Source of the DNA: Nanobdellati archaeon
GTDB lineage: Archaea > EX4484-52 > GLR71
Assembly: GCA_019429005.1 (NCBI GenBank)
Contig: JAHYJR010000001.1
Location: forward strand, 8,663-72,662
Direction of reading: 5' to 3'
DNA length: 64,000 bases
The translations under genes and the position numbers were made by a program. This document shows positions 1 to 64,000 of the stretch, in pieces; position 1 is the stretch's first letter, and the number at the start of each line of letters is the position of its first letter. Under the pieces are notes generated by a model, which worked only from the letters and a program-made list of their open reading frames with translations, did no database searches and had not been told where the DNA came from.

Positions 1-140
1 ATTATAAAAATCTATTATAAAAATCTATTATAAAAATCTATTATAAAAATCTATTATAAAAATCTATTATAAAAATCTATTATAAAAATCTATTATAAAA
101 ATCTATTATAAAAATCTATTATAAAAATCTATTATAAAAA
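1..140. repeat. 13-bp tandem repeat, 10 copies
   Basis: Ten identical copies of attataaaaatct fill positions 1-130, followed by a partial copy to 140. The array touches the window edge, so it may be longer. The unit contains only one C and no G. It lies upstream of herA and contains no ORF. It has no spacers, so it is not a CRISPR. Identical copies suggest recent slippage expansion. Confidence 0.95.
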
Positions 141-253
141 ATGTATTATAGTATAAAATCATAATAAATAGATATAATCTAAATAATTATTAATTATATA
201 ACCCAATACTATTTTAAATATTCTAACTAAATTAAATTGATATCGGTGATTTG

Positions 254-2242
254 ATGCTTATAGGTGAAGTTTTTGGAAAGACTGGAACAATACACTTTAG
301 CTTCAAGGCTTATAAAGACATTAAACGATTGGATTTTGTAACAATCAAAGATGAAAAAGGTAGATGGATACTAGGACAAGTTATAAAAGTCGAAAGTGAA
401 TCAGAAGACAAAAAAACAATAGTTAATACTGCATATACTAAAGTAATTGGTTTCAGAAATGAAGAAGGTATGCTTATGACACTTAAACGTGCAATAAGAC
501 CAAATTCGCTTGTATATACTGCAGATAAAAAAATAATACAAGACACATTAAAACTAACACGCAATGGCTTATATATGGGTCTTCTTGATGCAAATAAAGA
601 TACTGAAGTCTATTTAAATCCAAAAGACCTCGTAAGTAAACATTTGGCTGTATTGGCATCAACTGGTGCAGGAAAATCATATACTGTGGGCGTAATTTTG
701 GAAGAATTACTTGAGAAAAAAATACCAATTATAATCCTTGATCCTCACGGTGAATATGTAAGTTTAAGATTTGCAAATGATAATGAAGACGAAATCAAAA
801 ACATGGAAATGTATAATATCAAACCAAAAGGCTATAATGTTATGGAATATAGTCCAGACCCTAGAATAAACCCAGGTGCAGAACAATTAACATTCAGTGA
901 TATTAACCTTGAAGCTGTTGAACTCCAACAAATTATGCCATCAAAAACATCTAATGCACAAATGGGTCTTATATATACAGCAATAAGAGATTTAAAATCA
1001 CGTGATAGCGAATATTCATTATCCCAAATAATATCACAAATTGATACTTTAGACAGCCCAGCAAAATGGAACATCATAAATATGCTAGATATAGTAAAAG
1101 ATATTGGTATATTTTCTGAAACACCAACACAAATTGAAGATCTTGTAAAACCAGGTCAAGCATCAATCATAAACTTACGAGGAATTTCACCAGAAATACA
1201 AGGAATGGTCGCATATAAACTTACAAAAGATCTTTTTGAACTTAGAAAAATTGGACGTATACCTCCTTTATTTTTAATATTAGAAGAAGCACATAATTTT
1301 TGCCCAGAAAGAGAAGTAATTGCACCAACAAAAATAATAAGAACAATTGCAAGTGAAGGTCGTAAATTTGGTATGGGTCTCTGCGTCATATCACAAAGAC
1401 CTGCAAGAGTTGATAAAAGTGTCTTATCACAATGTAACACACAAATTATACTAAAAATTACAAACCCTAATGATATTAAAGCTGTAAGTTATGCAGAAGG
1501 TATGCTTGAAGGTATGGAAAAAGAAATTAAAAGTCTTAACCCTGGAACCGCTTTAATACTAGGTATGGAACTACCACTTTTTGTTGATATCAGAGTTAGA
1601 AGAACAAGACATGGTGGTGTTACTGTAAACATAACAGATCAACCAAAAACAGGGAAAAAAATACTTTCATTAAGAACAGTATCAAGAGAAACTGTTGAAC
1701 AAAGACTAGGTATACTAAAAACAGTATATTATCCTTGCTACCACATAATAAGCGGCACAAGATCATATCTTTTTGAAGGTATGGAAGGAAACATAATATA
1801 TTATGATAAAAGTGGTATGAAACAACAAAATATAGATTTGGATGAAAATGAAACTGAAGTATTATCTGCAATCAAAGATGAAAGTGATAGCGAGTCCCTA
1901 ATTGAAAAAACAACATTATCACTTGGCGATATAAACTTAGCTGTAAAAAATCTTACAAAAAAAGGCTATGTCAGTACTGAAACAAATAATAACACAGGTG
2001 ATGAAATTATCAAAAGAAACTCAAAATCACATGATACTTTGATGACATCAAAACTCAAACCAGAATTTGTAATAATTGATGGTGAACTAATAAAACCTAA
2101 AATATCAGGTCAACAATCAGAAAGAAAAGCTAAAGCAATACTTGGAGCAATAGATTCTATTAAACTCATTTATTATCCTTATTATCTAGGTAAAAATTTT
2201 ATGGTAGATGCAGTAACAGGAATTAAAAAAAATTTTAGTTAA
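254..2242 (+). CDS. herA: HerA-type DNA translocase/helicase (FtsK-HerA ATPase)
   Basis: Bidirectional DNA-translocating ATPase of the HerA family, which in archaea works with NurA and Mre11-Rad50 in DNA end resection. An N-terminal beta-rich HAS-barrel-like part (about residues 1-100) precedes the Walker A motif STGAGKS near residue 136. The Walker B segment LFLILEEAH is near residue 339, followed by an arginine-rich QRPAR region. The 662-aa length exceeds the usual ~500-600; the extra C-terminal part is charged and may hold a winged-helix segment. ATG 254 is chosen because GGTGAT at 245-250 sits 3 nt upstream; TTG 251 is also in frame. nurA, mre11 and rad50 are not neighbours here. Family assignment is confident; the partners are inferred. 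Confidence 0.9.
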   Translation: MLIGEVFGKTGTIHFSFKAYKDIKRLDFVTIKDEKGRWILGQVIKVESESEDKKTIVNTAYTKVIGFRNEEGMLMTLKRAIRPNSLVYTADKKIIQDTLKLTRNGLYMGLLDANKDTEVYLNPKDLVSKHLAVLASTGAGKSYTVGVILEELLEKKIPIIILDPHGEYVSLRFANDNEDEIKNMEMYNIKPKGYNVMEYSPDPRINPGAEQLTFSDINLEAVELQQIMPSKTSNAQMGLIYTAIRDLKSRDSEYSLSQIISQIDTLDSPAKWNIINMLDIVKDIGIFSETPTQIEDLVKPGQASIINLRGISPEIQGMVAYKLTKDLFELRKIGRIPPLFLILEEAHNFCPEREVIAPTKIIRTIASEGRKFGMGLCVISQRPARVDKSVLSQCNTQIILKITNPNDIKAVSYAEGMLEGMEKEIKSLNPGTALILGMELPLFVDIRVRRTRHGGVTVNITDQPKTGKKILSLRTVSRETVEQRLGILKTVYYPCYHIISGTRSYLFEGMEGNIIYYDKSGMKQQNIDLDENETEVLSAIKDESDSESLIEKTTLSLGDINLAVKNLTKKGYVSTETNNNTGDEIIKRNSKSHDTLMTSKLKPEFVIIDGELIKPKISGQQSERKAKAILGAIDSIKLIYYPYYLGKNFMVDAVTGIKKNFS

Positions 2243-2318
2243 TCTTATAAAAATAATCTTATAAAACACTAACTAGATTTTATAATCTAATATAAATTAT
2301 ATTTATAACGTGAACATA

Positions 2319-3050
2319 ATGGCAAAAAAAGAATTAAAAATACTCTGTACTGCAGATATTCACACAGACCATAAATTAGCCGAAGCAATATTAAATACAA
2401 TAAAAGAACACAAAATTGATGTATATATAGGCGCAGGAGATTTCCATTCAAAAGAATTCACCGAAAATTTCCTTAAAAAAATTAAAACTAGAGGCTTTGT
2501 AGTATCTGGTAACTGGGATCATGTAACATTCAAAAATAAATATATATCATCAATGGATTTTGGTATTGAAGAACATCAAGGTTATTACTTTTTTGGAGTT
2601 GGAAATAGTATATATTATAATTTTAATGAAATTGCAATGGAAATAACAAAACATATTGACCCTAAAAAACTTATTTTTATAACACATTACCCACCATACA
2701 AAGTTCTTGATAAGATCTGGAGCGGGCGCCATGTCGGTTATCCCGAATTTACAGATTTCATTGAAGATAAAAAACCCGCATTACACGTCTTTGGTCATAT
2801 ACACGAAGATCATGGCCATAAAAGAATTGGAAAGACACTCGCAGTAAACTGTTCTCTTGCAGATGAAAGAAAACTTTATATCATATCATTACCATCTCAA
2901 AAAATAACAAAAATAGATGTTGAGAAAATGCTTAACAAAATTAAAAAATCTGAAAAAACTAATAAAACTAAAGTAATAAAAACGATAACAAAAAAAGAAA
3001 CAACTAAAAAACCTGAAATAAAAATCAAAAAAAATAAATTAAAAAAATAA
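2319..3050 (+). CDS. Calcineurin-like metallophosphoesterase with Lys-rich tail
   Basis: Predicted metal-dependent phosphoesterase. Motifs in order are ADIH (metal ligands), GAGDFH, SGNWD (a variant of GNHD), ITHYPP and FGHIHED (the GHxH motif). This matches the short archaeal YfcE/Icc-like group whose substrates are mostly unknown. The last ~45 residues are strongly basic and low in complexity (K/T rich), possibly a nucleic-acid-binding tail. ATG 2319 is preferred over in-frame GTG 2310. A TATA-like stretch at about 2291-2305 lies close to 25 nt upstream, which suggests a leaderless transcript. tRNA-Ala begins only 2 nt after the stop codon, so the two may share a transcript. Confidence 0.8.
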   Translation: MAKKELKILCTADIHTDHKLAEAILNTIKEHKIDVYIGAGDFHSKEFTENFLKKIKTRGFVVSGNWDHVTFKNKYISSMDFGIEEHQGYYFFGVGNSIYYNFNEIAMEITKHIDPKKLIFITHYPPYKVLDKIWSGRHVGYPEFTDFIEDKKPALHVFGHIHEDHGHKRIGKTLAVNCSLADERKLYIISLPSQKITKIDVEKMLNKIKKSEKTNKTKVIKTITKKETTKKPEIKIKKNKLKK

Positions 3051-3052
3051 AT

Positions 3053-3124
3053 GGGCCGATAGTTCAGTGGTAGAATGCCTGCTCGGCATGCAGGAGGCCG
3101 CGAGTTCAAATCTCGCTCGGTCCA
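3053..3124 (+). tRNA. tRNA-Ala (GGC)
   Basis: A full cloverleaf can be drawn: acceptor GGGCCGA/TCGGTCC with G3:U70 (the alanine identity pair), a 4-bp D stem, anticodon stem CCTGC/GCAGG, and T arm GCGAG/CTCGC with loop TTCAAAT. The seven-base anticodon loop TCGGCAT places GGC at 34-36, but position 33 is then C instead of the near-universal U. CCA is not encoded; discriminator A is at 3124. No intron. It follows the phosphoesterase stop codon by 2 nt. Confidence 0.92.
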
Positions 3125-3170
3125 TTATAACAACAAATTCTCTAAAAAGGTCATTCATTTTTATCCACCT

Positions 3171-3265
3171 CACTTAAAGAAAATAATGTGCCAACATCAC
3201 ACGGCTATCTTCAAAATGTAATATTTTTTTATTTAACACTTAAAGAAAATAATGTGCCAACATCA
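3171..3265. repeat. Direct 29-bp duplication of the proB-remnant 3' end
   Basis: An identical 29-bp stretch occurs at 3171-3199 and 3237-3265. The second copy encodes the last residues (DVGTLFSLS) of the proB remnant. The first copy lies 66 bp away, beyond the stop codon. Read on the minus strand, it would continue into a different tail (about EVDKNE) before its own stop. It may be a leftover of an earlier C-terminus or of a local duplication. Confidence 0.9.
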
Positions 3266-3852
3266 TCCCCATTCAAAATTTCTTTTATAACACAATCTCT
3301 ATTGATATTCGAAACAACTGTCATAATATTTGATTTGGCTGCAACTTGAGCAGCAATAATCTTTGACTGCATACCACCTGTACCAAAATCAGATTTAACA
3401 CTACTTATAACACCATAAACTGTTGAATTGATATTATCAACAAAAGAAACAACATCTTTAGTTTCAACATCGCGATACAAACCATCAACATTAGATAAGA
3501 TTATAAGTAAATCGGCATTAAACAATTCAGAAACCTGTACTGATAAAATATCATTATCACCAAAAGTTATTTCATCGGTAGAAATCGAATCATTCTCATT
3601 TATTATTGGAACTAAATTTAGAGAAACTAATTTATCTAACAGATTTTTAAGAATTAATTTCCGTTTACAATCCACAAAATCTAAATTTGTAAGAAGAAGT
3701 TGAGATACATAAACACCATATTTCCAAAAAACAATCAATATATGACCGCAAAAGAAGAATATTGAATTGGCAAATATTGTAAATAAATCAAAAATAAACC
3801 AACATCTTGCCAAGACTAAAAAATCCAAAAATTCAAGAAAAAATATAAACAA
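3229..3852 (-). pseudogene. proB: Glutamate 5-kinase remnant lacking its N-terminus
   Basis: The C-terminal two thirds match glutamate 5-kinase, the first enzyme of proline synthesis. Visible segments are VSQLLLT, PIINENDSIST, FGDNDILS, ADLLIILSNVDGLY and GGMQSKI. The first ~45 codons are hydrophobic, T-rich and unlike the family, and the KxGS phosphate-binding loop that starts the amino acid kinase fold is absent. No upstream frame supplies it before the next gene. The 3' end is duplicated at 3171-3199. I infer loss of function by 5' deletion and decay; no other proline gene is seen here. A repurposed short kinase is possible but unlikely without the P-loop region. Confidence 0.75.
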
Positions 3853-3889
3853 ACAAAAAGCAAATTTAAGGTAAAACTTACCGTAAAAA

Positions 3890-4456
3890 TTAATCTAAAT
3901 CGATTTTTTTTGAATCATTACAACCTTCACAAAGCCATCGTCCATCAGCATCAATAAGCTCATCAGAAATATTCCCACAATCTTCACAAATACCTCGTAT
4001 ACTCTTTGATACCTCATGACCCTCTTCTTGCATATCATATTTTGCATTAAAGACTTCAATTAGCGCTGGAACAATCTTTGTAATATCAGTTTCAGTTATA
4101 ATACCTACAAGATTATCATCTGAATCAATTACAGGTACACGACCTATACGATTAGAATACATCTTATCAGCCACATCTGAAATCTTTTCGTCAGGACCAA
4201 CACTAAAAAGTTTTGAAGTCATAATATCTTTTACTTTAAACTGACTTGGAATTTTATTTTCAGAAACAATATTATTTATGATATCCTTATCGGTAACAAG
4301 ACCAATAACATCATTATTTTCAACTACGACAAGACCACGAATATTATATAATTTTAAGAAATGTGCAGCCTCTTTAACTGATTTTTCAGACTCAATAACA
4401 ATAACTTTTTTTGTCATAATCTCTGAAACCTTAATTTCTTCATTATCGGAATGCAT
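3890..4456 (-). CDS. CBS-domain pair with C-terminal zinc ribbon
   Basis: This 188-aa protein carries two CBS motifs: VSEIMTKKVIVIESEKSV to about residue 65, then VKDIMTSKLFSVGPDEKI to about residue 130. A zinc ribbon follows with CEDCG and CEGC pairs. CBS pairs bind adenosine nucleotides or act as energy sensors, and the ribbon suggests a nucleic-acid or protein contact. ATG 4456 (MHSDNEE) is preferred over in-frame TTG 4471 because a TATA-like TTTATAATT lies about 25-30 nt upstream. The winged-helix gene lies just upstream on the same strand. Substrate and role are unknown. Confidence 0.75.
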   Translation of the reverse strand: MHSDNEEIKVSEIMTKKVIVIESEKSVKEAAHFLKLYNIRGLVVVENNDVIGLVTDKDIINNIVSENKIPSQFKVKDIMTSKLFSVGPDEKISDVADKMYSNRIGRVPVIDSDDNLVGIITETDITKIVPALIEVFNAKYDMQEEGHEVSKSIRGICEDCGNISDELIDADGRWLCEGCNDSKKIDLD

Positions 4457-4501
4457 ACCAAATATATACAATTGATAATTATAAAAAGATATGTAAAATT
4501 G

Positions 4502-4792
4502 TTAAAATTTCAGACTATAAAGATCTTGTCTAATATCTCTAAGAGACTTCCTTTTGTCAATTATATCCTTTTTCACTAACAGTTGTAAAGCATATCGTAC
4601 AGTTCTATCAGGAAGACTTGTAAGCTCAATAAGTTCTTTCTGTGTCAATTGCTCACCTTCATACTGAAGCATTTTATATACAAACTTAGCACTAGGTGGA
4701 AGATCGTCAAGGTCTTGTCCATAAGTCTCAATCTTCTTTTTCAATTTTCCAGTAATCTTAGAAAATTTGCCACTATCAAAACGCACAAACAA
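4502..4792 (-). CDS. Small winged-helix transcriptional regulator
   Basis: A 96-aa protein with one winged helix-turn-helix. SAKFVYKMLQYEGE leads into LTQKELIELTSLPDRTVRYALQ (helix-turn-helix) and a DIIDKRKS wing, resembling small archaeal MarR/TrmB-like domains. No sensor domain is present. No ATG is in frame near the start, so TTG 4792 (or GTG 4786) is used. It is followed 45 bp downstream by the CBS/zinc-ribbon gene on the same strand, suggesting an operon. The target genes are unknown. Confidence 0.7.
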   Translation of the reverse strand: MFVRFDSGKFSKITGKLKKKIETYGQDLDDLPPSAKFVYKMLQYEGEQLTQKELIELTSLPDRTVRYALQLLVKKDIIDKRKSLRDIRQDLYSLKF

Positions 4793-4849
4793 TACATCTA
4801 TTGATGCTTTTTTAAATTAAACTGAATCAACATTAAGTTTAATCCGTTT

Positions 4850-5271
4850 CTAACCATCAAAGATTATATCATTACCAGACCCAGATGATATATTACTTAT
4901 ATTAATTATACATTTATCAGACACAATTATAGGTTTTATTGCCTGATTCATTGAATTTACAGGTATTATAAGATTCACATTTGAATTTGGTGCAACAATA
5001 GGTCCTCCTGCAGAAAGCGAATAAACGGTAGATCCCATTGGTGTCGATACAATAAACAATCCGCACCATCCCTAAAAACAAACTCACCATCAATACCATG
5101 CACAATAACATGAACAGTTATACCTAGTTGTGCCTGTTTGAGATGATTACAAAGAGTCTCTAGATTATGTTTAAATACCATCATACCAACTAATACTATT
5201 TTTTTATTAATTATAAAATCTATATAAAATTGAAAATAAATAAATAAAATAAATACACAATTATTTAACAA
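4850..5271 (-). pseudogene. nadK: NAD kinase remnant, frameshifted
   Basis: Two overlapping minus-strand frames together spell the C-terminal domain of ATP-NAD kinase. One frame gives GIDGEFVFRDGAD. After a frame change near 5058-5062 the other gives FIVSTPMGSTVYSLSAGGP, the family's signature loop, then IVAPNSN and PIIVSD. The N-terminal half with GGDGT is absent, and the C-terminus is cut by a stop shortly after IIFDG. The gene therefore cannot encode a working enzyme for NADP synthesis as read. A sequencing error could explain the frameshift but not the missing N-terminal domain. Confidence 0.8.
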
Positions 5272-5366
5272 AACCCAACAATTATCAATACATTTAAAAA
5301 ACTTCTATCAATAATTATGGTTTAGACTAGAACAGTTATCTTAACGTTTCTAGATTGGTGATATAA

Positions 5367-5822
5367 ATGGCAAGAATGCATTCAAGAAAAAAGGGAAACG
5401 CAGGTAGTACTAAACCAGTTGATAAGACAGTACCAATATGGGTTGAATACAAAGCAGATGAAGTTGAAAGACTTATTATAAAACTCAAAAAAGAGGATAA
5501 AGATTCCGCTTTGATTGGAACAATATTGAAAGATCAATACGGTATCCCTTCTGTAAAAGCATTAACAGGAAACAGTATTTCTAACATCATTGAACAAAAT
5601 GGTCTTAAAAGAGAACTTCCTGAAGATCTTAGAAATCTTATGGTAAAAGCTGTAAACATAAAAGACCATATGGAAAACAACAAAAAAGATTTAAGATCAA
5701 AAAGAGGTCTTAACCTTGTTGAAGCAAAAATCAGAAGACTAGGTAAATATTATACTAAAACAAAAGTATTGGCTCCAAAATGGGTATATAATCCAAAGAG
5801 AGCAAAAATTGCAATACAGTGA
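5367..5822 (+). CDS. rps15: Small-subunit ribosomal protein S15 (uS15)
   Basis: Archaeal/eukaryotic-type S15 of 151 aa with the typical start MARMHSRKKG and the end PKWVYNPKRAKI. It binds the central domain of 16S rRNA. A perfect GGTGAT at 5356-5361 sets the ATG. In many archaea S15 heads a cluster with a RecJ-like nuclease and S3Ae; here both follow, but an MFS gene on the opposite strand lies between. The stop codon lies inside a terminator hairpin. Confidence 0.97.
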   Translation: MARMHSRKKGNAGSTKPVDKTVPIWVEYKADEVERLIIKLKKEDKDSALIGTILKDQYGIPSVKALTGNSISNIIEQNGLKRELPEDLRNLMVKAVNIKDHMENNKKDLRSKRGLNLVEAKIRRLGKYYTKTKVLAPKWVYNPKRAKIAIQ

Positions 5823-5852
5823 TCTTTTAGATCACATTTTTTCTTTTTTTTC
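5819..5852 (+). terminator. Hairpin plus T-tract terminator of rps15
   Basis: GTGATCT (5819-5825), loop TTT, AGATCAC (5829-5835), then a long T-rich run. The 5' arm contains the rps15 TGA stop codon. It lies between convergent genes and may serve both. Confidence 0.75.
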
Positions 5853-5864
5853 TTTTTATTAAAG

Positions 5865-7028
5865 CTATTCTTTTACCAAAAATATATAGAATAAACTAAA
5901 TATTGACGCAATAATAAAAGATAAAATAAAAGGATAAAACTCAAAATAAAATATTACCATTAAAATAGGCATAAAAACACACCTACTAAGATTATAAATT
6001 ATTTCTCTCTGAACAATAAATTTAAAATAATCTCTTTTTACAGCAACATCATAAAGATACGCAGACCATGGAATAATCAATACTTTTTCAGAGAAATTTT
6101 TATATGAATCAACAATAAACACCTTAAATGGCGTATTTACAAAAATCCGTCCAATCCAACCTATAAAATAAAAAATTGTTGCAAACTTAAGCACCTTTCG
6201 CTTATCAAAATGATCTGTCATAACACCTATAAAATAAAATAAAAATAATGAAAAGACCAATGATGCTGAAAACACAAGACCTACAGATTCTATATCTAAC
6301 ATCAAAATTATTAAAAATATAGGCCATATAACACGACCAATTATAGACTCGATTGCATATCCTGAAAAACTTAATAACATGTTACGATCTGTAACAGATG
6401 AAATTAAACCTAACAATCCTAAATTTTCAAAATGCACCTTTTCATAAGAATCTTTTGTCATAAATAAAGGGAATACCGAAATAATAAGAATTATTGAACC
6501 AAAAACAAAAAGAGGAGAATAACCAAATAAACCAATAATAATAGCACCAATAAACGGTGCACAAACACTTGAAATCATAGATAACATATAGATTAATGCA
6601 AGCTCACGACCACGTTTACCTTTACTAGAATGTTCTACATAATTAAGATGAAATCCAAAATTAAACAATATCATCCTTAAAGAAAACAATATAGGTAAAA
6701 TATAAAATAAGAGTGGAAACACTACAATATATTGCAAACCAAAATAATAACTAACAAGAAAAAATGTACTAACAAATATAGAATGCTTAACACCAAACCT
6801 TGAAATAAATCTCGCACCCATAAACGAAAATACAACAAAACTTACTGAAATCATAAAAAAATAAAAAATTATAGATACTATTGAAAACCCTAAATTATAC
6901 AAATAAATAGGAACAAAAATAGATATCAAACTTTCAGCAAAAGACATAATTGAAAAAGACAAATAGATTTCATCCATATCCTTATTTTTAAAAAAATCAT
7001 GTATTGCATGATGTGAATAAAAAGACAT
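5865..7028 (-). CDS. MFS transporter
   Basis: A 387-aa integral membrane protein with about twelve hydrophobic helices. Between helices 2 and 3, MGARFISRFGVKHSI resembles the MFS GxxxDRxGRR loop, and the equivalent later loop is MTDHFDKRKVL. The substrate is unknown. It is convergent with rps15 and divergent from the RecJ-like gene, so it interrupts the usual S15-RecJ-S3Ae cluster. Codon use looks similar to its neighbours. An 18-bp tandem repeat lies just upstream of its start. A second MFS gene is at 42633-43799. Confidence 0.8.
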   Translation of the reverse strand: MSFYSHHAIHDFFKNKDMDEIYLSFSIMSFAESLISIFVPIYLYNLGFSIVSIIFYFFMISVSFVVFSFMGARFISRFGVKHSIFVSTFFLVSYYFGLQYIVVFPLLFYILPILFSLRMILFNFGFHLNYVEHSSKGKRGRELALIYMLSMISSVCAPFIGAIIIGLFGYSPLFVFGSIILIISVFPLFMTKDSYEKVHFENLGLLGLISSVTDRNMLLSFSGYAIESIIGRVIWPIFLIILMLDIESVGLVFSASLVFSLFLFYFIGVMTDHFDKRKVLKFATIFYFIGWIGRIFVNTPFKVFIVDSYKNFSEKVLIIPWSAYLYDVAVKRDYFKFIVQREIIYNLSRCVFMPILMVIFYFEFYPFILSFIIASIFSLFYIFLVKE

Positions 7029-7052
7029 AGACTAAATAAGTGTTAAATAACA

Positions 7053-7186
7053 TATAAATCTTAAATTAAATATAAATCTTAAATTAAATATAAATCTTAA
7101 ATTAAATATAAATCTTAAATTAAATATAAATCTTAAATTAAATATAAATCTTAAATTAAATATAAATCTTAAATTAAATATAAATC
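7053..7186. repeat. 18-bp tandem repeat in a divergent promoter region
   Basis: Seven perfect copies of tataaatcttaaattaaa (7053-7178) and an 8-bp partial copy. Each unit begins with a TATA-box-like TATAAAT, so the array offers seven equally spaced TATA-like elements between the divergent MFS and recJ-like genes. Whether these are used as promoters is not known. Confidence 0.95.
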
Positions 7187-7230
7187 ATAAAAAACATAAT
7201 ACTTTAATATCTACACACAACAAAATATTG

Positions 7231-8610
7231 ATGATACATCAAAAAATAGAAGATATTTCTAAACTTGCTGCAAAAAAAATTATAGATGAAAAAGGTAAAA
7301 TTCTTATAGTTTCACATTTTGATGCAGATGGTATCTGTGCAGGGTCTTTAGCATACAAAGCATTAGGTAATATTGGGAAAAAATGTGATATCCAATTTAT
7401 AAAACAGCTTGAACTGGACATTTTAAAAGAAATTGCAAAGGTTGATGCCGATTTATTCTGGTTTACAGACCTTGGAAGTGGACAAATAAATAATATTAAC
7501 AAATACATTAAAGGTAAAAAAATCATAATAACAGATCACCATAATATAGATAACACAAAATCTGAAAATAATGAAAATGATATTATCCATATAAACCCAC
7601 ATCTTGTAGATATCGACGGTACAGACGAAATAAGTGGTGCGGGAACAACATATATATTAGCCTCAAAAATATCAAAAGACATTGATGAATTCATATACCT
7701 TGCATTAGCAGGTGCGGTAGGAGACATACAAAAGAAAAATGGCATATTTAAATCATTAAATAAAAAAATATTAAAAAAAGCTATAAAACTCAAAAGAATC
7801 AATGCAAATAAAGGATTACGACTTTTTGGACGAAGTAGCAAACCATTACACAAATGTCTACAATATTGCAGAGAACCAAAAATACCAAAAATTGCAGACA
7901 ATGAAATGAAAGCCATAAAATTCATAAAAAACTTAAATATCCCAATAAAACAAACAAATGGCGAATGGACAAGGTTAATTGATCTTGACAAAAAACAAGA
8001 AACCGAATTGTCAACAGCGATATTACTTGCAGCAAATGTAACATCAAATGAAACCCATATTATCGGTTGTGTGTATATACTTCCCAATAATTTTGAGATA
8101 CGTGAATTTGCAACGATGTTAAATGCATGTGGTCGAATGGGTAAATCTGAAGAAGGTATGAAACTTTGCCTAAATATGCGAAACTCTATTGATGATATAC
8201 TTATTGATTATAAACGTAAAATTGCAGAATCACTCACATGGGCATCACAAAATAAAGATGCAATAACAAAAACAGACATAGCGTCCTACCTAATCGCAAA
8301 AAACAATATAGATGATAATTTTATAGGTACTGTAATCTCAATCCAATCCTATTCTAAAACCGATAGATATATCTTGATAGGGCTAGCAGATAGTGATAAT
8401 GGTATAAAGGTCTCTGGAAGAGTTTCAGATAACCTTAAAAATAAGATTAATTTGGGTGCAGCACTAAAAAAAGTGTCTGAAGAGCTAAAAGGCGAAGGTG
8501 GTGGACATAATCTTGCAGGTGGTGCAAAAATACCGAAAGGTAGTGAAGAAAGATTTATAAAATTGTTGGATAACTTATTAAAAGAACAATTAAATAATAA
8601 TAGTTCTTAA
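7231..8610 (+). CDS. RecJ-like DHH phosphoesterase/exonuclease
   Basis: DHH-superfamily protein of 459 aa related to archaeal RecJ/GAN, the single-strand exonuclease that associates with GINS in the replisome. Motifs are SHFDADGICAG near residue 28, FTDLGSG, ITDHHN near residue 100 and GEGGGHNLAGGA of the DHHA1 domain near residue 423. ATG 7231 is chosen (TTG 7228 is adjacent); no clear ribosome binding site is seen, so the mRNA is probably leaderless. It lies upstream of S3Ae, as in many archaea. Some relatives are nanoRNases or tRNA 3'-processing enzymes, so the exact substrate is uncertain. Confidence 0.85.
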   Translation: MIHQKIEDISKLAAKKIIDEKGKILIVSHFDADGICAGSLAYKALGNIGKKCDIQFIKQLELDILKEIAKVDADLFWFTDLGSGQINNINKYIKGKKIIITDHHNIDNTKSENNENDIIHINPHLVDIDGTDEISGAGTTYILASKISKDIDEFIYLALAGAVGDIQKKNGIFKSLNKKILKKAIKLKRINANKGLRLFGRSSKPLHKCLQYCREPKIPKIADNEMKAIKFIKNLNIPIKQTNGEWTRLIDLDKKQETELSTAILLAANVTSNETHIIGCVYILPNNFEIREFATMLNACGRMGKSEEGMKLCLNMRNSIDDILIDYKRKIAESLTWASQNKDAITKTDIASYLIAKNNIDDNFIGTVISIQSYSKTDRYILIGLADSDNGIKVSGRVSDNLKNKINLGAALKKVSEELKGEGGGHNLAGGAKIPKGSEERFIKLLDNLLKEQLNNNSS

Positions 8611-8665
8611 TATATTATAATTAGAAAATCATTACGTATAAACAAAATATCTGAGATGTTTACGC

Positions 8666-9316
8666 ATGGCAAGAAAAACAATAATCAAAAAAAAGATACA
8701 GAAAGTATGGTATGATATCATCGCACCTAAAATGTTTGATAATAAAAAAGTTGGAAGTACAACTTCATCAAACAAAGATCACTTAAATAACAGAATATTG
8801 AAAATACCTTTAAACGAAATTACAGGCAATTTCAAGCATTTTTATATAAATATAGTTTTAAGAATAAAAGAAGTTACTGAAAATTCAGCTATTGCAGATT
8901 ATATAGGTCAAACAATAAGAGATGATAAAATATTAAGACTCGTAAACAGATGGAGTTCTAGAATTGACTCAATTGATGATATTACAACAAAAGATAACAA
9001 AAAGATTAGAGTAAAAAGCATAGCTGTAACAAGAAGAAAAGTCAATACAACAATAAAGAGTAAAATTAGATTACTCGTTTCAGAAAAAATGAAAAATTAT
9101 TGTGAAACTAACAATTTAGAACAAATTGTAAACAGTATAAATAATACAGATATACAAAAAATAATAACAAAAGAAGCAAAAAAAATATATCCTCTAAAAG
9201 CTATTGAAGTTCGAAAAATTGAAGTGCTTAACCCACGAAAAAAAGTTATAAAAATGGCACAACCTAAAACAGATAATATCTCAATAGACAAAGAAACAAC
9301 ATCTATAGAAGCTTGA
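8666..9316 (+). CDS. rps3ae: Ribosomal protein S3Ae (eS1)
   Basis: Archaeal/eukaryotic small-subunit protein eS1, 216 aa. Recognisable segments are KVWYDIIAPKMF, FKHFYINIVLRI, DYIGQTIRDDKILRLVNRW and an IKSKIRLLVSEKM helix. The basic C-terminal part and acidic tail are typical. ATG 8666 is preceded by a gag-containing stretch. It follows the RecJ-like gene by 55 bp on the same strand and ends in a hairpin that includes its stop codon. Confidence 0.95.
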   Translation: MARKTIIKKKIQKVWYDIIAPKMFDNKKVGSTTSSNKDHLNNRILKIPLNEITGNFKHFYINIVLRIKEVTENSAIADYIGQTIRDDKILRLVNRWSSRIDSIDDITTKDNKKIRVKSIAVTRRKVNTTIKSKIRLLVSEKMKNYCETNNLEQIVNSINNTDIQKIITKEAKKIYPLKAIEVRKIEVLNPRKKVIKMAQPKTDNISIDKETTSIEA

Positions 9317-9343
9317 TTAAATCAAGCAATCTATTTATTTTTT
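9311..9343 (+). terminator. Hairpin terminator of rps3ae
   Basis: GCTTGAT (9311-9317), loop TAA, ATCAAGC (9321-9327), followed by a T-rich stretch. The TGA stop codon (9314-9316) lies in the 5' arm, as at rps15 and at 24726. Confidence 0.75.
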
Positions 9344-9374
9344 AATCTAATTAAGCTTTAAATAATAAATTTAA

Positions 9375-9977
9375 AGTATATATAATAACAAAAACCAAAT
9401 ATACAACAGATTTATTATTAATGCTAAAGACTATATCGAAAAAGATTTACTTTTTGCAATAAAAGCAATGATAATTCTGTTTAATTCTAAATTAGGTCTC
9501 GAAACAGTAATACATCACATATCAACCGAAAAGTATGGTAAAATATCTCAAAACTTCAAAACAGTTCTTAATGACATTAAAAATGGTTATTCTATTAGAA
9601 AAGCACTTGAAAAATTAAGAAATGAAACAAAATCAACAAATTTTAAAAGAATTATTGATGCACTTGAAACTTGTGAAAACAATGACACAGATATATCAAA
9701 ACGCTTAGAAAACATATCACAGCATATACTTGATGAGAAAAAAATAGAAATCAATATTTTTAATGAACGTCTAAATGTAATTCTTACAACATTTACAATA
9801 ATATTACTTATACCAATAATAACACAAACGTTCAAACTTATGTAAACAATAACAAGCACAACACTCTTTAATATAATCACAATACATGATAACATATACA
9901 TGTTCATATTTATTTCAGATATTATTGTATTATTAGCCTTTATTCCTATAATAAAAATTACAGAACCGGTGATATAA
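9375..9977 (+). pseudogene. TadC/GspF-like membrane protein with in-frame TAA
   Basis: The frame is open from 9375 and reads DYIEKDLLFAIKAM, SKLGLETVIHHI, FKTVLNDIKNG, then KRIIDALETCENNDTDISKR, a type II secretion F domain. A helix LTTFTIILLIPII is followed by TAA at 9843-9845. The same frame then continues for 44 codons with another membrane helix to TAA 9975-9977, overlapping the next ATG. No ATG, GTG or TTG starts the conserved N-terminal part; ATG 9468 lies inside the domain. I read it as a decayed pilus/archaellum-type platform gene. Readthrough or an assembly error cannot be excluded. Confidence 0.7.
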
Positions 9978-10657
9978 TGTTAATTGAGATATTTTTTATA
10001 TCAATAATGACCTACATTTCATATAAATTTAAAATTGAAAAAAAACAAGAATTTGAATTATCTTTACTTGATAAACTTGAAGACATAGCGGATAATATAG
10101 ACTCCAGAGATTCAATAAATACTGCAATTAAAAAAATAATTAAAGATAAAACATATAAAACGTCAAAATATCTTTAAAAAATAATATCAAATATTAATTC
10201 AGGAACATCATTTGAAGATGCAATGAAAAATGCAGCAAAACATGAAAAATCACAATTAATTGAAAATGTTGCAGCAATTTTAATCATTTCTGAAAAAACA
10301 AATGAAAATCTTACAAAAGTACTAAGATCTTTATCAAACCAATTGCGTGATATACATATATTAAAACTAGAACGGATTAAAAAAACAAAAATAACTTCAA
10401 TGACACAATTTATATTAGGTTCTTTTGCTATGCCTTTTATGTTAACCTATATGAATAGAATGTTTGAACTAACTACAACACCATTCCTTATAAATTTCCT
10501 ATTAATTATTGCTATAATTTCATCAATTATCTCAGCAGTATCAAAAGGAAATAGTTTTGAAAGTGCATACTTTATACCAATAGGATTTATAGTTTCGCTC
10601 ATAATTATAACAATAATAACAGGAACAATTCCATATTTTGAAAATATAACACTTTAG
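9977..10657 (+). pseudogene. Second TadC/GspF-like gene with in-frame TAA
   Basis: The start is good: GGTGAT lies just upstream of ATG 9977. The frame reads LLDKLEDIADNIDSRDSINTAI, meets TAA at 10175-10177, and continues in the same frame with KIISNINSGTSFEDAMKNAA and LRSLSNQLRDIHILKLERIK. Three to four membrane helices then run to 10657. Both halves belong to one F-type platform domain, so the TAA is a nonsense codon within it. A separate short protein starting at ATG 10223 is possible. The gene sits between the first TadC-like remnant and the TadA-like ATPase. Confidence 0.75.
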
Positions 10658-10668
10658 GGTTTTAAATA

Positions 10669-11898
10669 ATGCAAGAGACACCTTCTTTTATCATTGAAAA
10701 TTATGGTAATGTAGGTATATACCAACAAAAAACGTTTGCTGGAATAGTATACACATATTACTTAAAAGAAATAATTCCAAATGAACTTGGAGAACTAAAA
10801 GATTTTTTAGAAGATGACAATCTTGAAGAAATTATGTATATTGGTCCTAAAAACTGTATAAAAGTAATCCATAAACGCTATGGAATGTGTAACACAAATG
10901 TATATATTGACGAAAAAAATAGTATTGAAATAATCAATAATCTTGCAGCACAATCGGGAAAAGTAATAAATCCAAATTATCCCATATTAAATGCACGATT
11001 AAAAGATGGTTCAAGAATAAACGCAACATTACCCCCTATATCAATACATGGACCAACAATGACAATACGAAAATTTAGAAGAGATGTAATAACAGTCCCT
11101 GAACTCATAAAAGAAAATACAATAACATCTGAAGCTGCAGCATTTTTATGGTGTTGTATAGATGGGCTTGGCAATAAACCATGTAACATCTTATTTTCAG
11201 GAGGTACTACAAGCGGAAAAACAACAAATCTTAATGCATTCTCAATGTTTATCCCTGCTGCATCTAGAATAATTACAATTGAAGACACCGCTGAATTACA
11301 ATTACAACATGAACACTGTATCACACTTGAAACTGACGATAAAACAAATATAACTTCAGACATCATACTTAAAAACACTTTGAGGATGCATCCCGATCGA
11401 CTTATCGTGGGTGAAGTTCGTGGTGAAGAAGCGCAAACGTTATTTAATGCAATGAACGCGGGACAAGAGGGTTGTATGGGTACAATCCCTGCCAACACAT
11501 CAAAAGAAACAATAAATCGTGTTATAAATCCACCAATGAATGTTCCGTCAAGCATGCTAACAGGATTAGATCTCATAATTATGCAACAACAAACAATCTC
11601 AAAACAACACATAACCAGACACATAACCGAAATAAGTGAGATAAGTGGTAGTGAAAATGGCATCCCTAGACTTAATACAATCTATAAGTGGAATCCAATA
11701 AACAGGATTCTAGAATCTACAAATATCCCAAGCAGATTAAGAACAAAGATTTCTGAAGCCTCTGCAATAAACACAAAAGAATTTGACAAAATTTTAAAAG
11801 AAAGAACAGATATACTAAAAAGCCTATCACAAAAATCATATAATATAAAATACTTTCTTGAAACAATAAATATAAACATTTCAAAATATGAAAAATGA
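10669..11898 (+). CDS. TadA/GspE-type secretion ATPase, His box lost
   Basis: Hexameric pilus/secretion ATPase family, 409 aa. Features in order are KDGSRINATLPPIS, Walker A GGTTSGKTT (about residue 178), Asp box ITIEDTAEL (about 203) and Walker B RLIVGEVRGEE (about 245). The His box reads NAGQEGCMGTIPANT, where the family usually has NTGH and TIHAN, so both histidines are replaced by Gln and Pro. The reading frame is intact, yet its two membrane partners just upstream are broken by stop codons. No prepilin-like gene is seen next to it. Function is probably lost or changed. Confidence 0.85.
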   Translation: MQETPSFIIENYGNVGIYQQKTFAGIVYTYYLKEIIPNELGELKDFLEDDNLEEIMYIGPKNCIKVIHKRYGMCNTNVYIDEKNSIEIINNLAAQSGKVINPNYPILNARLKDGSRINATLPPISIHGPTMTIRKFRRDVITVPELIKENTITSEAAAFLWCCIDGLGNKPCNILFSGGTTSGKTTNLNAFSMFIPAASRIITIEDTAELQLQHEHCITLETDDKTNITSDIILKNTLRMHPDRLIVGEVRGEEAQTLFNAMNAGQEGCMGTIPANTSKETINRVINPPMNVPSSMLTGLDLIIMQQQTISKQHITRHITEISEISGSENGIPRLNTIYKWNPINRILESTNIPSRLRTKISEASAINTKEFDKILKERTDILKSLSQKSYNIKYFLETININISKYEK

Positions 11899-11939
11899 TA
11901 GCCACAAACATTTAAGTAAAAAACAACAAATAATATATT

Positions 11940-13313
11940 ATGGAAGAATATGTAAAACTTATCAAAAATGTACTTGATAAGATTAAACCAACTAATATTG
12001 AAATTAAAAAAAATAAAGATATGTATTCTAAAATCAAAGAATATATAGAATCAAAATTTAAAAAAAATGTCCTTCTTGTAGGTTCTGTTGGTAAAAAAAC
12101 ATTTATATCTGGAGATAATGATCTTGATATATTCGTTTTCTTTAATATAAACACAACAAAAGACACTCTTGAAAAAGAAGGCCTAGATATTGGAAAAGAT
12201 GTTTTCAAAAAGTTTAAAGGTCAATATACAATAAATTATGCAGAACATCCTTATGTAAAGGGAACAATTAACGGTTTTAAAATTGAAATCGTGCCTGCAT
12301 ACAACATAACTTCTACTGAAGTACTCAAATCAGCTGTAGATCGAACACCATTCCACACACAATATGTTCTTGATAATTTGAAAAATCAAAATGATGTATT
12401 ATTATTAAAACAATTCTTAAAAGGAATTGAATGTTATGGTTCAGACCTTAAAACACTTGGTTTCTCAGGATATCTTTGTGAATTGATTATTTTAAAATAC
12501 AAAACATTTGAAAATACATTAAAAATTGCTCAATCATGGACTTATCAAGAAATCATAGATTTAGAAAATCATCACACAAATGAATTCTATAACAAGATAA
12601 AACAGACATTCAAAGACCAACCCTTAATATTTATAGACCCCACAGATAAAAAACGAAACGTTGCTGCGGTATTATCAAAAGAAAAATTCTCAAGATTTAT
12701 ATTTATGGCAAGAATGTTTTTAGATGAACCAAAAAACACTTTTTTCTTTCCTAAAAAAATAAAAATAAATAAAGAAAAAATCATAAATGACTTAAAATTA
12801 CGAAAAACCAAACTAATTGTCATAATATTTAAAAAACCAAATGTTGTTGAAGACATACTTTATCCGCAACTAAGACGATTCAAACAACGTACAATAAATG
12901 TTCTTGAGAAAGAAGGATTCAACATTTTAAACGCACATGAATTTGCAGATGATGATTGTGGTATTTCAATAGAAACACATTATGGTCATCTTGAAAAATT
13001 TAAAGAAACTCTAGGTCCAAGAATTTTTGACCCTTTAGATAACCAAGAAAAATTCACACAAAAACACAAAACAATATGGTTTAAAGAAGACAGATTCATA
13101 TCAGAAATAGAACGAAAACATTGCAAGATTGAGGATTTTATTAAAAACTGGCTTAAACAAGACCAATTTAATCTTGAAAAAGAAGGTGTTCCCCGAAATA
13201 TTGCAGAATCAATATCAAAAAGATTCAAAATAATACAAGATAACAATCTAATAAAAATAAAAAGTGATGAACTTTGGAAAGCGCATTTAAAAGAAAAAAT
13301 AAAAGTATATTAA
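11940..13313 (+). CDS. cca: Class I (archaeal) CCA-adding tRNA nucleotidyltransferase
   Basis: Adds or repairs the 3' CCA of tRNA without a template. The 457-aa length is usual for the archaeal class. The nucleotidyltransferase motif GSVGKKTFISGDNDLDIFVFF (about residues 47-67) carries the metal-binding D-x-D, followed by KIEIVPAYNI with the third acidic-site region. The middle holds TPFHTQYV and the LGFSGYLCELII helix. It starts at ATG 11940 with no ribosome binding site, so probably leaderless. It is needed because at least three tRNAs in this window lack an encoded CCA. It converges with aEF-1beta, 8 bp away. Confidence 0.93.
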   Translation: MEEYVKLIKNVLDKIKPTNIEIKKNKDMYSKIKEYIESKFKKNVLLVGSVGKKTFISGDNDLDIFVFFNINTTKDTLEKEGLDIGKDVFKKFKGQYTINYAEHPYVKGTINGFKIEIVPAYNITSTEVLKSAVDRTPFHTQYVLDNLKNQNDVLLLKQFLKGIECYGSDLKTLGFSGYLCELIILKYKTFENTLKIAQSWTYQEIIDLENHHTNEFYNKIKQTFKDQPLIFIDPTDKKRNVAAVLSKEKFSRFIFMARMFLDEPKNTFFFPKKIKINKEKIINDLKLRKTKLIVIIFKKPNVVEDILYPQLRRFKQRTINVLEKEGFNILNAHEFADDDCGISIETHYGHLEKFKETLGPRIFDPLDNQEKFTQKHKTIWFKEDRFISEIERKHCKIEDFIKNWLKQDQFNLEKEGVPRNIAESISKRFKIIQDNNLIKIKSDELWKAHLKEKIKVY

Positions 13314-13320
13314 AAAATAA

Positions 13321-13575
13321 TTAAATCAGTGTACTACTCACTAATTCAACATCAGATATCTCTTCGATTTGATTTATTTTGTCTTCAAGTTCGCCTATAC
13401 CACCATCAGAATCTTCAGTCACAAACATTACAGTAAGTGAATTAAGACCAAATGCAATAGGTTCAATTTTAGAATCTTGAATTTTCATAATTTCACTAAC
13501 TTTAGAAATAAGATTATTCATATCAACCTCAGGAGAGGTAGGCATAATTTTAAATGTTGTTGCGACTTTACCCAT
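13321..13575 (-). CDS. ef1b: Elongation factor 1-beta (aEF-1B)
   Basis: Guanine-nucleotide exchange factor for aEF-1alpha, 84 aa, the usual length of the archaeal form. Typical segments are MGKVATTFKIMPTSPEVD, KIEPIAFGLNSLTVMFVTED and the acidic GIGELEDKINQIEEISDVELV. ATG 13575 sits 4 nt after GGTGAT; in-frame GTG 13584 belongs to that ribosome binding site. The small Zn-ribbon gene immediately upstream on the same strand is its usual archaeal neighbour. Confidence 0.95.
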   Translation of the reverse strand: MGKVATTFKIMPTSPEVDMNNLISKVSEIMKIQDSKIEPIAFGLNSLTVMFVTEDSDGGIGELEDKINQIEEISDVELVSSTLI

Positions 13576-13593
13576 AAATATCACCAGTAAGAA

Positions 13594-13758
13594 TTACGGA
13601 CCGTTAAAGCCACATTTTTTACAGATATAATCATTTGAAAGAGTTTTACACTTTGAACATCTGCATATTACAACCTCATCACACTTAGGACAAGAAAATT
13701 TGGAGAAGTGTTCTCCCGAAAATATTTCTGAATTACATGTTGTACATTTTAATGTCAT
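13594..13758 (-). CDS. Small Zn-ribbon RNA-binding protein (translation)
   Basis: A 54-aa protein with four cysteine pairs: CTTC, CPKC, CRCSKC and CKKC. This is the pattern of the archaeal Zn-ribbon protein commonly encoded just before aEF-1beta and predicted to act in translation. GGTGTT lies 4 nt before ATG 13758. The stop is 18 bp from the aEF-1beta start, so the two form an operon. The role comes from gene order and family, not from experiment. Confidence 0.9.
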   Translation of the reverse strand: MTLKCTTCNSEIFSGEHFSKFSCPKCDEVVICRCSKCKTLSNDYICKKCGFNGP

Positions 13759-13847
13759 ACTTAACACCATTTTTAAAAATTATCTTTTAAACAAACAACA
13801 TTTATAAGCAAATCTTTATATATTCTATTACAACTCAAAAATATAAT

Positions 13848-13952
13848 GCCTGTATAGGGTCATTTGGATATCCTAAAGCCCTGCGAAGACTTTAACGCGA
13901 GTTCAAAAGACAGAAATTAAAATATCTGTCTGAATACATCTCGCTCCGAGCA
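13848..13952 (+). tRNA. tRNA-Arg (GCG) with a 31-nt T-loop intron
   Basis: D arm GGGT/ATCC, anticodon loop CTGCGAA (GCG at 13883... in the loop) and T stem GCGAG/CTCGC can be drawn. The T loop is interrupted between TTCAA and AT by a 31-nt insert (about 13907-13937). The insert forms its own AGACAG/CTGTCT hairpin plus a TTC/GAA helix flanked by bulges, a relaxed bulge-helix-bulge. Splicing restores TTCAAAT, identical to tRNA-Ala. Oddities are acceptor mismatches C3:A70 and T6:C67 and anticodon-stem mismatch C30:A40. A TATA-like box about 28 nt upstream supports expression. No encoded CCA. Confidence 0.7.
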
Positions 13953-14025
13953 TTAAGTACTATACATTACAAAAAAATAAGCAAAATATAAATATACAAC
14001 ATCATAAATATTATCAGTTGATTAT

Positions 14026-14778
14026 ATGAATGACAATATTGACAAAATTAAAAAAGCAATAGGTATTGATTTCAACCATATGCATGGACCTAATCCAAAC
14101 ACACCACAACAAATGCAACCAAATAACATGCTAAATAATCAGCAAATAAGACAACAAAATCCTATAACACAAACAGCACCGCAAAACAGACCACCACAAC
14201 AAATGCAACCAAATAACATGCTAAATAATCAGCAAATAAGACAACAAAATCCTATAACACAAACAGCACCGCAAAACAGACCACCACAACAAATGCAACC
14301 AAATAACATGCTAAATAATCAGCAAATAAGACAACAAAATCCTATAACACAAACAGCACCGCAAAACAGACCACCACAACAAATGCAACCACAAAACCAA
14401 ACACAACAACAGAATAAAACAGAAACAAAACATGAAAATACACATCAAATTAAAAAGGAATCACCAACAACACTTTTTGCTAAAATAGACAATCATTTAG
14501 AAATACGTAACAACACACTAAAAATAAGACAAAACATGAAAAAAATGATTGAAACAATAGCATTTCTTGCAGAAGCTGAAAAAATAAAAGAAGAAGCAAT
14601 CAAAAAAATGGAAATTGACATAAAAACACTTAAAGAAAAATTAGATTTAATAGATAGAGAATTAGTTTCTCCAGAATATGCAAATCGAAACTATGAAACA
14701 AACAATTCATTCCAAGATCTTGATGGTTTACGTACAGATATAGCATCATTAAAATTGAACTTATCCACATTAAGATAA
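14026..14778 (+). CDS. Low-complexity Q/N/P repeat protein with C-terminal coiled coil
   Basis: An unrecognised 250-aa protein in three parts. A short N-terminus (MNDNIDKIKKAIGIDFNHMH) is followed by three copies of a 30-residue P/Q/N-rich unit (about residues 26-122), then a charged alpha-helical C-terminus (about 145-235) that looks like a coiled coil. The repeats are identical at the DNA level, which points to recent expansion. It has no signal peptide or membrane segment, so it is probably cytoplasmic. It lies between two intron-containing tRNAs. Function unknown; disorder and coiled coil suggest a scaffold or assembly role. Confidence 0.75.
   Translation: MNDNIDKIKKAIGIDFNHMHGPNPNTPQQMQPNNMLNNQQIRQQNPITQTAPQNRPPQQMQPNNMLNNQQIRQQNPITQTAPQNRPPQQMQPNNMLNNQQIRQQNPITQTAPQNRPPQQMQPQNQTQQQNKTETKHENTHQIKKESPTTLFAKIDNHLEIRNNTLKIRQNMKKMIETIAFLAEAEKIKEEAIKKMEIDIKTLKEKLDLIDRELVSPEYANRNYETNNSFQDLDGLRTDIASLKLNLSTLR
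14102..14390 (+). repeat. Perfect 90-bp coding tandem repeat, three copies
   Basis: Copies lie at 14102-14190 (one base short or changed at the edge), 14191-14280 and 14281-14370, with about 20 bp of a fourth copy. Copies are identical over their length, including third codon positions. They encode the 30-residue P/Q/N unit of the surrounding gene. Confidence 0.97.
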
Positions 14779-14829
14779 TTAAAAAAAGCACACATATTTA
14801 AAAAGTTGACTTATCAAATATTTCTTTAT

Positions 14830-14936
14830 GCAGGGATCGCCAAGCTTGGTCAACGGCGATGGACTCAAAAAAAATAGATTAAATTGAGAGATCCATTCAC
14901 TTAGTGTGTACGAGGGTTCAAATCCCTTTCCCTGCA
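14830..14936 (+). tRNA. tRNA-Leu (CAA) with canonical 37/38 intron
   Basis: Acceptor GCAGGGA/TCCCTGC, D stem GCC/GGC, anticodon stem ATGGA/TCCAT, a long variable arm (CAC/GTG helix) and T arm loop TTCAAAT. The anticodon CAA is followed by a 21-nt intron (14870-14890). Its TTGAG pairs with CTCAA to form a bulge-helix-bulge with three-base bulges. The spliced loop is CTCAAAA. CCA is not encoded. A TATA-like ATATTTAAAA lies about 30 nt upstream. Confidence 0.93.
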
Positions 14937-15179
14937 TTAATATTTTATTCTAGCACACACAAAAATACATACTATATACAAGATAAAAACTCTAAAAGAT
15001 ATTAATATTTTTTAAAAGTTTTAATTCTTAAATTAATATTTAAAAAGAATATAAAGTTAAGAACTAATCCTTGTATATCAATTACACAACACTCTATAGT
15101 TATCATTATCTCATAGTAAATTATATAAATATTAAAAATCTATATTGATTAACAGTATTTAATTATTTTGGTGTTTTTT

Positions 15180-16466
15180 ATGAAAGGTTTAAAAGATGAT
15201 TCAATAACCGTTATTAACCCAGCTTGTACGGGATGTGATAAAAATACACATGAACTTTTTGATTTTAAAACTACAACTATACTTCGAACAGATAAAACTC
15301 AGTATGAAACAACACCTAATCTTTATTTAGAGGACATTAAACCAATTTTAAATAAATATTTTGAATCTGTCATTAACTCAACTTATGATACAAAAAATCC
15401 TGAAAATCATTTGATTTTTGAATTTTGTTTAAAACATACTGATTTAAACATGAAAAAAATCAAAGGTTATGCTAACCTTGCAGAACAAATTGAACAAGTT
15501 GCAAAAACATATGGATTAAAAGTGGAATTTACATATATTTCTACGAAGGATGAATCTATAAATTCAATCCATAAAGGATATGTAAGTGAACATTCTGATA
15601 GTTCACACCATACAGAAATATTTGAAATAAATAATAATAATAATAGTTTTACTAACGATGAACTTGAAAATTGGAATACACAAATTATTACAGAATTTAC
15701 AGATAGTATGAACGACTATTATGATTCAATTTTACATTCAAAAGCTCTTGAAATTTCAAAATTGACCACAAAAACATTTAATCATTATGTTGATAAATCA
15801 ATAGAACAATTAAATGGCTTTGAACTTAGAGAATCGACTAAAAAAGAACTTAATCGTGTTAATGATCTTTTTTCTAGATATTCTGATGAAACTCAACAAT
15901 TTTTAAATTCGATTAACCTTATAGATACAAAAATAAAAAAATTGAAAAGCACACTCAATCCTAAAAATGATTTAGAAGAAGACAAAGGAGAACGCAAATT
16001 AAAAACAACAGAATATCGCGACTTAACTAAACTAAAAACATTTACCAAAGAAAAATTCTTAAAAAAAATGCACACACATTTGATTGAAGAATATATTTCT
16101 AAAACAGATAATAACCTTATTAGTTTAGTGAATTATGAAAAAAAACATATTTTGAATATACAAGAATCAATAACTAGAGATTTTGAACATTTAACAAATA
16201 AAGATCAATTTCTTCATGATTTTTTAAAAGGCCTTCTAGTACAGGAATTAAAAAGCACGCTTAAGGATAATGAATTTGAATTCAAATATGATATTATGGA
16301 CAATTTCAGTAAAAACTATGAAAACTCAGATGAAAAACATAAAGGATTACATGAAAATAAAGTTGTTATAAGTAATAACCGTGGAGAAGATCATCTCAAA
16401 AGATATCAAATAAATTATTTTGATAATGGAATAACAAATCTTGCATTATTAATAAAAGAATATTAA
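15180..16466 (+). CDS. Unrecognised 428-aa alpha-helical protein
   Basis: I do not recognise this protein. It starts MKGLKDDSITV and has an early CTGCDKNTHELF segment that might hold one metal pair. From about residue 160 it is rich in E, K, N and hydrophobic heptads (for example STKKELNRVNDLFSRY), consistent with long helices. There is no membrane segment or signal peptide. GGTG at 15170-15173 precedes ATG 15180. It stands alone with over 100 bp of AT-rich sequence on each side. It may be lineage-specific or acquired. Confidence 0.6.
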   Translation: MKGLKDDSITVINPACTGCDKNTHELFDFKTTTILRTDKTQYETTPNLYLEDIKPILNKYFESVINSTYDTKNPENHLIFEFCLKHTDLNMKKIKGYANLAEQIEQVAKTYGLKVEFTYISTKDESINSIHKGYVSEHSDSSHHTEIFEINNNNNSFTNDELENWNTQIITEFTDSMNDYYDSILHSKALEISKLTTKTFNHYVDKSIEQLNGFELRESTKKELNRVNDLFSRYSDETQQFLNSINLIDTKIKKLKSTLNPKNDLEEDKGERKLKTTEYRDLTKLKTFTKEKFLKKMHTHLIEEYISKTDNNLISLVNYEKKHILNIQESITRDFEHLTNKDQFLHDFLKGLLVQELKSTLKDNEFEFKYDIMDNFSKNYENSDEKHKGLHENKVVISNNRGEDHLKRYQINYFDNGITNLALLIKEY

Positions 16467-16596
16467 CTTAGTAAATTAATTTAGAATTGAAATAATTTAT
16501 ATTGAAAAATAAAGAATTTTAAACCTTAAAAATCAGATATGAAAATATAACAAACTGAAAAGAACATTTTGAAAAATGGTTAACATACTTATAAGT

Positions 16597-17193
16597 TTAT
16601 AATTTTTCGATTAAATCCCCACCTGGAGAAACTTCTGAAAACACCTGTGCCTGAAACTTAAACACAGATACATCTTCATCTTTATACGCATCTTTTTTAA
16701 ATCCGGCCTTTAAACAAGTGTTTTCAAGAAAACTAAGTGCATCCATATTATTATCCGTTGCAACTTGAGGCAATAAAAGACCAGAATCAATGGAGTTCTG
16801 AACAATAAGTCCATCTTTACCGATACAAATATTTTTGATATAATCTAAAGATTCTAATCCATTAACATCAATCAATTCTGGAACCGTTAATACAGATATT
16901 TCAATAATAACCGAACCAGCATCCCTTTGTGTTAACGGCTCAAAACGAGAATCATCAAAAGCAGCAGATTTTGCAACAGTGCAAACAGCCTCAGATAATT
17001 CATAAACAGGATATGGAAACCCAACACAACCTTTAAGATCATGTGTTTTGTAATCCAAAAAAGTGACAAAAACACCATGTTTATTTTTTAAAAAATCAGA
17101 ATTTACATTTAAAACAGTACCAGACACATTTAAACCAAAAACAGATTCTCTTGAAAGTTTTACAAGTATCCTAAATTCATCAATAGACAACAT
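16597..17193 (-). CDS. AMMECR1-domain protein
   Basis: A 198-aa AMMECR1 domain protein, widespread in archaea and eukaryotes, of unclear biochemical role; it is often linked genomically to MEMO1 and radical SAM proteins. Hallmarks are GVFVTFLDY, the signature DLKGCVGFP (family LRGCIG), AAFDDSRFEPLT, VIIEISVLT and GLLLPQVA. The start ATG 17193 is preceded by a TATA-like ATTATATAA and no ribosome binding site, so leaderless. It is divergent from tRNA-Val, and their promoters share the 40-bp gap. Confidence 0.9.
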   Translation of the reverse strand: MLSIDEFRILVKLSRESVFGLNVSGTVLNVNSDFLKNKHGVFVTFLDYKTHDLKGCVGFPYPVYELSEAVCTVAKSAAFDDSRFEPLTQRDAGSVIIEISVLTVPELIDVNGLESLDYIKNICIGKDGLIVQNSIDSGLLLPQVATDNNMDALSFLENTCLKAGFKKDAYKDEDVSVFKFQAQVFSEVSPGGDLIEKL

Positions 17194-17232
17194 ATTTATA
17201 TAATTAACTAATTAAAATTAATAAGTTTACCT

Positions 17233-17309
17233 GGGCCGGTGGTCTAGTTGGTTATGACGTTGCCCTTACAAGGCGAAGATCGCCAGTTCAAATCTGGCTC
17301 GGCCCACCA
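17233..17309 (+). tRNA. tRNA-Val (TAC), CCA encoded
   Basis: Acceptor GGGCCGG/TCGGCCC, anticodon stem TTGCC/GGCGA with loop CTTACAA (TAC anticodon), T arm GCCAG/CTGGC with loop TTCAAAT, discriminator A at 17306. Positions 17307-17309 read CCA, so the 3' end is encoded here, unlike tRNA-Ala, -Arg and -Leu nearby. No intron. Confidence 0.95.
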
Positions 17310-17327
17310 ATTTAAAAGGCAATTCAT

Positions 17328-17858
17328 ATGAATACCTTAATTCTCTTAATTATTCAAGCAATGTGGTTTATATTGCCTGCATACATTGCAAATCCAACAC
17401 CAGTTCTCTTAAAAGGCACACATCCAATAGATTTAGGGAAAAAATTCAGAGACGGTAACCCTATTCTCGGTAAAGGCAAAACGTGGGAAGGTTTGCTAGG
17501 GGGCACTATCACAGGTGGCCTAATAGGCTTGATACAAGGACAATTATGGCACACATATTCACTTGAAATTTATGGTTTAACTGAAATGACAATGGGTCTT
17601 GGTATTGTCCTTGGTTTCGGTGCATTATTTGGAGATCTTCTTGGAAGTTTTATAAAAAGACGATATAATGTCAAACGTGGAGAACAATTCCCAATATTAG
17701 ACCAATTAGATTTCATAATTGGTGCATACTTCATAACGTCATTTGTAATTGACATCAAATTTGATTGGATTCTTATTTGGGTAATAGTGACGCCAGCAAT
17801 ACATAAAACTGCAAATTATATAGCATACAAGCTTAAATTAAAAGATGTACCTTGGTAA
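17328..17858 (+). CDS. carS: CDP-archaeol synthase
   Basis: Integral membrane enzyme that activates digeranylgeranylglyceryl phosphate with CTP, a core step of archaeal ether-lipid synthesis. The 176-aa length and about five membrane helices fit the family. Signature segments are NPTPVLLKG, DGNPILGKGKTWEG, FGALFGDLLGSFIKRR and LDQLDF, carrying the metal-binding acidic residues. It begins 18 nt after the encoded CCA of tRNA-Val and may be co-transcribed with it. It indicates that the organism makes its own archaeal lipids, at least in part. Confidence 0.93.
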   Translation: MNTLILLIIQAMWFILPAYIANPTPVLLKGTHPIDLGKKFRDGNPILGKGKTWEGLLGGTITGGLIGLIQGQLWHTYSLEIYGLTEMTMGLGIVLGFGALFGDLLGSFIKRRYNVKRGEQFPILDQLDFIIGAYFITSFVIDIKFDWILIWVIVTPAIHKTANYIAYKLKLKDVPW

Positions 17859-17895
17859 ATCTAAAATTAATTAAATAATTAATTAATTAACAACT

Positions 17896-18684
17896 TTAAA
17901 ATGAAATTATCTGAAGCAAATCGCGAAGTCCTGTAATCAACCCTAAAGTGAAAATCACAAGCTTAAAGAACTTTTTCTCTTCTTCAGTATCTGAATACAA
18001 ATCAATAAAATAAAGTGCAACAAGCACAACAGAAATCTTCAAAGGAAACATTATCGCAGGTCCAAAAATATTTATAAGAAATAATGGAAGCACATGTTTT
18101 TCCACAAAACCAAAATAATTAATTCCAACAAACGTTGCAGTTGCATCAAAAAGCTGAGACATTAAAACAATTACATTAATATCTGTCAAAAGCTTTGGAA
18201 ATGATTTGCGAACAGATAAAACTGCAAATAAACAAATTGCAAAAATTACAACAAAATATAAAAATCCAGACAAATTCACAAAAGGTATTCTAACAATATT
18301 AAATAACGATATCAAAAAACCAGAAGGTAACCATATCGAATTATAAGAAATGCCATATAAGTTCTCAAGATATTTTGAAATTACAAGTGTAAAAAAAGCA
18401 CTACCACAGATAACAACAGCAAGTCCAGGCGTTACCGCCCAAATCGTATCATAAATGCCAACATCTTCAAGAACACGTATTGCAGATGCTGCAACAATCC
18501 ATCCCGACCAACCTAAAATAAAATTAAGATCCATATTAATTTTCTTTTTCTGAATAAAACTAAAAACAAAAAACATAAACGCAATAAAAATGATTGCATA
18601 CACAGTTGTATTTACAAGATTATAACCAGTATCATTAAACCACGGCTGTATTATTGTATTGTTTAAAGATTCAGAAAAAGACAT
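17896..18684 (-). CDS. DUF63-family membrane protein
   Basis: A 262-aa archaeal membrane protein with about eight hydrophobic helices. It carries the family-typical stretches SQLFDATATFVGINYFG, EKHVLPLF and FGPAIMFPLKI. The molecular function of DUF63 proteins is unknown. The start ATG 18684 has no ribosome binding site and is probably leaderless. It converges with carS and is followed by a PHP-domain gene on the same strand. Confidence 0.85.
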   Translation of the reverse strand: MSFSESLNNTIIQPWFNDTGYNLVNTTVYAIIFIAFMFFVFSFIQKKKINMDLNFILGWSGWIVAASAIRVLEDVGIYDTIWAVTPGLAVVICGSAFFTLVISKYLENLYGISYNSIWLPSGFLISLFNIVRIPFVNLSGFLYFVVIFAICLFAVLSVRKSFPKLLTDINVIVLMSQLFDATATFVGINYFGFVEKHVLPLFLINIFGPAIMFPLKISVVLVALYFIDLYSDTEEEKKFFKLVIFTLGLITGLRDLLQIISF

Positions 18685-18781
18685 AATATATTATGCCTAA
18701 ATTAACTATAAATATCTATATATTTGACAAAAACATATAACCGAAAAAAAAAGAAATAAAAAAATATAGAAAACAAAAAAA

Positions 18782-19429
18782 CTAAATATCAAACAATTTC
18801 TTAAGTCTCAAAGAATACCATCTTATAATCGAACGTGTAGTTATATTTTTACCAAAAAGTTTAGTATTTCCACGTCTGACTTCTTTCAAAGCTCCAGAAA
18901 TATTATCCGCTTTAACAGAAGTATACACATTACCAATTTCAGAAAGTGTATGTGCATCACTGCCTGCAACCTTTGAGATATTATGTTTAACAGCTAAATT
19001 TTGAGTTATCCCATTCCCAATAAATGTCCGTGCATTAAATACTTCTACAGCATCAAACTTATAATCAATAAACTTGCGACCCACACCCCTATGATACATA
19101 AAAAAAGAATACGGATGTGCTGCAATAGCAATACCACCTTGATCATGAATACTATCAATAGTCTCCAAAATAGTCCTTTTTGGTTTTATTGGTTCAGAAA
19201 TATCAAGTGCTAATATATCTCCTGAAATCGTTTTTACTTCACATCCTAAAATAACAGGAAAATTATATTTTTTACTCATCTGTTTTGCAAGTGTATGACC
19301 TTTTATTGTGTTATGATCTGTTATCGCAATACAGTCAAGACCTACTTGTTTAGCACGTAAAATAGCATCTTTTATTTCAATAAAACCGTCAGAAGAATAT
19401 ATTGTATGTGTATGGAAATCAATCTTCAT
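18782..19429 (-). CDS. PHP-domain metal-dependent phosphoesterase
   Basis: A 215-aa stand-alone PHP domain. Metal-binding motifs in order are DFHTHTIYSSDG (start), ITDHNT, GCEV, AAHPYSF and AGSDAH. Such proteins hydrolyse phosphate esters such as histidinol phosphate or nucleoside phosphates; short archaeal forms are mostly uncharacterised. AAGGTT lies 6 nt before ATG 19429. The C-terminus is basic (RSIIRWYSLRLKK). No histidine biosynthesis genes are nearby, so a HisK role is not supported by context. Confidence 0.85.
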   Translation of the reverse strand: MKIDFHTHTIYSSDGFIEIKDAILRAKQVGLDCIAITDHNTIKGHTLAKQMSKKYNFPVILGCEVKTISGDILALDISEPIKPKRTILETIDSIHDQGGIAIAAHPYSFFMYHRGVGRKFIDYKFDAVEVFNARTFIGNGITQNLAVKHNISKVAGSDAHTLSEIGNVYTSVKADNISGALKEVRRGNTKLFGKNITTRSIIRWYSLRLKKLFDI

Positions 19430-19626
19430 TAAAAAACCTTAAAAACATTTAATAAACTAAATATAATTCAATATAAAATATAATACATCTATTAAAATAT
19501 AAACCTATTAAAATAAACCCACTAAAAGATAACAGATTTAAAATAGATAAATTATACTATATATTAATAGATTATTAAAAATATTAAAATAACCTATTTA
19601 TTTAAAAATAAATCTTTGTGATAAAA

Positions 19627-19965
19627 ATGAAACAGGCAATTATTATACGTTCTGACATAAAACTTTCAAAAGGTAAAATAGCTGCACAAGCAGCACATGC
19701 ATCACTTGAAGCTTATAAAAAAACAACATTCTTGAATAAAGCTGCATGGGAACTTCAAGGCCAAAAAAAAGTAGTATTGAAAGTAAACAGTGAAGAAGAA
19801 CTAATATTAATTTTTGGTAAATGTAAAAATGAAAAATTACCAGTTTCAATCATAAGAGATGCTGGAAAAACACAAGTAACGCCCGGCACACTTACAGCTG
19901 TTGGTATTGGTCCTGCAAAAGAAGCAGAAATTGATAAAGTTGTAGGAAAACTTAAACTATTATAA
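19627..19965 (+). CDS. pth2: Peptidyl-tRNA hydrolase, archaeal/eukaryotic type
   Basis: Releases tRNA from stalled peptidyl-tRNA. A 112-aa Pth2 with KQAIIIRSDIKLSKGKIAAQ, AAHASLEAY, the QGQKKVVLKV strand, IIRDAGKTQV and TAVGIGPA, covering all conserved family motifs. ATG 19627 is preferred over in-frame GTG 19618, which is part of the GTGAT ribosome binding site. It is followed 13 bp later by the glycosyltransferase gene. Confidence 0.96.
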   Translation: MKQAIIIRSDIKLSKGKIAAQAAHASLEAYKKTTFLNKAAWELQGQKKVVLKVNSEEELILIFGKCKNEKLPVSIIRDAGKTQVTPGTLTAVGIGPAKEAEIDKVVGKLKLL

Positions 19966-19978
19966 TACGGTTTTAAAT

Positions 19979-21214
19979 ATGCTTGAAAACATAATGTTTA
20001 TAATCAGTTTTATAAGCTTATACCTATCTGTTTTTTGGTTAAATATACATTATATCGAAAAACATGATATCAAAAAGACATACATCCTCACAAAAAAACC
20101 AATGATAACGTTTCTATTACCTGCATATAATGAAGAAAAAACAATAACTAGAACAATACAATCTATAATAAATGTTAATTATCCAAAAAATCTTTTTGAA
20201 ATTATCATCATAGACGATGGCTCTAAAGATAAAACCGCATCAATCGTTAAAGATTTAATTAAACAATATACTAATATTAAAATTAAATTGCTCCAACAAA
20301 AAAATAATGGTAAGGCCTCGGCACTAAATAATGGAATGACTAAAGCAACTGGAGAATATATCGCAATTGTAGATGCAGATTCACGAATTGAACCTAATTC
20401 AATAAAATATTTAATACCACATTTATATGAAAAAGATGTAGGTGCTGTAATAAGTTGTATTAAAATTGAAAATCCAAAAACAATAGTTGAACGACTTCAA
20501 AACATTGAGTACCTTATATCTACATTATTTAGACGATTATTTTCATCACTTGGAACACTTTTTGTCACACCGGGAGTATTGAGTTTATATAAAAAAGAAG
20601 CATTAGATACGGTTGGAAAATTTGATGAAGGAAATCTTACCGAAGATTTTGAAATCGCAATGAGATTACAATATAATGGCTATAATATCAAAAGTGAAAT
20701 TAACAGTATAACATATACAAAGGCACCAAATACATTTAAAGCGCTTGCAAAACAACGAATCAGATGGAATCGTGGATTTATTTATAACACTTTAAAATAT
20801 AAAGACATGCTTATCGGAAACAAATTCAACATATTAGTACGATTTCAAATTTCATTAAGTGTAATAGGTGCATTAATGCTTATGCTTGGAAGTGCAATTG
20901 TAACCTATGGTGTACTAGATAAAATTTACACATACATAATAAAAGCTATAACCATAAAAAGTTTGCCAAGATTATACGATATACCTAAGCTAAATGAGTT
21001 TATATTAAGTATGAATATAAAATTAATGATACCATTAATATTACTAACAATAATAGGTCTATATTTCATTAAAAAAGCACATAATTATACCGATGAAAAA
21101 ATGAAAATATCTCCAATATTATTCATGTATATAATAATATACCCCCTATTGCTTGCAAAATATTGGATAATTGGCTTCATACAAGAATATCGAAACGCAA
21201 AAAAAGAGTGGTAA
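19979..21214 (+). CDS. Membrane glycosyltransferase family 2
   Basis: Processive-type GT2 enzyme, 411 aa. One N-terminal membrane helix (1-22) is followed by the catalytic domain: LLPAYNEEKTI, IDDGSKDKT, IVDADSRI (DxD), LTEDFEIAMRL (base) and QRIRW, the QxxRW motif. Three to four C-terminal helices complete it. Relatives make hyaluronan, chitin, poly-GlcNAc or glycolipids; the sugar cannot be read from sequence. It probably forms an operon with pth2 upstream and two membrane-anchored proteins downstream, as the next ATG follows its stop after one base. Confidence 0.88.
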   Translation: MLENIMFIISFISLYLSVFWLNIHYIEKHDIKKTYILTKKPMITFLLPAYNEEKTITRTIQSIINVNYPKNLFEIIIIDDGSKDKTASIVKDLIKQYTNIKIKLLQQKNNGKASALNNGMTKATGEYIAIVDADSRIEPNSIKYLIPHLYEKDVGAVISCIKIENPKTIVERLQNIEYLISTLFRRLFSSLGTLFVTPGVLSLYKKEALDTVGKFDEGNLTEDFEIAMRLQYNGYNIKSEINSITYTKAPNTFKALAKQRIRWNRGFIYNTLKYKDMLIGNKFNILVRFQISLSVIGALMLMLGSAIVTYGVLDKIYTYIIKAITIKSLPRLYDIPKLNEFILSMNIKLMIPLILLTIIGLYFIKKAHNYTDEKMKISPILFMYIIIYPLLLAKYWIIGFIQEYRNAKKEW

Positions 21215-21215
21215 T

Positions 21216-21884
21216 ATGACACAAGAATTAAAACGAAAATATCAAAAACACATGCTTATTACAAGTATGATTATAACTGTTGCTATATTTTTTGCAGGCA
21301 TGCTTTTTGGTATTGGACTTGATAAATACCGTATCAAAGAAGTCACAAACATATTAAATCAAAACGAACTTGATATGCAAAGTTACATAACAGAACAAAT
21401 GTTTTTTGAAAATCTTGATACAAATGAATGTGAACTAATAAAAACATCAATAATAAGCCTTACAAAAACAATTAGTAATATAGGACGTAAACTGGAACTA
21501 TATGGAAGTAAAACAACATTTGAAAATAGCGAATTTGATTATCTTAAAAGAAAATATTTTATCTCTGAAATTAGACTTTACAACCACATAACAAGTTATA
21601 GAAAAGATTGTGGTGCTAATTATGATGTACTTTTATATTTTTATAAAATTGATGATGAGCTTTCAATAAGACAAGGATATATATTAGATGACTTATTTTT
21701 AGAAAGAAATAATGATATGACAACATTATCCTTTGATATTGAATATAAAGAAGAACCACTTCTAGACATAATCAAACAAAAATATAACATAACACAAAGT
21801 CCTGCAATAATCATAAACGGAGACAAAACATTTCAAGGAAAAATAATAAATAAATATGAAATCAAAGAATATTTAAATAATTAA
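21216..21884 (+). CDS. Membrane-anchored protein with thioredoxin-like C-terminus
   Basis: A 222-aa protein. It has an N-terminal cytoplasmic stub, a membrane helix (MLITSMIITVAIFFAGMLF), a helical exterior part, and a C-terminal stretch SPAIIINGDKTFQGKI that matches the cis-proline strand of a thioredoxin/DsbA-like fold. The usual CxxC redox pair is not visible; only DCGANYDV has a single Cys. ATG 21216 follows GAGTGGT and begins one base after the glycosyltransferase stop. An in-frame ATG at 21171 lies inside that gene and is rejected. A redox-inactive adaptor is one option. Confidence 0.6.
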   Translation: MTQELKRKYQKHMLITSMIITVAIFFAGMLFGIGLDKYRIKEVTNILNQNELDMQSYITEQMFFENLDTNECELIKTSIISLTKTISNIGRKLELYGSKTTFENSEFDYLKRKYFISEIRLYNHITSYRKDCGANYDVLLYFYKIDDELSIRQGYILDDLFLERNNDMTTLSFDIEYKEEPLLDIIKQKYNITQSPAIIINGDKTFQGKIINKYEIKEYLNN

Positions 21885-21901
21885 ATTACGTGTGATAATT
21901 G

Positions 21902-22312
21902 ATGAAAAAAGACAAAAACACTAAAACTGAAACAAAGACTAAAGAAATTGAAACCGAAAATAAAAAAAACGAAACAGATACTAAAAAAAATGAAACAAAA
22001 AACACTAAAACAAAAGATGAAAAACCTAAACAAATAGACAAAAGTCTTATTATATTATTAATAATAATACTAATATTACTAGTTTTTTCAATCAATATAA
22101 TATCAAATAAAATCCAATATGATGCTACAATGAGAGAATGTAAAGAAATAGAAAATCATGAAAGCCTTTCAATACCATGTAACTGTTACCCATACACTAA
22201 ACCTGAAGACATTTCGGAAATTATTAAAAAAAATACTAACCAGTTTTGTAGATGTTTATGTGAAATTGGAGAAAACCAAACAAAATATTTTGATATATTA
22301 AGAGCAAAATAA
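21902..22312 (+). CDS. Small single-span protein with Cys-rich exterior tail
   Basis: A 136-aa protein. The N-terminal ~48 residues are K/T/E/N-rich and repetitive. A membrane helix (SLIILLIIILILLVFSINII) follows, then about 65 residues with cysteines in MRECKEIE, PCNCYP and FCRCLCEIG. GTGAT upstream supports ATG 21902. It is the third gene of a membrane-protein run after the glycosyltransferase. The layout resembles the protein at 61252-61590. No function recognised; the cysteines could form disulfides or bind metal. Confidence 0.6.
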   Translation: MKKDKNTKTETKTKEIETENKKNETDTKKNETKNTKTKDEKPKQIDKSLIILLIIILILLVFSINIISNKIQYDATMRECKEIENHESLSIPCNCYPYTKPEDISEIIKKNTNQFCRCLCEIGENQTKYFDILRAK

Positions 22313-22358
22313 ACATTAATTCAAAAGATTTTAACATATATAAAATAAAAAACCAAAT

Positions 22359-23603
22359 TTATAAATTAAAAAATTCTCTCAAAAATACTGTTGCATAAGA
22401 TCCTTTTGAAAGAGTAAATGCTATTTTAATTTTACTACGACCCACATTCAAATCGTCTTCAGAAATATCAATTACTTTAAAATCTCGTGCAAACTCAAAT
22501 GCATTTCTATTACCACCTTTAGAAGATAATACCTCCATACCCTCTACCCTAAAATCAGATAAATCTATTTTTTCTTCAGAAAAAACCAAACGAAGCGCAT
22601 CAACAAGGTTCCGATTCCTAGGTAAGTTCATATGATAACCAAAATAAGGTATCTGTATTTTTTTATCTGAAATATTACCTTTAATCAAAATATTAAGCAC
22701 TTTATTAAAAAGATATGATTGATATGCGTGTATAAACATACGCCTAAGTTGAAGCGGAAATTTCTGTATTGCACCTTTATAATTTTCAGGATAATCTACA
22801 AGATATTGTACAAGCATACGCTCATAACTTTTAAGATCATTACTTTCAAGAGCTTGTTTGGGATTGCTTGCGGCTAAAGTTCTAATTGCAGCAGATCTAG
22901 AATTATCGCCAGGAAATATTTTTGAAACATAATCCAAAACAGCACTCTTATAATTACCCTTAAGAATATGCTTACCTATTATATGCGTAATTGGCCTCTT
23001 ATCACCAAAACGTTGCGGTCCAAAATAATTCGGATACGGAATAGTTTCTTTAAAATCAAAAAAGGTGCTTAACTTATCACTTACACAATCAATATTACGT
23101 AAAACGATTGTAAAACGATTACCCAACAAATCTCCAAGCTGTATTTTAGAGCCACAACCAAGGTATTTTAACGAAATATCTTTTACATTAAAATTAGATA
23201 TAGCTTCTTTTGTAGTATTTGCTATAGATATTATTTGTGTTGTTACTGCCCGTTTATCTTTGGTACCCGCAAAAGCTATGTCATTTCGACGCACATTCAA
23301 TGCTTTAGCTACAACATCAATGGCTTTAAATGGGTCATAATCTATTTTGTGTAGTAAGACATAACTAACACCCCCATCCCCCCCACGTACCGTACCAACA
23401 CTACCAACATTTCTATCCTGTTGAGTTCCCTTACTATATTTAAGAATATCAAAATTAAAATTATCTTCGCTAACAGAATCAAAAGACATTAACTGACCTG
23501 AACGAGATATCTCCTCCACCACAAAATCCGACGGAATCTGCTTTAATTTTGCATGAAGTTTAACTCCAGACCTAAGAGTCAAAATCGTTGATAAAGAATC
23601 CAT
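22359..23603 (-). CDS. truD: tRNA pseudouridine(13) synthase TruD
   Basis: Makes pseudouridine in the D arm of tRNA. A 414-aa TruD of the archaeal length, with the catalytic aspartate in FAGTKDKRAVTTQ (about residue 114), YPNYFGPQRFG, the large inserted domain and SYLFNKVL. ATG 23603 is chosen over GTG 23615; a TATA-like TTTTAAATTTTAT lies about 27 nt upstream with no ribosome binding site. An acidic histone-fold gene lies upstream on the same strand. Confidence 0.95.
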   Translation of the reverse strand: MDSLSTILTLRSGVKLHAKLKQIPSDFVVEEISRSGQLMSFDSVSEDNFNFDILKYSKGTQQDRNVGSVGTVRGGDGGVSYVLLHKIDYDPFKAIDVVAKALNVRRNDIAFAGTKDKRAVTTQIISIANTTKEAISNFNVKDISLKYLGCGSKIQLGDLLGNRFTIVLRNIDCVSDKLSTFFDFKETIPYPNYFGPQRFGDKRPITHIIGKHILKGNYKSAVLDYVSKIFPGDNSRSAAIRTLAASNPKQALESNDLKSYERMLVQYLVDYPENYKGAIQKFPLQLRRMFIHAYQSYLFNKVLNILIKGNISDKKIQIPYFGYHMNLPRNRNLVDALRLVFSEEKIDLSDFRVEGMEVLSSKGGNRNAFEFARDFKVIDISEDDLNVGRSKIKIAFTLSKGSYATVFLREFFNL

Positions 23604-23645
23604 ATTATATAACACAATAAAATTTAAAAAAGAAGAAATGAGACA

Positions 23646-24083
23646 TTAAATTGTCTCAATACTGAACTTTCTCTCAAGCTCACGTACCATAGATTCTACA
23701 TCCCCTCTGATACCTATAAGATGACTTACAATTCTATCTTTTTCGGCATCGAGATCTTCTGCTTTCAAAAATTTATCTGTAGCTCTCTGAAAATCATCCA
23801 TTTCAATCATAGAATATCTACTAGTTGCCATTTCTTCCGAAACTTTCTTTATCATTTCACCAAGAAACAGATTCATAGCAATCTTCACTTTTGAACTAAT
23901 CATTTTATCAGGCATATTCTTTTTCATTAGTCTTACAACTGTTGCCATAGGTAACGGATATTTACCATCATCTTCAGAAACGTCAGCAACATCTGAAAAA
24001 TTTTCATCAAAATTTTCTTCTGTATCTGCCACATCATCAGTAATAATCTCAATATTACTTTCTTCAATATCTTCTTGTGTCAT
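23646..24083 (-). CDS. Histone-fold protein with acidic N-terminal and helical C-terminal extensions
   Basis: The 145-aa protein has a central histone fold (about residues 42-112): YPLPMATVVRLMKKN, KMISSKVKIAMNLFLGEMIKKV and SMIEMDDFQRATDKFL. These align with the LPIAPVGRIIK, VSDDARIALAKVLEEM and TIKAEDIELARKMF pattern of archaeal histones. About 40 strongly acidic residues precede it and a charged helix (AEKDRIVSHLIGIRGD) follows. Plain archaeal histones are only ~68 aa. The acidic tail makes a DNA-mimic, transcription-factor-like or chaperone role possible. ATG 24083 follows GAGGTG. Confidence 0.7.
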   Translation of the reverse strand: MTQEDIEESNIEIITDDVADTEENFDENFSDVADVSEDDGKYPLPMATVVRLMKKNMPDKMISSKVKIAMNLFLGEMIKKVSEEMATSRYSMIEMDDFQRATDKFLKAEDLDAEKDRIVSHLIGIRGDVESMVRELERKFSIETI

Positions 24084-24317
24084 TTTTAGCACCTCATAAA
24101 AATTAATAATATAATAATATTATCTTCCCAAAATCATCAAAAATTTAGACTAAAAATCAAATATATGATTTTCAAAACATATAATTAATTTTAGATAGCT
24201 ATTTTTATATACTTTTATATTATAATAGATAAAATAATATATTAAGATTATCTAATTGTATAGGATTAACCACAAAACAATTAAATGATAACAAATAATA
24301 TTCAAATGGTGATAATA

Positions 24318-24728
24318 ATGGGTATACTTGGTATAACTTATGATAAAATAATGGCTGAAAGAACTGGTGTCAAAAACCAGAAAATAAGTGTTAACACAAC
24401 ATCGTTAATAAAAGATATAACAAAAGTAACGTTAAATGCATTTGAAAAAACAGTAGAATCATTAAATGTTAAATTTGAATTAAAAAGTGAATTCAAACCT
24501 AAAATTGGATTTGTTGAGATAACAGGTACAATAATATATACTGTAAAAAATACAGATGATTTAATTAAACAATGGAAGAAAAATAAAACAATGTCTGAAG
24601 AAAACCGAGTTGAACTTACAAACTATATTTTCAGAAATGCACTTCCAAAAGCATTAATGCTTACAGATTTAATGCAACTACCACCTGTGGTTGACATACC
24701 TCAAGCAGTTGCAAAACAGAATAAATGA
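24318..24728 (+). CDS. Conserved-looking small cytoplasmic protein
   Basis: A 136-aa protein starting MGILGITYDKIMAERTG, then alternating beta-like segments (KFELKSEFKP, GFVEITGTIIYTV) and a C-terminal helix ending in LPPVVDIP. I recall archaeal proteins with a similar start and Pro-rich end, possibly SecB-like in fold, but cannot name the family with confidence. GGTGAT precedes ATG 24318. It stands alone and its stop codon is part of a terminator hairpin. Confidence 0.6.
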   Translation: MGILGITYDKIMAERTGVKNQKISVNTTSLIKDITKVTLNAFEKTVESLNVKFELKSEFKPKIGFVEITGTIIYTVKNTDDLIKQWKKNKTMSEENRVELTNYIFRNALPKALMLTDLMQLPPVVDIPQAVAKQNK

Positions 24729-24758
24729 TATCTTTAAGATATCATATTTTACTTTTTG
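24726..24758 (+). terminator. Hairpin terminator overlapping a stop codon
   Basis: TGATATC (24726-24732), loop TTTAA, GATATCA (24738-24744), followed by a T-rich run. The TGA stop of the upstream gene forms the start of the 5' arm. It lies between convergent genes. Confidence 0.75.
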
Positions 24759-25678
24759 TCTTTATTTTTTAATTGCTTATTACTGATAAACTCAATCAAA
24801 TTTGTTCTTCCTCGTGGCACTTTACGAATTAAGCCGCGCTCACCAAGATCTCGTATAATGCGACTAACACGAGCTTTTGAGAAATCCGTTTCCTTAACAA
24901 TTTTCCTCTGTATACAACTGCCACCACTTGACATAATAATATCAAGAACAGATTTTTCATCTTTTTTTAATACTGATAAAATAGTCTCAACTTTTGGTTT
25001 TGAAAAAAACTTTAAAAAAATAAAATAGCTTATTATAATTATCAAAATCAAATAAATAAAAAGATTGTCTGACTCGGATAAAGATAAAGTCTCATAAGTA
25101 GCTTCAAAAGAATATGTTTTACCAAGACTCAAATCAAAAAGACTCCAATAAATATTAATATTACGACCCGTACTACCAATTGTACCATAACTCGGAAAAT
25201 AAGGCACAACATCACCAATCATTTCAACAAGACCCATACCATCTGGAAGTACAACAGATACAGATACACTATCTGTAGGACTCATAACACCTAAATTATA
25301 ACTAAACAAAATTGCTTGCCCTTCAGTTTTCTGTAAATTAAATGCATCAAAATACAAATTTATTATATAACCATCAGACACATCCACATTTGGAACACAA
25401 ACAATTTGAGTACCATATGAAAGCTGTTCCATAGTACAAGATACAGGACCACCAGAATCAAAAGCTTTAATATTACTTATTCTAGAACTCACAATATAGT
25501 AAACTTCGGTTGTTGTAATGTCACTAAAATTAAGCATAATTCCTAATTTAGCCGAAAAATCATCAAAAAGCTCAATTGAAACATCCTGAGAAGCAATCTG
25601 TGATGCATTGACACCAGGTATAATTAGATAAATCAAAAATACAATAAAAACAAACAACATTTTAATATTTTTTGACAT
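24749..25678 (-). CDS. Membrane-anchored protein with cytoplasmic winged-helix domain
   Basis: A 309-aa protein. It has a signal peptide (KMLFVFIVFLIYLIIPGVNA), an extracytoplasmic beta-rich domain (about 28-205), a membrane helix (LFIYLILIIIISYFIFLKFF), and a C-terminal winged helix: KDEKSVLDIIMSSGG, CIQRKIVKETDFSKARVSRI, LGERGLIRKVPRGR. This is the layout of archaeal membrane-tethered regulators that may pass an outside signal to DNA. ATG 25678 is preferred over TTG 25684. The ligand and target genes are unknown; envelope genes lie nearby. Confidence 0.75.
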   Translation of the reverse strand: MSKNIKMLFVFIVFLIYLIIPGVNASQIASQDVSIELFDDFSAKLGIMLNFSDITTTEVYYIVSSRISNIKAFDSGGPVSCTMEQLSYGTQIVCVPNVDVSDGYIINLYFDAFNLQKTEGQAILFSYNLGVMSPTDSVSVSVVLPDGMGLVEMIGDVVPYFPSYGTIGSTGRNINIYWSLFDLSLGKTYSFEATYETLSLSESDNLFIYLILIIIISYFIFLKFFSKPKVETILSVLKKDEKSVLDIIMSSGGSCIQRKIVKETDFSKARVSRIIRDLGERGLIRKVPRGRTNLIEFISNKQLKNKDKK

Positions 25679-25731
25679 AAACAATCAACCGATACTTAAT
25701 ATACCCTATTTAAATTTAATACTAGATTAAG

Positions 25732-26169
25732 TTATTTAGATATTATAAAACCGCCTGCACCAGATGCCGCAAACTGATGCATCATTTCAGCCATAGCCAA
25801 TAAAGAATTTTGAGCATCTCTCATTGATAATATGATTTTTTCAGGTTCAAGAACTTCAAGTGCACTAGGTCCAAAAGAAATTGTAAGATGTACAAGCTCT
25901 TCAAAATTTTCTGCAAGAACAACAATTTCAAGAATCTGACTATACACTTCATTAATTCCCCTTTCACGAAGTTGTGGAATTGGCTCAGTTTTTTCTAGTG
26001 TACTAAACGATTCTTCAATTACTTTAATATGTTTTGTCTTCTTTATTTTATCTAAATGCTTATTGAGTAATTCATTTGTAGATTTTTCAGTAATCCCTTG
26101 TGTCTCAAAAATAAGACCACATTTAATCCAACCCTCGGAAATAAGTAATTTTAACTCAGATTTATCCAT
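25732..26169 (-). CDS. Conserved archaeal hypothetical protein
   Basis: A 145-aa soluble protein, mostly helical, starting MDKSELKLLISEGWIKCGLI. It includes FGPSALEVLEPEKIILSMRD and a Gly-rich end (AASGAGGFIISK). The FGPS-EVLEPEKI segment resembles archaeal proteins of unknown function that I recall, but no biochemical role is known to me. GGCGTT before ATG 26169 is a weak ribosome binding site. It is followed 47 bp downstream by the membrane regulator on the same strand. Confidence 0.6.
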   Translation of the reverse strand: MDKSELKLLISEGWIKCGLIFETQGITEKSTNELLNKHLDKIKKTKHIKVIEESFSTLEKTEPIPQLRERGINEVYSQILEIVVLAENFEELVHLTISFGPSALEVLEPEKIILSMRDAQNSLLAMAEMMHQFAASGAGGFIISK

Positions 26170-26523
26170 AAAAACGCCAATTTAAACTTTATTTTTAATT
26201 TTGAAACAAAAAAAATCCCGTTGAACATTTAAACTTGATAATGAACAATTGAAGATTTATATAAATTATTTTTATCTTCTAAAATATATAAAAAAATGCA
26301 TAACAAACGTTAAAAAGTCAAACATTTTAATAATTCGCACATTTTTACAAATAATATTTTACATAATATACCTAATTAATTTCAAAACAAAAGTATATAA
26401 TTATATAACTTATAAATTACAATAAAACTAATTATATTATTATGTATAAGTAACAAAAAGACAAAGATATATAAAGATTCATCAAACAATCATAAAATAA
26501 GCATAAATTAGGGTATGATAACT
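26170..26523. promoter_or_regulatory. Gene-free intergenic region with a likely promoter
   Basis: A 350-bp AT-rich gap between a minus-strand and a plus-strand gene. No ORF or RNA structure was recognised. A good TATA-like element GATATATAAAG lies near 26465-26476, about 50 nt before the surface-protein start, and GGTATGAT near 26512 may act as its ribosome binding site. Confidence 0.4.
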
Positions 26524-27561
26524 ATGATACTTAAAAATAATAAGGATAATCAAAAAAAGACTATCTTTAAAGCCTTACTATTATCAACACTAATATACCT
26601 TTTAATTATGGCGATAATGCCTATTGTTTCAGCTGAATACTCAAGCATTTCTTTAAACATATACCCTCTTGAGATATACACCGAAAATTTTGTAACAATA
26701 TATGGTTATGTAGGACCTGTTGAAGGAAAACAATACGTACATATGTATGTTGATACAGACTATATGGGTTTAGTAAAAGTAAACCAAGACGGATATTATA
26801 CAAAAGATATAAGAATGTTTGATGACGGACGACATAAAATCACAGTCAGAATAAACAATGTTGAAAAATATGGTTATATACAAGTAATACAAGCACCACC
26901 TTACACTATAAACACACAAAGAGATTGCACTATATGTGAAACAACAATAATATATGATAATACAGTCATAATATCTGACGAACCTAAAGAAAAAGAGCAT
27001 AAATATGTAACAGTTGATGTAAGTACAAACGAAATAGATTTAAACAGATATGAAGGAAACACAATAATAATTAAAGTAACAAATAATCTTGGAGAAAATG
27101 AAATATTCTCAATAGAAACTGATTTTGATCAAAATATGCTTTTTCTCCCACATAAAGAAGTAATTGATGACAGCAAATCAAAATTATTCCATATATACTT
27201 CAATCCACGAGATAAAGAAGGCAGATATTATGGAACAATCTATGTAAAACAAGACACTACAATAATAAGAGAAATACCAATCACATTGTTTGTAGCAAAA
27301 AACCCAATAGATAATACAAATAAAAATACAATGTCTGGAATTTATGAAATTATAGGCTTATTATTATTAACAATCATTTTTTCGGCAATAATAATAACAA
27401 CACTTATGAAAAACACACGAACAAGTCCAAAACCGTTAAGTTTAAACCATTTAAATATGGTAATGACACAACCAAAAAGTATTAACGCAACACCTAAAGC
27501 AATAAAAAAGGGAAACCTATATGAAAAATATTTTACAACATGGAATAATGTAAAATATTAA
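26524..27561 (+). CDS. Exported surface protein, C-terminally anchored
   Basis: A 345-aa protein with a signal peptide (LLLSTLIYLLIMAIMPIVSA) followed by a beta-rich Ig-like region (YVGPVEGKQYVHMYV, DDGRHKITVRINN). A short CTICE motif, a second beta domain typical of CARDB/NEW3-like folds (VKVTNNLGENEIFSIETDF), a membrane helix near residue 285-305 and a short basic cytoplasmic tail follow. ATG 26524 is chosen by analogy with other GATGATaacATG starts here; ATG 26515 is also in frame. It is followed by the larger surface protein, probably in one transcription unit. Confidence 0.65.
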   Translation: MILKNNKDNQKKTIFKALLLSTLIYLLIMAIMPIVSAEYSSISLNIYPLEIYTENFVTIYGYVGPVEGKQYVHMYVDTDYMGLVKVNQDGYYTKDIRMFDDGRHKITVRINNVEKYGYIQVIQAPPYTINTQRDCTICETTIIYDNTVIISDEPKEKEHKYVTVDVSTNEIDLNRYEGNTIIIKVTNNLGENEIFSIETDFDQNMLFLPHKEVIDDSKSKLFHIYFNPRDKEGRYYGTIYVKQDTTIIREIPITLFVAKNPIDNTNKNTMSGIYEIIGLLLLTIIFSAIIITTLMKNTRTSPKPLSLNHLNMVMTQPKSINATPKAIKKGNLYEKYFTTWNNVKY

Positions 27562-27632
27562 AAAGATACATAACAAAAGATTAAATATTTACTCTGTATA
27601 AATGATAAATAAGTTAAATTTGGTGGTAACAA

Positions 27633-29789
27633 ATGAAAAATACAATAAATAAAAATTATTTTTATGTTGTAAGCGCAATGCTGCTTGCAATATTTTTAAT
27701 TTCTGGAACAGTATCTGCTACAAATTATGCGGCAGATTTCACATTAGATGTGAATGCTTTAAGTTTATGTCCAACAGGATCATCTCAAGTAACAGGAATT
27801 ATTAAAAATCTTGGAACTGATGATGATACTTATACAATAACAAGTTCAAGCAACTGGATTATTATTGCACCAGATAAGCCAACAATAACAGCAGGAGCTA
27901 GGGAAAATATATATATGTATCTAAATCCGAAAATTGATGCAAACCCGGGCATATATACAATTACAATAAAAGTTCAACCAAAATCAGATATTAGTAGAAC
28001 ATACACACAAGAAATAACATTAACAGTTATGAACTGCCATGGAGTTTCTATAACACCAAAAACATTTGAATACGAAGGTTGTGTCGGTGAAGACATAACA
28101 CCAACATTTGAAATCACAAATACTGGTAAATCTGAAGAATCATTCATATTATGTACCGATAATAAAATTTGTTCTAACACAATCACAATAGATTCTGGTA
28201 AAACAAAAGACATGACACTTACAATACCATTAACTTCAAATTTTGAAGTTTTAGATACAACAGTACAATCAATAACTTCATATGCAAAAGATTCTGCAAA
28301 GATACAACTTGAAGCTACAGCTGTATGTTATAGTGTTGCTGTATTAACAACACCTTTAGAAAAAACAGTATGTAAAGGCGATGTTGCACAATTTGATATA
28401 ATAATCAAAAACATAGGTGGTAAAGAAGATTCATTCTTAATATCCCGCGATATCTACAGTACAATAGATAATGATAAACTATTTATCCTTTCAAAAGATA
28501 CCGCAAAAACACAAATATCAATACCAACAACAAATATGGATTTTGGAAAACATGAATTCGTTATTACATCAGAATCACAATCCAGCATAGACACATCAAA
28601 ATCAATAATAAATGTAGAAAATTGTTATACATCTGATGTTACAATTGAACCAACATCTGATGAAGTATGTCCTGGACGACCTTCAAGTTATATAATAAAT
28701 ATTGAAAATACTGGAAAACGAACAGACACATATAAAATTAACACAGAATATGGTGAATTATCAAATAATCAAGTAAAACTAGAGGTAAACGATAATTTAA
28801 ACACAATCTTAGTAGTAAATTCTGAAAAAACTGAAATTGGAACAAAAAACATAACAGTAGACATTATTTCAGAAAACACAGGAATAAAAACAAAAATAGT
28901 AACACAGAAACTAAAAGATTTAGATGAATGTTATGGTTTTAATGTTATACCAGAAACTCAAGTCCATACAATAAATGAATATAAGGGTGTATTATTTACA
29001 ATAGATGTAAAAAACACAGGGTTATACCCAATTAATGTTCAAGCAACAGCAACAAAAGGTCATGATTTAATAAAGATTGATCCAATAGAAAGTCAAACAA
29101 TAAGTATGGATGAGAACGGAATTGTATATATCTACATGAATGCTGAATATGGTACTGAAGATGGCACATATACAACAACAATTACATTAGTTAATGAATA
29201 TGGCATAAAGAAAGAAGCTGAATTAAGTCTTGTACTTAATACAAATAGTATTACAGGAAATACAATTGCAACAAAAGATACAAAAACGTCTACAAATACA
29301 AAAGACACTTCAGCAAAAACAGACATATCAGATACTAATAATGATTCGCCAGGAAAAATAAATTATTCAAACATTATAACTGCACTCTTAATCGGCATTA
29401 TTATAATACTTGTGATAATCTTTGGTCCTGACCTTCTAAAAGATGAAGAAGACGAAAAAGATAAAAAAACAAAAAAAAATGAAGATACAAAAGAAAAACC
29501 AATTGAAGTTAAAAAAGAAAAACCAATTGAAGTTAAAAAAGAAAAACCAAAAAGTAATAACACTGAAAAAGAGACTGTAAAAGAAAAAACAGTTACCACA
29601 AAAACAGTAACAGTAACAAAAGAAGCCCCTAAGAAAAAAGAACAAATTAAAAAGAAAAAAACTAAAAAACCCGAAAATAAAAATAAAGTTATAACTAAAA
29701 CAGAAGTTGTAACTAAAGAAACAAAGGTAGAACCACCAAAAAAACCTTCTATAGATAAGGATATTCAAGATATCCTTGATAACATATAA
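27633..29789 (+). CDS. Large surface protein with repeated Ig-like domains and Lys-rich cytoplasmic tail
   Basis: A 718-aa protein. A signal peptide (1-29) is followed by about five beta-sandwich repeats of ~100 residues, each with a conserved N-terminal Cys and a NTG or NLG turn (GIIKNLGTDDDTYTI, FEITNTGKSEESFIL, IIIKNIGGKEDSFLI, IINIENTGKRTDTYKI). This fits the NEW3/CARDB-like family. A Thr/Lys linker, a membrane helix (about 580-600) and a basic, repetitive tail (EKPIEVKK twice, TVTTKTVTVTKE) follow. A TGGTGGT site precedes ATG 27633. It could be a main cell-surface or adhesion protein; that role is inferred. Confidence 0.75.
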   Translation: MKNTINKNYFYVVSAMLLAIFLISGTVSATNYAADFTLDVNALSLCPTGSSQVTGIIKNLGTDDDTYTITSSSNWIIIAPDKPTITAGARENIYMYLNPKIDANPGIYTITIKVQPKSDISRTYTQEITLTVMNCHGVSITPKTFEYEGCVGEDITPTFEITNTGKSEESFILCTDNKICSNTITIDSGKTKDMTLTIPLTSNFEVLDTTVQSITSYAKDSAKIQLEATAVCYSVAVLTTPLEKTVCKGDVAQFDIIIKNIGGKEDSFLISRDIYSTIDNDKLFILSKDTAKTQISIPTTNMDFGKHEFVITSESQSSIDTSKSIINVENCYTSDVTIEPTSDEVCPGRPSSYIINIENTGKRTDTYKINTEYGELSNNQVKLEVNDNLNTILVVNSEKTEIGTKNITVDIISENTGIKTKIVTQKLKDLDECYGFNVIPETQVHTINEYKGVLFTIDVKNTGLYPINVQATATKGHDLIKIDPIESQTISMDENGIVYIYMNAEYGTEDGTYTTTITLVNEYGIKKEAELSLVLNTNSITGNTIATKDTKTSTNTKDTSAKTDISDTNNDSPGKINYSNIITALLIGIIIILVIIFGPDLLKDEEDEKDKKTKKNEDTKEKPIEVKKEKPIEVKKEKPKSNNTEKETVKEKTVTTKTVTVTKEAPKKKEQIKKKKTKKPENKNKVITKTEVVTKETKVEPPKKPSIDKDIQDILDNI

Positions 29790-29824
29790 AAAAACAATTA
29801 AAAAAATAACAACCTCAATATAAC

Positions 29825-29857
29825 ATAAGACCCCTTATGGGTCTTATTATTTTTTTC
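29825..29857. terminator. Bidirectional hairpin terminator
   Basis: ATAAGACCC (29825-29833), loop CTTAT, GGGTCTTAT (29839-29847), followed by a T-run on the plus strand. It sits between the convergent surface-protein and lipoprotein genes. The 9-bp stem is the strongest seen in the window. Confidence 0.85.
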
Positions 29858-29882
29858 TAAAACAAAACAATCAATAACATAC

Positions 29883-30845
29883 TCAATATGCTTTTGTACC
29901 TTCAACAGAAACAAGTGTTTTTGCATCAATATAATAATTATAATCAAAACGCAATATTAGATCTGATACTTGCATAGGCACAGCACCACCTGATGAGATA
30001 GGACATTCCATTGTGAAACTTGCACTTGTTTTCCCGGCTTGATTCTTAAAAAAATAAACCTCATCAGCCTTAAGACTGCCCGTATCACAATCAATACCTG
30101 CTATTTTCAAATCAAAATCTTGAAGTGCTTTAAAGAGTTCATTATCTAAAGTATAATCATCAATCTCACTACAATTCTTTATTAACGTGCCACCACCAAC
30201 ATCATACAGATTAAGTTTCAACACAATATTATCTTTATATACAAGGGGTTGTAAAGACGTTATCTCAAGTTTTATAGGACCTCTTGTCTGCTCAAGAACA
30301 ATAGGCTGTTGTCTTATACCGCCATCTATCTGTTTAGATAGGTACTCTTCTTTAGAATACATCACAACTTTAGCATTTGCAATCGTACTATAACCATAAC
30401 AAACACGAACCATAGCATTAAAATCAAAAGACATATCTTTAGGTAATTCTTCAGGAGCTCTTAAAGGCCATGATATATAAACAGTATCTCCAGGAACCTT
30501 CATAACCTCATAAGGTGGTGATAGAGGATTTAAAATAATCTTAGAATCATCAGAAATCATATAATTCCTTGGTGAAACTATATTTGGTTCAGATATAGTC
30601 CAATCATTACTCAAACCAAAAAGATATACATAAACATCTCCGGTCTTGACACTACCAGTATTCTCAAAGTTCAAAGACAGAACTGAAAGCTCGTTATCTT
30701 TAACGGCCGGCGGACTAAAATCTAATGAATTAAAAACAACACCATTGCCTAACCTGAAGACACCAACACCACTAGAATAAACACACCCTGACGTGAATAG
30801 TATAATTAACATAGATATAAATATAAAAAAAGAATTAAAACGCAT
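29883..30845 (-). CDS. Predicted lipoprotein, member A of a local paralog family
   Basis: A 320-aa protein with a lipoprotein signal peptide ending in the lipobox FTSGC. It shares a core with the genes at 30936, 51496 and 52596. In order: an early ENTG strand, VPGDTVYISWPLRAP, a VCYGYST strand, KEEYL, RGPIKLEI, then LNLYDVGGGTLI, and a final FDYNYYIDAKTLVSVEG. Each reads like two or three beta-sandwich domains. ATG 30845 is preferred over upstream TTG. It is likely anchored to the outer face of the membrane; function unknown. Confidence 0.7.
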   Translation of the reverse strand: MRFNSFFIFISMLIILFTSGCVYSSGVGVFRLGNGVVFNSLDFSPPAVKDNELSVLSLNFENTGSVKTGDVYVYLFGLSNDWTISEPNIVSPRNYMISDDSKIILNPLSPPYEVMKVPGDTVYISWPLRAPEELPKDMSFDFNAMVRVCYGYSTIANAKVVMYSKEEYLSKQIDGGIRQQPIVLEQTRGPIKLEITSLQPLVYKDNIVLKLNLYDVGGGTLIKNCSEIDDYTLDNELFKALQDFDLKIAGIDCDTGSLKADEVYFFKNQAGKTSASFTMECPISSGGAVPMQVSDLILRFDYNYYIDAKTLVSVEGTKAY

Positions 30846-30935
30846 ACACAATCACATCTATTTGGTTTACTTAGTATTTAAAGATTATAAGAAAAAAAAG
30901 AAAAGAAAAAGAGGATTAACCTCTTAAACTTTAAA

Positions 30936-31892
30936 CTAATCAATAGCTTTTACAGTAATTTCTGTAACAGCATCAACATAGTAATTATATGCCGCAGTTG
31001 CAACAATCTGATATGATGATTTAGGTACAGCTGAATTAAATGTAGTTGTACAATAAACAACAGCTTGTCCAGAACGCATTCTTGCGACAGCAGGTACACC
31101 TACACCCAAACCACAATCAATAGCTTCACCATCAACTTTTACAGTTAATGCTACTTGACCACGACTTGATGAATCAATGTTAACATTACAAGCATCAGTA
31201 TTTTGAGTAACAAAACCATTGCCAACATCAGATACTGTAAATACAAGAGGTAATGTAGTTCCAGTAGCTCTAATTTTATCACCAGATTTAAGCTGTATCC
31301 TTATAGGTCCTGCACTATTCCTTGTTATTGCGGCACCAGGTGCAGCATCCCCTGAACTCTTATATTCTTCTTTTCCTGTTGATGTTAATGTACTCATAGT
31401 TGTTGTCTGATAGGGATAACACATCCTACCATTAAATGTATAAGATGGATTCATACCTTCTGGAGAATCCATAGGTTTCATAACAACTACAACTTCTTTT
31501 GCCATACCAGGTATACCCCTTTCAACATCTGGTGGATAAAACTCTGATGAAGTCATACTCCAAGTAACTAATTCCTTAGCATAATCTACGGTACCACCAC
31601 TTGGAGATGTAATAAGCCAACCCTTACTTCGATCAAGAACATTACTATCCATAGCAGGACCATATATCCATATAGACGTATCACCAGCCATGTTCTTAGC
31701 TCCAACATTTTCAAAAACTAAGCTCAAAGCAACATCTTCATCTTCATATATACTCGGTACATCAAAAGCAAATTGATTTACTACAGCACCTTGACTTTCT
31801 GAAAAAGGTGAACCTCTACCAGTACATCCTGAAACCAGGAGCACTGCAAACACAACACTAAACAAAAATAGTTTTTTAATATTTTTAATCAT
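30936..31892 (-). CDS. Predicted lipoprotein, member B of a local paralog family
   Basis: A 318-aa protein with signal peptide and lipobox LLVSGC. It matches the neighbour at 29883 in layout: FENVGAKNMAGDTS, a CYPYQTTT strand, KEEYKSSG, AGPIRIQL, FTVSDVGNGFVT and a final AAYNYYVDAVTEITV. It is richer in Ala and Gly than other proteins here. GGTGTT precedes ATG 31892. It probably lies in one operon with member A, 85 bp downstream, and points away from the ferredoxin gene. Confidence 0.7.
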   Translation of the reverse strand: MIKNIKKLFLFSVVFAVLLVSGCTGRGSPFSESQGAVVNQFAFDVPSIYEDEDVALSLVFENVGAKNMAGDTSIWIYGPAMDSNVLDRSKGWLITSPSGGTVDYAKELVTWSMTSSEFYPPDVERGIPGMAKEVVVVMKPMDSPEGMNPSYTFNGRMCYPYQTTTMSTLTSTGKEEYKSSGDAAPGAAITRNSAGPIRIQLKSGDKIRATGTTLPLVFTVSDVGNGFVTQNTDACNVNIDSSSRGQVALTVKVDGEAIDCGLGVGVPAVARMRSGQAVVYCTTTFNSAVPKSSYQIVATAAYNYYVDAVTEITVKAID

Positions 31893-32036
31893 TAATAAAA
31901 CACCTTATTTTAAAATCTTGTTATACCTAAGTATTTATATTTTTTTATCATATATATAGTTTTTGGTTTTCAAAATACAACTTTACATTAAGAAACCTTT
32001 TTAAATAAAAGATTTCAAAAATAAATGTGATTAATA

Positions 32037-32204
32037 ATGGCCGTAAAAATAGAACTTGAAAATTGTATGCAATGTTATGCTTGTGAAAATGTATGTCCAA
32101 ACAACACAATCTCTGAAAGTGATAAGGGTCCTGTTGTAGATGAAAAAAAATGCACAGATTGTGGTGCTTGTAAAGATATCTGTCCTGCAAGCTGTATAAT
32201 ATAA
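32037..32204 (+). CDS. 2[4Fe-4S] ferredoxin
   Basis: A 55-aa electron carrier with two clusters. CMQCYACENVCP and CTDCGACKDICP give the two CxxCxxCxxxCP patterns. GTGAT lies 4 nt before ATG 32037. The protein ends SCII. It sits alone between divergent lipoprotein genes and the ATPase operon. It fits anaerobic metabolism; a partner enzyme is not apparent in the window, although NrdG-type radical SAM enzymes need a low-potential electron source. Confidence 0.95.
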   Translation: MAVKIELENCMQCYACENVCPNNTISESDKGPVVDEKKCTDCGACKDICPASCII

Positions 32205-32280
32205 AATAACAACTAACATAATATAATATCACAATAGAAACAAGCTTATTTTATTTCTAATTAAATATTAACAGTATCAG

Positions 32281-32309
32281 ATATATACTAGTTTAACCTA
32301 ATAATAAAT
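32281..32309 (+). promoter_or_regulatory. Promoter of the ATPase operon
   Basis: The TATA-like ATATATACTA at 32281-32290 is centred about 25 nt before the ATG of atpH at 32310. No ribosome binding site precedes that ATG. This spacing predicts transcription starting at or next to the ATG, a leaderless mRNA for the whole operon. Confidence 0.5.
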
Positions 32310-32639
32310 ATGCTTAATAAAAAAATTGAAAAAATAACTTTAACAGAAAAAAAACTCGAGAAAGAACTTTCAGAGTTTGAATTAAGCCTTAAATCAAAAT
32401 TGAAAAAAGAAGAAATGGCAAATATTAAAAAAATAGAAGAATTTGAGCAATTCCTTGAAACTGAATTAGAAGATATAGATAAAGAAACACAAATAAAAAT
32501 TAATTCTGAGAAAACAAAAATAACAAATGAACTTGAAAAAGAACTTGAAACGATAAGATCAAAAAGCTCAAACAAAAATGATGAAGCCATAAATAAATTT
32601 TCGGAGCTGATACTTGAATGCTTAAACCGTCAAGAATGA
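32310..32639 (+). CDS. atpH: A/V-type ATPase subunit H (peripheral stalk)
   Basis: A 109-aa, almost fully helical, highly charged protein with heptad repeats (EKKLEKELSEFELSLKSK), as expected for the stalk subunit that pairs with subunit E. First gene of the ATPase operon, leaderless, overlapping the start of subunit I by 22 bp. Sequence alone is low in complexity; position in the operon decides the call. Confidence 0.75.
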   Translation: MLNKKIEKITLTEKKLEKELSEFELSLKSKLKKEEMANIKKIEEFEQFLETELEDIDKETQIKINSEKTKITNELEKELETIRSKSSNKNDEAINKFSELILECLNRQE

Positions 32640-34459
32640 AAAAGGTTGAAATTATCGGGCTTAAAAAATACAAGGAAGATATAATCACAAAAATACAACA
32701 TCTTAATGTATTACACATAAAAACATCAAATATATCCGAAACTAATGAAAATCCTTCAATAATAATACATAAAGTATTATCAAATCTCGAAAAGATACAT
32801 GAAATAAAACAATTATTAAAACTAAAACAAAATATGCTAAAAACCTTAATTGGAACTAAACACAAACAAATTGAACTTGATGGTTATACAGATAGTGCAT
32901 TCACACATAAATCTGAATTATTTATTAACAACATCCATAAAAAAACAAAAGATATAATTAAATCAAAAACAGAAATAACAAAATTTGAAGAAAATATTAA
33001 AAATGAAATTAACTTATTAACATATTTTAAATCAATACACACAGACCAATTTCAAAAACAAGATACATCACAAATTATAAAGGGTTTTGGTATTGTAAAG
33101 GTCAGAGATCTTAGAGAAATTAAAAAACATATAGTTATCAAGATTACAAGAATGGATGAAGATAACATATATATTGCATTTAATGCTCTTAAATCCAATT
33201 GGGATAAATATAAAACAAAAATCAAAATAATAAAAACAACATATAATGTTATGCCACTTGTAGCAATAGAATACCTTAAACAAGATTTATTAGATATTGA
33301 CAACAAAAAAATAGAAAATAAAAATCTAATTGAAACAATAAGAAAAAAAGAAGATATGATCCTAGCTATAGAAGAAAGATGGCAAAACATAAAAACTCGT
33401 ATTCGTTCTGAAAGACACATGGGCTGCACAGATAAAACATTTATAATAGAAGGTTGGGCACCTCAAGATAAGATAAATCAAATACACAAAATACCAAACA
33501 TAGTCTTATCAATACAAGATACAGAGGATACTGAAACACCGATTAAACTAGAACATAATAAACTAATAAAACCCTTTGAAAAACTAACACAATGGTTTGC
33601 ACTCCCAAAATATAATGATATTGACCCAACATTATTTATTGCAATTGCATTCCCTTTATTTTTTGGTATAATTGTTGCAGACATCGCTTATGGCATCATC
33701 ATCCTTTTACTATCAACAGCACTTTTCATGAAAACATCAAAAGATACTATAAAAGACATATCAAAGATTATCATGACATCCTCTATAATCGCAATATTTT
33801 TTGGCATATTATTTGGTAGCTTTTTTGGAAACTTATTGAGCTTTAAATCCCTATTTAACGCAATGAAAAACCCAATACAAATCATGATTTTTTCACTCTT
33901 ATTAGGCTTTATTCACACAAATATGGGTTTAGTACTTGGCGTTATTTCAAGTTTCAAAAATAAAAATTATCCTAGACTTATAGATAGTATATCTTGGTTA
34001 TGTCTTGAAATTGGACTTATAATATATATATTAACAAAAACATCAACAATTCCAATTATATACACTTATATAAGTCTCACACTTATCACAATCACAATAC
34101 TAAATCAAACACGAAAAGGTATTAGTGGAATAATAGAAATTCCTGGATTTATTGCATCATGGATATCTTACATCAGACTTATGGCATTAACTGTTGCAAC
34201 TGCATGGCTTGCTTTTGTAGTAAACCTTGTTGCAATATCATTATCAGACATTTCAATCGTACTTGCCTCAATACCATTTATAATAGGTCACGCATTCATA
34301 ACAATTACAAATCTCATATCCGCATTTGTACATTCCTTAAGACTCAATTATGTTGAATTTTTCAACAGATTCTATGAAGGTGGTGGTAAAGAATATAAAC
34401 CGCTGAAACTAAATAATAAATATCATAAGATTAATGGTGAAAATAATGGTTGTAGCTGA
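32618..34459 (+). CDS. atpI: A/V-type ATPase subunit I (a)
   Basis: The 613-aa membrane stator subunit that carries ions past the rotor ring. A soluble N-terminal half with coiled coils begins MLKPSRMKKVEIIG, and about seven to eight membrane helices follow from residue ~345. The family's GWAP motif occurs as IEGWAPQDK, followed later by FFGIIVADIAYG and SYIRLMALTVATAWLA, with the conserved Arg region needed for ion transfer. RLNYVEFFNRFYEGGGKEYKPL near the end is characteristic. It overlaps atpH at its start and atpK at its end, indicating translational coupling. Confidence 0.95.
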   Translation: MLKPSRMKKVEIIGLKKYKEDIITKIQHLNVLHIKTSNISETNENPSIIIHKVLSNLEKIHEIKQLLKLKQNMLKTLIGTKHKQIELDGYTDSAFTHKSELFINNIHKKTKDIIKSKTEITKFEENIKNEINLLTYFKSIHTDQFQKQDTSQIIKGFGIVKVRDLREIKKHIVIKITRMDEDNIYIAFNALKSNWDKYKTKIKIIKTTYNVMPLVAIEYLKQDLLDIDNKKIENKNLIETIRKKEDMILAIEERWQNIKTRIRSERHMGCTDKTFIIEGWAPQDKINQIHKIPNIVLSIQDTEDTETPIKLEHNKLIKPFEKLTQWFALPKYNDIDPTLFIAIAFPLFFGIIVADIAYGIIILLLSTALFMKTSKDTIKDISKIIMTSSIIAIFFGILFGSFFGNLLSFKSLFNAMKNPIQIMIFSLLLGFIHTNMGLVLGVISSFKNKNYPRLIDSISWLCLEIGLIIYILTKTSTIPIIYTYISLTLITITILNQTRKGISGIIEIPGFIASWISYIRLMALTVATAWLAFVVNLVAISLSDISIVLASIPFIIGHAFITITNLISAFVHSLRLNYVEFFNRFYEGGGKEYKPLKLNNKYHKINGENNGCS

Positions 34460-34688
34460 AATTGGCCTTATATCAATCGGTGCAGGTCTTGCCGTAGGTA
34501 TTGCGGCAGCAGGTTCTGGTATTGGGCAAGGTATGGCTGTTGCAGCTGCAATTGGTGCAACTGCTGAAAATGAAAACATGTTTGGTAAAGCATTAGCAAT
34601 GGCTGCCCTTACAGAAACACAAGCACTATATGGTTTCACTATTGCAATAATACTAATTGTGTTTGGTTTTGGTCTAGTTGTAGTATAA
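34446..34688 (+). CDS. atpK: A/V-type ATPase subunit K (c, rotor ring)
   Basis: An 80-aa two-helix proteolipid, the single-hairpin form. Helix 1 contains GSGIGQG and helix 2 contains TETQALYGF with the ion-carrying Glu. A Gln in helix 1 together with Glu, an adjacent Thr and a Tyr five residues later matches the ligand pattern seen in Na+-binding c-rings. This hints at Na+ coupling but does not prove it. ATG 34446 follows GGTGAA; the gene starts inside the atpI coding sequence. Confidence 0.93.
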   Translation: MVVAEIGLISIGAGLAVGIAAAGSGIGQGMAVAAAIGATAENENMFGKALAMAALTETQALYGFTIAIILIVFGFGLVVV

Positions 34689-34728
34689 ACTAAAACAAAA
34701 TCTAAAGACTTAAACAGATGTGATTCTA

Positions 34729-35271
34729 TTGAATTTTGAACAACTAATAGATGATTTAAAAAAAGAAGATTCTTTTAAAAAAAATAATCTACATTTCAAA
34801 CACCTTAAAGATATGGATCAAATAAAAACAGAATTCATAAATAAAAAAAGAACACTTAGAGACAAACTAATTCTTGAAAAGACAAAAACAGCAGCTAAAA
34901 CAGAAAAAAGTGACATAAGTAGCGCAAAAATTGAATCAAAAAAAACAATCCTTAAAGAAAAGAAAACAATAATTAACAATATAATAGAAAACGGAATTAA
35001 ACAAACAATACAATCTCAAGAATACATTGATTTTATTAGATTCACTATAGACAATAATGGTTTTGACGACAATACACAAATACTAATAAATGATAATGAT
35101 AATGCACTTAAAAACATACTTTCAGAAAAAGGAATCACCACAATACCAACAAACATCAAAGGCGGATTAATTATTATGAAAGATAAAATCTCGTTAAACA
35201 AAAGCTTAGATGTAATTATTGAAAAAAACCGTGTACTTCTCGAAAAAGAACTAAGTCATATACTTTTCTAA
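34729..35271 (+). CDS. atpE: A/V-type ATPase subunit E
   Basis: A 180-aa peripheral-stalk subunit. The charged N-terminal helix (KTKTAAKTEKSDIS, KKTILKEKKTI) and a C-terminal alpha/beta domain (GGLIIMKDKISLNKSLDVII) follow the family's GGvvv..g.i..nT..~R pattern loosely. TTG 34729 is preferred, with GTGAT at 34720-34724 as ribosome binding site; GTG 34720 would place the start within that site. It lies 40 bp after atpK. The next ATPase gene, atpC, comes 560 bp later, after an unusual insertion. Confidence 0.8.
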   Translation: MNFEQLIDDLKKEDSFKKNNLHFKHLKDMDQIKTEFINKKRTLRDKLILEKTKTAAKTEKSDISSAKIESKKTILKEKKTIINNIIENGIKQTIQSQEYIDFIRFTIDNNGFDDNTQILINDNDNALKNILSEKGITTIPTNIKGGLIIMKDKISLNKSLDVIIEKNRVLLEKELSHILF

Positions 35272-35351
35272 ATACACATTATAAAATTAGAAATAATAAT
35301 ATACAAGTCTTAAAGATTATTATAAAAAAGATATATTATAAGAGAGAAATG

Positions 35352-35361
35352 ATTATATAAG
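35352..35361 (+). promoter_or_regulatory. TATA-like element before the candidate RNA
   Basis: TTATATAAG at about 35353-35361 is preceded by an A/G-rich stretch. A start about 25 nt downstream would fall at 35383-35386, exactly at the base of the hairpin of the candidate RNA. Confidence 0.4.
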
Positions 35362-35383
35362 ATTAAAAACTATTTAATAATTA

Positions 35384-35460
35384 GTGGTTAGGTGCTTGGA
35401 AAAAAGTCCTTAGAGATTATCTTTACTCATGATTGTTTGCTTTCCGTTCACCTAATCCAG
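35384..35460 (+). ncRNA. Candidate structured RNA inside the ATPase operon
   Basis: GGTTAGGTG (35386-35394) pairs with CACCTAATC (35449-35457) over 9 bp. After a 3x3 internal loop, GGAAA (35398-35402) pairs with TTTCC (35441-35445). Inside is a smaller TAGAG/CTTTA hairpin. The stretch is clearly richer in G and C than its surroundings, has no convincing ORF, and sits downstream of a TATA-like box. It does not match tRNA, 5S, C/D or H/ACA rules by eye. It could be a free small RNA or a 5' element for the genes downstream. Confidence 0.5.
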
Positions 35461-35616
35461 GGTCTACAATATAATTAAATATTAAATCTGAATTCGTACT
35501 TACTTCTCAAATTAACCTTTAACTATTAAATTAAATATTTTAAAAAAGATATACCTTACTATAAAAATAAGTAAAGATATTTATTGATGTGACTATAAAA
35601 TAATTAATAGATTACA

Positions 35617-35793
35617 ATGACAAACGAAGATTTCCACAAGGTACAACTTGAAACCATAATAATCAGTATTAAGAAAGAAATAAAACGCCTTGAAAAACAA
35701 CTTGAAGAACTTGAAACAAAAATGGATCTTTATTGTAAAAAAAATAAAACAGATAAAAAAAGTAATTTAAAAATAAATAAAAAAACGAACTAA
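35617..35793 (+). CDS. 58-aa coiled-coil ORF within the ATPase operon
   Basis: ATG 35617 opens a 58-aa frame: MTNEDFHKVQLETIIISI followed by KKEIKRLEKQLEELETKM, a clear leucine heptad, then a Lys/Asn-rich tail. No ribosome binding site is obvious. It lies between atpE and atpC on the same strand, 34 bp before atpC. It could be an ATPase-associated helical protein or a small DNA/RNA-binding protein. The heptad pattern and good codon use argue that it is expressed. Confidence 0.5.
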   Translation: MTNEDFHKVQLETIIISIKKEIKRLEKQLEELETKMDLYCKKNKTDKKSNLKINKKTN

Positions 35794-35827
35794 TATCAAT
35801 ATATACTCTTCAATTCTAATATATATT

Positions 35828-36688
35828 ATGCTATTTCAGCTCCAATATGCATCTTCGAGAGTCCGTGCCCTTAGAGGTCAACTTTTTAAACAAGATGAAC
35901 TAAAAAAGATACAATCTGCAAAAACCAAAGAAGAGCTAATTTCTAACCTAAATCGTGAAATATACGAGAATATCTTTACAAAAACAGATATAATACAGAT
36001 TGAATCATATCTAGATTTAGAACTTGTAAACACAATAGAAAAAATAACGCAATTTTTACCTGAAAAGTTCAAAGAGGATTTCAATATATACATTTTACGT
36101 TGGGACTTATACAATATAAAACTCATGTTACGTGGTTTATATGCAAACATAGATTATAATATTATCAAAAAAGATTTTATTCAAACAGGTGCTATTTGGA
36201 ATTTGGTAGAACATAATTTTCCAAAAGACATAGACTCTATAAAAACAGCTATCATGGATAGTATATGGAAAACTTGTATAATTGACGCAATTACAAAATA
36301 TAACAATACAAAACAAATAAGAGATGCAGAACAAATTCTTGATACAACATATATATCGTTAATTAATAGAATAAAAACACAAACACTTAAAGAATATATG
36401 TTAGCTGAAATAATTATGAAAGATACACTTACAATTATTAGATCTCAAGATAAAAACATAAACATAGGAAATCAATTATTCATATTAAAACACAAAGAAA
36501 TACCAAAACACCTTGAACATATAAAAAACAATGACCCTGAAACAAATATAGAACTTGAACTTACAAAAATATCAAAAACAAAACTTATGATTGACCCTTT
36601 CGGAATTGGACTATACATCGATTATATCAGACAAAAAGAAATTGAAATAAAAACATTAAAACATGCCGCTCAAAAATTTTGGAACTGA
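35828..36688 (+). CDS. atpC: A/V-type ATPase subunit C (central stalk socket)
   Basis: A 286-aa helical subunit (V-type subunit d) that links the rotor ring to the central stalk. It starts MLFQLQYASSRVRALRGQLF. Characteristic pieces are FNIYILRWDLYNIKLMLRG and, near the end, DPFGIGLYIDYIRQKEIEIKTLKHAA, where the family has P-x-G-Y-x-K-E-x-E-x-x-x-L. The TGA stop is followed 8 nt later by the atpF start. Confidence 0.92.
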   Translation: MLFQLQYASSRVRALRGQLFKQDELKKIQSAKTKEELISNLNREIYENIFTKTDIIQIESYLDLELVNTIEKITQFLPEKFKEDFNIYILRWDLYNIKLMLRGLYANIDYNIIKKDFIQTGAIWNLVEHNFPKDIDSIKTAIMDSIWKTCIIDAITKYNNTKQIRDAEQILDTTYISLINRIKTQTLKEYMLAEIIMKDTLTIIRSQDKNINIGNQLFILKHKEIPKHLEHIKNNDPETNIELELTKISKTKLMIDPFGIGLYIDYIRQKEIEIKTLKHAAQKFWN

Positions 36689-36696
36689 TGATAACT

Positions 36697-36903
36697 ATGA
36701 TTTGTATAATTGGAAACACAAAAATTGCAGCAGGATTTAATCTTGCAGGTATAAAAAATACATATAATTCAATTAATGAAATAAAAGACGAAACTATAAT
36801 CATTATCGAAGAAGATATAGCCGAAAACGAAAAAGAATTAATAGGTCAACTTACATCAGACAAAATTATAATTACACTCCCAAAAAAACAAATAATTAAC
36901 TAG
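36697..36903 (+). CDS. atpF: A/V-type ATPase subunit F, short
   Basis: A 68-aa central-stalk subunit. MICIIGNTKIAAGFNLAGI matches the family start (M-K-I-x-V-I-G-D...G-F-x-L-A-G), DETIIIIEEDIAE corresponds to the IIITE-x-I-A segment, and IIITLPKK to the P-x-I-v-x-I-P end. Usual length is about 100, so loops and the C-terminal helix are missing. ATG 36697 is preferred because GATGAT precedes it by 4 nt; ATG 36688 overlaps the atpC stop. It is followed by a 26-bp tandem repeat instead of atpA directly. Confidence 0.85.
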   Translation: MICIIGNTKIAAGFNLAGIKNTYNSINEIKDETIIIIEEDIAENEKELIGQLTSDKIIITLPKKQIIN

Positions 36904-36914
36904 AATAATTAAAA

Positions 36915-37043
36915 AATAACACAAATACAATAATCAATACAATAACACAAATACAATAATCAATACAATAACACAAATACAATAATCAATACAATAACAC
37001 AAATACAATAATCAATACAATAACACAAATACAATAATCAATA
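36915..37043. repeat. 26-bp tandem repeat between atpF and atpA
   Basis: Five near-perfect copies of a 26-bp unit beginning aataacacaaatacaataat start at 36915, 36941, 36967, 36993 and 37019; the last is one base short. G is absent from the plus strand of the unit, making it unstructured and A/C-rich. It separates two co-directional ATPase genes, so if the operon is transcribed through, it becomes part of the mRNA leader of atpA. Confidence 0.95.
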
Positions 37044-37064
37044 TGTACATCCTAGGTAATATCT

Positions 37065-38783
37065 ATGTCAGGCAAAATAAAACGAATTGTTGGTCAAACA
37101 ATTGAAGCAAAGGACATGCGTGGATGTAGAATGTTGGACCAGGTCACAATTGGTGAAATTGGTCTTATTGGTGAAATAATAAAAATCCATGAAGATGTTG
37201 CATATATCCAGACATTTGAAGATACAACAGGACTTAAAATTGGTGATATTGTTGAAACAAAGAATGAACCACTTACAGCAGAACTAGGTCCGGGTCTTAT
37301 AGGATCAATCTTTGATGGAATACAAAGACCTTTAAACAAAATAGGTAATTTTATTGAACGTGGAGAACGACCTAACGCACTTAACAATAACCAAAAATGG
37401 ACAATTAAAAAAATAAAAGAAGGTCAAACCAAAACAGGAGAAATAATTGCAACCCTAAATGAAACAAGCCTCATCGAATACAGAATACTTGCACCAAAAG
37501 ACGGTATTGTTGAAATAAATGAAGGCGAATACACACTTGATGAAACCTTTGGAAAACTAATTACAAATGATGGAAATACAGAAGAATTAACACTCAGAAA
37601 AAGAATTCCAATAAATCATAGAACAAAAATTAAAAAACTTGTACCAACCGAACTTCTTATAACCGGACAAAGAGTACTTGACACACTTTTCCCACTAACC
37701 AAAGGTGGAAGTGCTGCATTGCCAGGAGGATTCGGTGCAGGAAAAACAATAACAACACAAGAAATTGCAAAATGGGCTGATGTTGATATAATTGTAATGG
37801 CTTTAATTGGGGAACGTGGCAATGAATGTGCAGATGTATTAAACACATTTCCAAAAATAAAGGACATCAAAACACAAAAAAGCATAATGGAAAAAAGCAT
37901 AATAATAGCAAACACATCAAATATGCCTGTAGCTGCACGAATATCCTCAATATACCTTGCAACAACAATATGTGAACACTACAGAAATATGGGTTATAAT
38001 ATCTTACTCATAACAGATTCAACCTCTCGTTGGGCTGAAGCAATGCGTGAAATTTCAGGAAAACTTGAAGAAATGCCAGGTGAAGAAGGTTACCCTGTAT
38101 ATCTGGCATCAAAAATTGCAGAATTCTATGAAAAAGCAGGTGTAATAGAAACCCAATTCAACACAACAGGATCCATAACAATTATTGGTGCAGTATCCCC
38201 ACCTGGCGGTGATTTCTCAGAACCCGTAACACAGGCAACAAAAAATGTAATCAAATGTTTGTGGGCTTTAAACACAGAACTTGCCTATAGACGACATTAC
38301 CCTTCAGTTGATTGGATGGTAAGTTATTCAAATTACAATGAAAATCTAAATATGGATTTAAAATTCAAAGGCTGGAATCGCCTTAGAAACAAAATAGTGA
38401 ATCTGTTGCAAGATGAAAAAGAGATTGAAACTGTTGTCCGCCTTGTAGGTTACGATTCGTTGCCAAATAACGAAAAATTTCTTCTTGAAGTCACAAAACT
38501 TTTCAGAGAAAACTTTTTACAGCAAGATGCATTCTCAAAAGTAGATGCATTCTGTCCACTTAAAAAACAATATGAAATGTTAAAAATATTTATAAATTAT
38601 TATGAGGCTGGAATTATAGCAATGAAACATGAAAAAGATATAGAATATGTACTAAATCCAAACATTGTAGATAAAATTGCACGAATGAAATTTGAAGAAC
38701 AAAATGAATTTCCAGAAATAAATAACTTAATCAAAAACACACTTTTTGAAGAAGAAACAAAAATTGAATGGCTTGGAAATTAA
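37065..38783 (+). CDS. atpA: A/V-type ATPase catalytic subunit A
   Basis: The 572-aa catalytic ATP-hydrolysing/synthesising subunit. An N-terminal beta barrel with the ELGPGLIGSIFDGIQRPL segment and the family's non-homologous region (about 110-180) come first. The P-loop is PGGFGAGKT, where most relatives have PGPFGSGKT. GERGNE carries the catalytic Glu. LLITDSTSRWAEAMREISG, EEGYPVYLASKIAEFYEKAG and VSPPGGDFSEPVTQ complete the nucleotide site. ATG 37065 has no strong ribosome binding site (GGTAAT upstream). The reading frame is complete and looks functional. Confidence 0.96.
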   Translation: MSGKIKRIVGQTIEAKDMRGCRMLDQVTIGEIGLIGEIIKIHEDVAYIQTFEDTTGLKIGDIVETKNEPLTAELGPGLIGSIFDGIQRPLNKIGNFIERGERPNALNNNQKWTIKKIKEGQTKTGEIIATLNETSLIEYRILAPKDGIVEINEGEYTLDETFGKLITNDGNTEELTLRKRIPINHRTKIKKLVPTELLITGQRVLDTLFPLTKGGSAALPGGFGAGKTITTQEIAKWADVDIIVMALIGERGNECADVLNTFPKIKDIKTQKSIMEKSIIIANTSNMPVAARISSIYLATTICEHYRNMGYNILLITDSTSRWAEAMREISGKLEEMPGEEGYPVYLASKIAEFYEKAGVIETQFNTTGSITIIGAVSPPGGDFSEPVTQATKNVIKCLWALNTELAYRRHYPSVDWMVSYSNYNENLNMDLKFKGWNRLRNKIVNLLQDEKEIETVVRLVGYDSLPNNEKFLLEVTKLFRENFLQQDAFSKVDAFCPLKKQYEMLKIFINYYEAGIIAMKHEKDIEYVLNPNIVDKIARMKFEEQNEFPEINNLIKNTLFEEETKIEWLGN

Positions 38784-38818
38784 AAAATAAAGTTATAACT
38801 AAAAAAAAGATGATAACA

Positions 38819-40162
38819 ATGAAAGAATACAGCACAGTCTCAAAGGTTAAAGGACCACTTATAATACTAAAAAACACAGAAAATGTAGGTTATAATGAGA
38901 TTGTAAAAATCATAACGCCTGCGGGAGTTGAAAAACTAGGGCAGGTTCTTGAACTTAATGAAGATCTTACAATAATAGAAGTTTTCGAAGGTACAACAGG
39001 CATAGATACAGATAAAACAAAAGTTCGTTTTATTGGTGGTAATTTTAAACATCCTGTCTCTAAAGACATGGTTGGTGGTATTTTTGATGGTCTTGGACGA
39101 CCTATAGATTTTGAAATCATAGCAGAAAAAGAAATAGACATAAACGGTGCACCAATAAATCCAACAATACGAGATGTGCCTACAGAATTTATAGAAACCA
39201 AAATCTCAGCAATAGATGGACTTTTTAGTCTTGTAAAAGGTCAAAAACTCCCAATTTTTTCAGAAGAAGGTTTACCGCATAATAAACTAGCAACAAAAAT
39301 CGCTGAACAACTTGATGATGGCATATTAGTTATCTTTGGAGCAATTGGTATTACAAACGAAGAATTACATTATTTCACAAATGAATTTAAAAAAGCCGGA
39401 GCTCTTGAAAACATAATCGTTTTTGCAAATCTTGCAGATGACCCTGTAATAGAACGTGTCGTAACACCAAGAATCGCACTCGCAACTGCTGAATATTTCG
39501 CATGGGAACTTGGACGTGATGTAGTAGTTATTTTATCAGACATAACGGCATATGCAAACGGATTACGTGAACTTTCCGCAGCAAAAGAAGAAATACCTGG
39601 AAAACGTGGATACCCGCCATACCTTTATACAGACCTCGCAACAATATTTGAACGCGCTGGTATAATAAAAGGTAAAAAAGGAAGTATAACACAAATACCT
39701 ATCATAACAATGCCTGAAGGTGATATTACCCACCCTATACCAGATCTTACAGGATACATTACAGAAGGTCAAATTATACTAAGTAATGCACTTTCAAGAA
39801 AAGGAATATTTCCACCAATAAATATCATACCAAGCCTTTCAAGAATGATGCATAATGCAATTGGAACAGATAAAACGAGAGAAGACCACAAACAAGTATC
39901 TGATCAGATTTATGCCGCATATACTAGAGGAAAAAAACTTGAAGAACTTAAAAAAATAATAGGTGAAGACGCTTTATCTGAAACAGATAGAAAATATCTT
40001 GAATTTGTCAAAAAAATCGAAGAAACGTTCATAAACCAAAAAGATAAAAGAACAATAAAAGACACACTTGATATTTCGTGGAACATACTTAGAATATTAC
40101 CCAAAGAAGACCTTACAAAAATTGAAACGAAATATATAGACACATACTGGTACGCAAAATAA
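38819..40162 (+). CDS. atpB: A/V-type ATPase subunit B
   Basis: The 447-aa regulatory subunit that alternates with A. It starts MKEYSTVSKVKGPLIIL. GQKLPIFSEEGLPHN replaces the P-loop, as in all B subunits. Other hallmarks are FANLADDPVIERVVTPRIAL, VILSDITAYANGLRE, GKRGYPPYLYTDLATIFERAG, PDLTGYITEGQI and PSLSRMMHNAIG. ATG 38819 follows GATGAT by 4 nt; upstream in-frame starts (38768, 38810) would overlap the end of atpA and the binding site. Confidence 0.96.
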   Translation: MKEYSTVSKVKGPLIILKNTENVGYNEIVKIITPAGVEKLGQVLELNEDLTIIEVFEGTTGIDTDKTKVRFIGGNFKHPVSKDMVGGIFDGLGRPIDFEIIAEKEIDINGAPINPTIRDVPTEFIETKISAIDGLFSLVKGQKLPIFSEEGLPHNKLATKIAEQLDDGILVIFGAIGITNEELHYFTNEFKKAGALENIIVFANLADDPVIERVVTPRIALATAEYFAWELGRDVVVILSDITAYANGLRELSAAKEEIPGKRGYPPYLYTDLATIFERAGIIKGKKGSITQIPIITMPEGDITHPIPDLTGYITEGQIILSNALSRKGIFPPINIIPSLSRMMHNAIGTDKTREDHKQVSDQIYAAYTRGKKLEELKKIIGEDALSETDRKYLEFVKKIEETFINQKDKRTIKDTLDISWNILRILPKEDLTKIETKYIDTYWYAK

Positions 40163-40266
40163 AAAACAAGACACAATAACAAAGTTTACAAAACAATAAA
40201 TCAAAGTAATAAATTATACAAAATAAATATTAAAAACTAATTAATAACCTAAAACAAGATGATCTT

Positions 40267-40899
40267 ATGTCAATCCATGAAAACATAAAACCAACAAGAA
40301 TGGAACTCAAAAACATTAAAGAACACCTTGAACTCACAACAAATGGATTTGAACTACTTAAAAATAAAAATGATGCGTTAATAAATGAACTATCAAATAT
40401 TAGACGTGATATAAACTCAAAAAAAAAAGAACTTCAAAATCAAATGAATGAAGCATATAATAACATCGATATTGCAAGTTCAAAACTAGGCCTAACAAAC
40501 ATAAAATATCTTGCAGTATCAACAAATGATGCAAAAAACATAACACTCAAAGATAAAAAAATTATGGGTGTTAAAGTAAAACAAATCACTTTTGAAAAAT
40601 TTGAGCGGAATTTTGTAGAACGCGGATACAATATATACGATTCAAACATAAGCCTTGATAATGCCGCACTTTCTTTTGAAAAAGCATTACCGCATATCCT
40701 TGAAATTGGAGAGAAAAAACATAATATAATAACAATTTCTGATGAAGTTAAAAAAACAAACAGAAAAGTTAATTCGCTTGAAAGCATAATTCTTCCAGAA
40801 TTAAGAAAAACAATAAAAACAATAACTGGAAAAATTGCAGAAAGAGAACGTGAAGAATTCATTCGAATAAAAAAAGTAAAAAGTTGGATATCAAGATAA
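40267..40899 (+). CDS. atpD: A/V-type ATPase subunit D (central shaft)
   Basis: A 210-aa coiled-coil rotor shaft. The N-terminal KPTRMELKNIKEHLELTTNGFELLKNKND is diagnostic, and the C-terminal helix (NRKVNSLESIILPELRKTIK, EREREEFIRIKKVK) matches the family's R-x-N-A-L-E-x-x-x-I-P pattern. Last gene of the operon, converging with the NAC gene 14 bp away. An inverted repeat GATAAT...ATTATC lies over both stop codons and may end transcription. Confidence 0.95.
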   Translation: MSIHENIKPTRMELKNIKEHLELTTNGFELLKNKNDALINELSNIRRDINSKKKELQNQMNEAYNNIDIASSKLGLTNIKYLAVSTNDAKNITLKDKKIMGVKVKQITFEKFERNFVERGYNIYDSNISLDNAALSFEKALPHILEIGEKKHNIITISDEVKKTNRKVNSLESIILPELRKTIKTITGKIAEREREEFIRIKKVKSWISR

Positions 40900-40913
40900 T
40901 CTTAATATCATTA

Positions 40914-41264
40914 TCACTCTTGAAGACTTGATATTGCTTGAGCAAGATCACCTTCAAATTTATCTAAAGCCTCTTTTGCAACAGCTTCAGAAACATCTAC
41001 AGTATCCATAACAAGTTTTACATCTTCATCAGTAAATTTAGGACCACTTTCAATTTCTTCAGAACTTCTCTCAAAAGATTCACCAACAATCTGATAGGAT
41101 TCCTGACCCATAGCTTTTACTTTAGAAACTTGAGGATCTTGTATAACTATCTCAGTACCACCCTTCAATTTAATTATTACTTCAGAAGCATCAAGATCTT
41201 TCATCTGCATACCCATCTGTTGCATTGCTTTTTTCATCATTTTAGGATTCATGCCTGGTATCAT
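40914..41264 (-). CDS. nac: Nascent polypeptide-associated complex protein
   Basis: Archaeal alpha-NAC, a ribosome-bound chaperone, 116 aa. It starts MIPGMNPKMMKKAMQQMGM, then the NAC barrel (VIIKLKGGTEIVIQDPQVSKV, GQESYQIVGES), and ends in a UBA domain (TDEDVKLVMDTVDVSEAVAKEALDKFEGDLAQAI). GTGATAAT precedes the ATG. Converges with atpD. Confidence 0.96.
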   Translation of the reverse strand: MIPGMNPKMMKKAMQQMGMQMKDLDASEVIIKLKGGTEIVIQDPQVSKVKAMGQESYQIVGESFERSSEEIESGPKFTDEDVKLVMDTVDVSEAVAKEALDKFEGDLAQAISSLQE

Positions 41265-41373
41265 ATTATCACATATATACTTTATCTATAAATTTTATAA
41301 AAGTTCTCTAATCCGAATGACTAACCTTTGTGGTTCCTTTAACATATCACAAAATTAACACGATTTTAAAACT

Positions 41374-42603
41374 ATGTCAGATTTAATTATATACATAATA
41401 TATTGTATAATAGGATGTCTCACAGGCTGCATCACCGGCCTAATACCAGGAATACACACAAACACGATTGCATCAATACTTCTAGGATTATATTATACAA
41501 ACAATTTTAATCCACTCACAACTTCAGCATTTATCGTTGGTGCTGCAGTATCACACACATTTCTAGATTTTATACCAGCCATTTTTCTTGGTGCCCCCGA
41601 TAGTAACACAGCACTAATTGTACTCCCTACACACAGAATGCTACTTAAAGGCCGAGGCTATGAAGCAATACTATTGAGTGTTACAGGCGGATTAATGGGT
41701 ATCTTGATATTAACCTTATCTGCATACATCTTATTTACCTATATACCTCAAATATATATCGCAATAAGACCCTACATACATCTGATTCTCATACTGATAA
41801 TGATTATAATAATACACATATCAACAAATAGAAAAGCAACATTATTCATATTTATCTTATCAGGAATTCTCGGACTTGTATCCCTAAACACAAACCTTAT
41901 CAACAAAAATTTTGTCCTTCTCCCTATGTTTAGTGGACTTTTCGGATTAAGCAACCTAATACTAAGTTTTAATGAAACCTCAAACATACCAAAACAAACT
42001 ACAAAAACATCTATTATTCTAAAAGATAATATTTATGGTGCTACTATTGGTGTTTTTGGTGGAACCATATCGGGTTTACTTCCAGGTCTTGGAACATCAC
42101 AATGCAGTATGATACTAAAAGAATTAGGATTTATTAAAAAAACAAAGATTTTCATAACAGTCCTTGGTTGTATCGGTACTATTGATATAATATTATCATT
42201 CATTTCAATATATTTGATTGGAAATGCGAGAAGTGGTAGTGCAATAATAATCGAAAATATTATGAATACACTGACCTTTGACACTTTAGTTCTTTTTTGT
42301 GGGCTTGCACTCATATCTGCAGGATTATCCGCAATAATAACAATGTATATTGGTCAACATGCAGCAAAACTTGTTGAAAATATAAACTACCAAAAAATGA
42401 CAGCATCAGTCATAATACTAATAATATTAATAACAATACTTTTCAGCAGACTATATGGTTTAATACTCCTAATAAGTTCAACAGCCTTAGGTATTGCAAC
42501 AAAAAAAATGAAAGTCAAAGTCAGTATACTTATGGGGTGTCTAATAATACCAACAATATTATATTTCTCTGGATACTTATACATAATACTCAAAATATTC
42601 TAA
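41374..42603 (+). CDS. TctA-like (DUF112) membrane permease
   Basis: A 409-aa membrane protein with about eleven helices. The N-terminal GCITGLIPGIHTNTIAS and the internally repeated FGGTISGLLPGLGTSQCSMIL are the two inverted G-x-x-P-G-x-x motifs of the TctA/DUF112 superfamily. HTFLDFIPAIFLGAPD is also typical. Archaeal members have no known substrate and lack TctB/TctC partners, as here. It starts leaderless at ATG 41374 and is followed 29 bp later by an MFS gene. Confidence 0.85.
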   Translation: MSDLIIYIIYCIIGCLTGCITGLIPGIHTNTIASILLGLYYTNNFNPLTTSAFIVGAAVSHTFLDFIPAIFLGAPDSNTALIVLPTHRMLLKGRGYEAILLSVTGGLMGILILTLSAYILFTYIPQIYIAIRPYIHLILILIMIIIIHISTNRKATLFIFILSGILGLVSLNTNLINKNFVLLPMFSGLFGLSNLILSFNETSNIPKQTTKTSIILKDNIYGATIGVFGGTISGLLPGLGTSQCSMILKELGFIKKTKIFITVLGCIGTIDIILSFISIYLIGNARSGSAIIIENIMNTLTFDTLVLFCGLALISAGLSAIITMYIGQHAAKLVENINYQKMTASVIILIILITILFSRLYGLILLISSTALGIATKKMKVKVSILMGCLIIPTILYFSGYLYIILKIF

Positions 42604-42632
42604 ATAACTATACTACAATTGGTGTTAATCAA

Positions 42633-43799
42633 ATGCTTCATTTAAAACATAGAATCCAAAAAAACCAAATTGGAAAATATGCTATAATTGTTTTGATTTT
42701 TGCGTCAGCGGGTGCATTTATATCACCTATATATTCTCTTTTTATAAAACGCTTCGTTATCCAGGATAATCTAGTTGGAGTACTTATAAGTTGTGCAACA
42801 ATCTTTGCTATATTTGCAAGTATCTTTTCAAGCAAACTTATCAAAAAATATGGTAAAATAAAGACATTGAAAACAACAACAATATCAGCATCACTACTTT
42901 ATCTATCACTAACATTAGTAAAAACCACCTTCAGTTTAACAATTATAGAAATATTAAGAACAACATCAATAACAATCGCAGCAATATGTTTAGGTCTTCT
43001 TATAAAAGACATAAGTAAAAAATCAGAACTTGATAAAGCTGAAGGACTTACTTATGCATTCAGCAATATTGGCTGGTTTATCGCACCAATTCTAGGGGGG
43101 TTTCTAGCAAACATCTACGGTTTTGATGTGTTGTTCATAATAGCAAGCATGCTTATGCTAGTAACTGTAGTGGGTATAGATTCAAATCAATTTAAAGAAC
43201 ACAACTACACACATACAGAGATAAATCTCAAAGAAGATATAATTGCATATTTCACACATAATTCAGAATTAAAACATATCTATATAGTTAGTTTAGGACT
43301 TTCAATGTTTTACATCACAACTGTTACATACTTACCCCTAATACTTTCAGAATCAAACATAACAACAACGCAAATTGGTTTTATAATGAGTCTATTAATA
43401 GTACCCCTTCTTTTATTTGAATATCCAGTTGGACTATTCGCAAAAAAGCAGGGGGATCAAAAATTAATAACGCGTGGTTTTTTAATAATTACAATATCAA
43501 CACTTGCGATGTATGTATCATATAATAACACAACAATATTTATTATGTCAATGCTACTAGGTTATATTGGTGCAGCTATGATAGAACCATTAAAAGACGC
43601 ATATTTCATCAAAAGAACACCAAAAGAGCACACAACATCATTTTGGGGTGTATACAAAACATCACATCAGATAGGTTCTATAATAGGACCACTTATTGCA
43701 TCTATTGCCATAACATTCATGACTCTAAATGGTATGTTCCTCATTTTCATCCCTCTATTCGGATATATAACATACATATCCTCAAAACTAAAGAATTAG
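42633..43799 (+). CDS. MFS transporter
   Basis: A 388-aa transporter with about twelve helices. The loop SSKLIKKYGKIKTLKTTT corresponds to the helix 2-3 motif, and PILGGFLANIYGFDVLFII to the PxxGGxL motif of drug/sugar exporters. GGTGTT lies 6 nt before ATG 42633; an upstream in-frame ATG lies within the previous gene and is rejected. It probably shares a transcript with the TctA-like permease. The substrate is unknown. Confidence 0.85.
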   Translation: MLHLKHRIQKNQIGKYAIIVLIFASAGAFISPIYSLFIKRFVIQDNLVGVLISCATIFAIFASIFSSKLIKKYGKIKTLKTTTISASLLYLSLTLVKTTFSLTIIEILRTTSITIAAICLGLLIKDISKKSELDKAEGLTYAFSNIGWFIAPILGGFLANIYGFDVLFIIASMLMLVTVVGIDSNQFKEHNYTHTEINLKEDIIAYFTHNSELKHIYIVSLGLSMFYITTVTYLPLILSESNITTTQIGFIMSLLIVPLLLFEYPVGLFAKKQGDQKLITRGFLIITISTLAMYVSYNNTTIFIMSMLLGYIGAAMIEPLKDAYFIKRTPKEHTTSFWGVYKTSHQIGSIIGPLIASIAITFMTLNGMFLIFIPLFGYITYISSKLKN

Positions 43800-43811
43800 A
43801 AATAACCAAAG

Positions 43812-45062
43812 TTAAATCTTGATAAGACGAACCTTTAATATCTGCATCGTGTCAACAGCTTCTATAATTGCAGTAAAACCAAATTCAGGAATATCTATTT
43901 TCTCATTTAATATTGGTATCCGTCCAAGACGATGTAAAATAAATCCACCCAAAGTATCATATTTAGGATCAACAATATCAATACAGTTTATACCCAATTC
44001 AACTTCCAAATCTTCCATATATATGTCACCATCTACAATATATGTAGAACCCTTAAGTTTTCGTATTTTTTTAAGTTCGGTATCTGTTTCATCATAAATC
44101 TCACCCACAAGCTCTTCAAGTATATCTTCAAGAGTTACAATACCAGAAATACTTCCATACTCATCAACAACTAATGCAATATGAATTTGTTTTTTCTGAA
44201 ATAATTTCAACAAAACACCAATCTTTTTTGTTTCAGGTACAAATATTGGTTTATGTAACATTTTTTTAAGATTAAAATCAGACTTTTTCTTCCTCAAATA
44301 ATGAAGAAAATCGCGTACATACAATACACCTTTAATATTATCAATCGAATCTTCATAAACCGGTATTCTGGAATAATTAACAGTATCTATAAATTCTAAT
44401 AAAGCCCTCTTTGATGTATTAATATCAAGACCCACAACTTTCATACGTTGAATCATTATATCTTTAACAAGAAAGTCATCAAAATTAAGCACACGATGCA
44501 TAAACTCTTTTTCATCTTTTTTTATAGCACCTTGCTCAGCACTCATTGAAATAAATGATTTCAAATATTCCTCAGTAATCTTCTGTTTGTTTTCCATAGC
44601 ACCATTATTCACAAGAACCCCTGTTATCTTAAGTAACAACGCGCCTAAAGGATACATAAAAATTTCCAACAGAACAATTAACTTTGAAACGTGAAGAGAT
44701 ACATATTCTGAATGCTTAAGTGCATAAGATTTAGGAGATATTTCACAAAAGACTAAAATAATTAAAGTCATCACTCCTGTTGCAATACCAACACCAACTG
44801 AACCATATAAACTAATTGCTATTGATGTCGCAATAGCTGATGAGCCTATATTAACAAGATTATTTCCAACAAGAACTGTAACAAGAAAACGGTCCGGATT
44901 TTGCTTAAGTTTATATAAAGCCTTAGCCCCACGAACATTCGTACTTGCAAGAAATTGTGCTCGAATCTTACTAACTGACACAATTGCTGTTTCAACACCT
45001 GAAAAAAATGCAGATAATAATAAAAAAATAAACAGCAATACAAATGTAATTGCAAAACTCAT
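43812..45062 (-). CDS. CNNM/CorC-type membrane protein with CBS pair
   Basis: A 416-aa magnesium/cobalt-transport-related protein. The N-terminal CNNM membrane domain (FSGVETAIVSVSKIRAQFL, LVGNNLVNIGSSAIAT, FCEISPKSYALKHSE) is followed by two CBS motifs (VKDIMIQRMKVVGLD and MLHKPIFVPETKKI). The VDEYGSISGIVTLEDILEEL segment and a C-terminal CorC_HlyC domain (DTLGGFILHRLGRIP) complete it. The family is linked to Mg2+ export. The start is leaderless. It is complete and matches the bacterial/archaeal length. Confidence 0.92.
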   Translation of the reverse strand: MSFAITFVLLFIFLLLSAFFSGVETAIVSVSKIRAQFLASTNVRGAKALYKLKQNPDRFLVTVLVGNNLVNIGSSAIATSIAISLYGSVGVGIATGVMTLIILVFCEISPKSYALKHSEYVSLHVSKLIVLLEIFMYPLGALLLKITGVLVNNGAMENKQKITEEYLKSFISMSAEQGAIKKDEKEFMHRVLNFDDFLVKDIMIQRMKVVGLDINTSKRALLEFIDTVNYSRIPVYEDSIDNIKGVLYVRDFLHYLRKKKSDFNLKKMLHKPIFVPETKKIGVLLKLFQKKQIHIALVVDEYGSISGIVTLEDILEELVGEIYDETDTELKKIRKLKGSTYIVDGDIYMEDLEVELGINCIDIVDPKYDTLGGFILHRLGRIPILNEKIDIPEFGFTAIIEAVDTMQILKVRLIKI

Positions 45063-45091
45063 AACAAATCAAACTCAAATATACTTCGGTA

Positions 45092-46102
45092 TTAATGTTT
45101 ATAAAATTTATCCTTGTTTTCCATTACACCTAACAAAATTATTTTTTTTACAGCTGCAATACCAATATCTTTTTCAGCAGAAACCTCAAAAACAGGTATT
45201 TTTGATACAGATAGGTTTAATTCTTTCTTTAAATTAACTATAGATTCTTTTGAAGCCATATCTATTTTATTAATACAAATAATAAAAGGCAAATCAAACG
45301 TTTTATTAATCTCACGATAAAGCTTTAATTGTACATTTAGAGGATACCCGCAAGTTTCTGACACATCAAACACAAAAAGTATTTTATTAGCAAGATATTT
45401 CAATGCTAAAACAGATCTCATTTCAATATCATTACGTTTTTCCATAAGCCTATCAAGAAGTCCTGGCGTATCAATAATTTGTATAGTCTTTTCCAAATTT
45501 CCAATCCTAATTGATCTTGTTGTAAATGGATATTTCTGTATATCTGGATTTGCACCTGTAATAGCCTTAAGAATTGAAGATTTTCCAACATTAGGTAATC
45601 CTGCTATAACAATCGTTGGCATATCCCTTATATCTGGAAGCACTTTAAATTGTATCCTACACATTTCAATATATTCCATATCTCTACGAATTTGCTTCAA
45701 AACTGAAGCTAAACGACCATAAAACTGCGTTCTTAAACGCATTAAGTCTTGTGGTCTTGAACCTTTTATTTTTTTCTTATACTCTAACAAAAATTTCTCA
45801 AGAAATTCAAATGCCCATCTAATAGCAGCCATTGATTTTTTAAACTGATTCTTATCAACAATTAAAGAGATTAATTCATTATAAAATGGTGAAAGCATGT
45901 TTACCCTTGGAACCTTATCATGAATATTTTTAAGATATGTTACAACAACCATTGTAGATGTTTCTAACCGAATTAACTCTTTTAATCTCTTTTTCATGAC
46001 AGGGTCTTGTGCGCTAACATTATCTGCAGCCTGCTTAGCCCTACGAAAAGCTTTATTCAATATTACATTATAATTTTCAACTTTAGGTATTTTAGGGATC
46101 AT
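45092..46102 (-). CDS. Nog1-family GTPase
   Basis: A 336-aa Obg-HflX-class GTPase of the archaeal/eukaryotic Nog1 group, which acts in large-subunit ribosome assembly. The N-terminal helical domain (MIPKIPKVENYNVILNKAF, about 1-160) precedes the G motifs: G1 AGLPNVGKSS, TTRSIRIGN (switch I), G3 IDTPGLLDR, G4 INKIDM, G5 EVSAEK. It lacks the C-terminal extension of eukaryotic Nog1, as usual in archaea. Follows the CNNM gene's strand and may share a transcript with it. Confidence 0.92.
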   Translation of the reverse strand: MIPKIPKVENYNVILNKAFRRAKQAADNVSAQDPVMKKRLKELIRLETSTMVVVTYLKNIHDKVPRVNMLSPFYNELISLIVDKNQFKKSMAAIRWAFEFLEKFLLEYKKKIKGSRPQDLMRLRTQFYGRLASVLKQIRRDMEYIEMCRIQFKVLPDIRDMPTIVIAGLPNVGKSSILKAITGANPDIQKYPFTTRSIRIGNLEKTIQIIDTPGLLDRLMEKRNDIEMRSVLALKYLANKILFVFDVSETCGYPLNVQLKLYREINKTFDLPFIICINKIDMASKESIVNLKKELNLSVSKIPVFEVSAEKDIGIAAVKKIILLGVMENKDKFYKH

Positions 46103-46140
46103 AGACTCAACTTACACAGTTAATTTTAAAAGAGGATTTA

Positions 46141-46767
46141 TTATTTTTTATGGTTATACACATAATTTAAATTATTTTTAGAAACATAATCATTTGATAC
46201 AAAAGACTTTAAAGAACTATCTGATACAATTTCATCAATACGACTTGGTATCCTTTGAAGATATTTATCTTGAAGATTAATGTAAGTATCCTGCACTCTT
46301 TCCAAAATGGGTTTAATTGTATCTTTTCCAGAAAGATCTTCAATACGATTTTGAATATTTTGCTTCATCAAATAAATATGTTTTATAAAATCATTATCTG
46401 ACACGAGATTACAAGATGACTCGGGGTTTTCAATTACCATATTCAAATTAGCATTTAAAACTGAAATATCATTTACATCAACACATTTTTTATCCGAAAC
46501 AACAACATGACTTTTATGACTTGATAAAAAAACATCATCAAGACCCTGCAAATCAGCATCTGTTAAAACAATTGTGTTTTTAGAACCAATATCACCTAAA
46601 TCATCACAAACATTAGATATCTGTTCAAATTCATTCAAAAGTTCTTCTAATGTTCTTTCTTTATCAACCCTTCTTGAATTTTGACTAAATTTTTCAGAAA
46701 TAACTCCAAGAGAGAAAAAAACCGTAACAATTGACAATAAAGATATCAATAAAATAACACTAACCAT
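46141..46767 (-). CDS. N-terminally membrane-anchored helical protein
   Basis: A 208-aa protein. One N-terminal helix (MVSVILLISLLSIVTVFFSL) is followed by a mainly helical soluble region with two cysteines and heptad-like stretches (RTLEELLNEFEQISNVCDDL). It has no recognised domain. ATG 46767 follows GTGGT by 5 nt. It starts 11 bp after the stop of the upstream coiled-coil gene, so the two form an operon. It may anchor that partner to the membrane. Confidence 0.55.
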   Translation of the reverse strand: MVSVILLISLLSIVTVFFSLGVISEKFSQNSRRVDKERTLEELLNEFEQISNVCDDLGDIGSKNTIVLTDADLQGLDDVFLSSHKSHVVVSDKKCVDVNDISVLNANLNMVIENPESSCNLVSDNDFIKHIYLMKQNIQNRIEDLSGKDTIKPILERVQDTYINLQDKYLQRIPSRIDEIVSDSSLKSFVSNDYVSKNNLNYVYNHKK

Positions 46768-46778
46768 AAATACCACAA

Positions 46779-47264
46779 TTATTCATTTTTTGTATTATCA
46801 ATTAAAAGTGCATGCTTTTTAAAATCGATAAACATTTTTTTAAGATTCTCAAGTTCTTCATCATGCCCAATAGTTATTACTTGATCCTGTGTATTATTAA
46901 ACTTTAAATCAAACTCGGATATTTTAACTGTTAACGAATCTAATACAACCTTATGTTGTGCAACAACATCATCCAAAACATCAAGCTTCCCTAAATCAGA
47001 ATTTGTAACTTTAGCCATACTATCTATACTATTTTTAAATAAACCCAATTCTTTATGCATTGAATTAACTTCAATCTGAAGCTCACGTATATCTGATTGA
47101 ACTTTATTTATAATATCAATAAGTACAGTATTTCGTGCCGCAATAGTCTTGTCTTCAACAGCAATTGTCTCAAGATTATTAAGCCGCTCATCAATATTTG
47201 TAAATTCTTGCTTATGCTCCAACTTATCCTTTAAATGTTTTATATGTTTATCAATATATTCCAT
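46779..47264 (-). CDS. Soluble coiled-coil protein
   Basis: A 161-aa protein, nearly all helix with strong heptads (EYIDKHIKHLKDKLEHKQEF, ERLNNLETIAVEDKTIAARN). It has no membrane segment and no known domain. ATG 47264 lies 4 nt after GGATGAT. First gene of a two-gene unit with the membrane-anchored protein at 46141. A role in a filament or tether is only a guess. Confidence 0.55.
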   Translation of the reverse strand: MEYIDKHIKHLKDKLEHKQEFTNIDERLNNLETIAVEDKTIAARNTVLIDIINKVQSDIRELQIEVNSMHKELGLFKNSIDSMAKVTNSDLGKLDVLDDVVAQHKVVLDSLTVKISEFDLKFNNTQDQVITIGHDEELENLKKMFIDFKKHALLIDNTKNE

Positions 47265-47363
47265 AACAATCATCCTAAAAACAAGTTATAATTATTTGTA
47301 TACTCAACTACATAAAGATTATATAATCCCTAACTATTATCACACCATAACAACCCTAATTAA

Positions 47364-49100
47364 TCAACTATCAAAATAACATTTGGCCGTATCTAATTTT
47401 TTAAGATGCCTCGATTTTATATTTTTTGCTTGATTAAAAAGACCCTCTTTTGAAGCAAATATTTCATCAATATGTTCATTTACTTTTTCTTTACCAAGGA
47501 ATTTAGGAATTATAACATAATCTGCACCCAACTCATACAATTTAAGTGAATCCTCAATTGTTATTGCCGTAAGAAAAACAACCGTTTCTTTAGATTTGGA
47601 TTTAACTGCAACCAAAATAAATTTATTGTCTTCAAAATATGGTGTTGTTGAAACTACAAATTTTGCAGAATCAAAATTAAGTTTTTCAATAACTTCTTTA
47701 TTCCGAACATCGCCATATAAAACATACATTTTGTGGTTTTTAAGAGTTTCATGATTTTCTTTTGAAAGATGTTGTACTATCTCAGGATTATAATCTAGAA
47801 CAATTATGTCCTTACCCAAACTCTTAAGTTTCTCAAGTATACCGCTACCAAATAAATGACAACCAATAAGTACTGTATGTCCTGAAATGTCTTTAGACTC
47901 TACGATGTCATTTGTTTTGATTTTAAAAAAATTATCAAAATAATCTGAAATCCCTATCTTTGATAATAAATCAAAAAGAAAATTTCCATAACGTATCATA
48001 TATGCACTTACAGAAATTGTGACAATTGCAACTATTGCTGTTATTGAAAAAAGTGTACTAGGTATAAGTCCTTGAACAACAGCAATCCCTGCAAGAATTA
48101 ATGAAAACTCACTAATCTGGCTCAAACTTACAGAAGTTATAAAAGCAGTCCTGAAACTATATCCAAATTTCATTGCAATTATAAAAATAATCAACGGTTT
48201 TACTATAAGTATAAACAATATAAGAGCTACAATTGGCCAAAACAAACCCATAATACCAGATGGCACAATTTGCATCCCAAGAGATACAAAGAAAAGTACA
48301 GCAAAGAAATCTCTCAAAGAAGACATTTTGCTTATAATCTCAAGGTCATAAGGGTATGCTGCAAGACTTAAACCACCAATAAATGCACCAATTGCCATTG
48401 GAAAACCAATCATCTCTGAAAGACCTATAAAAAAGAAACATGAAGATAATGCTGTTAAAAACAAAAGTTCTGTTGATTTATTTGCATAAGAAAATACTTT
48501 TGGAAAAATATGAAATTTAAAAAACAATGCAAGAAGAAGAAGTCCAAACCCATAAATAAAAGTATAAACAAATTGAAAAGAATTTGTTGAATTAAACCCT
48601 AATATTAAAGATGTGCCCAATATTGCAAAAATATCCTGAATCAATAATATACCTATCATTATTCGACTTTCAAGAGTTTCAAGCAACCTCATATCACTTA
48701 GAAGTTTAACTACAACCATTGTACTACTTAAAGACAGAATCATACCCAAAACAATAGATTCAATAATTGTAAACCCTATAAACTGTGAAAAGAAATAAGC
48801 AATAACAAAAGTTAAAATTACCTGAAGGGACCCACCATAAATCACAAAAGAACCTACATTCTTAAGTTTTTTAATATCAATTTCCATACCTACAATAAAA
48901 AGAAGAAATATAACACCCAGTTCACTCAAAACGGAAATAATATCCCCACTAGTTATAATCCCAAGACCTATTGGTCCAAGAAAAACTCCAGCAAGCATAT
49001 ATACAGGTATTGAAGGTTGTTTTAAAAAACGTGCAATAAAAGCAAAAAAAGTTGCAAAAATTATTATAACACCAATATCAAAAAGTAAAGCTCCTGCCAT
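47364..49100 (-). CDS. Kef-type K+/Na+:H+ antiporter with RCK/TrkA-N domain
   Basis: A 578-aa CPA2-family antiporter. About twelve membrane helices (residues 5-395) include VYMLAGVFLGPIGLG, LSELGVIFLLFIVGMEID, and LSLSSTMVVVKLL with the IQDIFA acidic site. The cytoplasmic TrkA-N domain has the nucleotide loop VLIGCHLFGSGILEKL, the acidic strand end VLDYNPE, and YGDVRNKEVIEK. The C-terminal tail is short and basic. Such proteins set cytoplasmic K+/H+ balance and respond to NAD(H) or other nucleotides. Complete and typical. Confidence 0.93.
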   Translation of the reverse strand: MAGALLFDIGVIIIFATFFAFIARFLKQPSIPVYMLAGVFLGPIGLGIITSGDIISVLSELGVIFLLFIVGMEIDIKKLKNVGSFVIYGGSLQVILTFVIAYFFSQFIGFTIIESIVLGMILSLSSTMVVVKLLSDMRLLETLESRIMIGILLIQDIFAILGTSLILGFNSTNSFQFVYTFIYGFGLLLLALFFKFHIFPKVFSYANKSTELLFLTALSSCFFFIGLSEMIGFPMAIGAFIGGLSLAAYPYDLEIISKMSSLRDFFAVLFFVSLGMQIVPSGIMGLFWPIVALILFILIVKPLIIFIIAMKFGYSFRTAFITSVSLSQISEFSLILAGIAVVQGLIPSTLFSITAIVAIVTISVSAYMIRYGNFLFDLLSKIGISDYFDNFFKIKTNDIVESKDISGHTVLIGCHLFGSGILEKLKSLGKDIIVLDYNPEIVQHLSKENHETLKNHKMYVLYGDVRNKEVIEKLNFDSAKFVVSTTPYFEDNKFILVAVKSKSKETVVFLTAITIEDSLKLYELGADYVIIPKFLGKEKVNEHIDEIFASKEGLFNQAKNIKSRHLKKLDTAKCYFDS

Positions 49101-49247
49101 AATAACACATCAAAAATTAAAAATACAAATATACTATTTAACTATACTTTTTATTTAACTAAATTAATTTTGTGAGATTCTATTTATATCAATTTCTGTA
49201 AATTTTAAAAAAGATAAAGAGGTGAGAATATACACTTTTTTGATCAT

Positions 49248-49400
49248 ATGCATAAACATCACAAAAAAGTGCTTTGGTGGTTGAATGCCCAACTATTTTG
49301 GTGGTTAAAAAATAGTGTAATAAATATATTGTTTATTCTATTTATAATGTTTTCGGTTTTATCAACAGTAAACTATTTAAACACCAACCACTCAAATTGA
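49248..49400 (+). CDS. 50-aa Trp-rich small membrane protein
   Basis: ATG 49248 opens a 50-aa frame: a His/Lys-rich start (MHKHHKK), two WW pairs in LWWLNAQLFWWLKN, then a membrane helix (VINILFILFIMFSVLST) and a short polar end. A strong GAGGTGAG lies about 22 nt upstream, farther than normal, so the true start could be an unusual codon near 49230 in the same frame. The DNA holds direct repeats of ttggtggtt and inverted repeats around cacttttttg and ctatttt. No homolog recognised. Confidence 0.5.
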   Translation: MHKHHKKVLWWLNAQLFWWLKNSVINILFILFIMFSVLSTVNYLNTNHSN

Positions 49401-49558
49401 AAATCAATATACCAAAACAAAATCAATTAAATAAAAATTAAAATAATAACACATAAAAATTCATAAAATTATAAAATTTATAATATAAATAAAAAGAAAC
49501 ATAATCATTCTTTTAGTATTAAAAAAATATGTAATTTATAATCAATTAGGTGTATACT

Positions 49559-51472
49559 TTGCTTGAAATAAAATATAGAGATGCTGCTGGAAGGGTCTGT
49601 GATTGGACTTTTGATAAATACAAAATAACAACACCAAATATAGCAATAGTTATAAACCCAAACAAAATGATAATACCTGCAAAAGAACTTAAAGAAAAAT
49701 TCGGTGTTGAAATTATAATAACAAATGCATATATCATAAAAAAATCTAAACATGCTAACGAAATTGAAAAAATGGGTATACATAAATTCTTAGACTGGGA
49801 TGGTCCAATATACACAGATAGTGGAACATTTCAAATGTATTCAAAGGGCAAAGTTGATATCACACCAGATGAAACAATAGAATATCAAAAAAAAATAGGG
49901 TCTAATATAATAACACCTCTGGATTTATTTACACTTCCTGAAGACAAAGAAGATATAGTCAAATCAAAACTTACTGAAACAATAGAGCGAATGAAAATTG
50001 CAAAAACCAAAATAACAGATAGTCTTTTTGTAGGACCAATCCAGGGTGGAGCCTATATGGATTTGCGAATCCTAGCAGCCCAAGAAACAAACAAAATAAA
50101 ACCGGACATATTTGCAATTGGTGGAATTGTACCACTGATGGAACAATATAGATACCGCGACCTTGTAAACACAATAATTAATGTAAGAGAAAACCTATCG
50201 CTTGACAGACCATTACATGCTTTTGGTGCGGGACATCCAATGATGTTTTCACTTCTTGCAGCGATTGGTATTGATCTTTTTGATTCTGCTGCATATGCTC
50301 TATATGCCAAAGGCGGAAGATATATGATGCCAGACGGTACTCGTAAATTAGCAGAAATGGAAGAACTCCCTTGCACATGTCCAATCTGTGCAACTACAAA
50401 ACTTAAAGATTTCACATTAGGAGATCTTACAAGACATAACCTTTATGTAACAATGGCTGAAATACGCGCAATCAGACAAGCTATGTTTGAAGGTCGACTT
50501 TTGGAATTTGCAGAACAGAGAGCAAGATCACACCCACATCTTCTCGATGGCTTTAAAGAAGCACTTAAATATAAAGAATATCTTGAAAAATTTGAACCTA
50601 TAACTAAAAAAAGCGCATTCTTTGTGACGGGTCCAGAAAGCCTAGAAAAACCATCCGTATACAGATACAAAAAACGTATCAAAGAACGTTATGTTGCACC
50701 TAAACGAAAAAATGGTATAATTATAAACACATTCAAAAAAAATATAATATCTACAACAGATACACATTTTGTACTTATTAAATCGCCATTTGGTGTTGTT
50801 CCCGCAGAACTGACAAATCTTTATCCAGCAGGCCAAACAGTTGCACTTAAAAATAATTATAAGATTATAGAAACTGCAAATAAAGAAAGTATCAAAGATT
50901 ATGTGAAATCAAATAAAGAGTCTTATTCAAAAATGACTATTATTGATAACAAATACGAAGAAGCTTGGAAAAAAGATGCGAAAGATGAAGAAAAAGATCA
51001 TTTTCTCGAAATACGAAGTGTTCTTATGTTCCAATATGGAAAGAAAGCAATAAATATATTCAAAAACATGGATCTCGAACACGAAATATCTCTTGAAATT
51101 TCAAAAAAAACAAAACGAATCAGACGCGTATTAAATAAAGATAAACTCCTTGGAACACTCAGAGCAAGCGATGGACTTTTTATTCCATCCATTTATTGTG
51201 CAGAATTAATCAAAAACTGTCTTGATTATCCAGATTATAGAGTTGTCATAACAGACGATGCCGTACCTTTTGTTAGAGATGGAAAAAGCGTTTTCTCAAA
51301 ATTTGTAAAAGCAGCAGATAAAAACATACGACCTTATGACGAAGTTTTTATTGTAGACTCCAAAGATAATCTAATTGCGACAGGAAAAACTCTGTTGAAC
51401 GGACAAGAACTACTTGATTTCAATCATGGACTTGGAGTAAAAACTAGAGAAAGTATTAAAGAACAAAAATAG
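49559..51472 (+). CDS. tgtA: Archaeosine tRNA-guanine transglycosylase with PUA domain
   Basis: Exchanges G15 of archaeal tRNA for preQ0, leading to archaeosine. The 637-aa full-length form starts LLEIKYRDAAGRVCDWTFDK. The substrate-binding Asp lies in YTDSGTFQMYS (about residue 87), and the nucleophile Asp in LFDSAAYALYA. The zinc site is CTCPICATT plus a later His. The C-terminal region includes a PUA domain (VVITDDAVPFVRDGKSVFSKFV). Start TTG 49559 follows GGTGTA by 4 nt; GTG 49550 is part of that site. All five tRNAs here carry the D-arm context it would act on. Confidence 0.95.
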   Translation: MLEIKYRDAAGRVCDWTFDKYKITTPNIAIVINPNKMIIPAKELKEKFGVEIIITNAYIIKKSKHANEIEKMGIHKFLDWDGPIYTDSGTFQMYSKGKVDITPDETIEYQKKIGSNIITPLDLFTLPEDKEDIVKSKLTETIERMKIAKTKITDSLFVGPIQGGAYMDLRILAAQETNKIKPDIFAIGGIVPLMEQYRYRDLVNTIINVRENLSLDRPLHAFGAGHPMMFSLLAAIGIDLFDSAAYALYAKGGRYMMPDGTRKLAEMEELPCTCPICATTKLKDFTLGDLTRHNLYVTMAEIRAIRQAMFEGRLLEFAEQRARSHPHLLDGFKEALKYKEYLEKFEPITKKSAFFVTGPESLEKPSVYRYKKRIKERYVAPKRKNGIIINTFKKNIISTTDTHFVLIKSPFGVVPAELTNLYPAGQTVALKNNYKIIETANKESIKDYVKSNKESYSKMTIIDNKYEEAWKKDAKDEEKDHFLEIRSVLMFQYGKKAINIFKNMDLEHEISLEISKKTKRIRRVLNKDKLLGTLRASDGLFIPSIYCAELIKNCLDYPDYRVVITDDAVPFVRDGKSVFSKFVKAADKNIRPYDEVFIVDSKDNLIATGKTLLNGQELLDFNHGLGVKTRESIKEQK

Positions 51473-51495
51473 ATATAAACAAAATATAAAAATAA

Positions 51496-52521
51496 TCACT
51501 TATGCTCTACAATATTCCGATATGCTGGAGAATATGTAACAATTCTTTGAGTTCCACTAATCAGATAATTATATGATGCGTTTACAACAAACTTATATGG
51601 TGTCAATATAGGTACTTCACTAATAGGGGGTGCAAGAAGAACACAAGGAAGGTCTGTTGATTTATCTCTAAATATCACTTTTTTAGTCTTAGATTTGTCA
51701 GTATCACTTAAACGCAATTCAACACCCACTTGATTAAATAATTCAGAATCGCAAAGCTCACTTTTAGTAATTACATCAGGCAAAGTTATTGTTAAATCGC
51801 CAATATTCACAAGACCAGTTCCAAAATTTCTAACAGTCACATACAACGTCCAATTTGAATCGGAAACTATAGGCTGTGGTTCTGCAGGTTTTAAATTTAT
51901 TGCAACCGGACCATATGTCGCAATATTGCTCCCTGTTAAGGGTAGTTCTTTATCAGAATATTGCCTTTCTGAAAGTTCTTGATTACTTGCAAAATAAATA
52001 TAATTTGTAGTGATTGCTTGAGCTGTATAATTCAGATAAAATGCAAAATCGCAAACATGTTCACCCACCATTATAGCTTTTTCAGATGGTGCTTTTAATT
52101 TCCATTGCAATTTTTGTACCTCACCCGGTTTGATATTCATCATACAAGACTTAGGAAAACCTACAACACATTGTTTTTTAGGTACAACACTAAATTCTGA
52201 AATTTTATAAAGATAATTACAGTAATCGGTAAGAACACCGTCACCATCAAATTTGGATACGCCAGGTGCACTATCAGAATCTAAAAGATATGTTACAGGT
52301 ACTTGACCAACATTTTCAATTTCCATCAATACTAAAAAAGGCCCATCAACAGGTATTTCACTAGAAGGCGTTACAACCAAACTATTTACTTTCAAAAGAT
52401 CAGTACTAACAATTTGTGTGTTTATATCTTGACCTCCACCTATACCAAAACAACCGCTAGTCATAAGTACAAAAAATAAGATTAAAAAAATAAAAAAAGA
52501 TTTAAAAAATTTAAATTTCAT
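51496..52521 (-). CDS. Predicted lipoprotein, member C of the paralog family
   Basis: A 341-aa protein with signal peptide and lipobox LMTSGC. It shares the order of motifs seen in the lipoproteins at 29883 and 30936: MEIENVGQVPV, KPGEVQKLQWKLKAPSE, a CDFAFYLNYTAQ strand, NQELSERQY, YGPVAINLKP, VTVRNFGTGLVNIGDL and a final NASYNYLISGTQ. Extra cysteine pairs occur in the first domain. ATG 52521 follows GGTGTG. It is the last gene of a four-gene envelope operon and follows the 1450-aa related protein by 68 bp. Confidence 0.7.
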   Translation of the reverse strand: MKFKFFKSFFIFLILFFVLMTSGCFGIGGGQDINTQIVSTDLLKVNSLVVTPSSEIPVDGPFLVLMEIENVGQVPVTYLLDSDSAPGVSKFDGDGVLTDYCNYLYKISEFSVVPKKQCVVGFPKSCMMNIKPGEVQKLQWKLKAPSEKAIMVGEHVCDFAFYLNYTAQAITTNYIYFASNQELSERQYSDKELPLTGSNIATYGPVAINLKPAEPQPIVSDSNWTLYVTVRNFGTGLVNIGDLTITLPDVITKSELCDSELFNQVGVELRLSDTDKSKTKKVIFRDKSTDLPCVLLAPPISEVPILTPYKFVVNASYNYLISGTQRIVTYSPAYRNIVEHK

Positions 52522-52595
52522 ACACACACCAAATGGATAATTATTATAATAATACTATTATACACAGACATTAATAAAAATAACATAAGAGCTTA

Positions 52596-55500
52596 TCAAT
52601 AATCATATATCGTAAATGTCTGACCTTCGTATATTGCACTATTTCCAGAAAAATCTGTAGCATTTACAGAAATATAAACAATTCCTGGAACTGTTGTTAG
52701 TATTGGCACACCTGCAGTAACCAATGAACAGTTAAAACCATAATACTGTGATAACACAACACCAGAACTATCTTTTAATGCAACACAATTAACAACATCA
52801 GATTCAATCTCCTTTTGAATTACCTTTGCAGTCATACTTGAAAGATTTTCGGATGGAATAACAAACAACGATATTTTAGACATATCTGTACTTGTATAAA
52901 CTCTTGATGGGGACACAGATATAGATTTTATTGTTGGAGGTACTTTATCTGAAGGTGTAACTTTCCTCATTGCCACAGGACCAACATTTCCAGCTAAATC
53001 TACAGACATAACAGATACTTCATATTCTATACCATTTTTAAGATCCGTTAAATAATGTATTGTATTTCGTACATGATCCATATAGATAACACCATCTAAC
53101 GAAATTGTATAATAATTAATATCAGAATCATCTTCATTAGGTGTCCAATATAAATATACCTCACCACCTTTCTCAGTATTTTCAACATTTAAATTTTCAA
53201 CAACGTGTGGTGGTTTCATATCATATAAAATTGATACAGTATCTTTATGCTCAACACTCTCATTATCAAAACCAGATAATGTTATAGATATAGGACCTTC
53301 GATTTGTTCGGGCGCTTTATCAAATAATATCGCTAAATCAACAAGTTTCATTTTATTAGACTCAGCATCAACATCTGTAAGGATGATTTCCTCTTCAATT
53401 GCACCCGCAGCAGGTTTAATCAAAAGCCAATAATTACCATTAGTCAAATTTACCTTGAAAGAAGACGAATAATTGATTTCTATAACAGCCCCTGTAAGAT
53501 TATTAACAGAACTATTTTTTACTGAAGTAATTACTAAAGAATTACCCACACAAACACCCATACTACATTTATTTGAGATACATTGACAATCAGTTGTACA
53601 AGTATCATCTACAACCTTTTCAAACGTACAAGACTCATACATACAAATCTCTTTAGTTGACGCTTTTGGAGAAATGCATGTCAATTTTTCACCACCAAGA
53701 TAATTCCCACAAACCCCTACATCATCACATTTACCACATTGATTATCTTCAGTACAAGGCTCATTAAGTGACTTATAACAAGCATCATCAGGTTCAGAAT
53801 CAATCTTGACTCGCACAGCCCATTCACCTGCAAAACCAGCATCTAACAATGGCACAACATCACGCACCCAATCAACAATTGAAACATCTTCAGCATAATA
53901 TTCTACAGTTACAGTATAATCCATATCTTCATATAAAATATACGGCTCGCTACCAGATGTAAAATCGTCAGTATATTTATAAGTGTCATCAGAATCGCCA
54001 CCATCAAACCACTGTAAATGTCCTTCATCTACAAGACACGAACTGCTCCAAAAAGATTTACTATCTGAAGATATTTTAAACAAATCATCGTTCCCTACAA
54101 TACTTTTTGAATTGACATCAGACGCATTACAGCCATCAAGATCAATCTTAAAACTAGTACAAGGTAAATTTGTAGTTTTTGTATCAAATATACCAGTACC
54201 TTCTGGATTATCACCACCATATTCAGACTGACAAAGACATATTGCTTTTGAAACAGAATTTCGTATCGTCTCAATATCACCAATTACTTCAGTACCAACA
54301 TCTAACTCCCCTGATGCCAGACTTGAACATTTGGGTACACTATCTGTCTTAGTCGTCGTAAAGGATACGCTTTTTTTAGTATCATATTTATAAAACACGT
54401 TTGACCGCATAAATACAGTTTTCTGTGTTGTAACAGGAGCCTTAAGTGTATCATAAAAAAATGTGCAACCATACATCTTAAGCTGATTTGGGGCTAATAT
54501 TCGTTTCTCACTTTCAAAAGTGTATTCCGGTGTACCTATTAATTTTTTTACCGCGGCATCATAATCAATCTTATACACATACCAACCAGCTTCATCCTTT
54601 TCTGGTTGAGGTAACTGACAATCATCAGTCTCATAATAATTTGCACAACGAGAATCATCAGGTGAATAAAGTGTTTTTGTAACAGCATCATAACATCCCG
54701 CAGGAACAAGAACCTCTGGTAAATATATCTTCAATATCGCAAGTTCAGCTTCACCATCTTTCTGATTATAAATACCAAACGAAACTCTAAAACTATCTCT
54801 CGGTTCATATCTCGAAATAACTGGTATTGGCTGTTTTTTACTTGTCCATGTTGAAAGTGTAAACGGTCCTGCTGAGGTTAAAGACCGACCATCAAACCAT
54901 TTCATTTTACCTTGTTTTACTTGCTCATCATAAAGAGTTCCATCCATCACAGTAATATCATTTGTTCCACTCGTATCATAATGATAAATAACGTGTGCAT
55001 CAATATCAAATGCTTTTGAAGAACATTTTGGTGCAGTCACTAATAATGAATATAATCTAGGTTCTCCAGGTAACAAAGATCCAACGGATTCTTCGGCAGA
55101 AGCACTACTTGAACCACCAAGACCACCACCCCGACCTATACTACCCCCTAAAGTCACAAAATCCTCGCTACCTTTAGCATAGACCATAACTTCATTTGCA
55201 ATTGAAACACCATCATTTTTTACTTCAAACTGTATATCTACAAGACCTCCCGGATATACTGCAGAAGGGTATGCCGAAATACCTTTAAACTCAAGCGCAC
55301 TTGATGACCCTACCTGAATTACAGAATCTTTTTGTTGTTTTTCTAATTCTGCCTGTTCCGGATCTGAAAACCATAACAAAGAACTTGTAAAAGAATCAAT
55401 AAATGAATCAATCGCACTACCCCCTACTTGTTTAGCATCATGAGTTGCAAGTGTTGATTTATCTGAATCCATATTTGAACTCCAAAAATAACTTAATATA

Positions 55501-56948
55501 GGTAACAAGAAAATAACAATAAGTGCAACAATGCCAAGAATAAAAGACCATTTTAAAATAGATTTAATAATTTCCCATGAACTCTTCTTTGGAGACATAA
55601 CAGATCTTAATTTGTTTGTATAATCTGAATTTGAAACTTTTGCTTTCGCCGCACCTAAAGCACCACCCACAAAAAATGCAGAGTTTTGGGTATTTGATTC
55701 TGAAGAGTCATCTAAATCTGAAATTTCTTCGGAACCTATAGTTTCATCTGTTTCGGGAATACGGTTATCTTCAGGATATAACAATCCGGCCCCCGTATCA
55801 CCTGAAGAATTCAGTTTTTCTTTTTCTAATTTTTCGGCAGCATCCTTTTCAGCAGCATCCTTTTCAGCAGCATCCTTTTCAGCAGCATCCTTTTCAGCAG
55901 CATCCTTTTCACGTTCATTTTCAACCAATTCTTCAGCTTCTTTTTCACGCTCTTTTAATTGTTCTTCTGTAAGTTCAATTTTATCTTTTTCAGTTTCAAC
56001 CAATTCTTCAGCATCTTTTTCTACATGATCTTCATTTTCTTTTAAATCTTCATCATCATCATCTTCGCCTTCTGATTTACCAACTTCCTTCTCAGGTTCT
56101 TTTGGTTCTTCAGGTGTTTCTTCTTCATCTTCTTCTGCTTTCTGTTCTTCAACGGGTTCATCGCTTTCTGGAGCACCTGAAATCTTCTCATCTAACATTG
56201 AAACTTTCTCAAGTTCGGTTTCTTCAGCTTTAATTTCGGATTCATTCTCATGTATATCTTGAAAAGAACTTTCAACATCTTGTTCTGTGCTATCAACATT
56301 TTGACTAAGACCTGCTACAACAGAAGGATCAACATCAGAACCTGCATCTACAACTGCAGAATCAACATCTTCAGTTTTAGACACCTCTTGAGCATTTGCT
56401 TCTCCAGATTCAGCCGTTACTAGAGGATTACTCGAACGAGAATATGCTTGCGAAAACACTTCTGAACTACCTTGTGCAATGAAATTAATTGGATTCTCGG
56501 AACTACCCAACACCGGTCCTGTTGGCTCTTCAACAGCCTTCGGAATAGTTTCTTTTAAATTCTGAATATCCTCTTCAAACATTTTCAGATTATCAGCTTG
56601 ATTCGCTATAACCTCACGAGAGACCGTTTGTTCATTTAAAATATTTTCAAATAAATCATTATTTTCTACTTGAACGTTTTGTATTTCATTAACATTATCA
56701 TCAATAACGCCTACTTTTTCCTCCAATTTTGAGTGCGTTTCGTCAATATTTGGACTCTTTATATTATTATTAATATTCACATGTATCTCAGGTGAACCTC
56801 CAAAATCATTTTCAGCAGGCACTTCAGACGGCAAAAGACTTTCTTTTTTACGAGAAAAACGACCTAAAATACGTGATATTGCATTTTTTAAACGGACTTT
56901 ATTTGAGGGTTCAGAAACAACAGATTCTTCAGAATTTTCATCACCCAT
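52596..56948 (-). CDS. 1450-aa single-span envelope protein with paralog-family ectodomain and FN3
   Basis: Residues 1-~458 are acidic, disordered or coiled-coil and cytoplasmic, with five KDAAE repeats near 346-370. A membrane helix (WSFILGIVALIVIFLLPILS, about 466-488) follows. The exterior part begins with a region related to the lipoproteins (FEVKNDGVSIANEVMVYA, LLPGEPRLYSLLVTAPK, SAGPFTLSTW, about 560-920). A Cys-rich region with CTEDNQCGKCDDVGVCG and CISNKCSMGVC (about 1050-1132), an FN3 domain (about 1245-1340) and a last Ig-like domain follow. GGTGTT precedes ATG 56948. It could be a surface scaffold linking cytoplasm and envelope; this is inference. Confidence 0.75.
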   Translation of the reverse strand: MGDENSEESVVSEPSNKVRLKNAISRILGRFSRKKESLLPSEVPAENDFGGSPEIHVNINNNIKSPNIDETHSKLEEKVGVIDDNVNEIQNVQVENNDLFENILNEQTVSREVIANQADNLKMFEEDIQNLKETIPKAVEEPTGPVLGSSENPINFIAQGSSEVFSQAYSRSSNPLVTAESGEANAQEVSKTEDVDSAVVDAGSDVDPSVVAGLSQNVDSTEQDVESSFQDIHENESEIKAEETELEKVSMLDEKISGAPESDEPVEEQKAEEDEEETPEEPKEPEKEVGKSEGEDDDDEDLKENEDHVEKDAEELVETEKDKIELTEEQLKEREKEAEELVENEREKDAAEKDAAEKDAAEKDAAEKDAAEKLEKEKLNSSGDTGAGLLYPEDNRIPETDETIGSEEISDLDDSSESNTQNSAFFVGGALGAAKAKVSNSDYTNKLRSVMSPKKSSWEIIKSILKWSFILGIVALIVIFLLPILSYFWSSNMDSDKSTLATHDAKQVGGSAIDSFIDSFTSSLLWFSDPEQAELEKQQKDSVIQVGSSSALEFKGISAYPSAVYPGGLVDIQFEVKNDGVSIANEVMVYAKGSEDFVTLGGSIGRGGGLGGSSSASAEESVGSLLPGEPRLYSLLVTAPKCSSKAFDIDAHVIYHYDTSGTNDITVMDGTLYDEQVKQGKMKWFDGRSLTSAGPFTLSTWTSKKQPIPVISRYEPRDSFRVSFGIYNQKDGEAELAILKIYLPEVLVPAGCYDAVTKTLYSPDDSRCANYYETDDCQLPQPEKDEAGWYVYKIDYDAAVKKLIGTPEYTFESEKRILAPNQLKMYGCTFFYDTLKAPVTTQKTVFMRSNVFYKYDTKKSVSFTTTKTDSVPKCSSLASGELDVGTEVIGDIETIRNSVSKAICLCQSEYGGDNPEGTGIFDTKTTNLPCTSFKIDLDGCNASDVNSKSIVGNDDLFKISSDSKSFWSSSCLVDEGHLQWFDGGDSDDTYKYTDDFTSGSEPYILYEDMDYTVTVEYYAEDVSIVDWVRDVVPLLDAGFAGEWAVRVKIDSEPDDACYKSLNEPCTEDNQCGKCDDVGVCGNYLGGEKLTCISPKASTKEICMYESCTFEKVVDDTCTTDCQCISNKCSMGVCVGNSLVITSVKNSSVNNLTGAVIEINYSSSFKVNLTNGNYWLLIKPAAGAIEEEIILTDVDAESNKMKLVDLAILFDKAPEQIEGPISITLSGFDNESVEHKDTVSILYDMKPPHVVENLNVENTEKGGEVYLYWTPNEDDSDINYYTISLDGVIYMDHVRNTIHYLTDLKNGIEYEVSVMSVDLAGNVGPVAMRKVTPSDKVPPTIKSISVSPSRVYTSTDMSKISLFVIPSENLSSMTAKVIQKEIESDVVNCVALKDSSGVVLSQYYGFNCSLVTAGVPILTTVPGIVYISVNATDFSGNSAIYEGQTFTIYDY
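55837..55911 (-). repeat. 15-bp coding repeat, five copies
   Basis: Five perfect plus-strand copies of gcagcatccttttca encode KDAAE five times in the cytoplasmic region of the 1450-aa protein. Perfect DNA identity points to recent slippage and likely length variation between strains. Confidence 0.95.
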
Positions 56949-56996
56949 AACAACACCATCTTTAAATTACAATTATCAAACAAAATATAAAAAAAC

Positions 56997-57305
56997 CTAA
57001 AGCAATAACCCTACACACAAATAAAACACAATATAAGACAAAGTATTAAGATGTGCAATCCTCATTATAAAACTAACAATACCGCTAACAATATTGACAA
57101 ACCCCCTAAAGAATATACCTACAAAACTTATAGTTTCAATAAAACTCAAAAGCGGAAAATTTACAATTGCATGAACCACATCAAGAACAGGTTTAATCCC
57201 ACTTATTACAAACAATATCCAAAACAAATCACCTTCAATTGGAAGAACACCAACACTACCAACAACAAAAGCTAAAATATATAATAAAAAACGTTTATGA
57301 CTCAT
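56997..57305 (-). CDS. Small multi-span membrane protein
   Basis: A 102-aa protein with about three to four hydrophobic segments (LLYILAFVVGSVGVLPIEG, LFWILFVISGIKPVLDVVHA, FRGFVNIVSGIVSFIMRIA, YIVFYLCVGLLL). No family recognised. GGTGTT lies 4 nt before the ATG. It sits between two large envelope genes, 11 bp after one and 48 bp before the other, so it is likely a membrane partner of those proteins. Confidence 0.6.
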   Translation of the reverse strand: MSHKRFLLYILAFVVGSVGVLPIEGDLFWILFVISGIKPVLDVVHAIVNFPLLSFIETISFVGIFFRGFVNIVSGIVSFIMRIAHLNTLSYIVFYLCVGLLL

Positions 57306-57316
57306 AAAAACACCAA

Positions 57317-58486
57317 TTAAATAACTTCATCCAAAATAGATATCTCAAGATTATCTATCTTATATGTTCCAAGGGTCTGGAAACGTAAAAGATTATCACC
57401 ATCTTCCAATATATCTGTATGTAAATAAAACTTATTTGTTCCTTCATAAACAGTTTCATCTATAAATTTATCATTCATATAGATCTTTAATCCTGCAATT
57501 GATACTACAGGTATATCAAAAGATAATACCGCCGTACCATTATCAATACGGTCATACTGATTCTCTGTTAATTTGAATTTAACTTCATGTATTGATGGAC
57601 TTATCGCACCATAATAAGAAATCTTTAATTGTGCATCTGATATTGTATATTCGCTATCTTGACCTGATGTAAACAAGATATGATTCTCACCAGGTAAAAG
57701 CAAAGTTTCAAATTTACCAAAATTAGCTTTATATACTTTTGCACGTGGCATAGGATCACCTGTATAGACAAGATAACCATTTACATATGCAGTCAAATTA
57801 TCATTTCGTCGAGCATTCAATACTTGAAATGAAAACTCAACATTGTCGAGCGAATTAAATTCATATGCCTCAACATTAAACGGAATTACTTTTTGAGTAT
57901 AAGAATAAGAATTTATAGAAAGATAAAAATCCTTCAAAATATATGCAGTCGGTGCCCAAAATTTCATAGAACTACCTTCTGCTTCAATAGATAAAGTATT
58001 CATCTCTAAAAGATTATCAAAATAAAATGAATAACGCGTTAAATTTGGTTTCATATCAAAAATAATTTCATCATTAAATGAAATTACAAGATTTCCATAT
58101 AAATTTGTATCAAAAACATCAAATTCAAAAATAGCTTCTGTTGCACCTTGTCGTTCAAAAGACACTGAAAATGCATTATCCTCAAAAATGCCGTGTTCAA
58201 TAATAATTTCATCTTGAGCTTTTATCAGGTGATTACTTTGAGTAAATCCAACAGACAACTCACCTAAATCAATAGTCCGATATGTCTGACCTTGTTTAGC
58301 ATCAATAAATATCGTATTAGCATAAGACATCACATCTGAACCCGGATTATAAGGTACATAATCATTATATCCACCATCATAATCTAAACATGGTGGAGAA
58401 TCACATAACTGTTCTTGACCTATAAGTAAAAATGCTACAAGAAATATTGTGATACCTGCAGCAAATACATAAACAAAATTATCCAT
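57317..58486 (-). CDS. Membrane-anchored exterior protein with repeated beta-sandwich domains
   Basis: A 389-aa protein. One N-terminal anchor helix (VYVFAAGITIFLVAFLLIG) is followed by an exterior region of about four beta-rich repeats. Each has strand patterns like YGNLVISFNDEIIFD, DNLTAYVNGYLVYTG and AGLKIYMNDKFIDET, reminiscent of carbohydrate-binding or jelly-roll modules. Two early cysteines (LCDSPPCLD) may form a disulfide. GTGAG precedes the ATG. First gene of the four-gene envelope operon. Exact fold and ligand unknown. Confidence 0.65.
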   Translation of the reverse strand: MDNFVYVFAAGITIFLVAFLLIGQEQLCDSPPCLDYDGGYNDYVPYNPGSDVMSYANTIFIDAKQGQTYRTIDLGELSVGFTQSNHLIKAQDEIIIEHGIFEDNAFSVSFERQGATEAIFEFDVFDTNLYGNLVISFNDEIIFDMKPNLTRYSFYFDNLLEMNTLSIEAEGSSMKFWAPTAYILKDFYLSINSYSYTQKVIPFNVEAYEFNSLDNVEFSFQVLNARRNDNLTAYVNGYLVYTGDPMPRAKVYKANFGKFETLLLPGENHILFTSGQDSEYTISDAQLKISYYGAISPSIHEVKFKLTENQYDRIDNGTAVLSFDIPVVSIAGLKIYMNDKFIDETVYEGTNKFYLHTDILEDGDNLLRFQTLGTYKIDNLEISILDEVI

Positions 58487-58584
58487 AATAGCTCACATTA
58501 TACTAAGATTTACAAATACTAATTATAATTATATCTTAGTGTTTATTATATTTAATTGTTTAAATTGTTAAATAAGTGAATTTT

Positions 58585-59598
58585 ATGAAAATAATCCATA
58601 AAGATCTCAAAAAAGAGACAAAAATCAAAATAGAAACTATTGATGATTTATGGGATCTTAAAAATATAATTACAAAAAATGACATAATTGGCTGTAAAAC
58701 AATAAGAACCTTACAAAATTTAGATAAAAAAGAAAAACGTACAGTATATCTAAATATTGAAGTTGAAAGCGTTGACTTTGATGAAAATACAGAATCTTTA
58801 AGAATCGGTGGAAATATAATTAATGGTCCTGATGATATATCTCATGGACACCACACAGCAAGACTTGTACCAAATGATATAATTGCAATTGAAAAAAAAT
58901 GGAAACAATATGAAATTGATCGCCTTACAAAAGCATCAAAAACCAAAAATTTCAATGTACTAATAACTGTATTAGATGAACATGATGTTGATTTTGCTAT
59001 TGCAAGCCAAAATACAATAAAATATCTTGGAAATATTCAAGGACCAAGCTCAGGTAAATTATATTCTGAAGGAAATAAAAAAGAATATTACACTAAAATC
59101 GTAGACCACATTGAAACCCAAGCAGACACAGTTGATAAAATAATCATTGCAGGTCCTGGTTTTACAAAAGAAAATATTCTAGAGCTTACAAAAAACAAAC
59201 CAAAATTAAACGGAAAGTGTATAGGTGGTACTTCAAGTGTCACTGGAAAACGAGGTATATATGAAGTTATACATCGAGGCGAACTAGATAAAATAATAAT
59301 TGAATCTAAAATCTATTCGGACATACAACTTATAAATAAAATACTTGAAGAAATTAAAAAAAATTCGGGTCGTATAACGTACGGTCAAAAACATATAGAA
59401 TTAAGTGCCGAATCGGGTGCAATTGAGCACTTACTTGTCTCAGACAAGATAATTAGAGATGAAGAAACCGAAAAAATAATTAATATTGTTGAAAAATATA
59501 AAGGAAAAATAAGTATAATAGATTCAAAACAAGAATCTGGAAAAATTCTTAAAGGTCTTGGTAATATTGCAGCATTACTCCGATTTAAAATGGAATAA
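58585..59598 (+). CDS. pelA: Pelota (Dom34) ribosome-rescue factor
   Basis: Binds stalled ribosomes with aEF-1alpha or aABCE1 and frees mRNA without cutting peptidyl-tRNA. A 337-aa eRF1-like protein without the GGQ motif. The N-terminal Sm-like domain (DDLWDLKNIITKNDIIG, KKEKRTVYLNIEVE), the middle domain (IIIAGPGFTKENIL, GGTSSVTGKRGIYEVI) and the C-terminal domain (ITYGQKHIELSAESGAIEHLLVSD) are all present. ATG 58585 is preferred over GTG 58576. Confidence 0.95.
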   Translation: MKIIHKDLKKETKIKIETIDDLWDLKNIITKNDIIGCKTIRTLQNLDKKEKRTVYLNIEVESVDFDENTESLRIGGNIINGPDDISHGHHTARLVPNDIIAIEKKWKQYEIDRLTKASKTKNFNVLITVLDEHDVDFAIASQNTIKYLGNIQGPSSGKLYSEGNKKEYYTKIVDHIETQADTVDKIIIAGPGFTKENILELTKNKPKLNGKCIGGTSSVTGKRGIYEVIHRGELDKIIIESKIYSDIQLINKILEEIKKNSGRITYGQKHIELSAESGAIEHLLVSDKIIRDEETEKIINIVEKYKGKISIIDSKQESGKILKGLGNIAALLRFKME

Positions 59599-59644
59599 TT
59601 AAACAAAAAAGAACATATGACCTATTTTTAATAAAAAAACAGAT

Positions 59645-59875
59645 TTACTTATCTAATTTCTTAGAAATCTCAGACATTCTATCTGTTAAACTATCTAATT
59701 TTTCAAAATTATCAAGATGTGTCTCAACAATGTCAAGCTTGCCTGATAATGTTTCAAGACGACCTATTATATCATTAATCCGCGTTTCAAGTGTATTTAA
59801 TTTTGCAATTTCAATCTCGTTTATTTCACCAAGTATCTTTCCTAGATTTTGTATAAGTCTTTCTTGTTTTGTCAT
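59645..59875 (-). CDS. 76-aa coiled-coil protein
   Basis: A single helical heptad run: RLIQNLGKILGEINEIEIAK, RINDIIGRLETLSGKLDIVE, LDNFEKLDSLTDRMSEISKK. It has no membrane segment and no cysteine. GGGAT lies 5 nt before the ATG. It is converging with pelA and adjacent to tRNA-Ser. Function unknown; such small helical proteins often assemble as trimers or tetramers. Confidence 0.55.
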   Translation of the reverse strand: MTKQERLIQNLGKILGEINEIEIAKLNTLETRINDIIGRLETLSGKLDIVETHLDNFEKLDSLTDRMSEISKKLDK

Positions 59876-59919
59876 AAGTATCCCTATTAATAATTATACA
59901 TAATAGATTATATAAAAAT

Positions 59920-60081
59920 TGGCGCGAGGGACGAGATTTGAACTCGTGCGGGCTAAAAGCCCAGTAGCTTACAGCCATCAAATGCTTATTTAAAGCATAT
60001 TCAGTTAGCAGGCTACCGCCATATCCTACGAATAGACCTTAATTCTAAACTCAAATTCGAACCAGGCTAGGCGACCCTCGC
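59920..60081 (-). tRNA. tRNA-Ser (GCT) with two introns (D loop and 37/38)
   Basis: On the minus strand from 60081: acceptor GCGAGGG/CCCTCGC, D stem GCC/GGC, anticodon stem GTAGC/GCTAC, long variable arm TGGGC-TTTT-AGCCC, T arm ACGAG/CTCGT with TTCAAAT, discriminator G73 (59923) and encoded CCA (59922-59920). An intron of about 38 nt (about 60061-60024) splits the D loop after G18-G19; its CGAAT/ATTCG stem and CCT/AGG helix form a bulge-helix-bulge. A 36-nt intron (60005-59970) follows A37 of anticodon loop CTGCTAA. The mature length of about 85 nt fits tRNA-Ser. Confidence 0.88.
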
Positions 60082-60230
60082 ATTTATTGAAAACATATAC
60101 AAAATACAAAAGTATTAAACTATTTATAATTCAAAACTTTAAATATTAAACAGTAAAAAGACTATTTTAAACAAAAGTTAATAAATATTAACAATGTATT
60201 ATAGTTTATTATAATATTTGGTGGTTTTAT

Positions 60231-60512
60231 ATGATTATAAATGAAATGGATATAAGTAAAATTATTGGAAAAGAAGTATTTACAGATAAAGGTGCATATT
60301 GTGGCCAAACATCTGACATTGAACTAGATCTTGCACGATTTAGAGTGAAATCAATAAGAGTTGATGCTGCAAAAGGAACATACCTTGCCGCAATTGTCGG
60401 TGGGAAAAAAGGTGTTAAAGTGCCATACCCCATGGTTCAAGCAATAAGTGATATTATTATAATAAAACATATTAAGCCTCAAGTTGACGAAGAAATGCCA
60501 CAAGATGCATAA
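60231..60512 (+). CDS. PRC-barrel domain protein
   Basis: A 93-aa protein with a single PRC-barrel fold: MDISKIIGKEVFTDKGAYCG, TSDIELDLARFRVKSIRVD, then VPYPMVQAISDIIII. Archaeal stand-alone PRC barrels are thought to bind RNA or take part in cell-division machinery (CdpB-like), so the role is open. TGGTGG lies 6 nt before ATG 60231. It is monocistronic. Confidence 0.85.
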   Translation: MIINEMDISKIIGKEVFTDKGAYCGQTSDIELDLARFRVKSIRVDAAKGTYLAAIVGGKKGVKVPYPMVQAISDIIIIKHIKPQVDEEMPQDA

Positions 60513-60578
60513 ATTACTACATAAACATAAAATAACCAAGTAATTTTTATTTTTTCTTTTAAAAACAATATTAAAAAT

Positions 60579-61166
60579 CTAGAACCGTGCAGGTTCTAAA
60601 TATTTAATTATATTAAAAATAGCATATAGACCAACAAAAAGCACAACGGGACTTATAGGTGAAATAGTATAAAAAAGTTCATTTGAAAAAACAAAAATTA
60701 GACTTAAAAAAGCTAAATAATATGTAATTAATACAGATGATATTGTCAATAAAATAGTTCCAGACAAAACATGGAAAAAACTAACAAATGTTATAATTAC
60801 ACCAATAAATAAAACACTTAAAGCAATCAAATGTGACATTTCAAGAAGATTACCAAAACTTGAAAAACCTAAATATTTAATTTCGTTTATGCCTGCCCAT
60901 ATAAGAAGAAGCCCATGTGTTGTTGAAGTATCACCCCCCATCCTCTCATTCTTGTACATACCAAAATAAAATTCAACAAAAATAACACTTGTAAACATAG
61001 GTAATATTACCCATAATATATCAGAACGCATCGCTACTGAAAACATCAAAGAAATATCAGTATAGATTTTTAATATAACTGGTATTAAAACTAACATAAA
61101 TGAAGATATAATTGAATATATCTCTGAAGAATAAATAAACTCTAATAATATTGACATATCAATCAA
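60579..61166 (-). CDS. Multi-span membrane protein
   Basis: A 195-aa membrane protein with about five helices and one polar central loop (YFGMYKNERMGGDTSTTHGLLL). No family recognised with confidence; the layout is like archaeal hypothetical membrane proteins with an early Y-[FK]-G-x-x-x-x-E motif. Start is TTG 61166 (6 nt after GGTGTT) or ATG 61157. Convergent with the PRC-barrel gene and divergent from the small membrane protein at 61252. Confidence 0.55.
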   Translation of the reverse strand: MIDMSILLEFIYSSEIYSIISSFMLVLIPVILKIYTDISLMFSVAMRSDILWVILPMFTSVIFVEFYFGMYKNERMGGDTSTTHGLLLIWAGINEIKYLGFSSFGNLLEMSHLIALSVLFIGVIITFVSFFHVLSGTILLTISSVLITYYLAFLSLIFVFSNELFYTISPISPVVLFVGLYAIFNIIKYLEPARF

Positions 61167-61251
61167 ATTAACACCCGTTAATTAAACATAATATATATAT
61201 ATTAAAACTATATAATATATAAATACACAAGAACAAATAAAAGGGATTCAT

Positions 61252-61590
61252 ATGACAACGAAAAAAGAGTTTATTAAAAAAAGATCTACATTTGATAAAA
61301 ATCATATGATTTTATTTACAATAATTATACTCTTAGGACTTCTAGTATTAACACACCAAAATTACATTAACACACCGAAAATAAAAAGTGATATTTCAGC
61401 ATGTAAAACATTCTGTACTACACACCCACAAATAACTGGTGCTATTTATGGCGGTATTGATAACAACGGACATTGTCTTTGTAAAATATCGCAAACAATT
61501 AATAATATACAAGAAAACAAAAATATGGATGTAACTATTTTTGTAGATGTCGGTATTGTTGAAAAAGCAATATTAACAGACTCACCTTAA
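61252..61590 (+). CDS. Small single-span protein with exterior Cys motifs
   Basis: A 112-aa protein. It has a basic N-terminus (KKEFIKKRSTFDKNH), a membrane helix (MILFTIIILLGLLVLTH), and an exterior part with CKTFC and HCLCKI. The layout resembles the protein at 21902-22312, suggesting a family of small envelope proteins with CxC ends. Its 3' end overlaps the stop of nrdG on the other strand by 9 bp. Function unknown. Confidence 0.55.
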   Translation: MTTKKEFIKKRSTFDKNHMILFTIIILLGLLVLTHQNYINTPKIKSDISACKTFCTTHPQITGAIYGGIDNNGHCLCKISQTINNIQENKNMDVTIFVDVGIVEKAILTDSP

Positions 61591-62292
61591 ACGCATCTTT
61601 GTATTAACACTTTTAGATGCAACTAATACCATCTCAACTAGAACTGATTCATCATAAGGTTTAAGTTTTTTCAAACCAGACTCTAGTGTTTCTTTTGGAT
61701 TAAATTGTTGAAGAACATATAATTTTGCAGAAGTTATATATTTGGAGATTAATTCAATATCTTCAAGTGTAACATACCCAGGAACAACAGTTGTTCTGAA
61801 TTCATGATCAACACCAGATTTAATTATTAAATCAATCGTTTTTTTAATTATTTCAACAGAAATAGGAACATTAATTATATTTTGATATTTATCATCAACA
61901 AGTGCGGTTTTTATATCCATCGCAATATAATCAACAAGACCATCATCAATAAATTTATTAATTACATCAGGATGTGTGCCATTTGTGTCTAATTTTATAA
62001 AAAAACCTAAATTCTTAATTTGTTTCAAAAAAAGATATAAGGCCTCATTATGTATTGTCGGTTCGCCACCTGTAATAGTAACGCCATCAATCCACTCTTT
62101 ATTTTCCTTTAAAAAATCTAAAATCGCTTGCTTATCTACAAGCTCAAACTTTTTATCATTTAATACAAGTTCATGATTATGACAAAAATTACATCTAAAA
62201 TTACATTTGGGTAAAAAAACAACAGAGGTCACTTTACCTTCCCAATCAATAAAAGATGTTCCAATAAAACCCGCAATACGTAATTTGCTAAT
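61582..62292 (-). CDS. nrdG: Anaerobic ribonucleotide reductase activase (radical SAM)
   Basis: Makes the glycyl radical on NrdD. The radical SAM motif CNFRCNFCHN, VTITGGEP and LDTNGTHPDVI are present. The conserved family start continues upstream of GTG 62232: LRIAGFIGTSFIDWEGKVTS. A 236-aa protein begins at 62292 with ATT, preceded by GAGGT; no ATG, GTG or TTG is in frame before a stop. ATT overlaps the TAG of the redoxin gene. GTG 62232 would remove about 20 conserved residues. Third gene of the nrdD operon. Confidence 0.85.
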   Translation of the reverse strand: MSKLRIAGFIGTSFIDWEGKVTSVVFLPKCNFRCNFCHNHELVLNDKKFELVDKQAILDFLKENKEWIDGVTITGGEPTIHNEALYLFLKQIKNLGFFIKLDTNGTHPDVINKFIDDGLVDYIAMDIKTALVDDKYQNIINVPISVEIIKKTIDLIIKSGVDHEFRTTVVPGYVTLEDIELISKYITSAKLYVLQQFNPKETLESGLKKLKPYDESVLVEMVLVASKSVNTKMRLR

Positions 62293-62548
62293 TTTGTATT
62301 ACCTCTGACAATTGAGTTTTATCTGGTATCTGTGAACGCCAGGATATAATTTCAGAATCATCATCATCAACAACAATTGTTGTGGGTGTCCCCATAACAC
62401 CATAAAAAGTTGCTTCAGCCATACCATCAACATTGTTTATGTTATATTCTTTAACAGAAACTTCACTACCTGACATAACCAATCTAACTAAATCTTTTGC
62501 CGCTGGACAATTTGGACATTTGTCCTGCCAAAATATTTTTACTTCCAT
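62288..62548 (-). CDS. Thioredoxin/glutaredoxin-like small redoxin
   Basis: An 86-aa redoxin. It begins MEVKIFWQDKCPNCPAAKDL with the CPNC active site, then GVMGTPTTIVVDDDDSE with the cis-proline of the thioredoxin fold. Placed between nrdD and nrdG in one operon, it is probably the electron donor for the anaerobic reductase, an NrdH-like role inferred from context. It overlaps nrdG. GGTGGT lies before the ATG. Confidence 0.85.
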   Translation of the reverse strand: MEVKIFWQDKCPNCPAAKDLVRLVMSGSEVSVKEYNINNVDGMAEATFYGVMGTPTTIVVDDDDSEIISWRSQIPDKTQLSEVIQN

Positions 62549-62693
62549 ACCATAACCACCAAATCATAAAATAAAATATAAGAAAACCTAAAAATATTTA
62601 GATTCATTATATATTAACATTTGCTATCCTATAATGTATACATCCCATTACACATACTAAAATATACATGTAAAAGATACAAAGATATAACAC

Positions 62694-64000
62694 TTATGAT
62701 AAATTATAAGACCTATAACGATCCCTTAATTCTGCAAGTTTGCCTTTATTCCAATTACTTGTGGTTGACAAATATCCAGTCACTCTTGTTATACCATCAA
62801 CATTTACAGAACTACAAGATTGACAACGGTCAATAAGACCGCGTACTACTTTATGACAACTCTTACAAAATGTAAACTCTGGCGAAAAAGCAATCTGTGT
62901 ATTTTGTGTATTTGTAAATGTCTTCTTTACAAAACTGCCAAGTGCAGAGGGATCTGGTCTTGAATCTCCAAGCCATACATGAGTCAGTGCACCTGCATCA
63001 ATAAGTGGATGAAACATACCTTCTTGTGTAACTCTCTTTATCGGGGACATAGGAACACCAACATTAAGATATGTTGAATTTGTATAATACATCTCAGACG
63101 TTGTAAAATCACCTTTCACAACTTTTGCAACTTCATTAGGATATCTTTCACGATCAAGATGTGCAAGACGATATGCAGTTGATTCGGCGGGTGTCTGCTC
63201 AAGAGCAAAATGAAGTCCTGTCTTTTCAGAAAGTTCACGCTGTTTCTTACCCATATGTACAATAACCTTAAGACCAAATTTAATAGCTTTATTAGATTCA
63301 TGCAATTCTTCACCAAGATGAAACTGTACAAGTTCATTAAGTCCAAGCATACCCATCAAAAAAGACGCCCTTTCAAATCTATAATAAGGTTCACCATCAA
63401 GATCCATTGTAAGAATTGGAAGCGAACCTGCCGAACCTTGTGCTAATATTTTACGTATAAATTCTTTTTTCTCTATATGTGCTTGAGCCGCAAGTTCTAA
63501 ACTCTCATCAATATATTCAAATAATTTACTATCATCGCCCTTTGCAGCATAAGCTGCTCTTGGAAGATTTATTGTTACATTTTGCATTGCAGAATATCTC
63601 ATTTTCCATGGCTGTTTAGCATCTAACAAATCATTCTCATTAAGCTTAAATTGTAATCTACAACATTCACTAATTTTTGCTTCGTCACCACGATCAAAAA
63701 TAAAATAAGTATTCCCCATTTTTGAACCCACTTCACACGCAAGATCCATCATTTCCTCATGACCTTCAGTTTTGAAAAATTTATCAGTCACATGGAAATC
63801 CGGTTTTGGAAAAAAGAAAGGTCTTCCATAATTATCCCCTTTAAGATAAACTTCAAAAGCAGCTTTCATAAATGCTTGAGATTCACCAAGATACTCAGAA
63901 TAATTATTACCTGTATATTTACCACCTGGACCTATTGCTGGAACATCGCTAAAATGCTTTGGTATCTCCCAATAATAATTTGTATCTGTAAATGTAACCT
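62694..64000 (-). CDS. nrdD: Anaerobic ribonucleoside-triphosphate reductase, 5' end outside window
   Basis: Oxygen-sensitive class III reductase that makes dNTPs. The visible part (about 435 C-terminal residues) holds FFFPKPDFHV, ISECCRLQF, LLDAKQPWKMRYSAMQNVTINLPR, the zinc-binding CKSCHKVVRGLIDRCQSC and the glycyl-radical loop RVTGYLSTTSNWNKGK with the radical Gly in VTGYL. The frame stays open past ATG 63869 to the window edge, so the gene continues to the right. It lies 145 bp before the redoxin and nrdG genes. Confidence 0.95.
   Translation of the reverse strand, partial: VTFTDTNYYWEIPKHFSDVPAIGPGGKYTGNNYSEYLGESQAFMKAAFEVYLKGDNYGRPFFFPKPDFHVTDKFFKTEGHEEMMDLACEVGSKMGNTYFIFDRGDEAKISECCRLQFKLNENDLLDAKQPWKMRYSAMQNVTINLPRAAYAAKGDDSKLFEYIDESLELAAQAHIEKKEFIRKILAQGSAGSLPILTMDLDGEPYYRFERASFLMGMLGLNELVQFHLGEELHESNKAIKFGLKVIVHMGKKQRELSEKTGLHFALEQTPAESTAYRLAHLDRERYPNEVAKVVKGDFTTSEMYYTNSTYLNVGVPMSPIKRVTQEGMFHPLIDAGALTHVWLGDSRPDPSALGSFVKKTFTNTQNTQIAFSPEFTFCKSCHKVVRGLIDRCQSCSSVNVDGITRVTGYLSTTSNWNKGKLAELRDRYRSYNLS

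Follow-up and report, generated by a model that had tools for sequence, protein, structure and literature searches.

The minus strand of the window, by which we mean the whole 64,000-nucleotide stretch of DNA analysed here, carries an interrupted tRNA-Ser(GCU) gene with its 5' end at 60081, the anticodon GCU, a long variable arm, the discriminator base G73 and an encoded CCA at 59920-59922 (Table 1). The tRNA is broken after U20 and before A21 in the D loop, and again after A37 and before A38 in the anticodon loop. A sequence-only reading of the locus had proposed a tRNA with two introns of 38 nt and 36 nt at these places, and both the sizes and the positions are borne out by the fold, the splice-site geometry and the intronless orthologues. 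A candidate TATA box, TTATAAATA, has a spacing that agrees with the 30-49 nt described upstream of tRNA genes in Thermofilum (PMC3218864), but given the AT-rich DNA it is suggestive only, while the T5 run that follows the CCA may be the terminator.

Table 1. Features of the tRNA-Ser(GCU) locus, numbered as in the window.
Feature	Position	Strand	Basis
Pre-tRNA-Ser(GCU) gene	59920..60081	-	Fold, intron-tolerant covariance model, orthologues
Exon 1 (nucleotides 1-20): 5' strands of acceptor and D stems, D loop as far as U20	60061..60081	-	Alignment with intronless orthologues
D-loop intron, 38 nt, position 20/21	60023..60060	-	Register pairing; exactly missing in tRNA-Ser(GCT) of G009, G020 and G024
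CCUG, exon half of the central splice helix (4 bp), pairing with UAGG at 60025-60028	60063..60066	-	Fold and register test
Exon 2 (nucleotides 21-37): 3' strand of the D stem, 5' strand of the anticodon stem, GCU anticodon	60006..60022	-	Orthologue alignment
Relaxed 36-nt intron of the anticodon loop, at 37/38	59970..60005	-	Pairing; not present in orthologues
Exon 3 (nucleotides 38-73): 3' strands of anticodon and acceptor stems, long variable and T arms, G73	59923..59969	-	Fold and orthologues
Candidate TATA box TTATAAATA	60122..60130	-	Sequence; lies 41-49 nt before the 5' end of the tRNA gene
Candidate terminator, T5 run directly after CCA	59914..59918	-	Sequence

Two other features of the window can be mentioned. 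A 1450-aa ORF (52596-56948, minus strand) has an acidic repetitive stretch of repeated EKDAA units, and its product is possibly a surface or secreted protein. At 61582-63998, on the same strand, an anaerobic ribonucleotide reductase (NRDD) has a radical SAM protein and a small ORF of thioredoxin-like type nearby.

Interrupted tRNA genes of this type escape standard finders, as the present one demonstrates. With introns allowed, ARAGORN called no tRNA at 59920-60081, and Rfam matched the T arm only, at 12.5 bits in the genome-wide search. An intron-aware covariance model, which had been suggested earlier as a check, gives 85.2 bits across the whole gene when insertions are tolerated at both sites, its training set having partly included the sequence itself. 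The minimum-energy fold contains the acceptor stem, the D stem, the helices of the D-loop intron, the anticodon stem, the long variable arm and the T arm, and both insertions fold as separate hairpin structures within the cloverleaf. None of 200 shuffles is as stable (z = -3.7).

Excision of the 38 nt and 36 nt yields a complete tRNA that matches the orthologues in related genomes. Six genomes of the same family have a tRNA-Ser(GCT) without introns, to which the exons align with one D-loop base different, and in three genomes of another family (G009, G020 and G024) the D arm, GCCTAGCCTGGTATGGCG, is exactly the one obtained here after removal of the 38 nt. An order-wide scan of 34 genomes with the intron-tolerant model, which obtained tRNA-Ser(GCT) from part of them, read intronless copies in 14. 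Two further copies, in G010 (L201) and G021 (L202) of another family, are interrupted in the T loop instead of carrying the D-loop and anticodon introns. Among the copies read, this pair of introns occurs only in the window genome, and the D-loop intron was probably gained in the window lineage, or else lost in the relatives.

We now consider the geometry of the two splice sites. In the 38-nt register, the D-loop site forms a complete central helix (CCUG/UAGG, 4/4) and a complete intron helix H' (CGAAU/AUUCG, 5/5), with the 3-nt bulges GU|U and AU|A at the splice points. There is no adjacent outer helix, and the 3' bulge lies within a 3x4 internal loop (UAG opposite AUAU). Because its outer side is an internal loop, the site is HBh'-like and not a full hBHBh', being relaxed on that side only. 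The earlier description of this intron as non-canonical is right in that it is displaced from 37/38, but the argument drawn from it is not supported as it stood: position 20/21 is already listed for archaea (PMC4090602), and both the 4-bp helix and the 5-bp intron helix are perfect.

A different boundary was also considered, with an intron of 37 nt or one register off that leaves a 12-nt D loop (GGUUAU). Genus g3 offers a parallel, its tRNA-Ser(GCT) having a D loop that is one base longer (GGCCAU). We regard this as improbable, since none of 12 neighbouring 38-nt registers and 10 37-nt registers pairs as well as the U20/A21 one, the 37-nt registers reaching at best 3/4 in the central helix with 2/5 in H', and since the D arms of G009, G020 and G024 agree exactly with the 38-nt product. 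When the register is held exact, 33 of 20,000 dinucleotide-shuffled D-loop introns reach 4/4 plus at least 4/5. A laxer fold-based test, passed by 430 of 2000 shuffles of the D-loop intron, is not discriminating, which means that the comparative evidence weighs most. The anticodon intron, at the 37/38 position, has a relaxed motif with a central helix of 3/4 (one U-U), the bulges UA|A and UA|A and a weak intron helix H'. This hBH-like site is the looser of the two.

Of the 1072 serine codons in window ORFs with a length of 200 aa or more, 305 (about 28%) are AGU or AGC, so the tRNA-Ser(GCU) gene is presumably essential. A second intact copy elsewhere had been named as the observation that would speak against two-intron splicing; genome searches that included the intron-tolerant covariance model found none in the assembly (93.6% complete, 15 contigs). 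It could be argued that the locus is a pseudogene, decayed by two random insertions, and that a functional copy sits in a gap of the incomplete assembly, which would also agree with the fact that standard finders miss the gene. However, all stems, the anticodon, G73 and the encoded CCA are intact, both insertions are at known intron positions and have splice-site pairing, excision restores the D arm of the relatives exactly, and no other copy was found in the assembly, all of which makes decay highly improbable.

We consider it very probable that the locus is a functional, and apparently the only, tRNA-Ser(GCU) gene, with two BHB-type introns that would be cut by a single EndA and joined by RtcB. 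The points against this reading are the missing outer helix at the D-loop site, the weakness of the fold-based shuffle test and a genome that is 93.6% complete in 15 contigs. In the proposed mechanism, the transcript would form two splice sites: one in the D loop, HBh'-like, from which the 38 nt separating U20 from A21 would be removed, and one at 37/38, hBH-like, which would lose 36 nt. The genome's only EndA would cut at both sites, and RtcB, for which there is one gene, would join the exons. Until the D-loop intron leaves, U17a and G18 would be held in the intron helix and the contact between the D loop and the T loop would be blocked. We infer transcription, cleavage, ligation, the order of splicing, RtcB activity and the oligomer state of EndA from the sequence. 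It had also been suggested that modification of G15, G18 and G19 depends on splicing; with U17a and G18 in the splice helix and one TGT-family gene in the genome, this is plausible.

The Ser D-loop intron is one of a number of T-loop and D-loop introns that occur across the family. About 38 tRNA genes are readable in the window genome, with about 18 introns, of which 11 are at 37/38 and 7 are non-canonical (5 T-loop, 2 D-loop); this census was compiled by reading strong and weak Rfam matches, and targeted stretches of the genome, by hand. The T-loop introns are near-strict BHBs, located at 59/60 in Gly-UCC, Asp, Lys-CUU and Glu-UUC and at 58/59 in Ala-UGC, and in each of the four 59/60 cases UUCA pairs 4/4 with UGAA or UGGA. 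The D-loop introns are those of Ser-GCU and Leu-UAA. Five genomes of the same family also have a D-loop intron in tRNA-Leu (CAA by hand reading), and the splice registers of the Leu introns are less clear-cut than that of Ser.

Some individual introns deserve mention in their own right. The tRNA-Trp(CCA) gene (L026:1501-1660) is interrupted by an intron of 87 nt; in archaea, Trp introns often contain C/D box RNA. The tRNA-Glu(UUC) gene (L100, L024; G000:C11 about 279,530-279,806, minus strand) combines a 40-nt anticodon intron with a 161-nt T-loop intron, the latter exceeding the maximum of 129 nt given for archaeal tRNA introns (PMC4090602). In genome G003, four different tRNAs (L228, L232, L236, L237) have similar T-loop introns of ~104 nt that are 68-83% identical, which suggests recent intron spread. 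Such likeness among four tRNAs resembles the tRNA intron transposition of Thermoproteales (Fujishima 2010, as cited in PMC4033280), but here the lineage is DPANN and the sites are T-loop 59/60 ones, and the likeness concerns G003 and not the Ser D-loop intron.

Displaced or relaxed introns have been tied to splicing endonucleases of the (alpha-beta)2, epsilon2 or loop-bearing kinds (PMC6379350, PMC4033280), and a broad-specificity EndA had accordingly been predicted for this organism from the D-loop intron. What the genome contains is a single EndA gene of 187 aa with PF02778 and PF01974 (G000:C11:246123-246686, minus strand; L031:1474-2037, minus strand). Neither a second EndA gene or beta subunit nor a three-unit (epsilon-type) fusion was found in the 93.6% complete genome, and order members at 90-96% completeness likewise have one EndA each above the cut-off. 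The closest named relatives of the protein, at 72-73% identity, come from MAGs labelled Candidatus Nanohaloarchaea, Aenigmatarchaeota and DPANN group archaeon. Judged by these relatives, the organism would be a Nanohalarchaeota/Aenigmatarchaeota-like DPANN archaeon.

In being encoded by one gene, with both the N- and the C-terminal domain and a length near ~180 aa, this EndA is like the alpha4 enzymes, and its best solved match is the alpha4-type EndA of M. jannaschii (PDB 1A79). Y116 and H133 correspond to the catalytic Tyr and His in the alignment, whereas A164 takes the place of the catalytic Lys156 of M. jannaschii, so that the alpha4 Tyr-His-Lys triad lacks its Lys. The stretch between Tyr116 and His133 is also longer, 16 residues as compared to 9, and the inserted loop bears a conserved Gly-x-Lys.

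The same combination is found in the Nanohaloarchaeota- and Aenigmatarchaeota-labelled relatives. We aligned 108 EndA sequences, with identical ones removed and some genomes present twice with slightly different ends. The loop has at least 14 residues in 77 of them, and every one of these retains Tyr, His and the Gly-x-Lys of the loop. The triad Lys is missing in 76 of these 77 (60 Ala, 11 Ser, 4 Thr, 1 Met, with at most one truncated or misaligned end), cases that belong largely to one clade and are not independent events, and it is kept in 24 of the 31 short-loop sequences. Some short-loop EndAs labelled Diapherotrites or Micrarchaeota also lack the triad Lys, which means that the Gly-x-Lys loop cannot be the sole compensation for it. 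One genome (G059, L092) has two adjacent EndA genes, one of them also without the catalytic His, an arrangement that suggests a heteromeric enzyme.

Both the CSL of the A. pernix (alpha-beta)2 enzyme and the ASL of the ARMAN-2 epsilon2 enzyme (PDB 4FZ2) are inserted loops with a Lys, as is the loop found here, and in the alignment the Tyr-His stretch of the ARMAN-2 EndA is extended too. However, K44 of the CSL and K161 of the ASL lie ~75 residues before the catalytic Tyr, while the loop Lys of the window EndA lies between Tyr and His; assignment of the insertion to the CSL/ASL position was rejected, K44 of A. pernix being upstream of the catalytic Tyr. Around K44 the alignment gives no counterpart of that length; the corresponding stretch, KIIEEEKIKY, is about six residues shorter, its Lys is not conserved in the clade, and no N-terminal inserted loop with a conserved Lys is thus seen. 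Furthermore, A. pernix and ARMAN-2 keep the catalytic Lys, and the window EndA has neither that Lys nor a beta subunit nor a three-unit fusion.

An EndA of one of the known broad-specificity kinds, (alpha-beta)2, epsilon2 or CSL-bearing, would be in line with the many non-canonical and sometimes relaxed sites of the genome, and introns of this sort accompany such enzymes in Crenarchaeota, Nanoarchaeum and ARMAN (PMC6379350, PMC4033280). Nevertheless, we find it unlikely for a lone, alpha-like protein of 187 aa without the CSL stretch, in an order whose nearly complete members also show one EndA each. The known markers, therefore, do not bear out the predicted enzyme, and the endA typing that had been proposed, carried out here by sequence, leads to a type that differs from the broad-specificity kinds in its lost Lys and inserted Tyr-His loop. 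As a tentative alternative, which we take to be a serious possibility, a clade-wide single-gene EndA without the catalytic Lys might splice both displaced and relaxed introns, with the Gly-x-Lys loop hypothetically aiding cutting or binding.

Non-canonical intron positions in archaeal tRNAs are known to include 20/21 and 59/60, also beside canonical introns, with Crenarchaeota and Nanoarchaeota as rich sources (PMC4090602). The present intron resembles the known 20/21 introns of Crenarchaeota/Thermoproteales and Nanoarchaeota (PMC4090602, PMC8450103) in position, motif type and the frequent 37/38 companion, but differs from them in its Nanohalarchaeota/Aenigmatarchaeota-like lineage, in the tRNA concerned, Ser(GCU), and in the lack of an EndA type usually linked to such introns. 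Nothing specific on tRNA introns or EndA in Nanohaloarchaeota/Aenigmarchaeota was found in the open-access literature, which is no proof of novelty. By its sequence, the window lineage does not fit the published list of EndA types tied to such introns.

The tRNA-Ser(GCU) gene is a further case, from a DPANN archaeon, of a known class of introns, the 20/21 position being already known, and an EndA without a residue thought essential for cutting is more surprising than the gene. Why an extra loop lysine is needed despite the triad has been described as unknown (PMC6379350), and this clade, with a loop lysine in another place and no triad lysine, is a natural test of that question. Against the published rule, essential tRNAs must here be processed by a single-gene EndA that has neither a CSL/ASL nor a heteromeric make-up and lacks the catalytic lysine as well.
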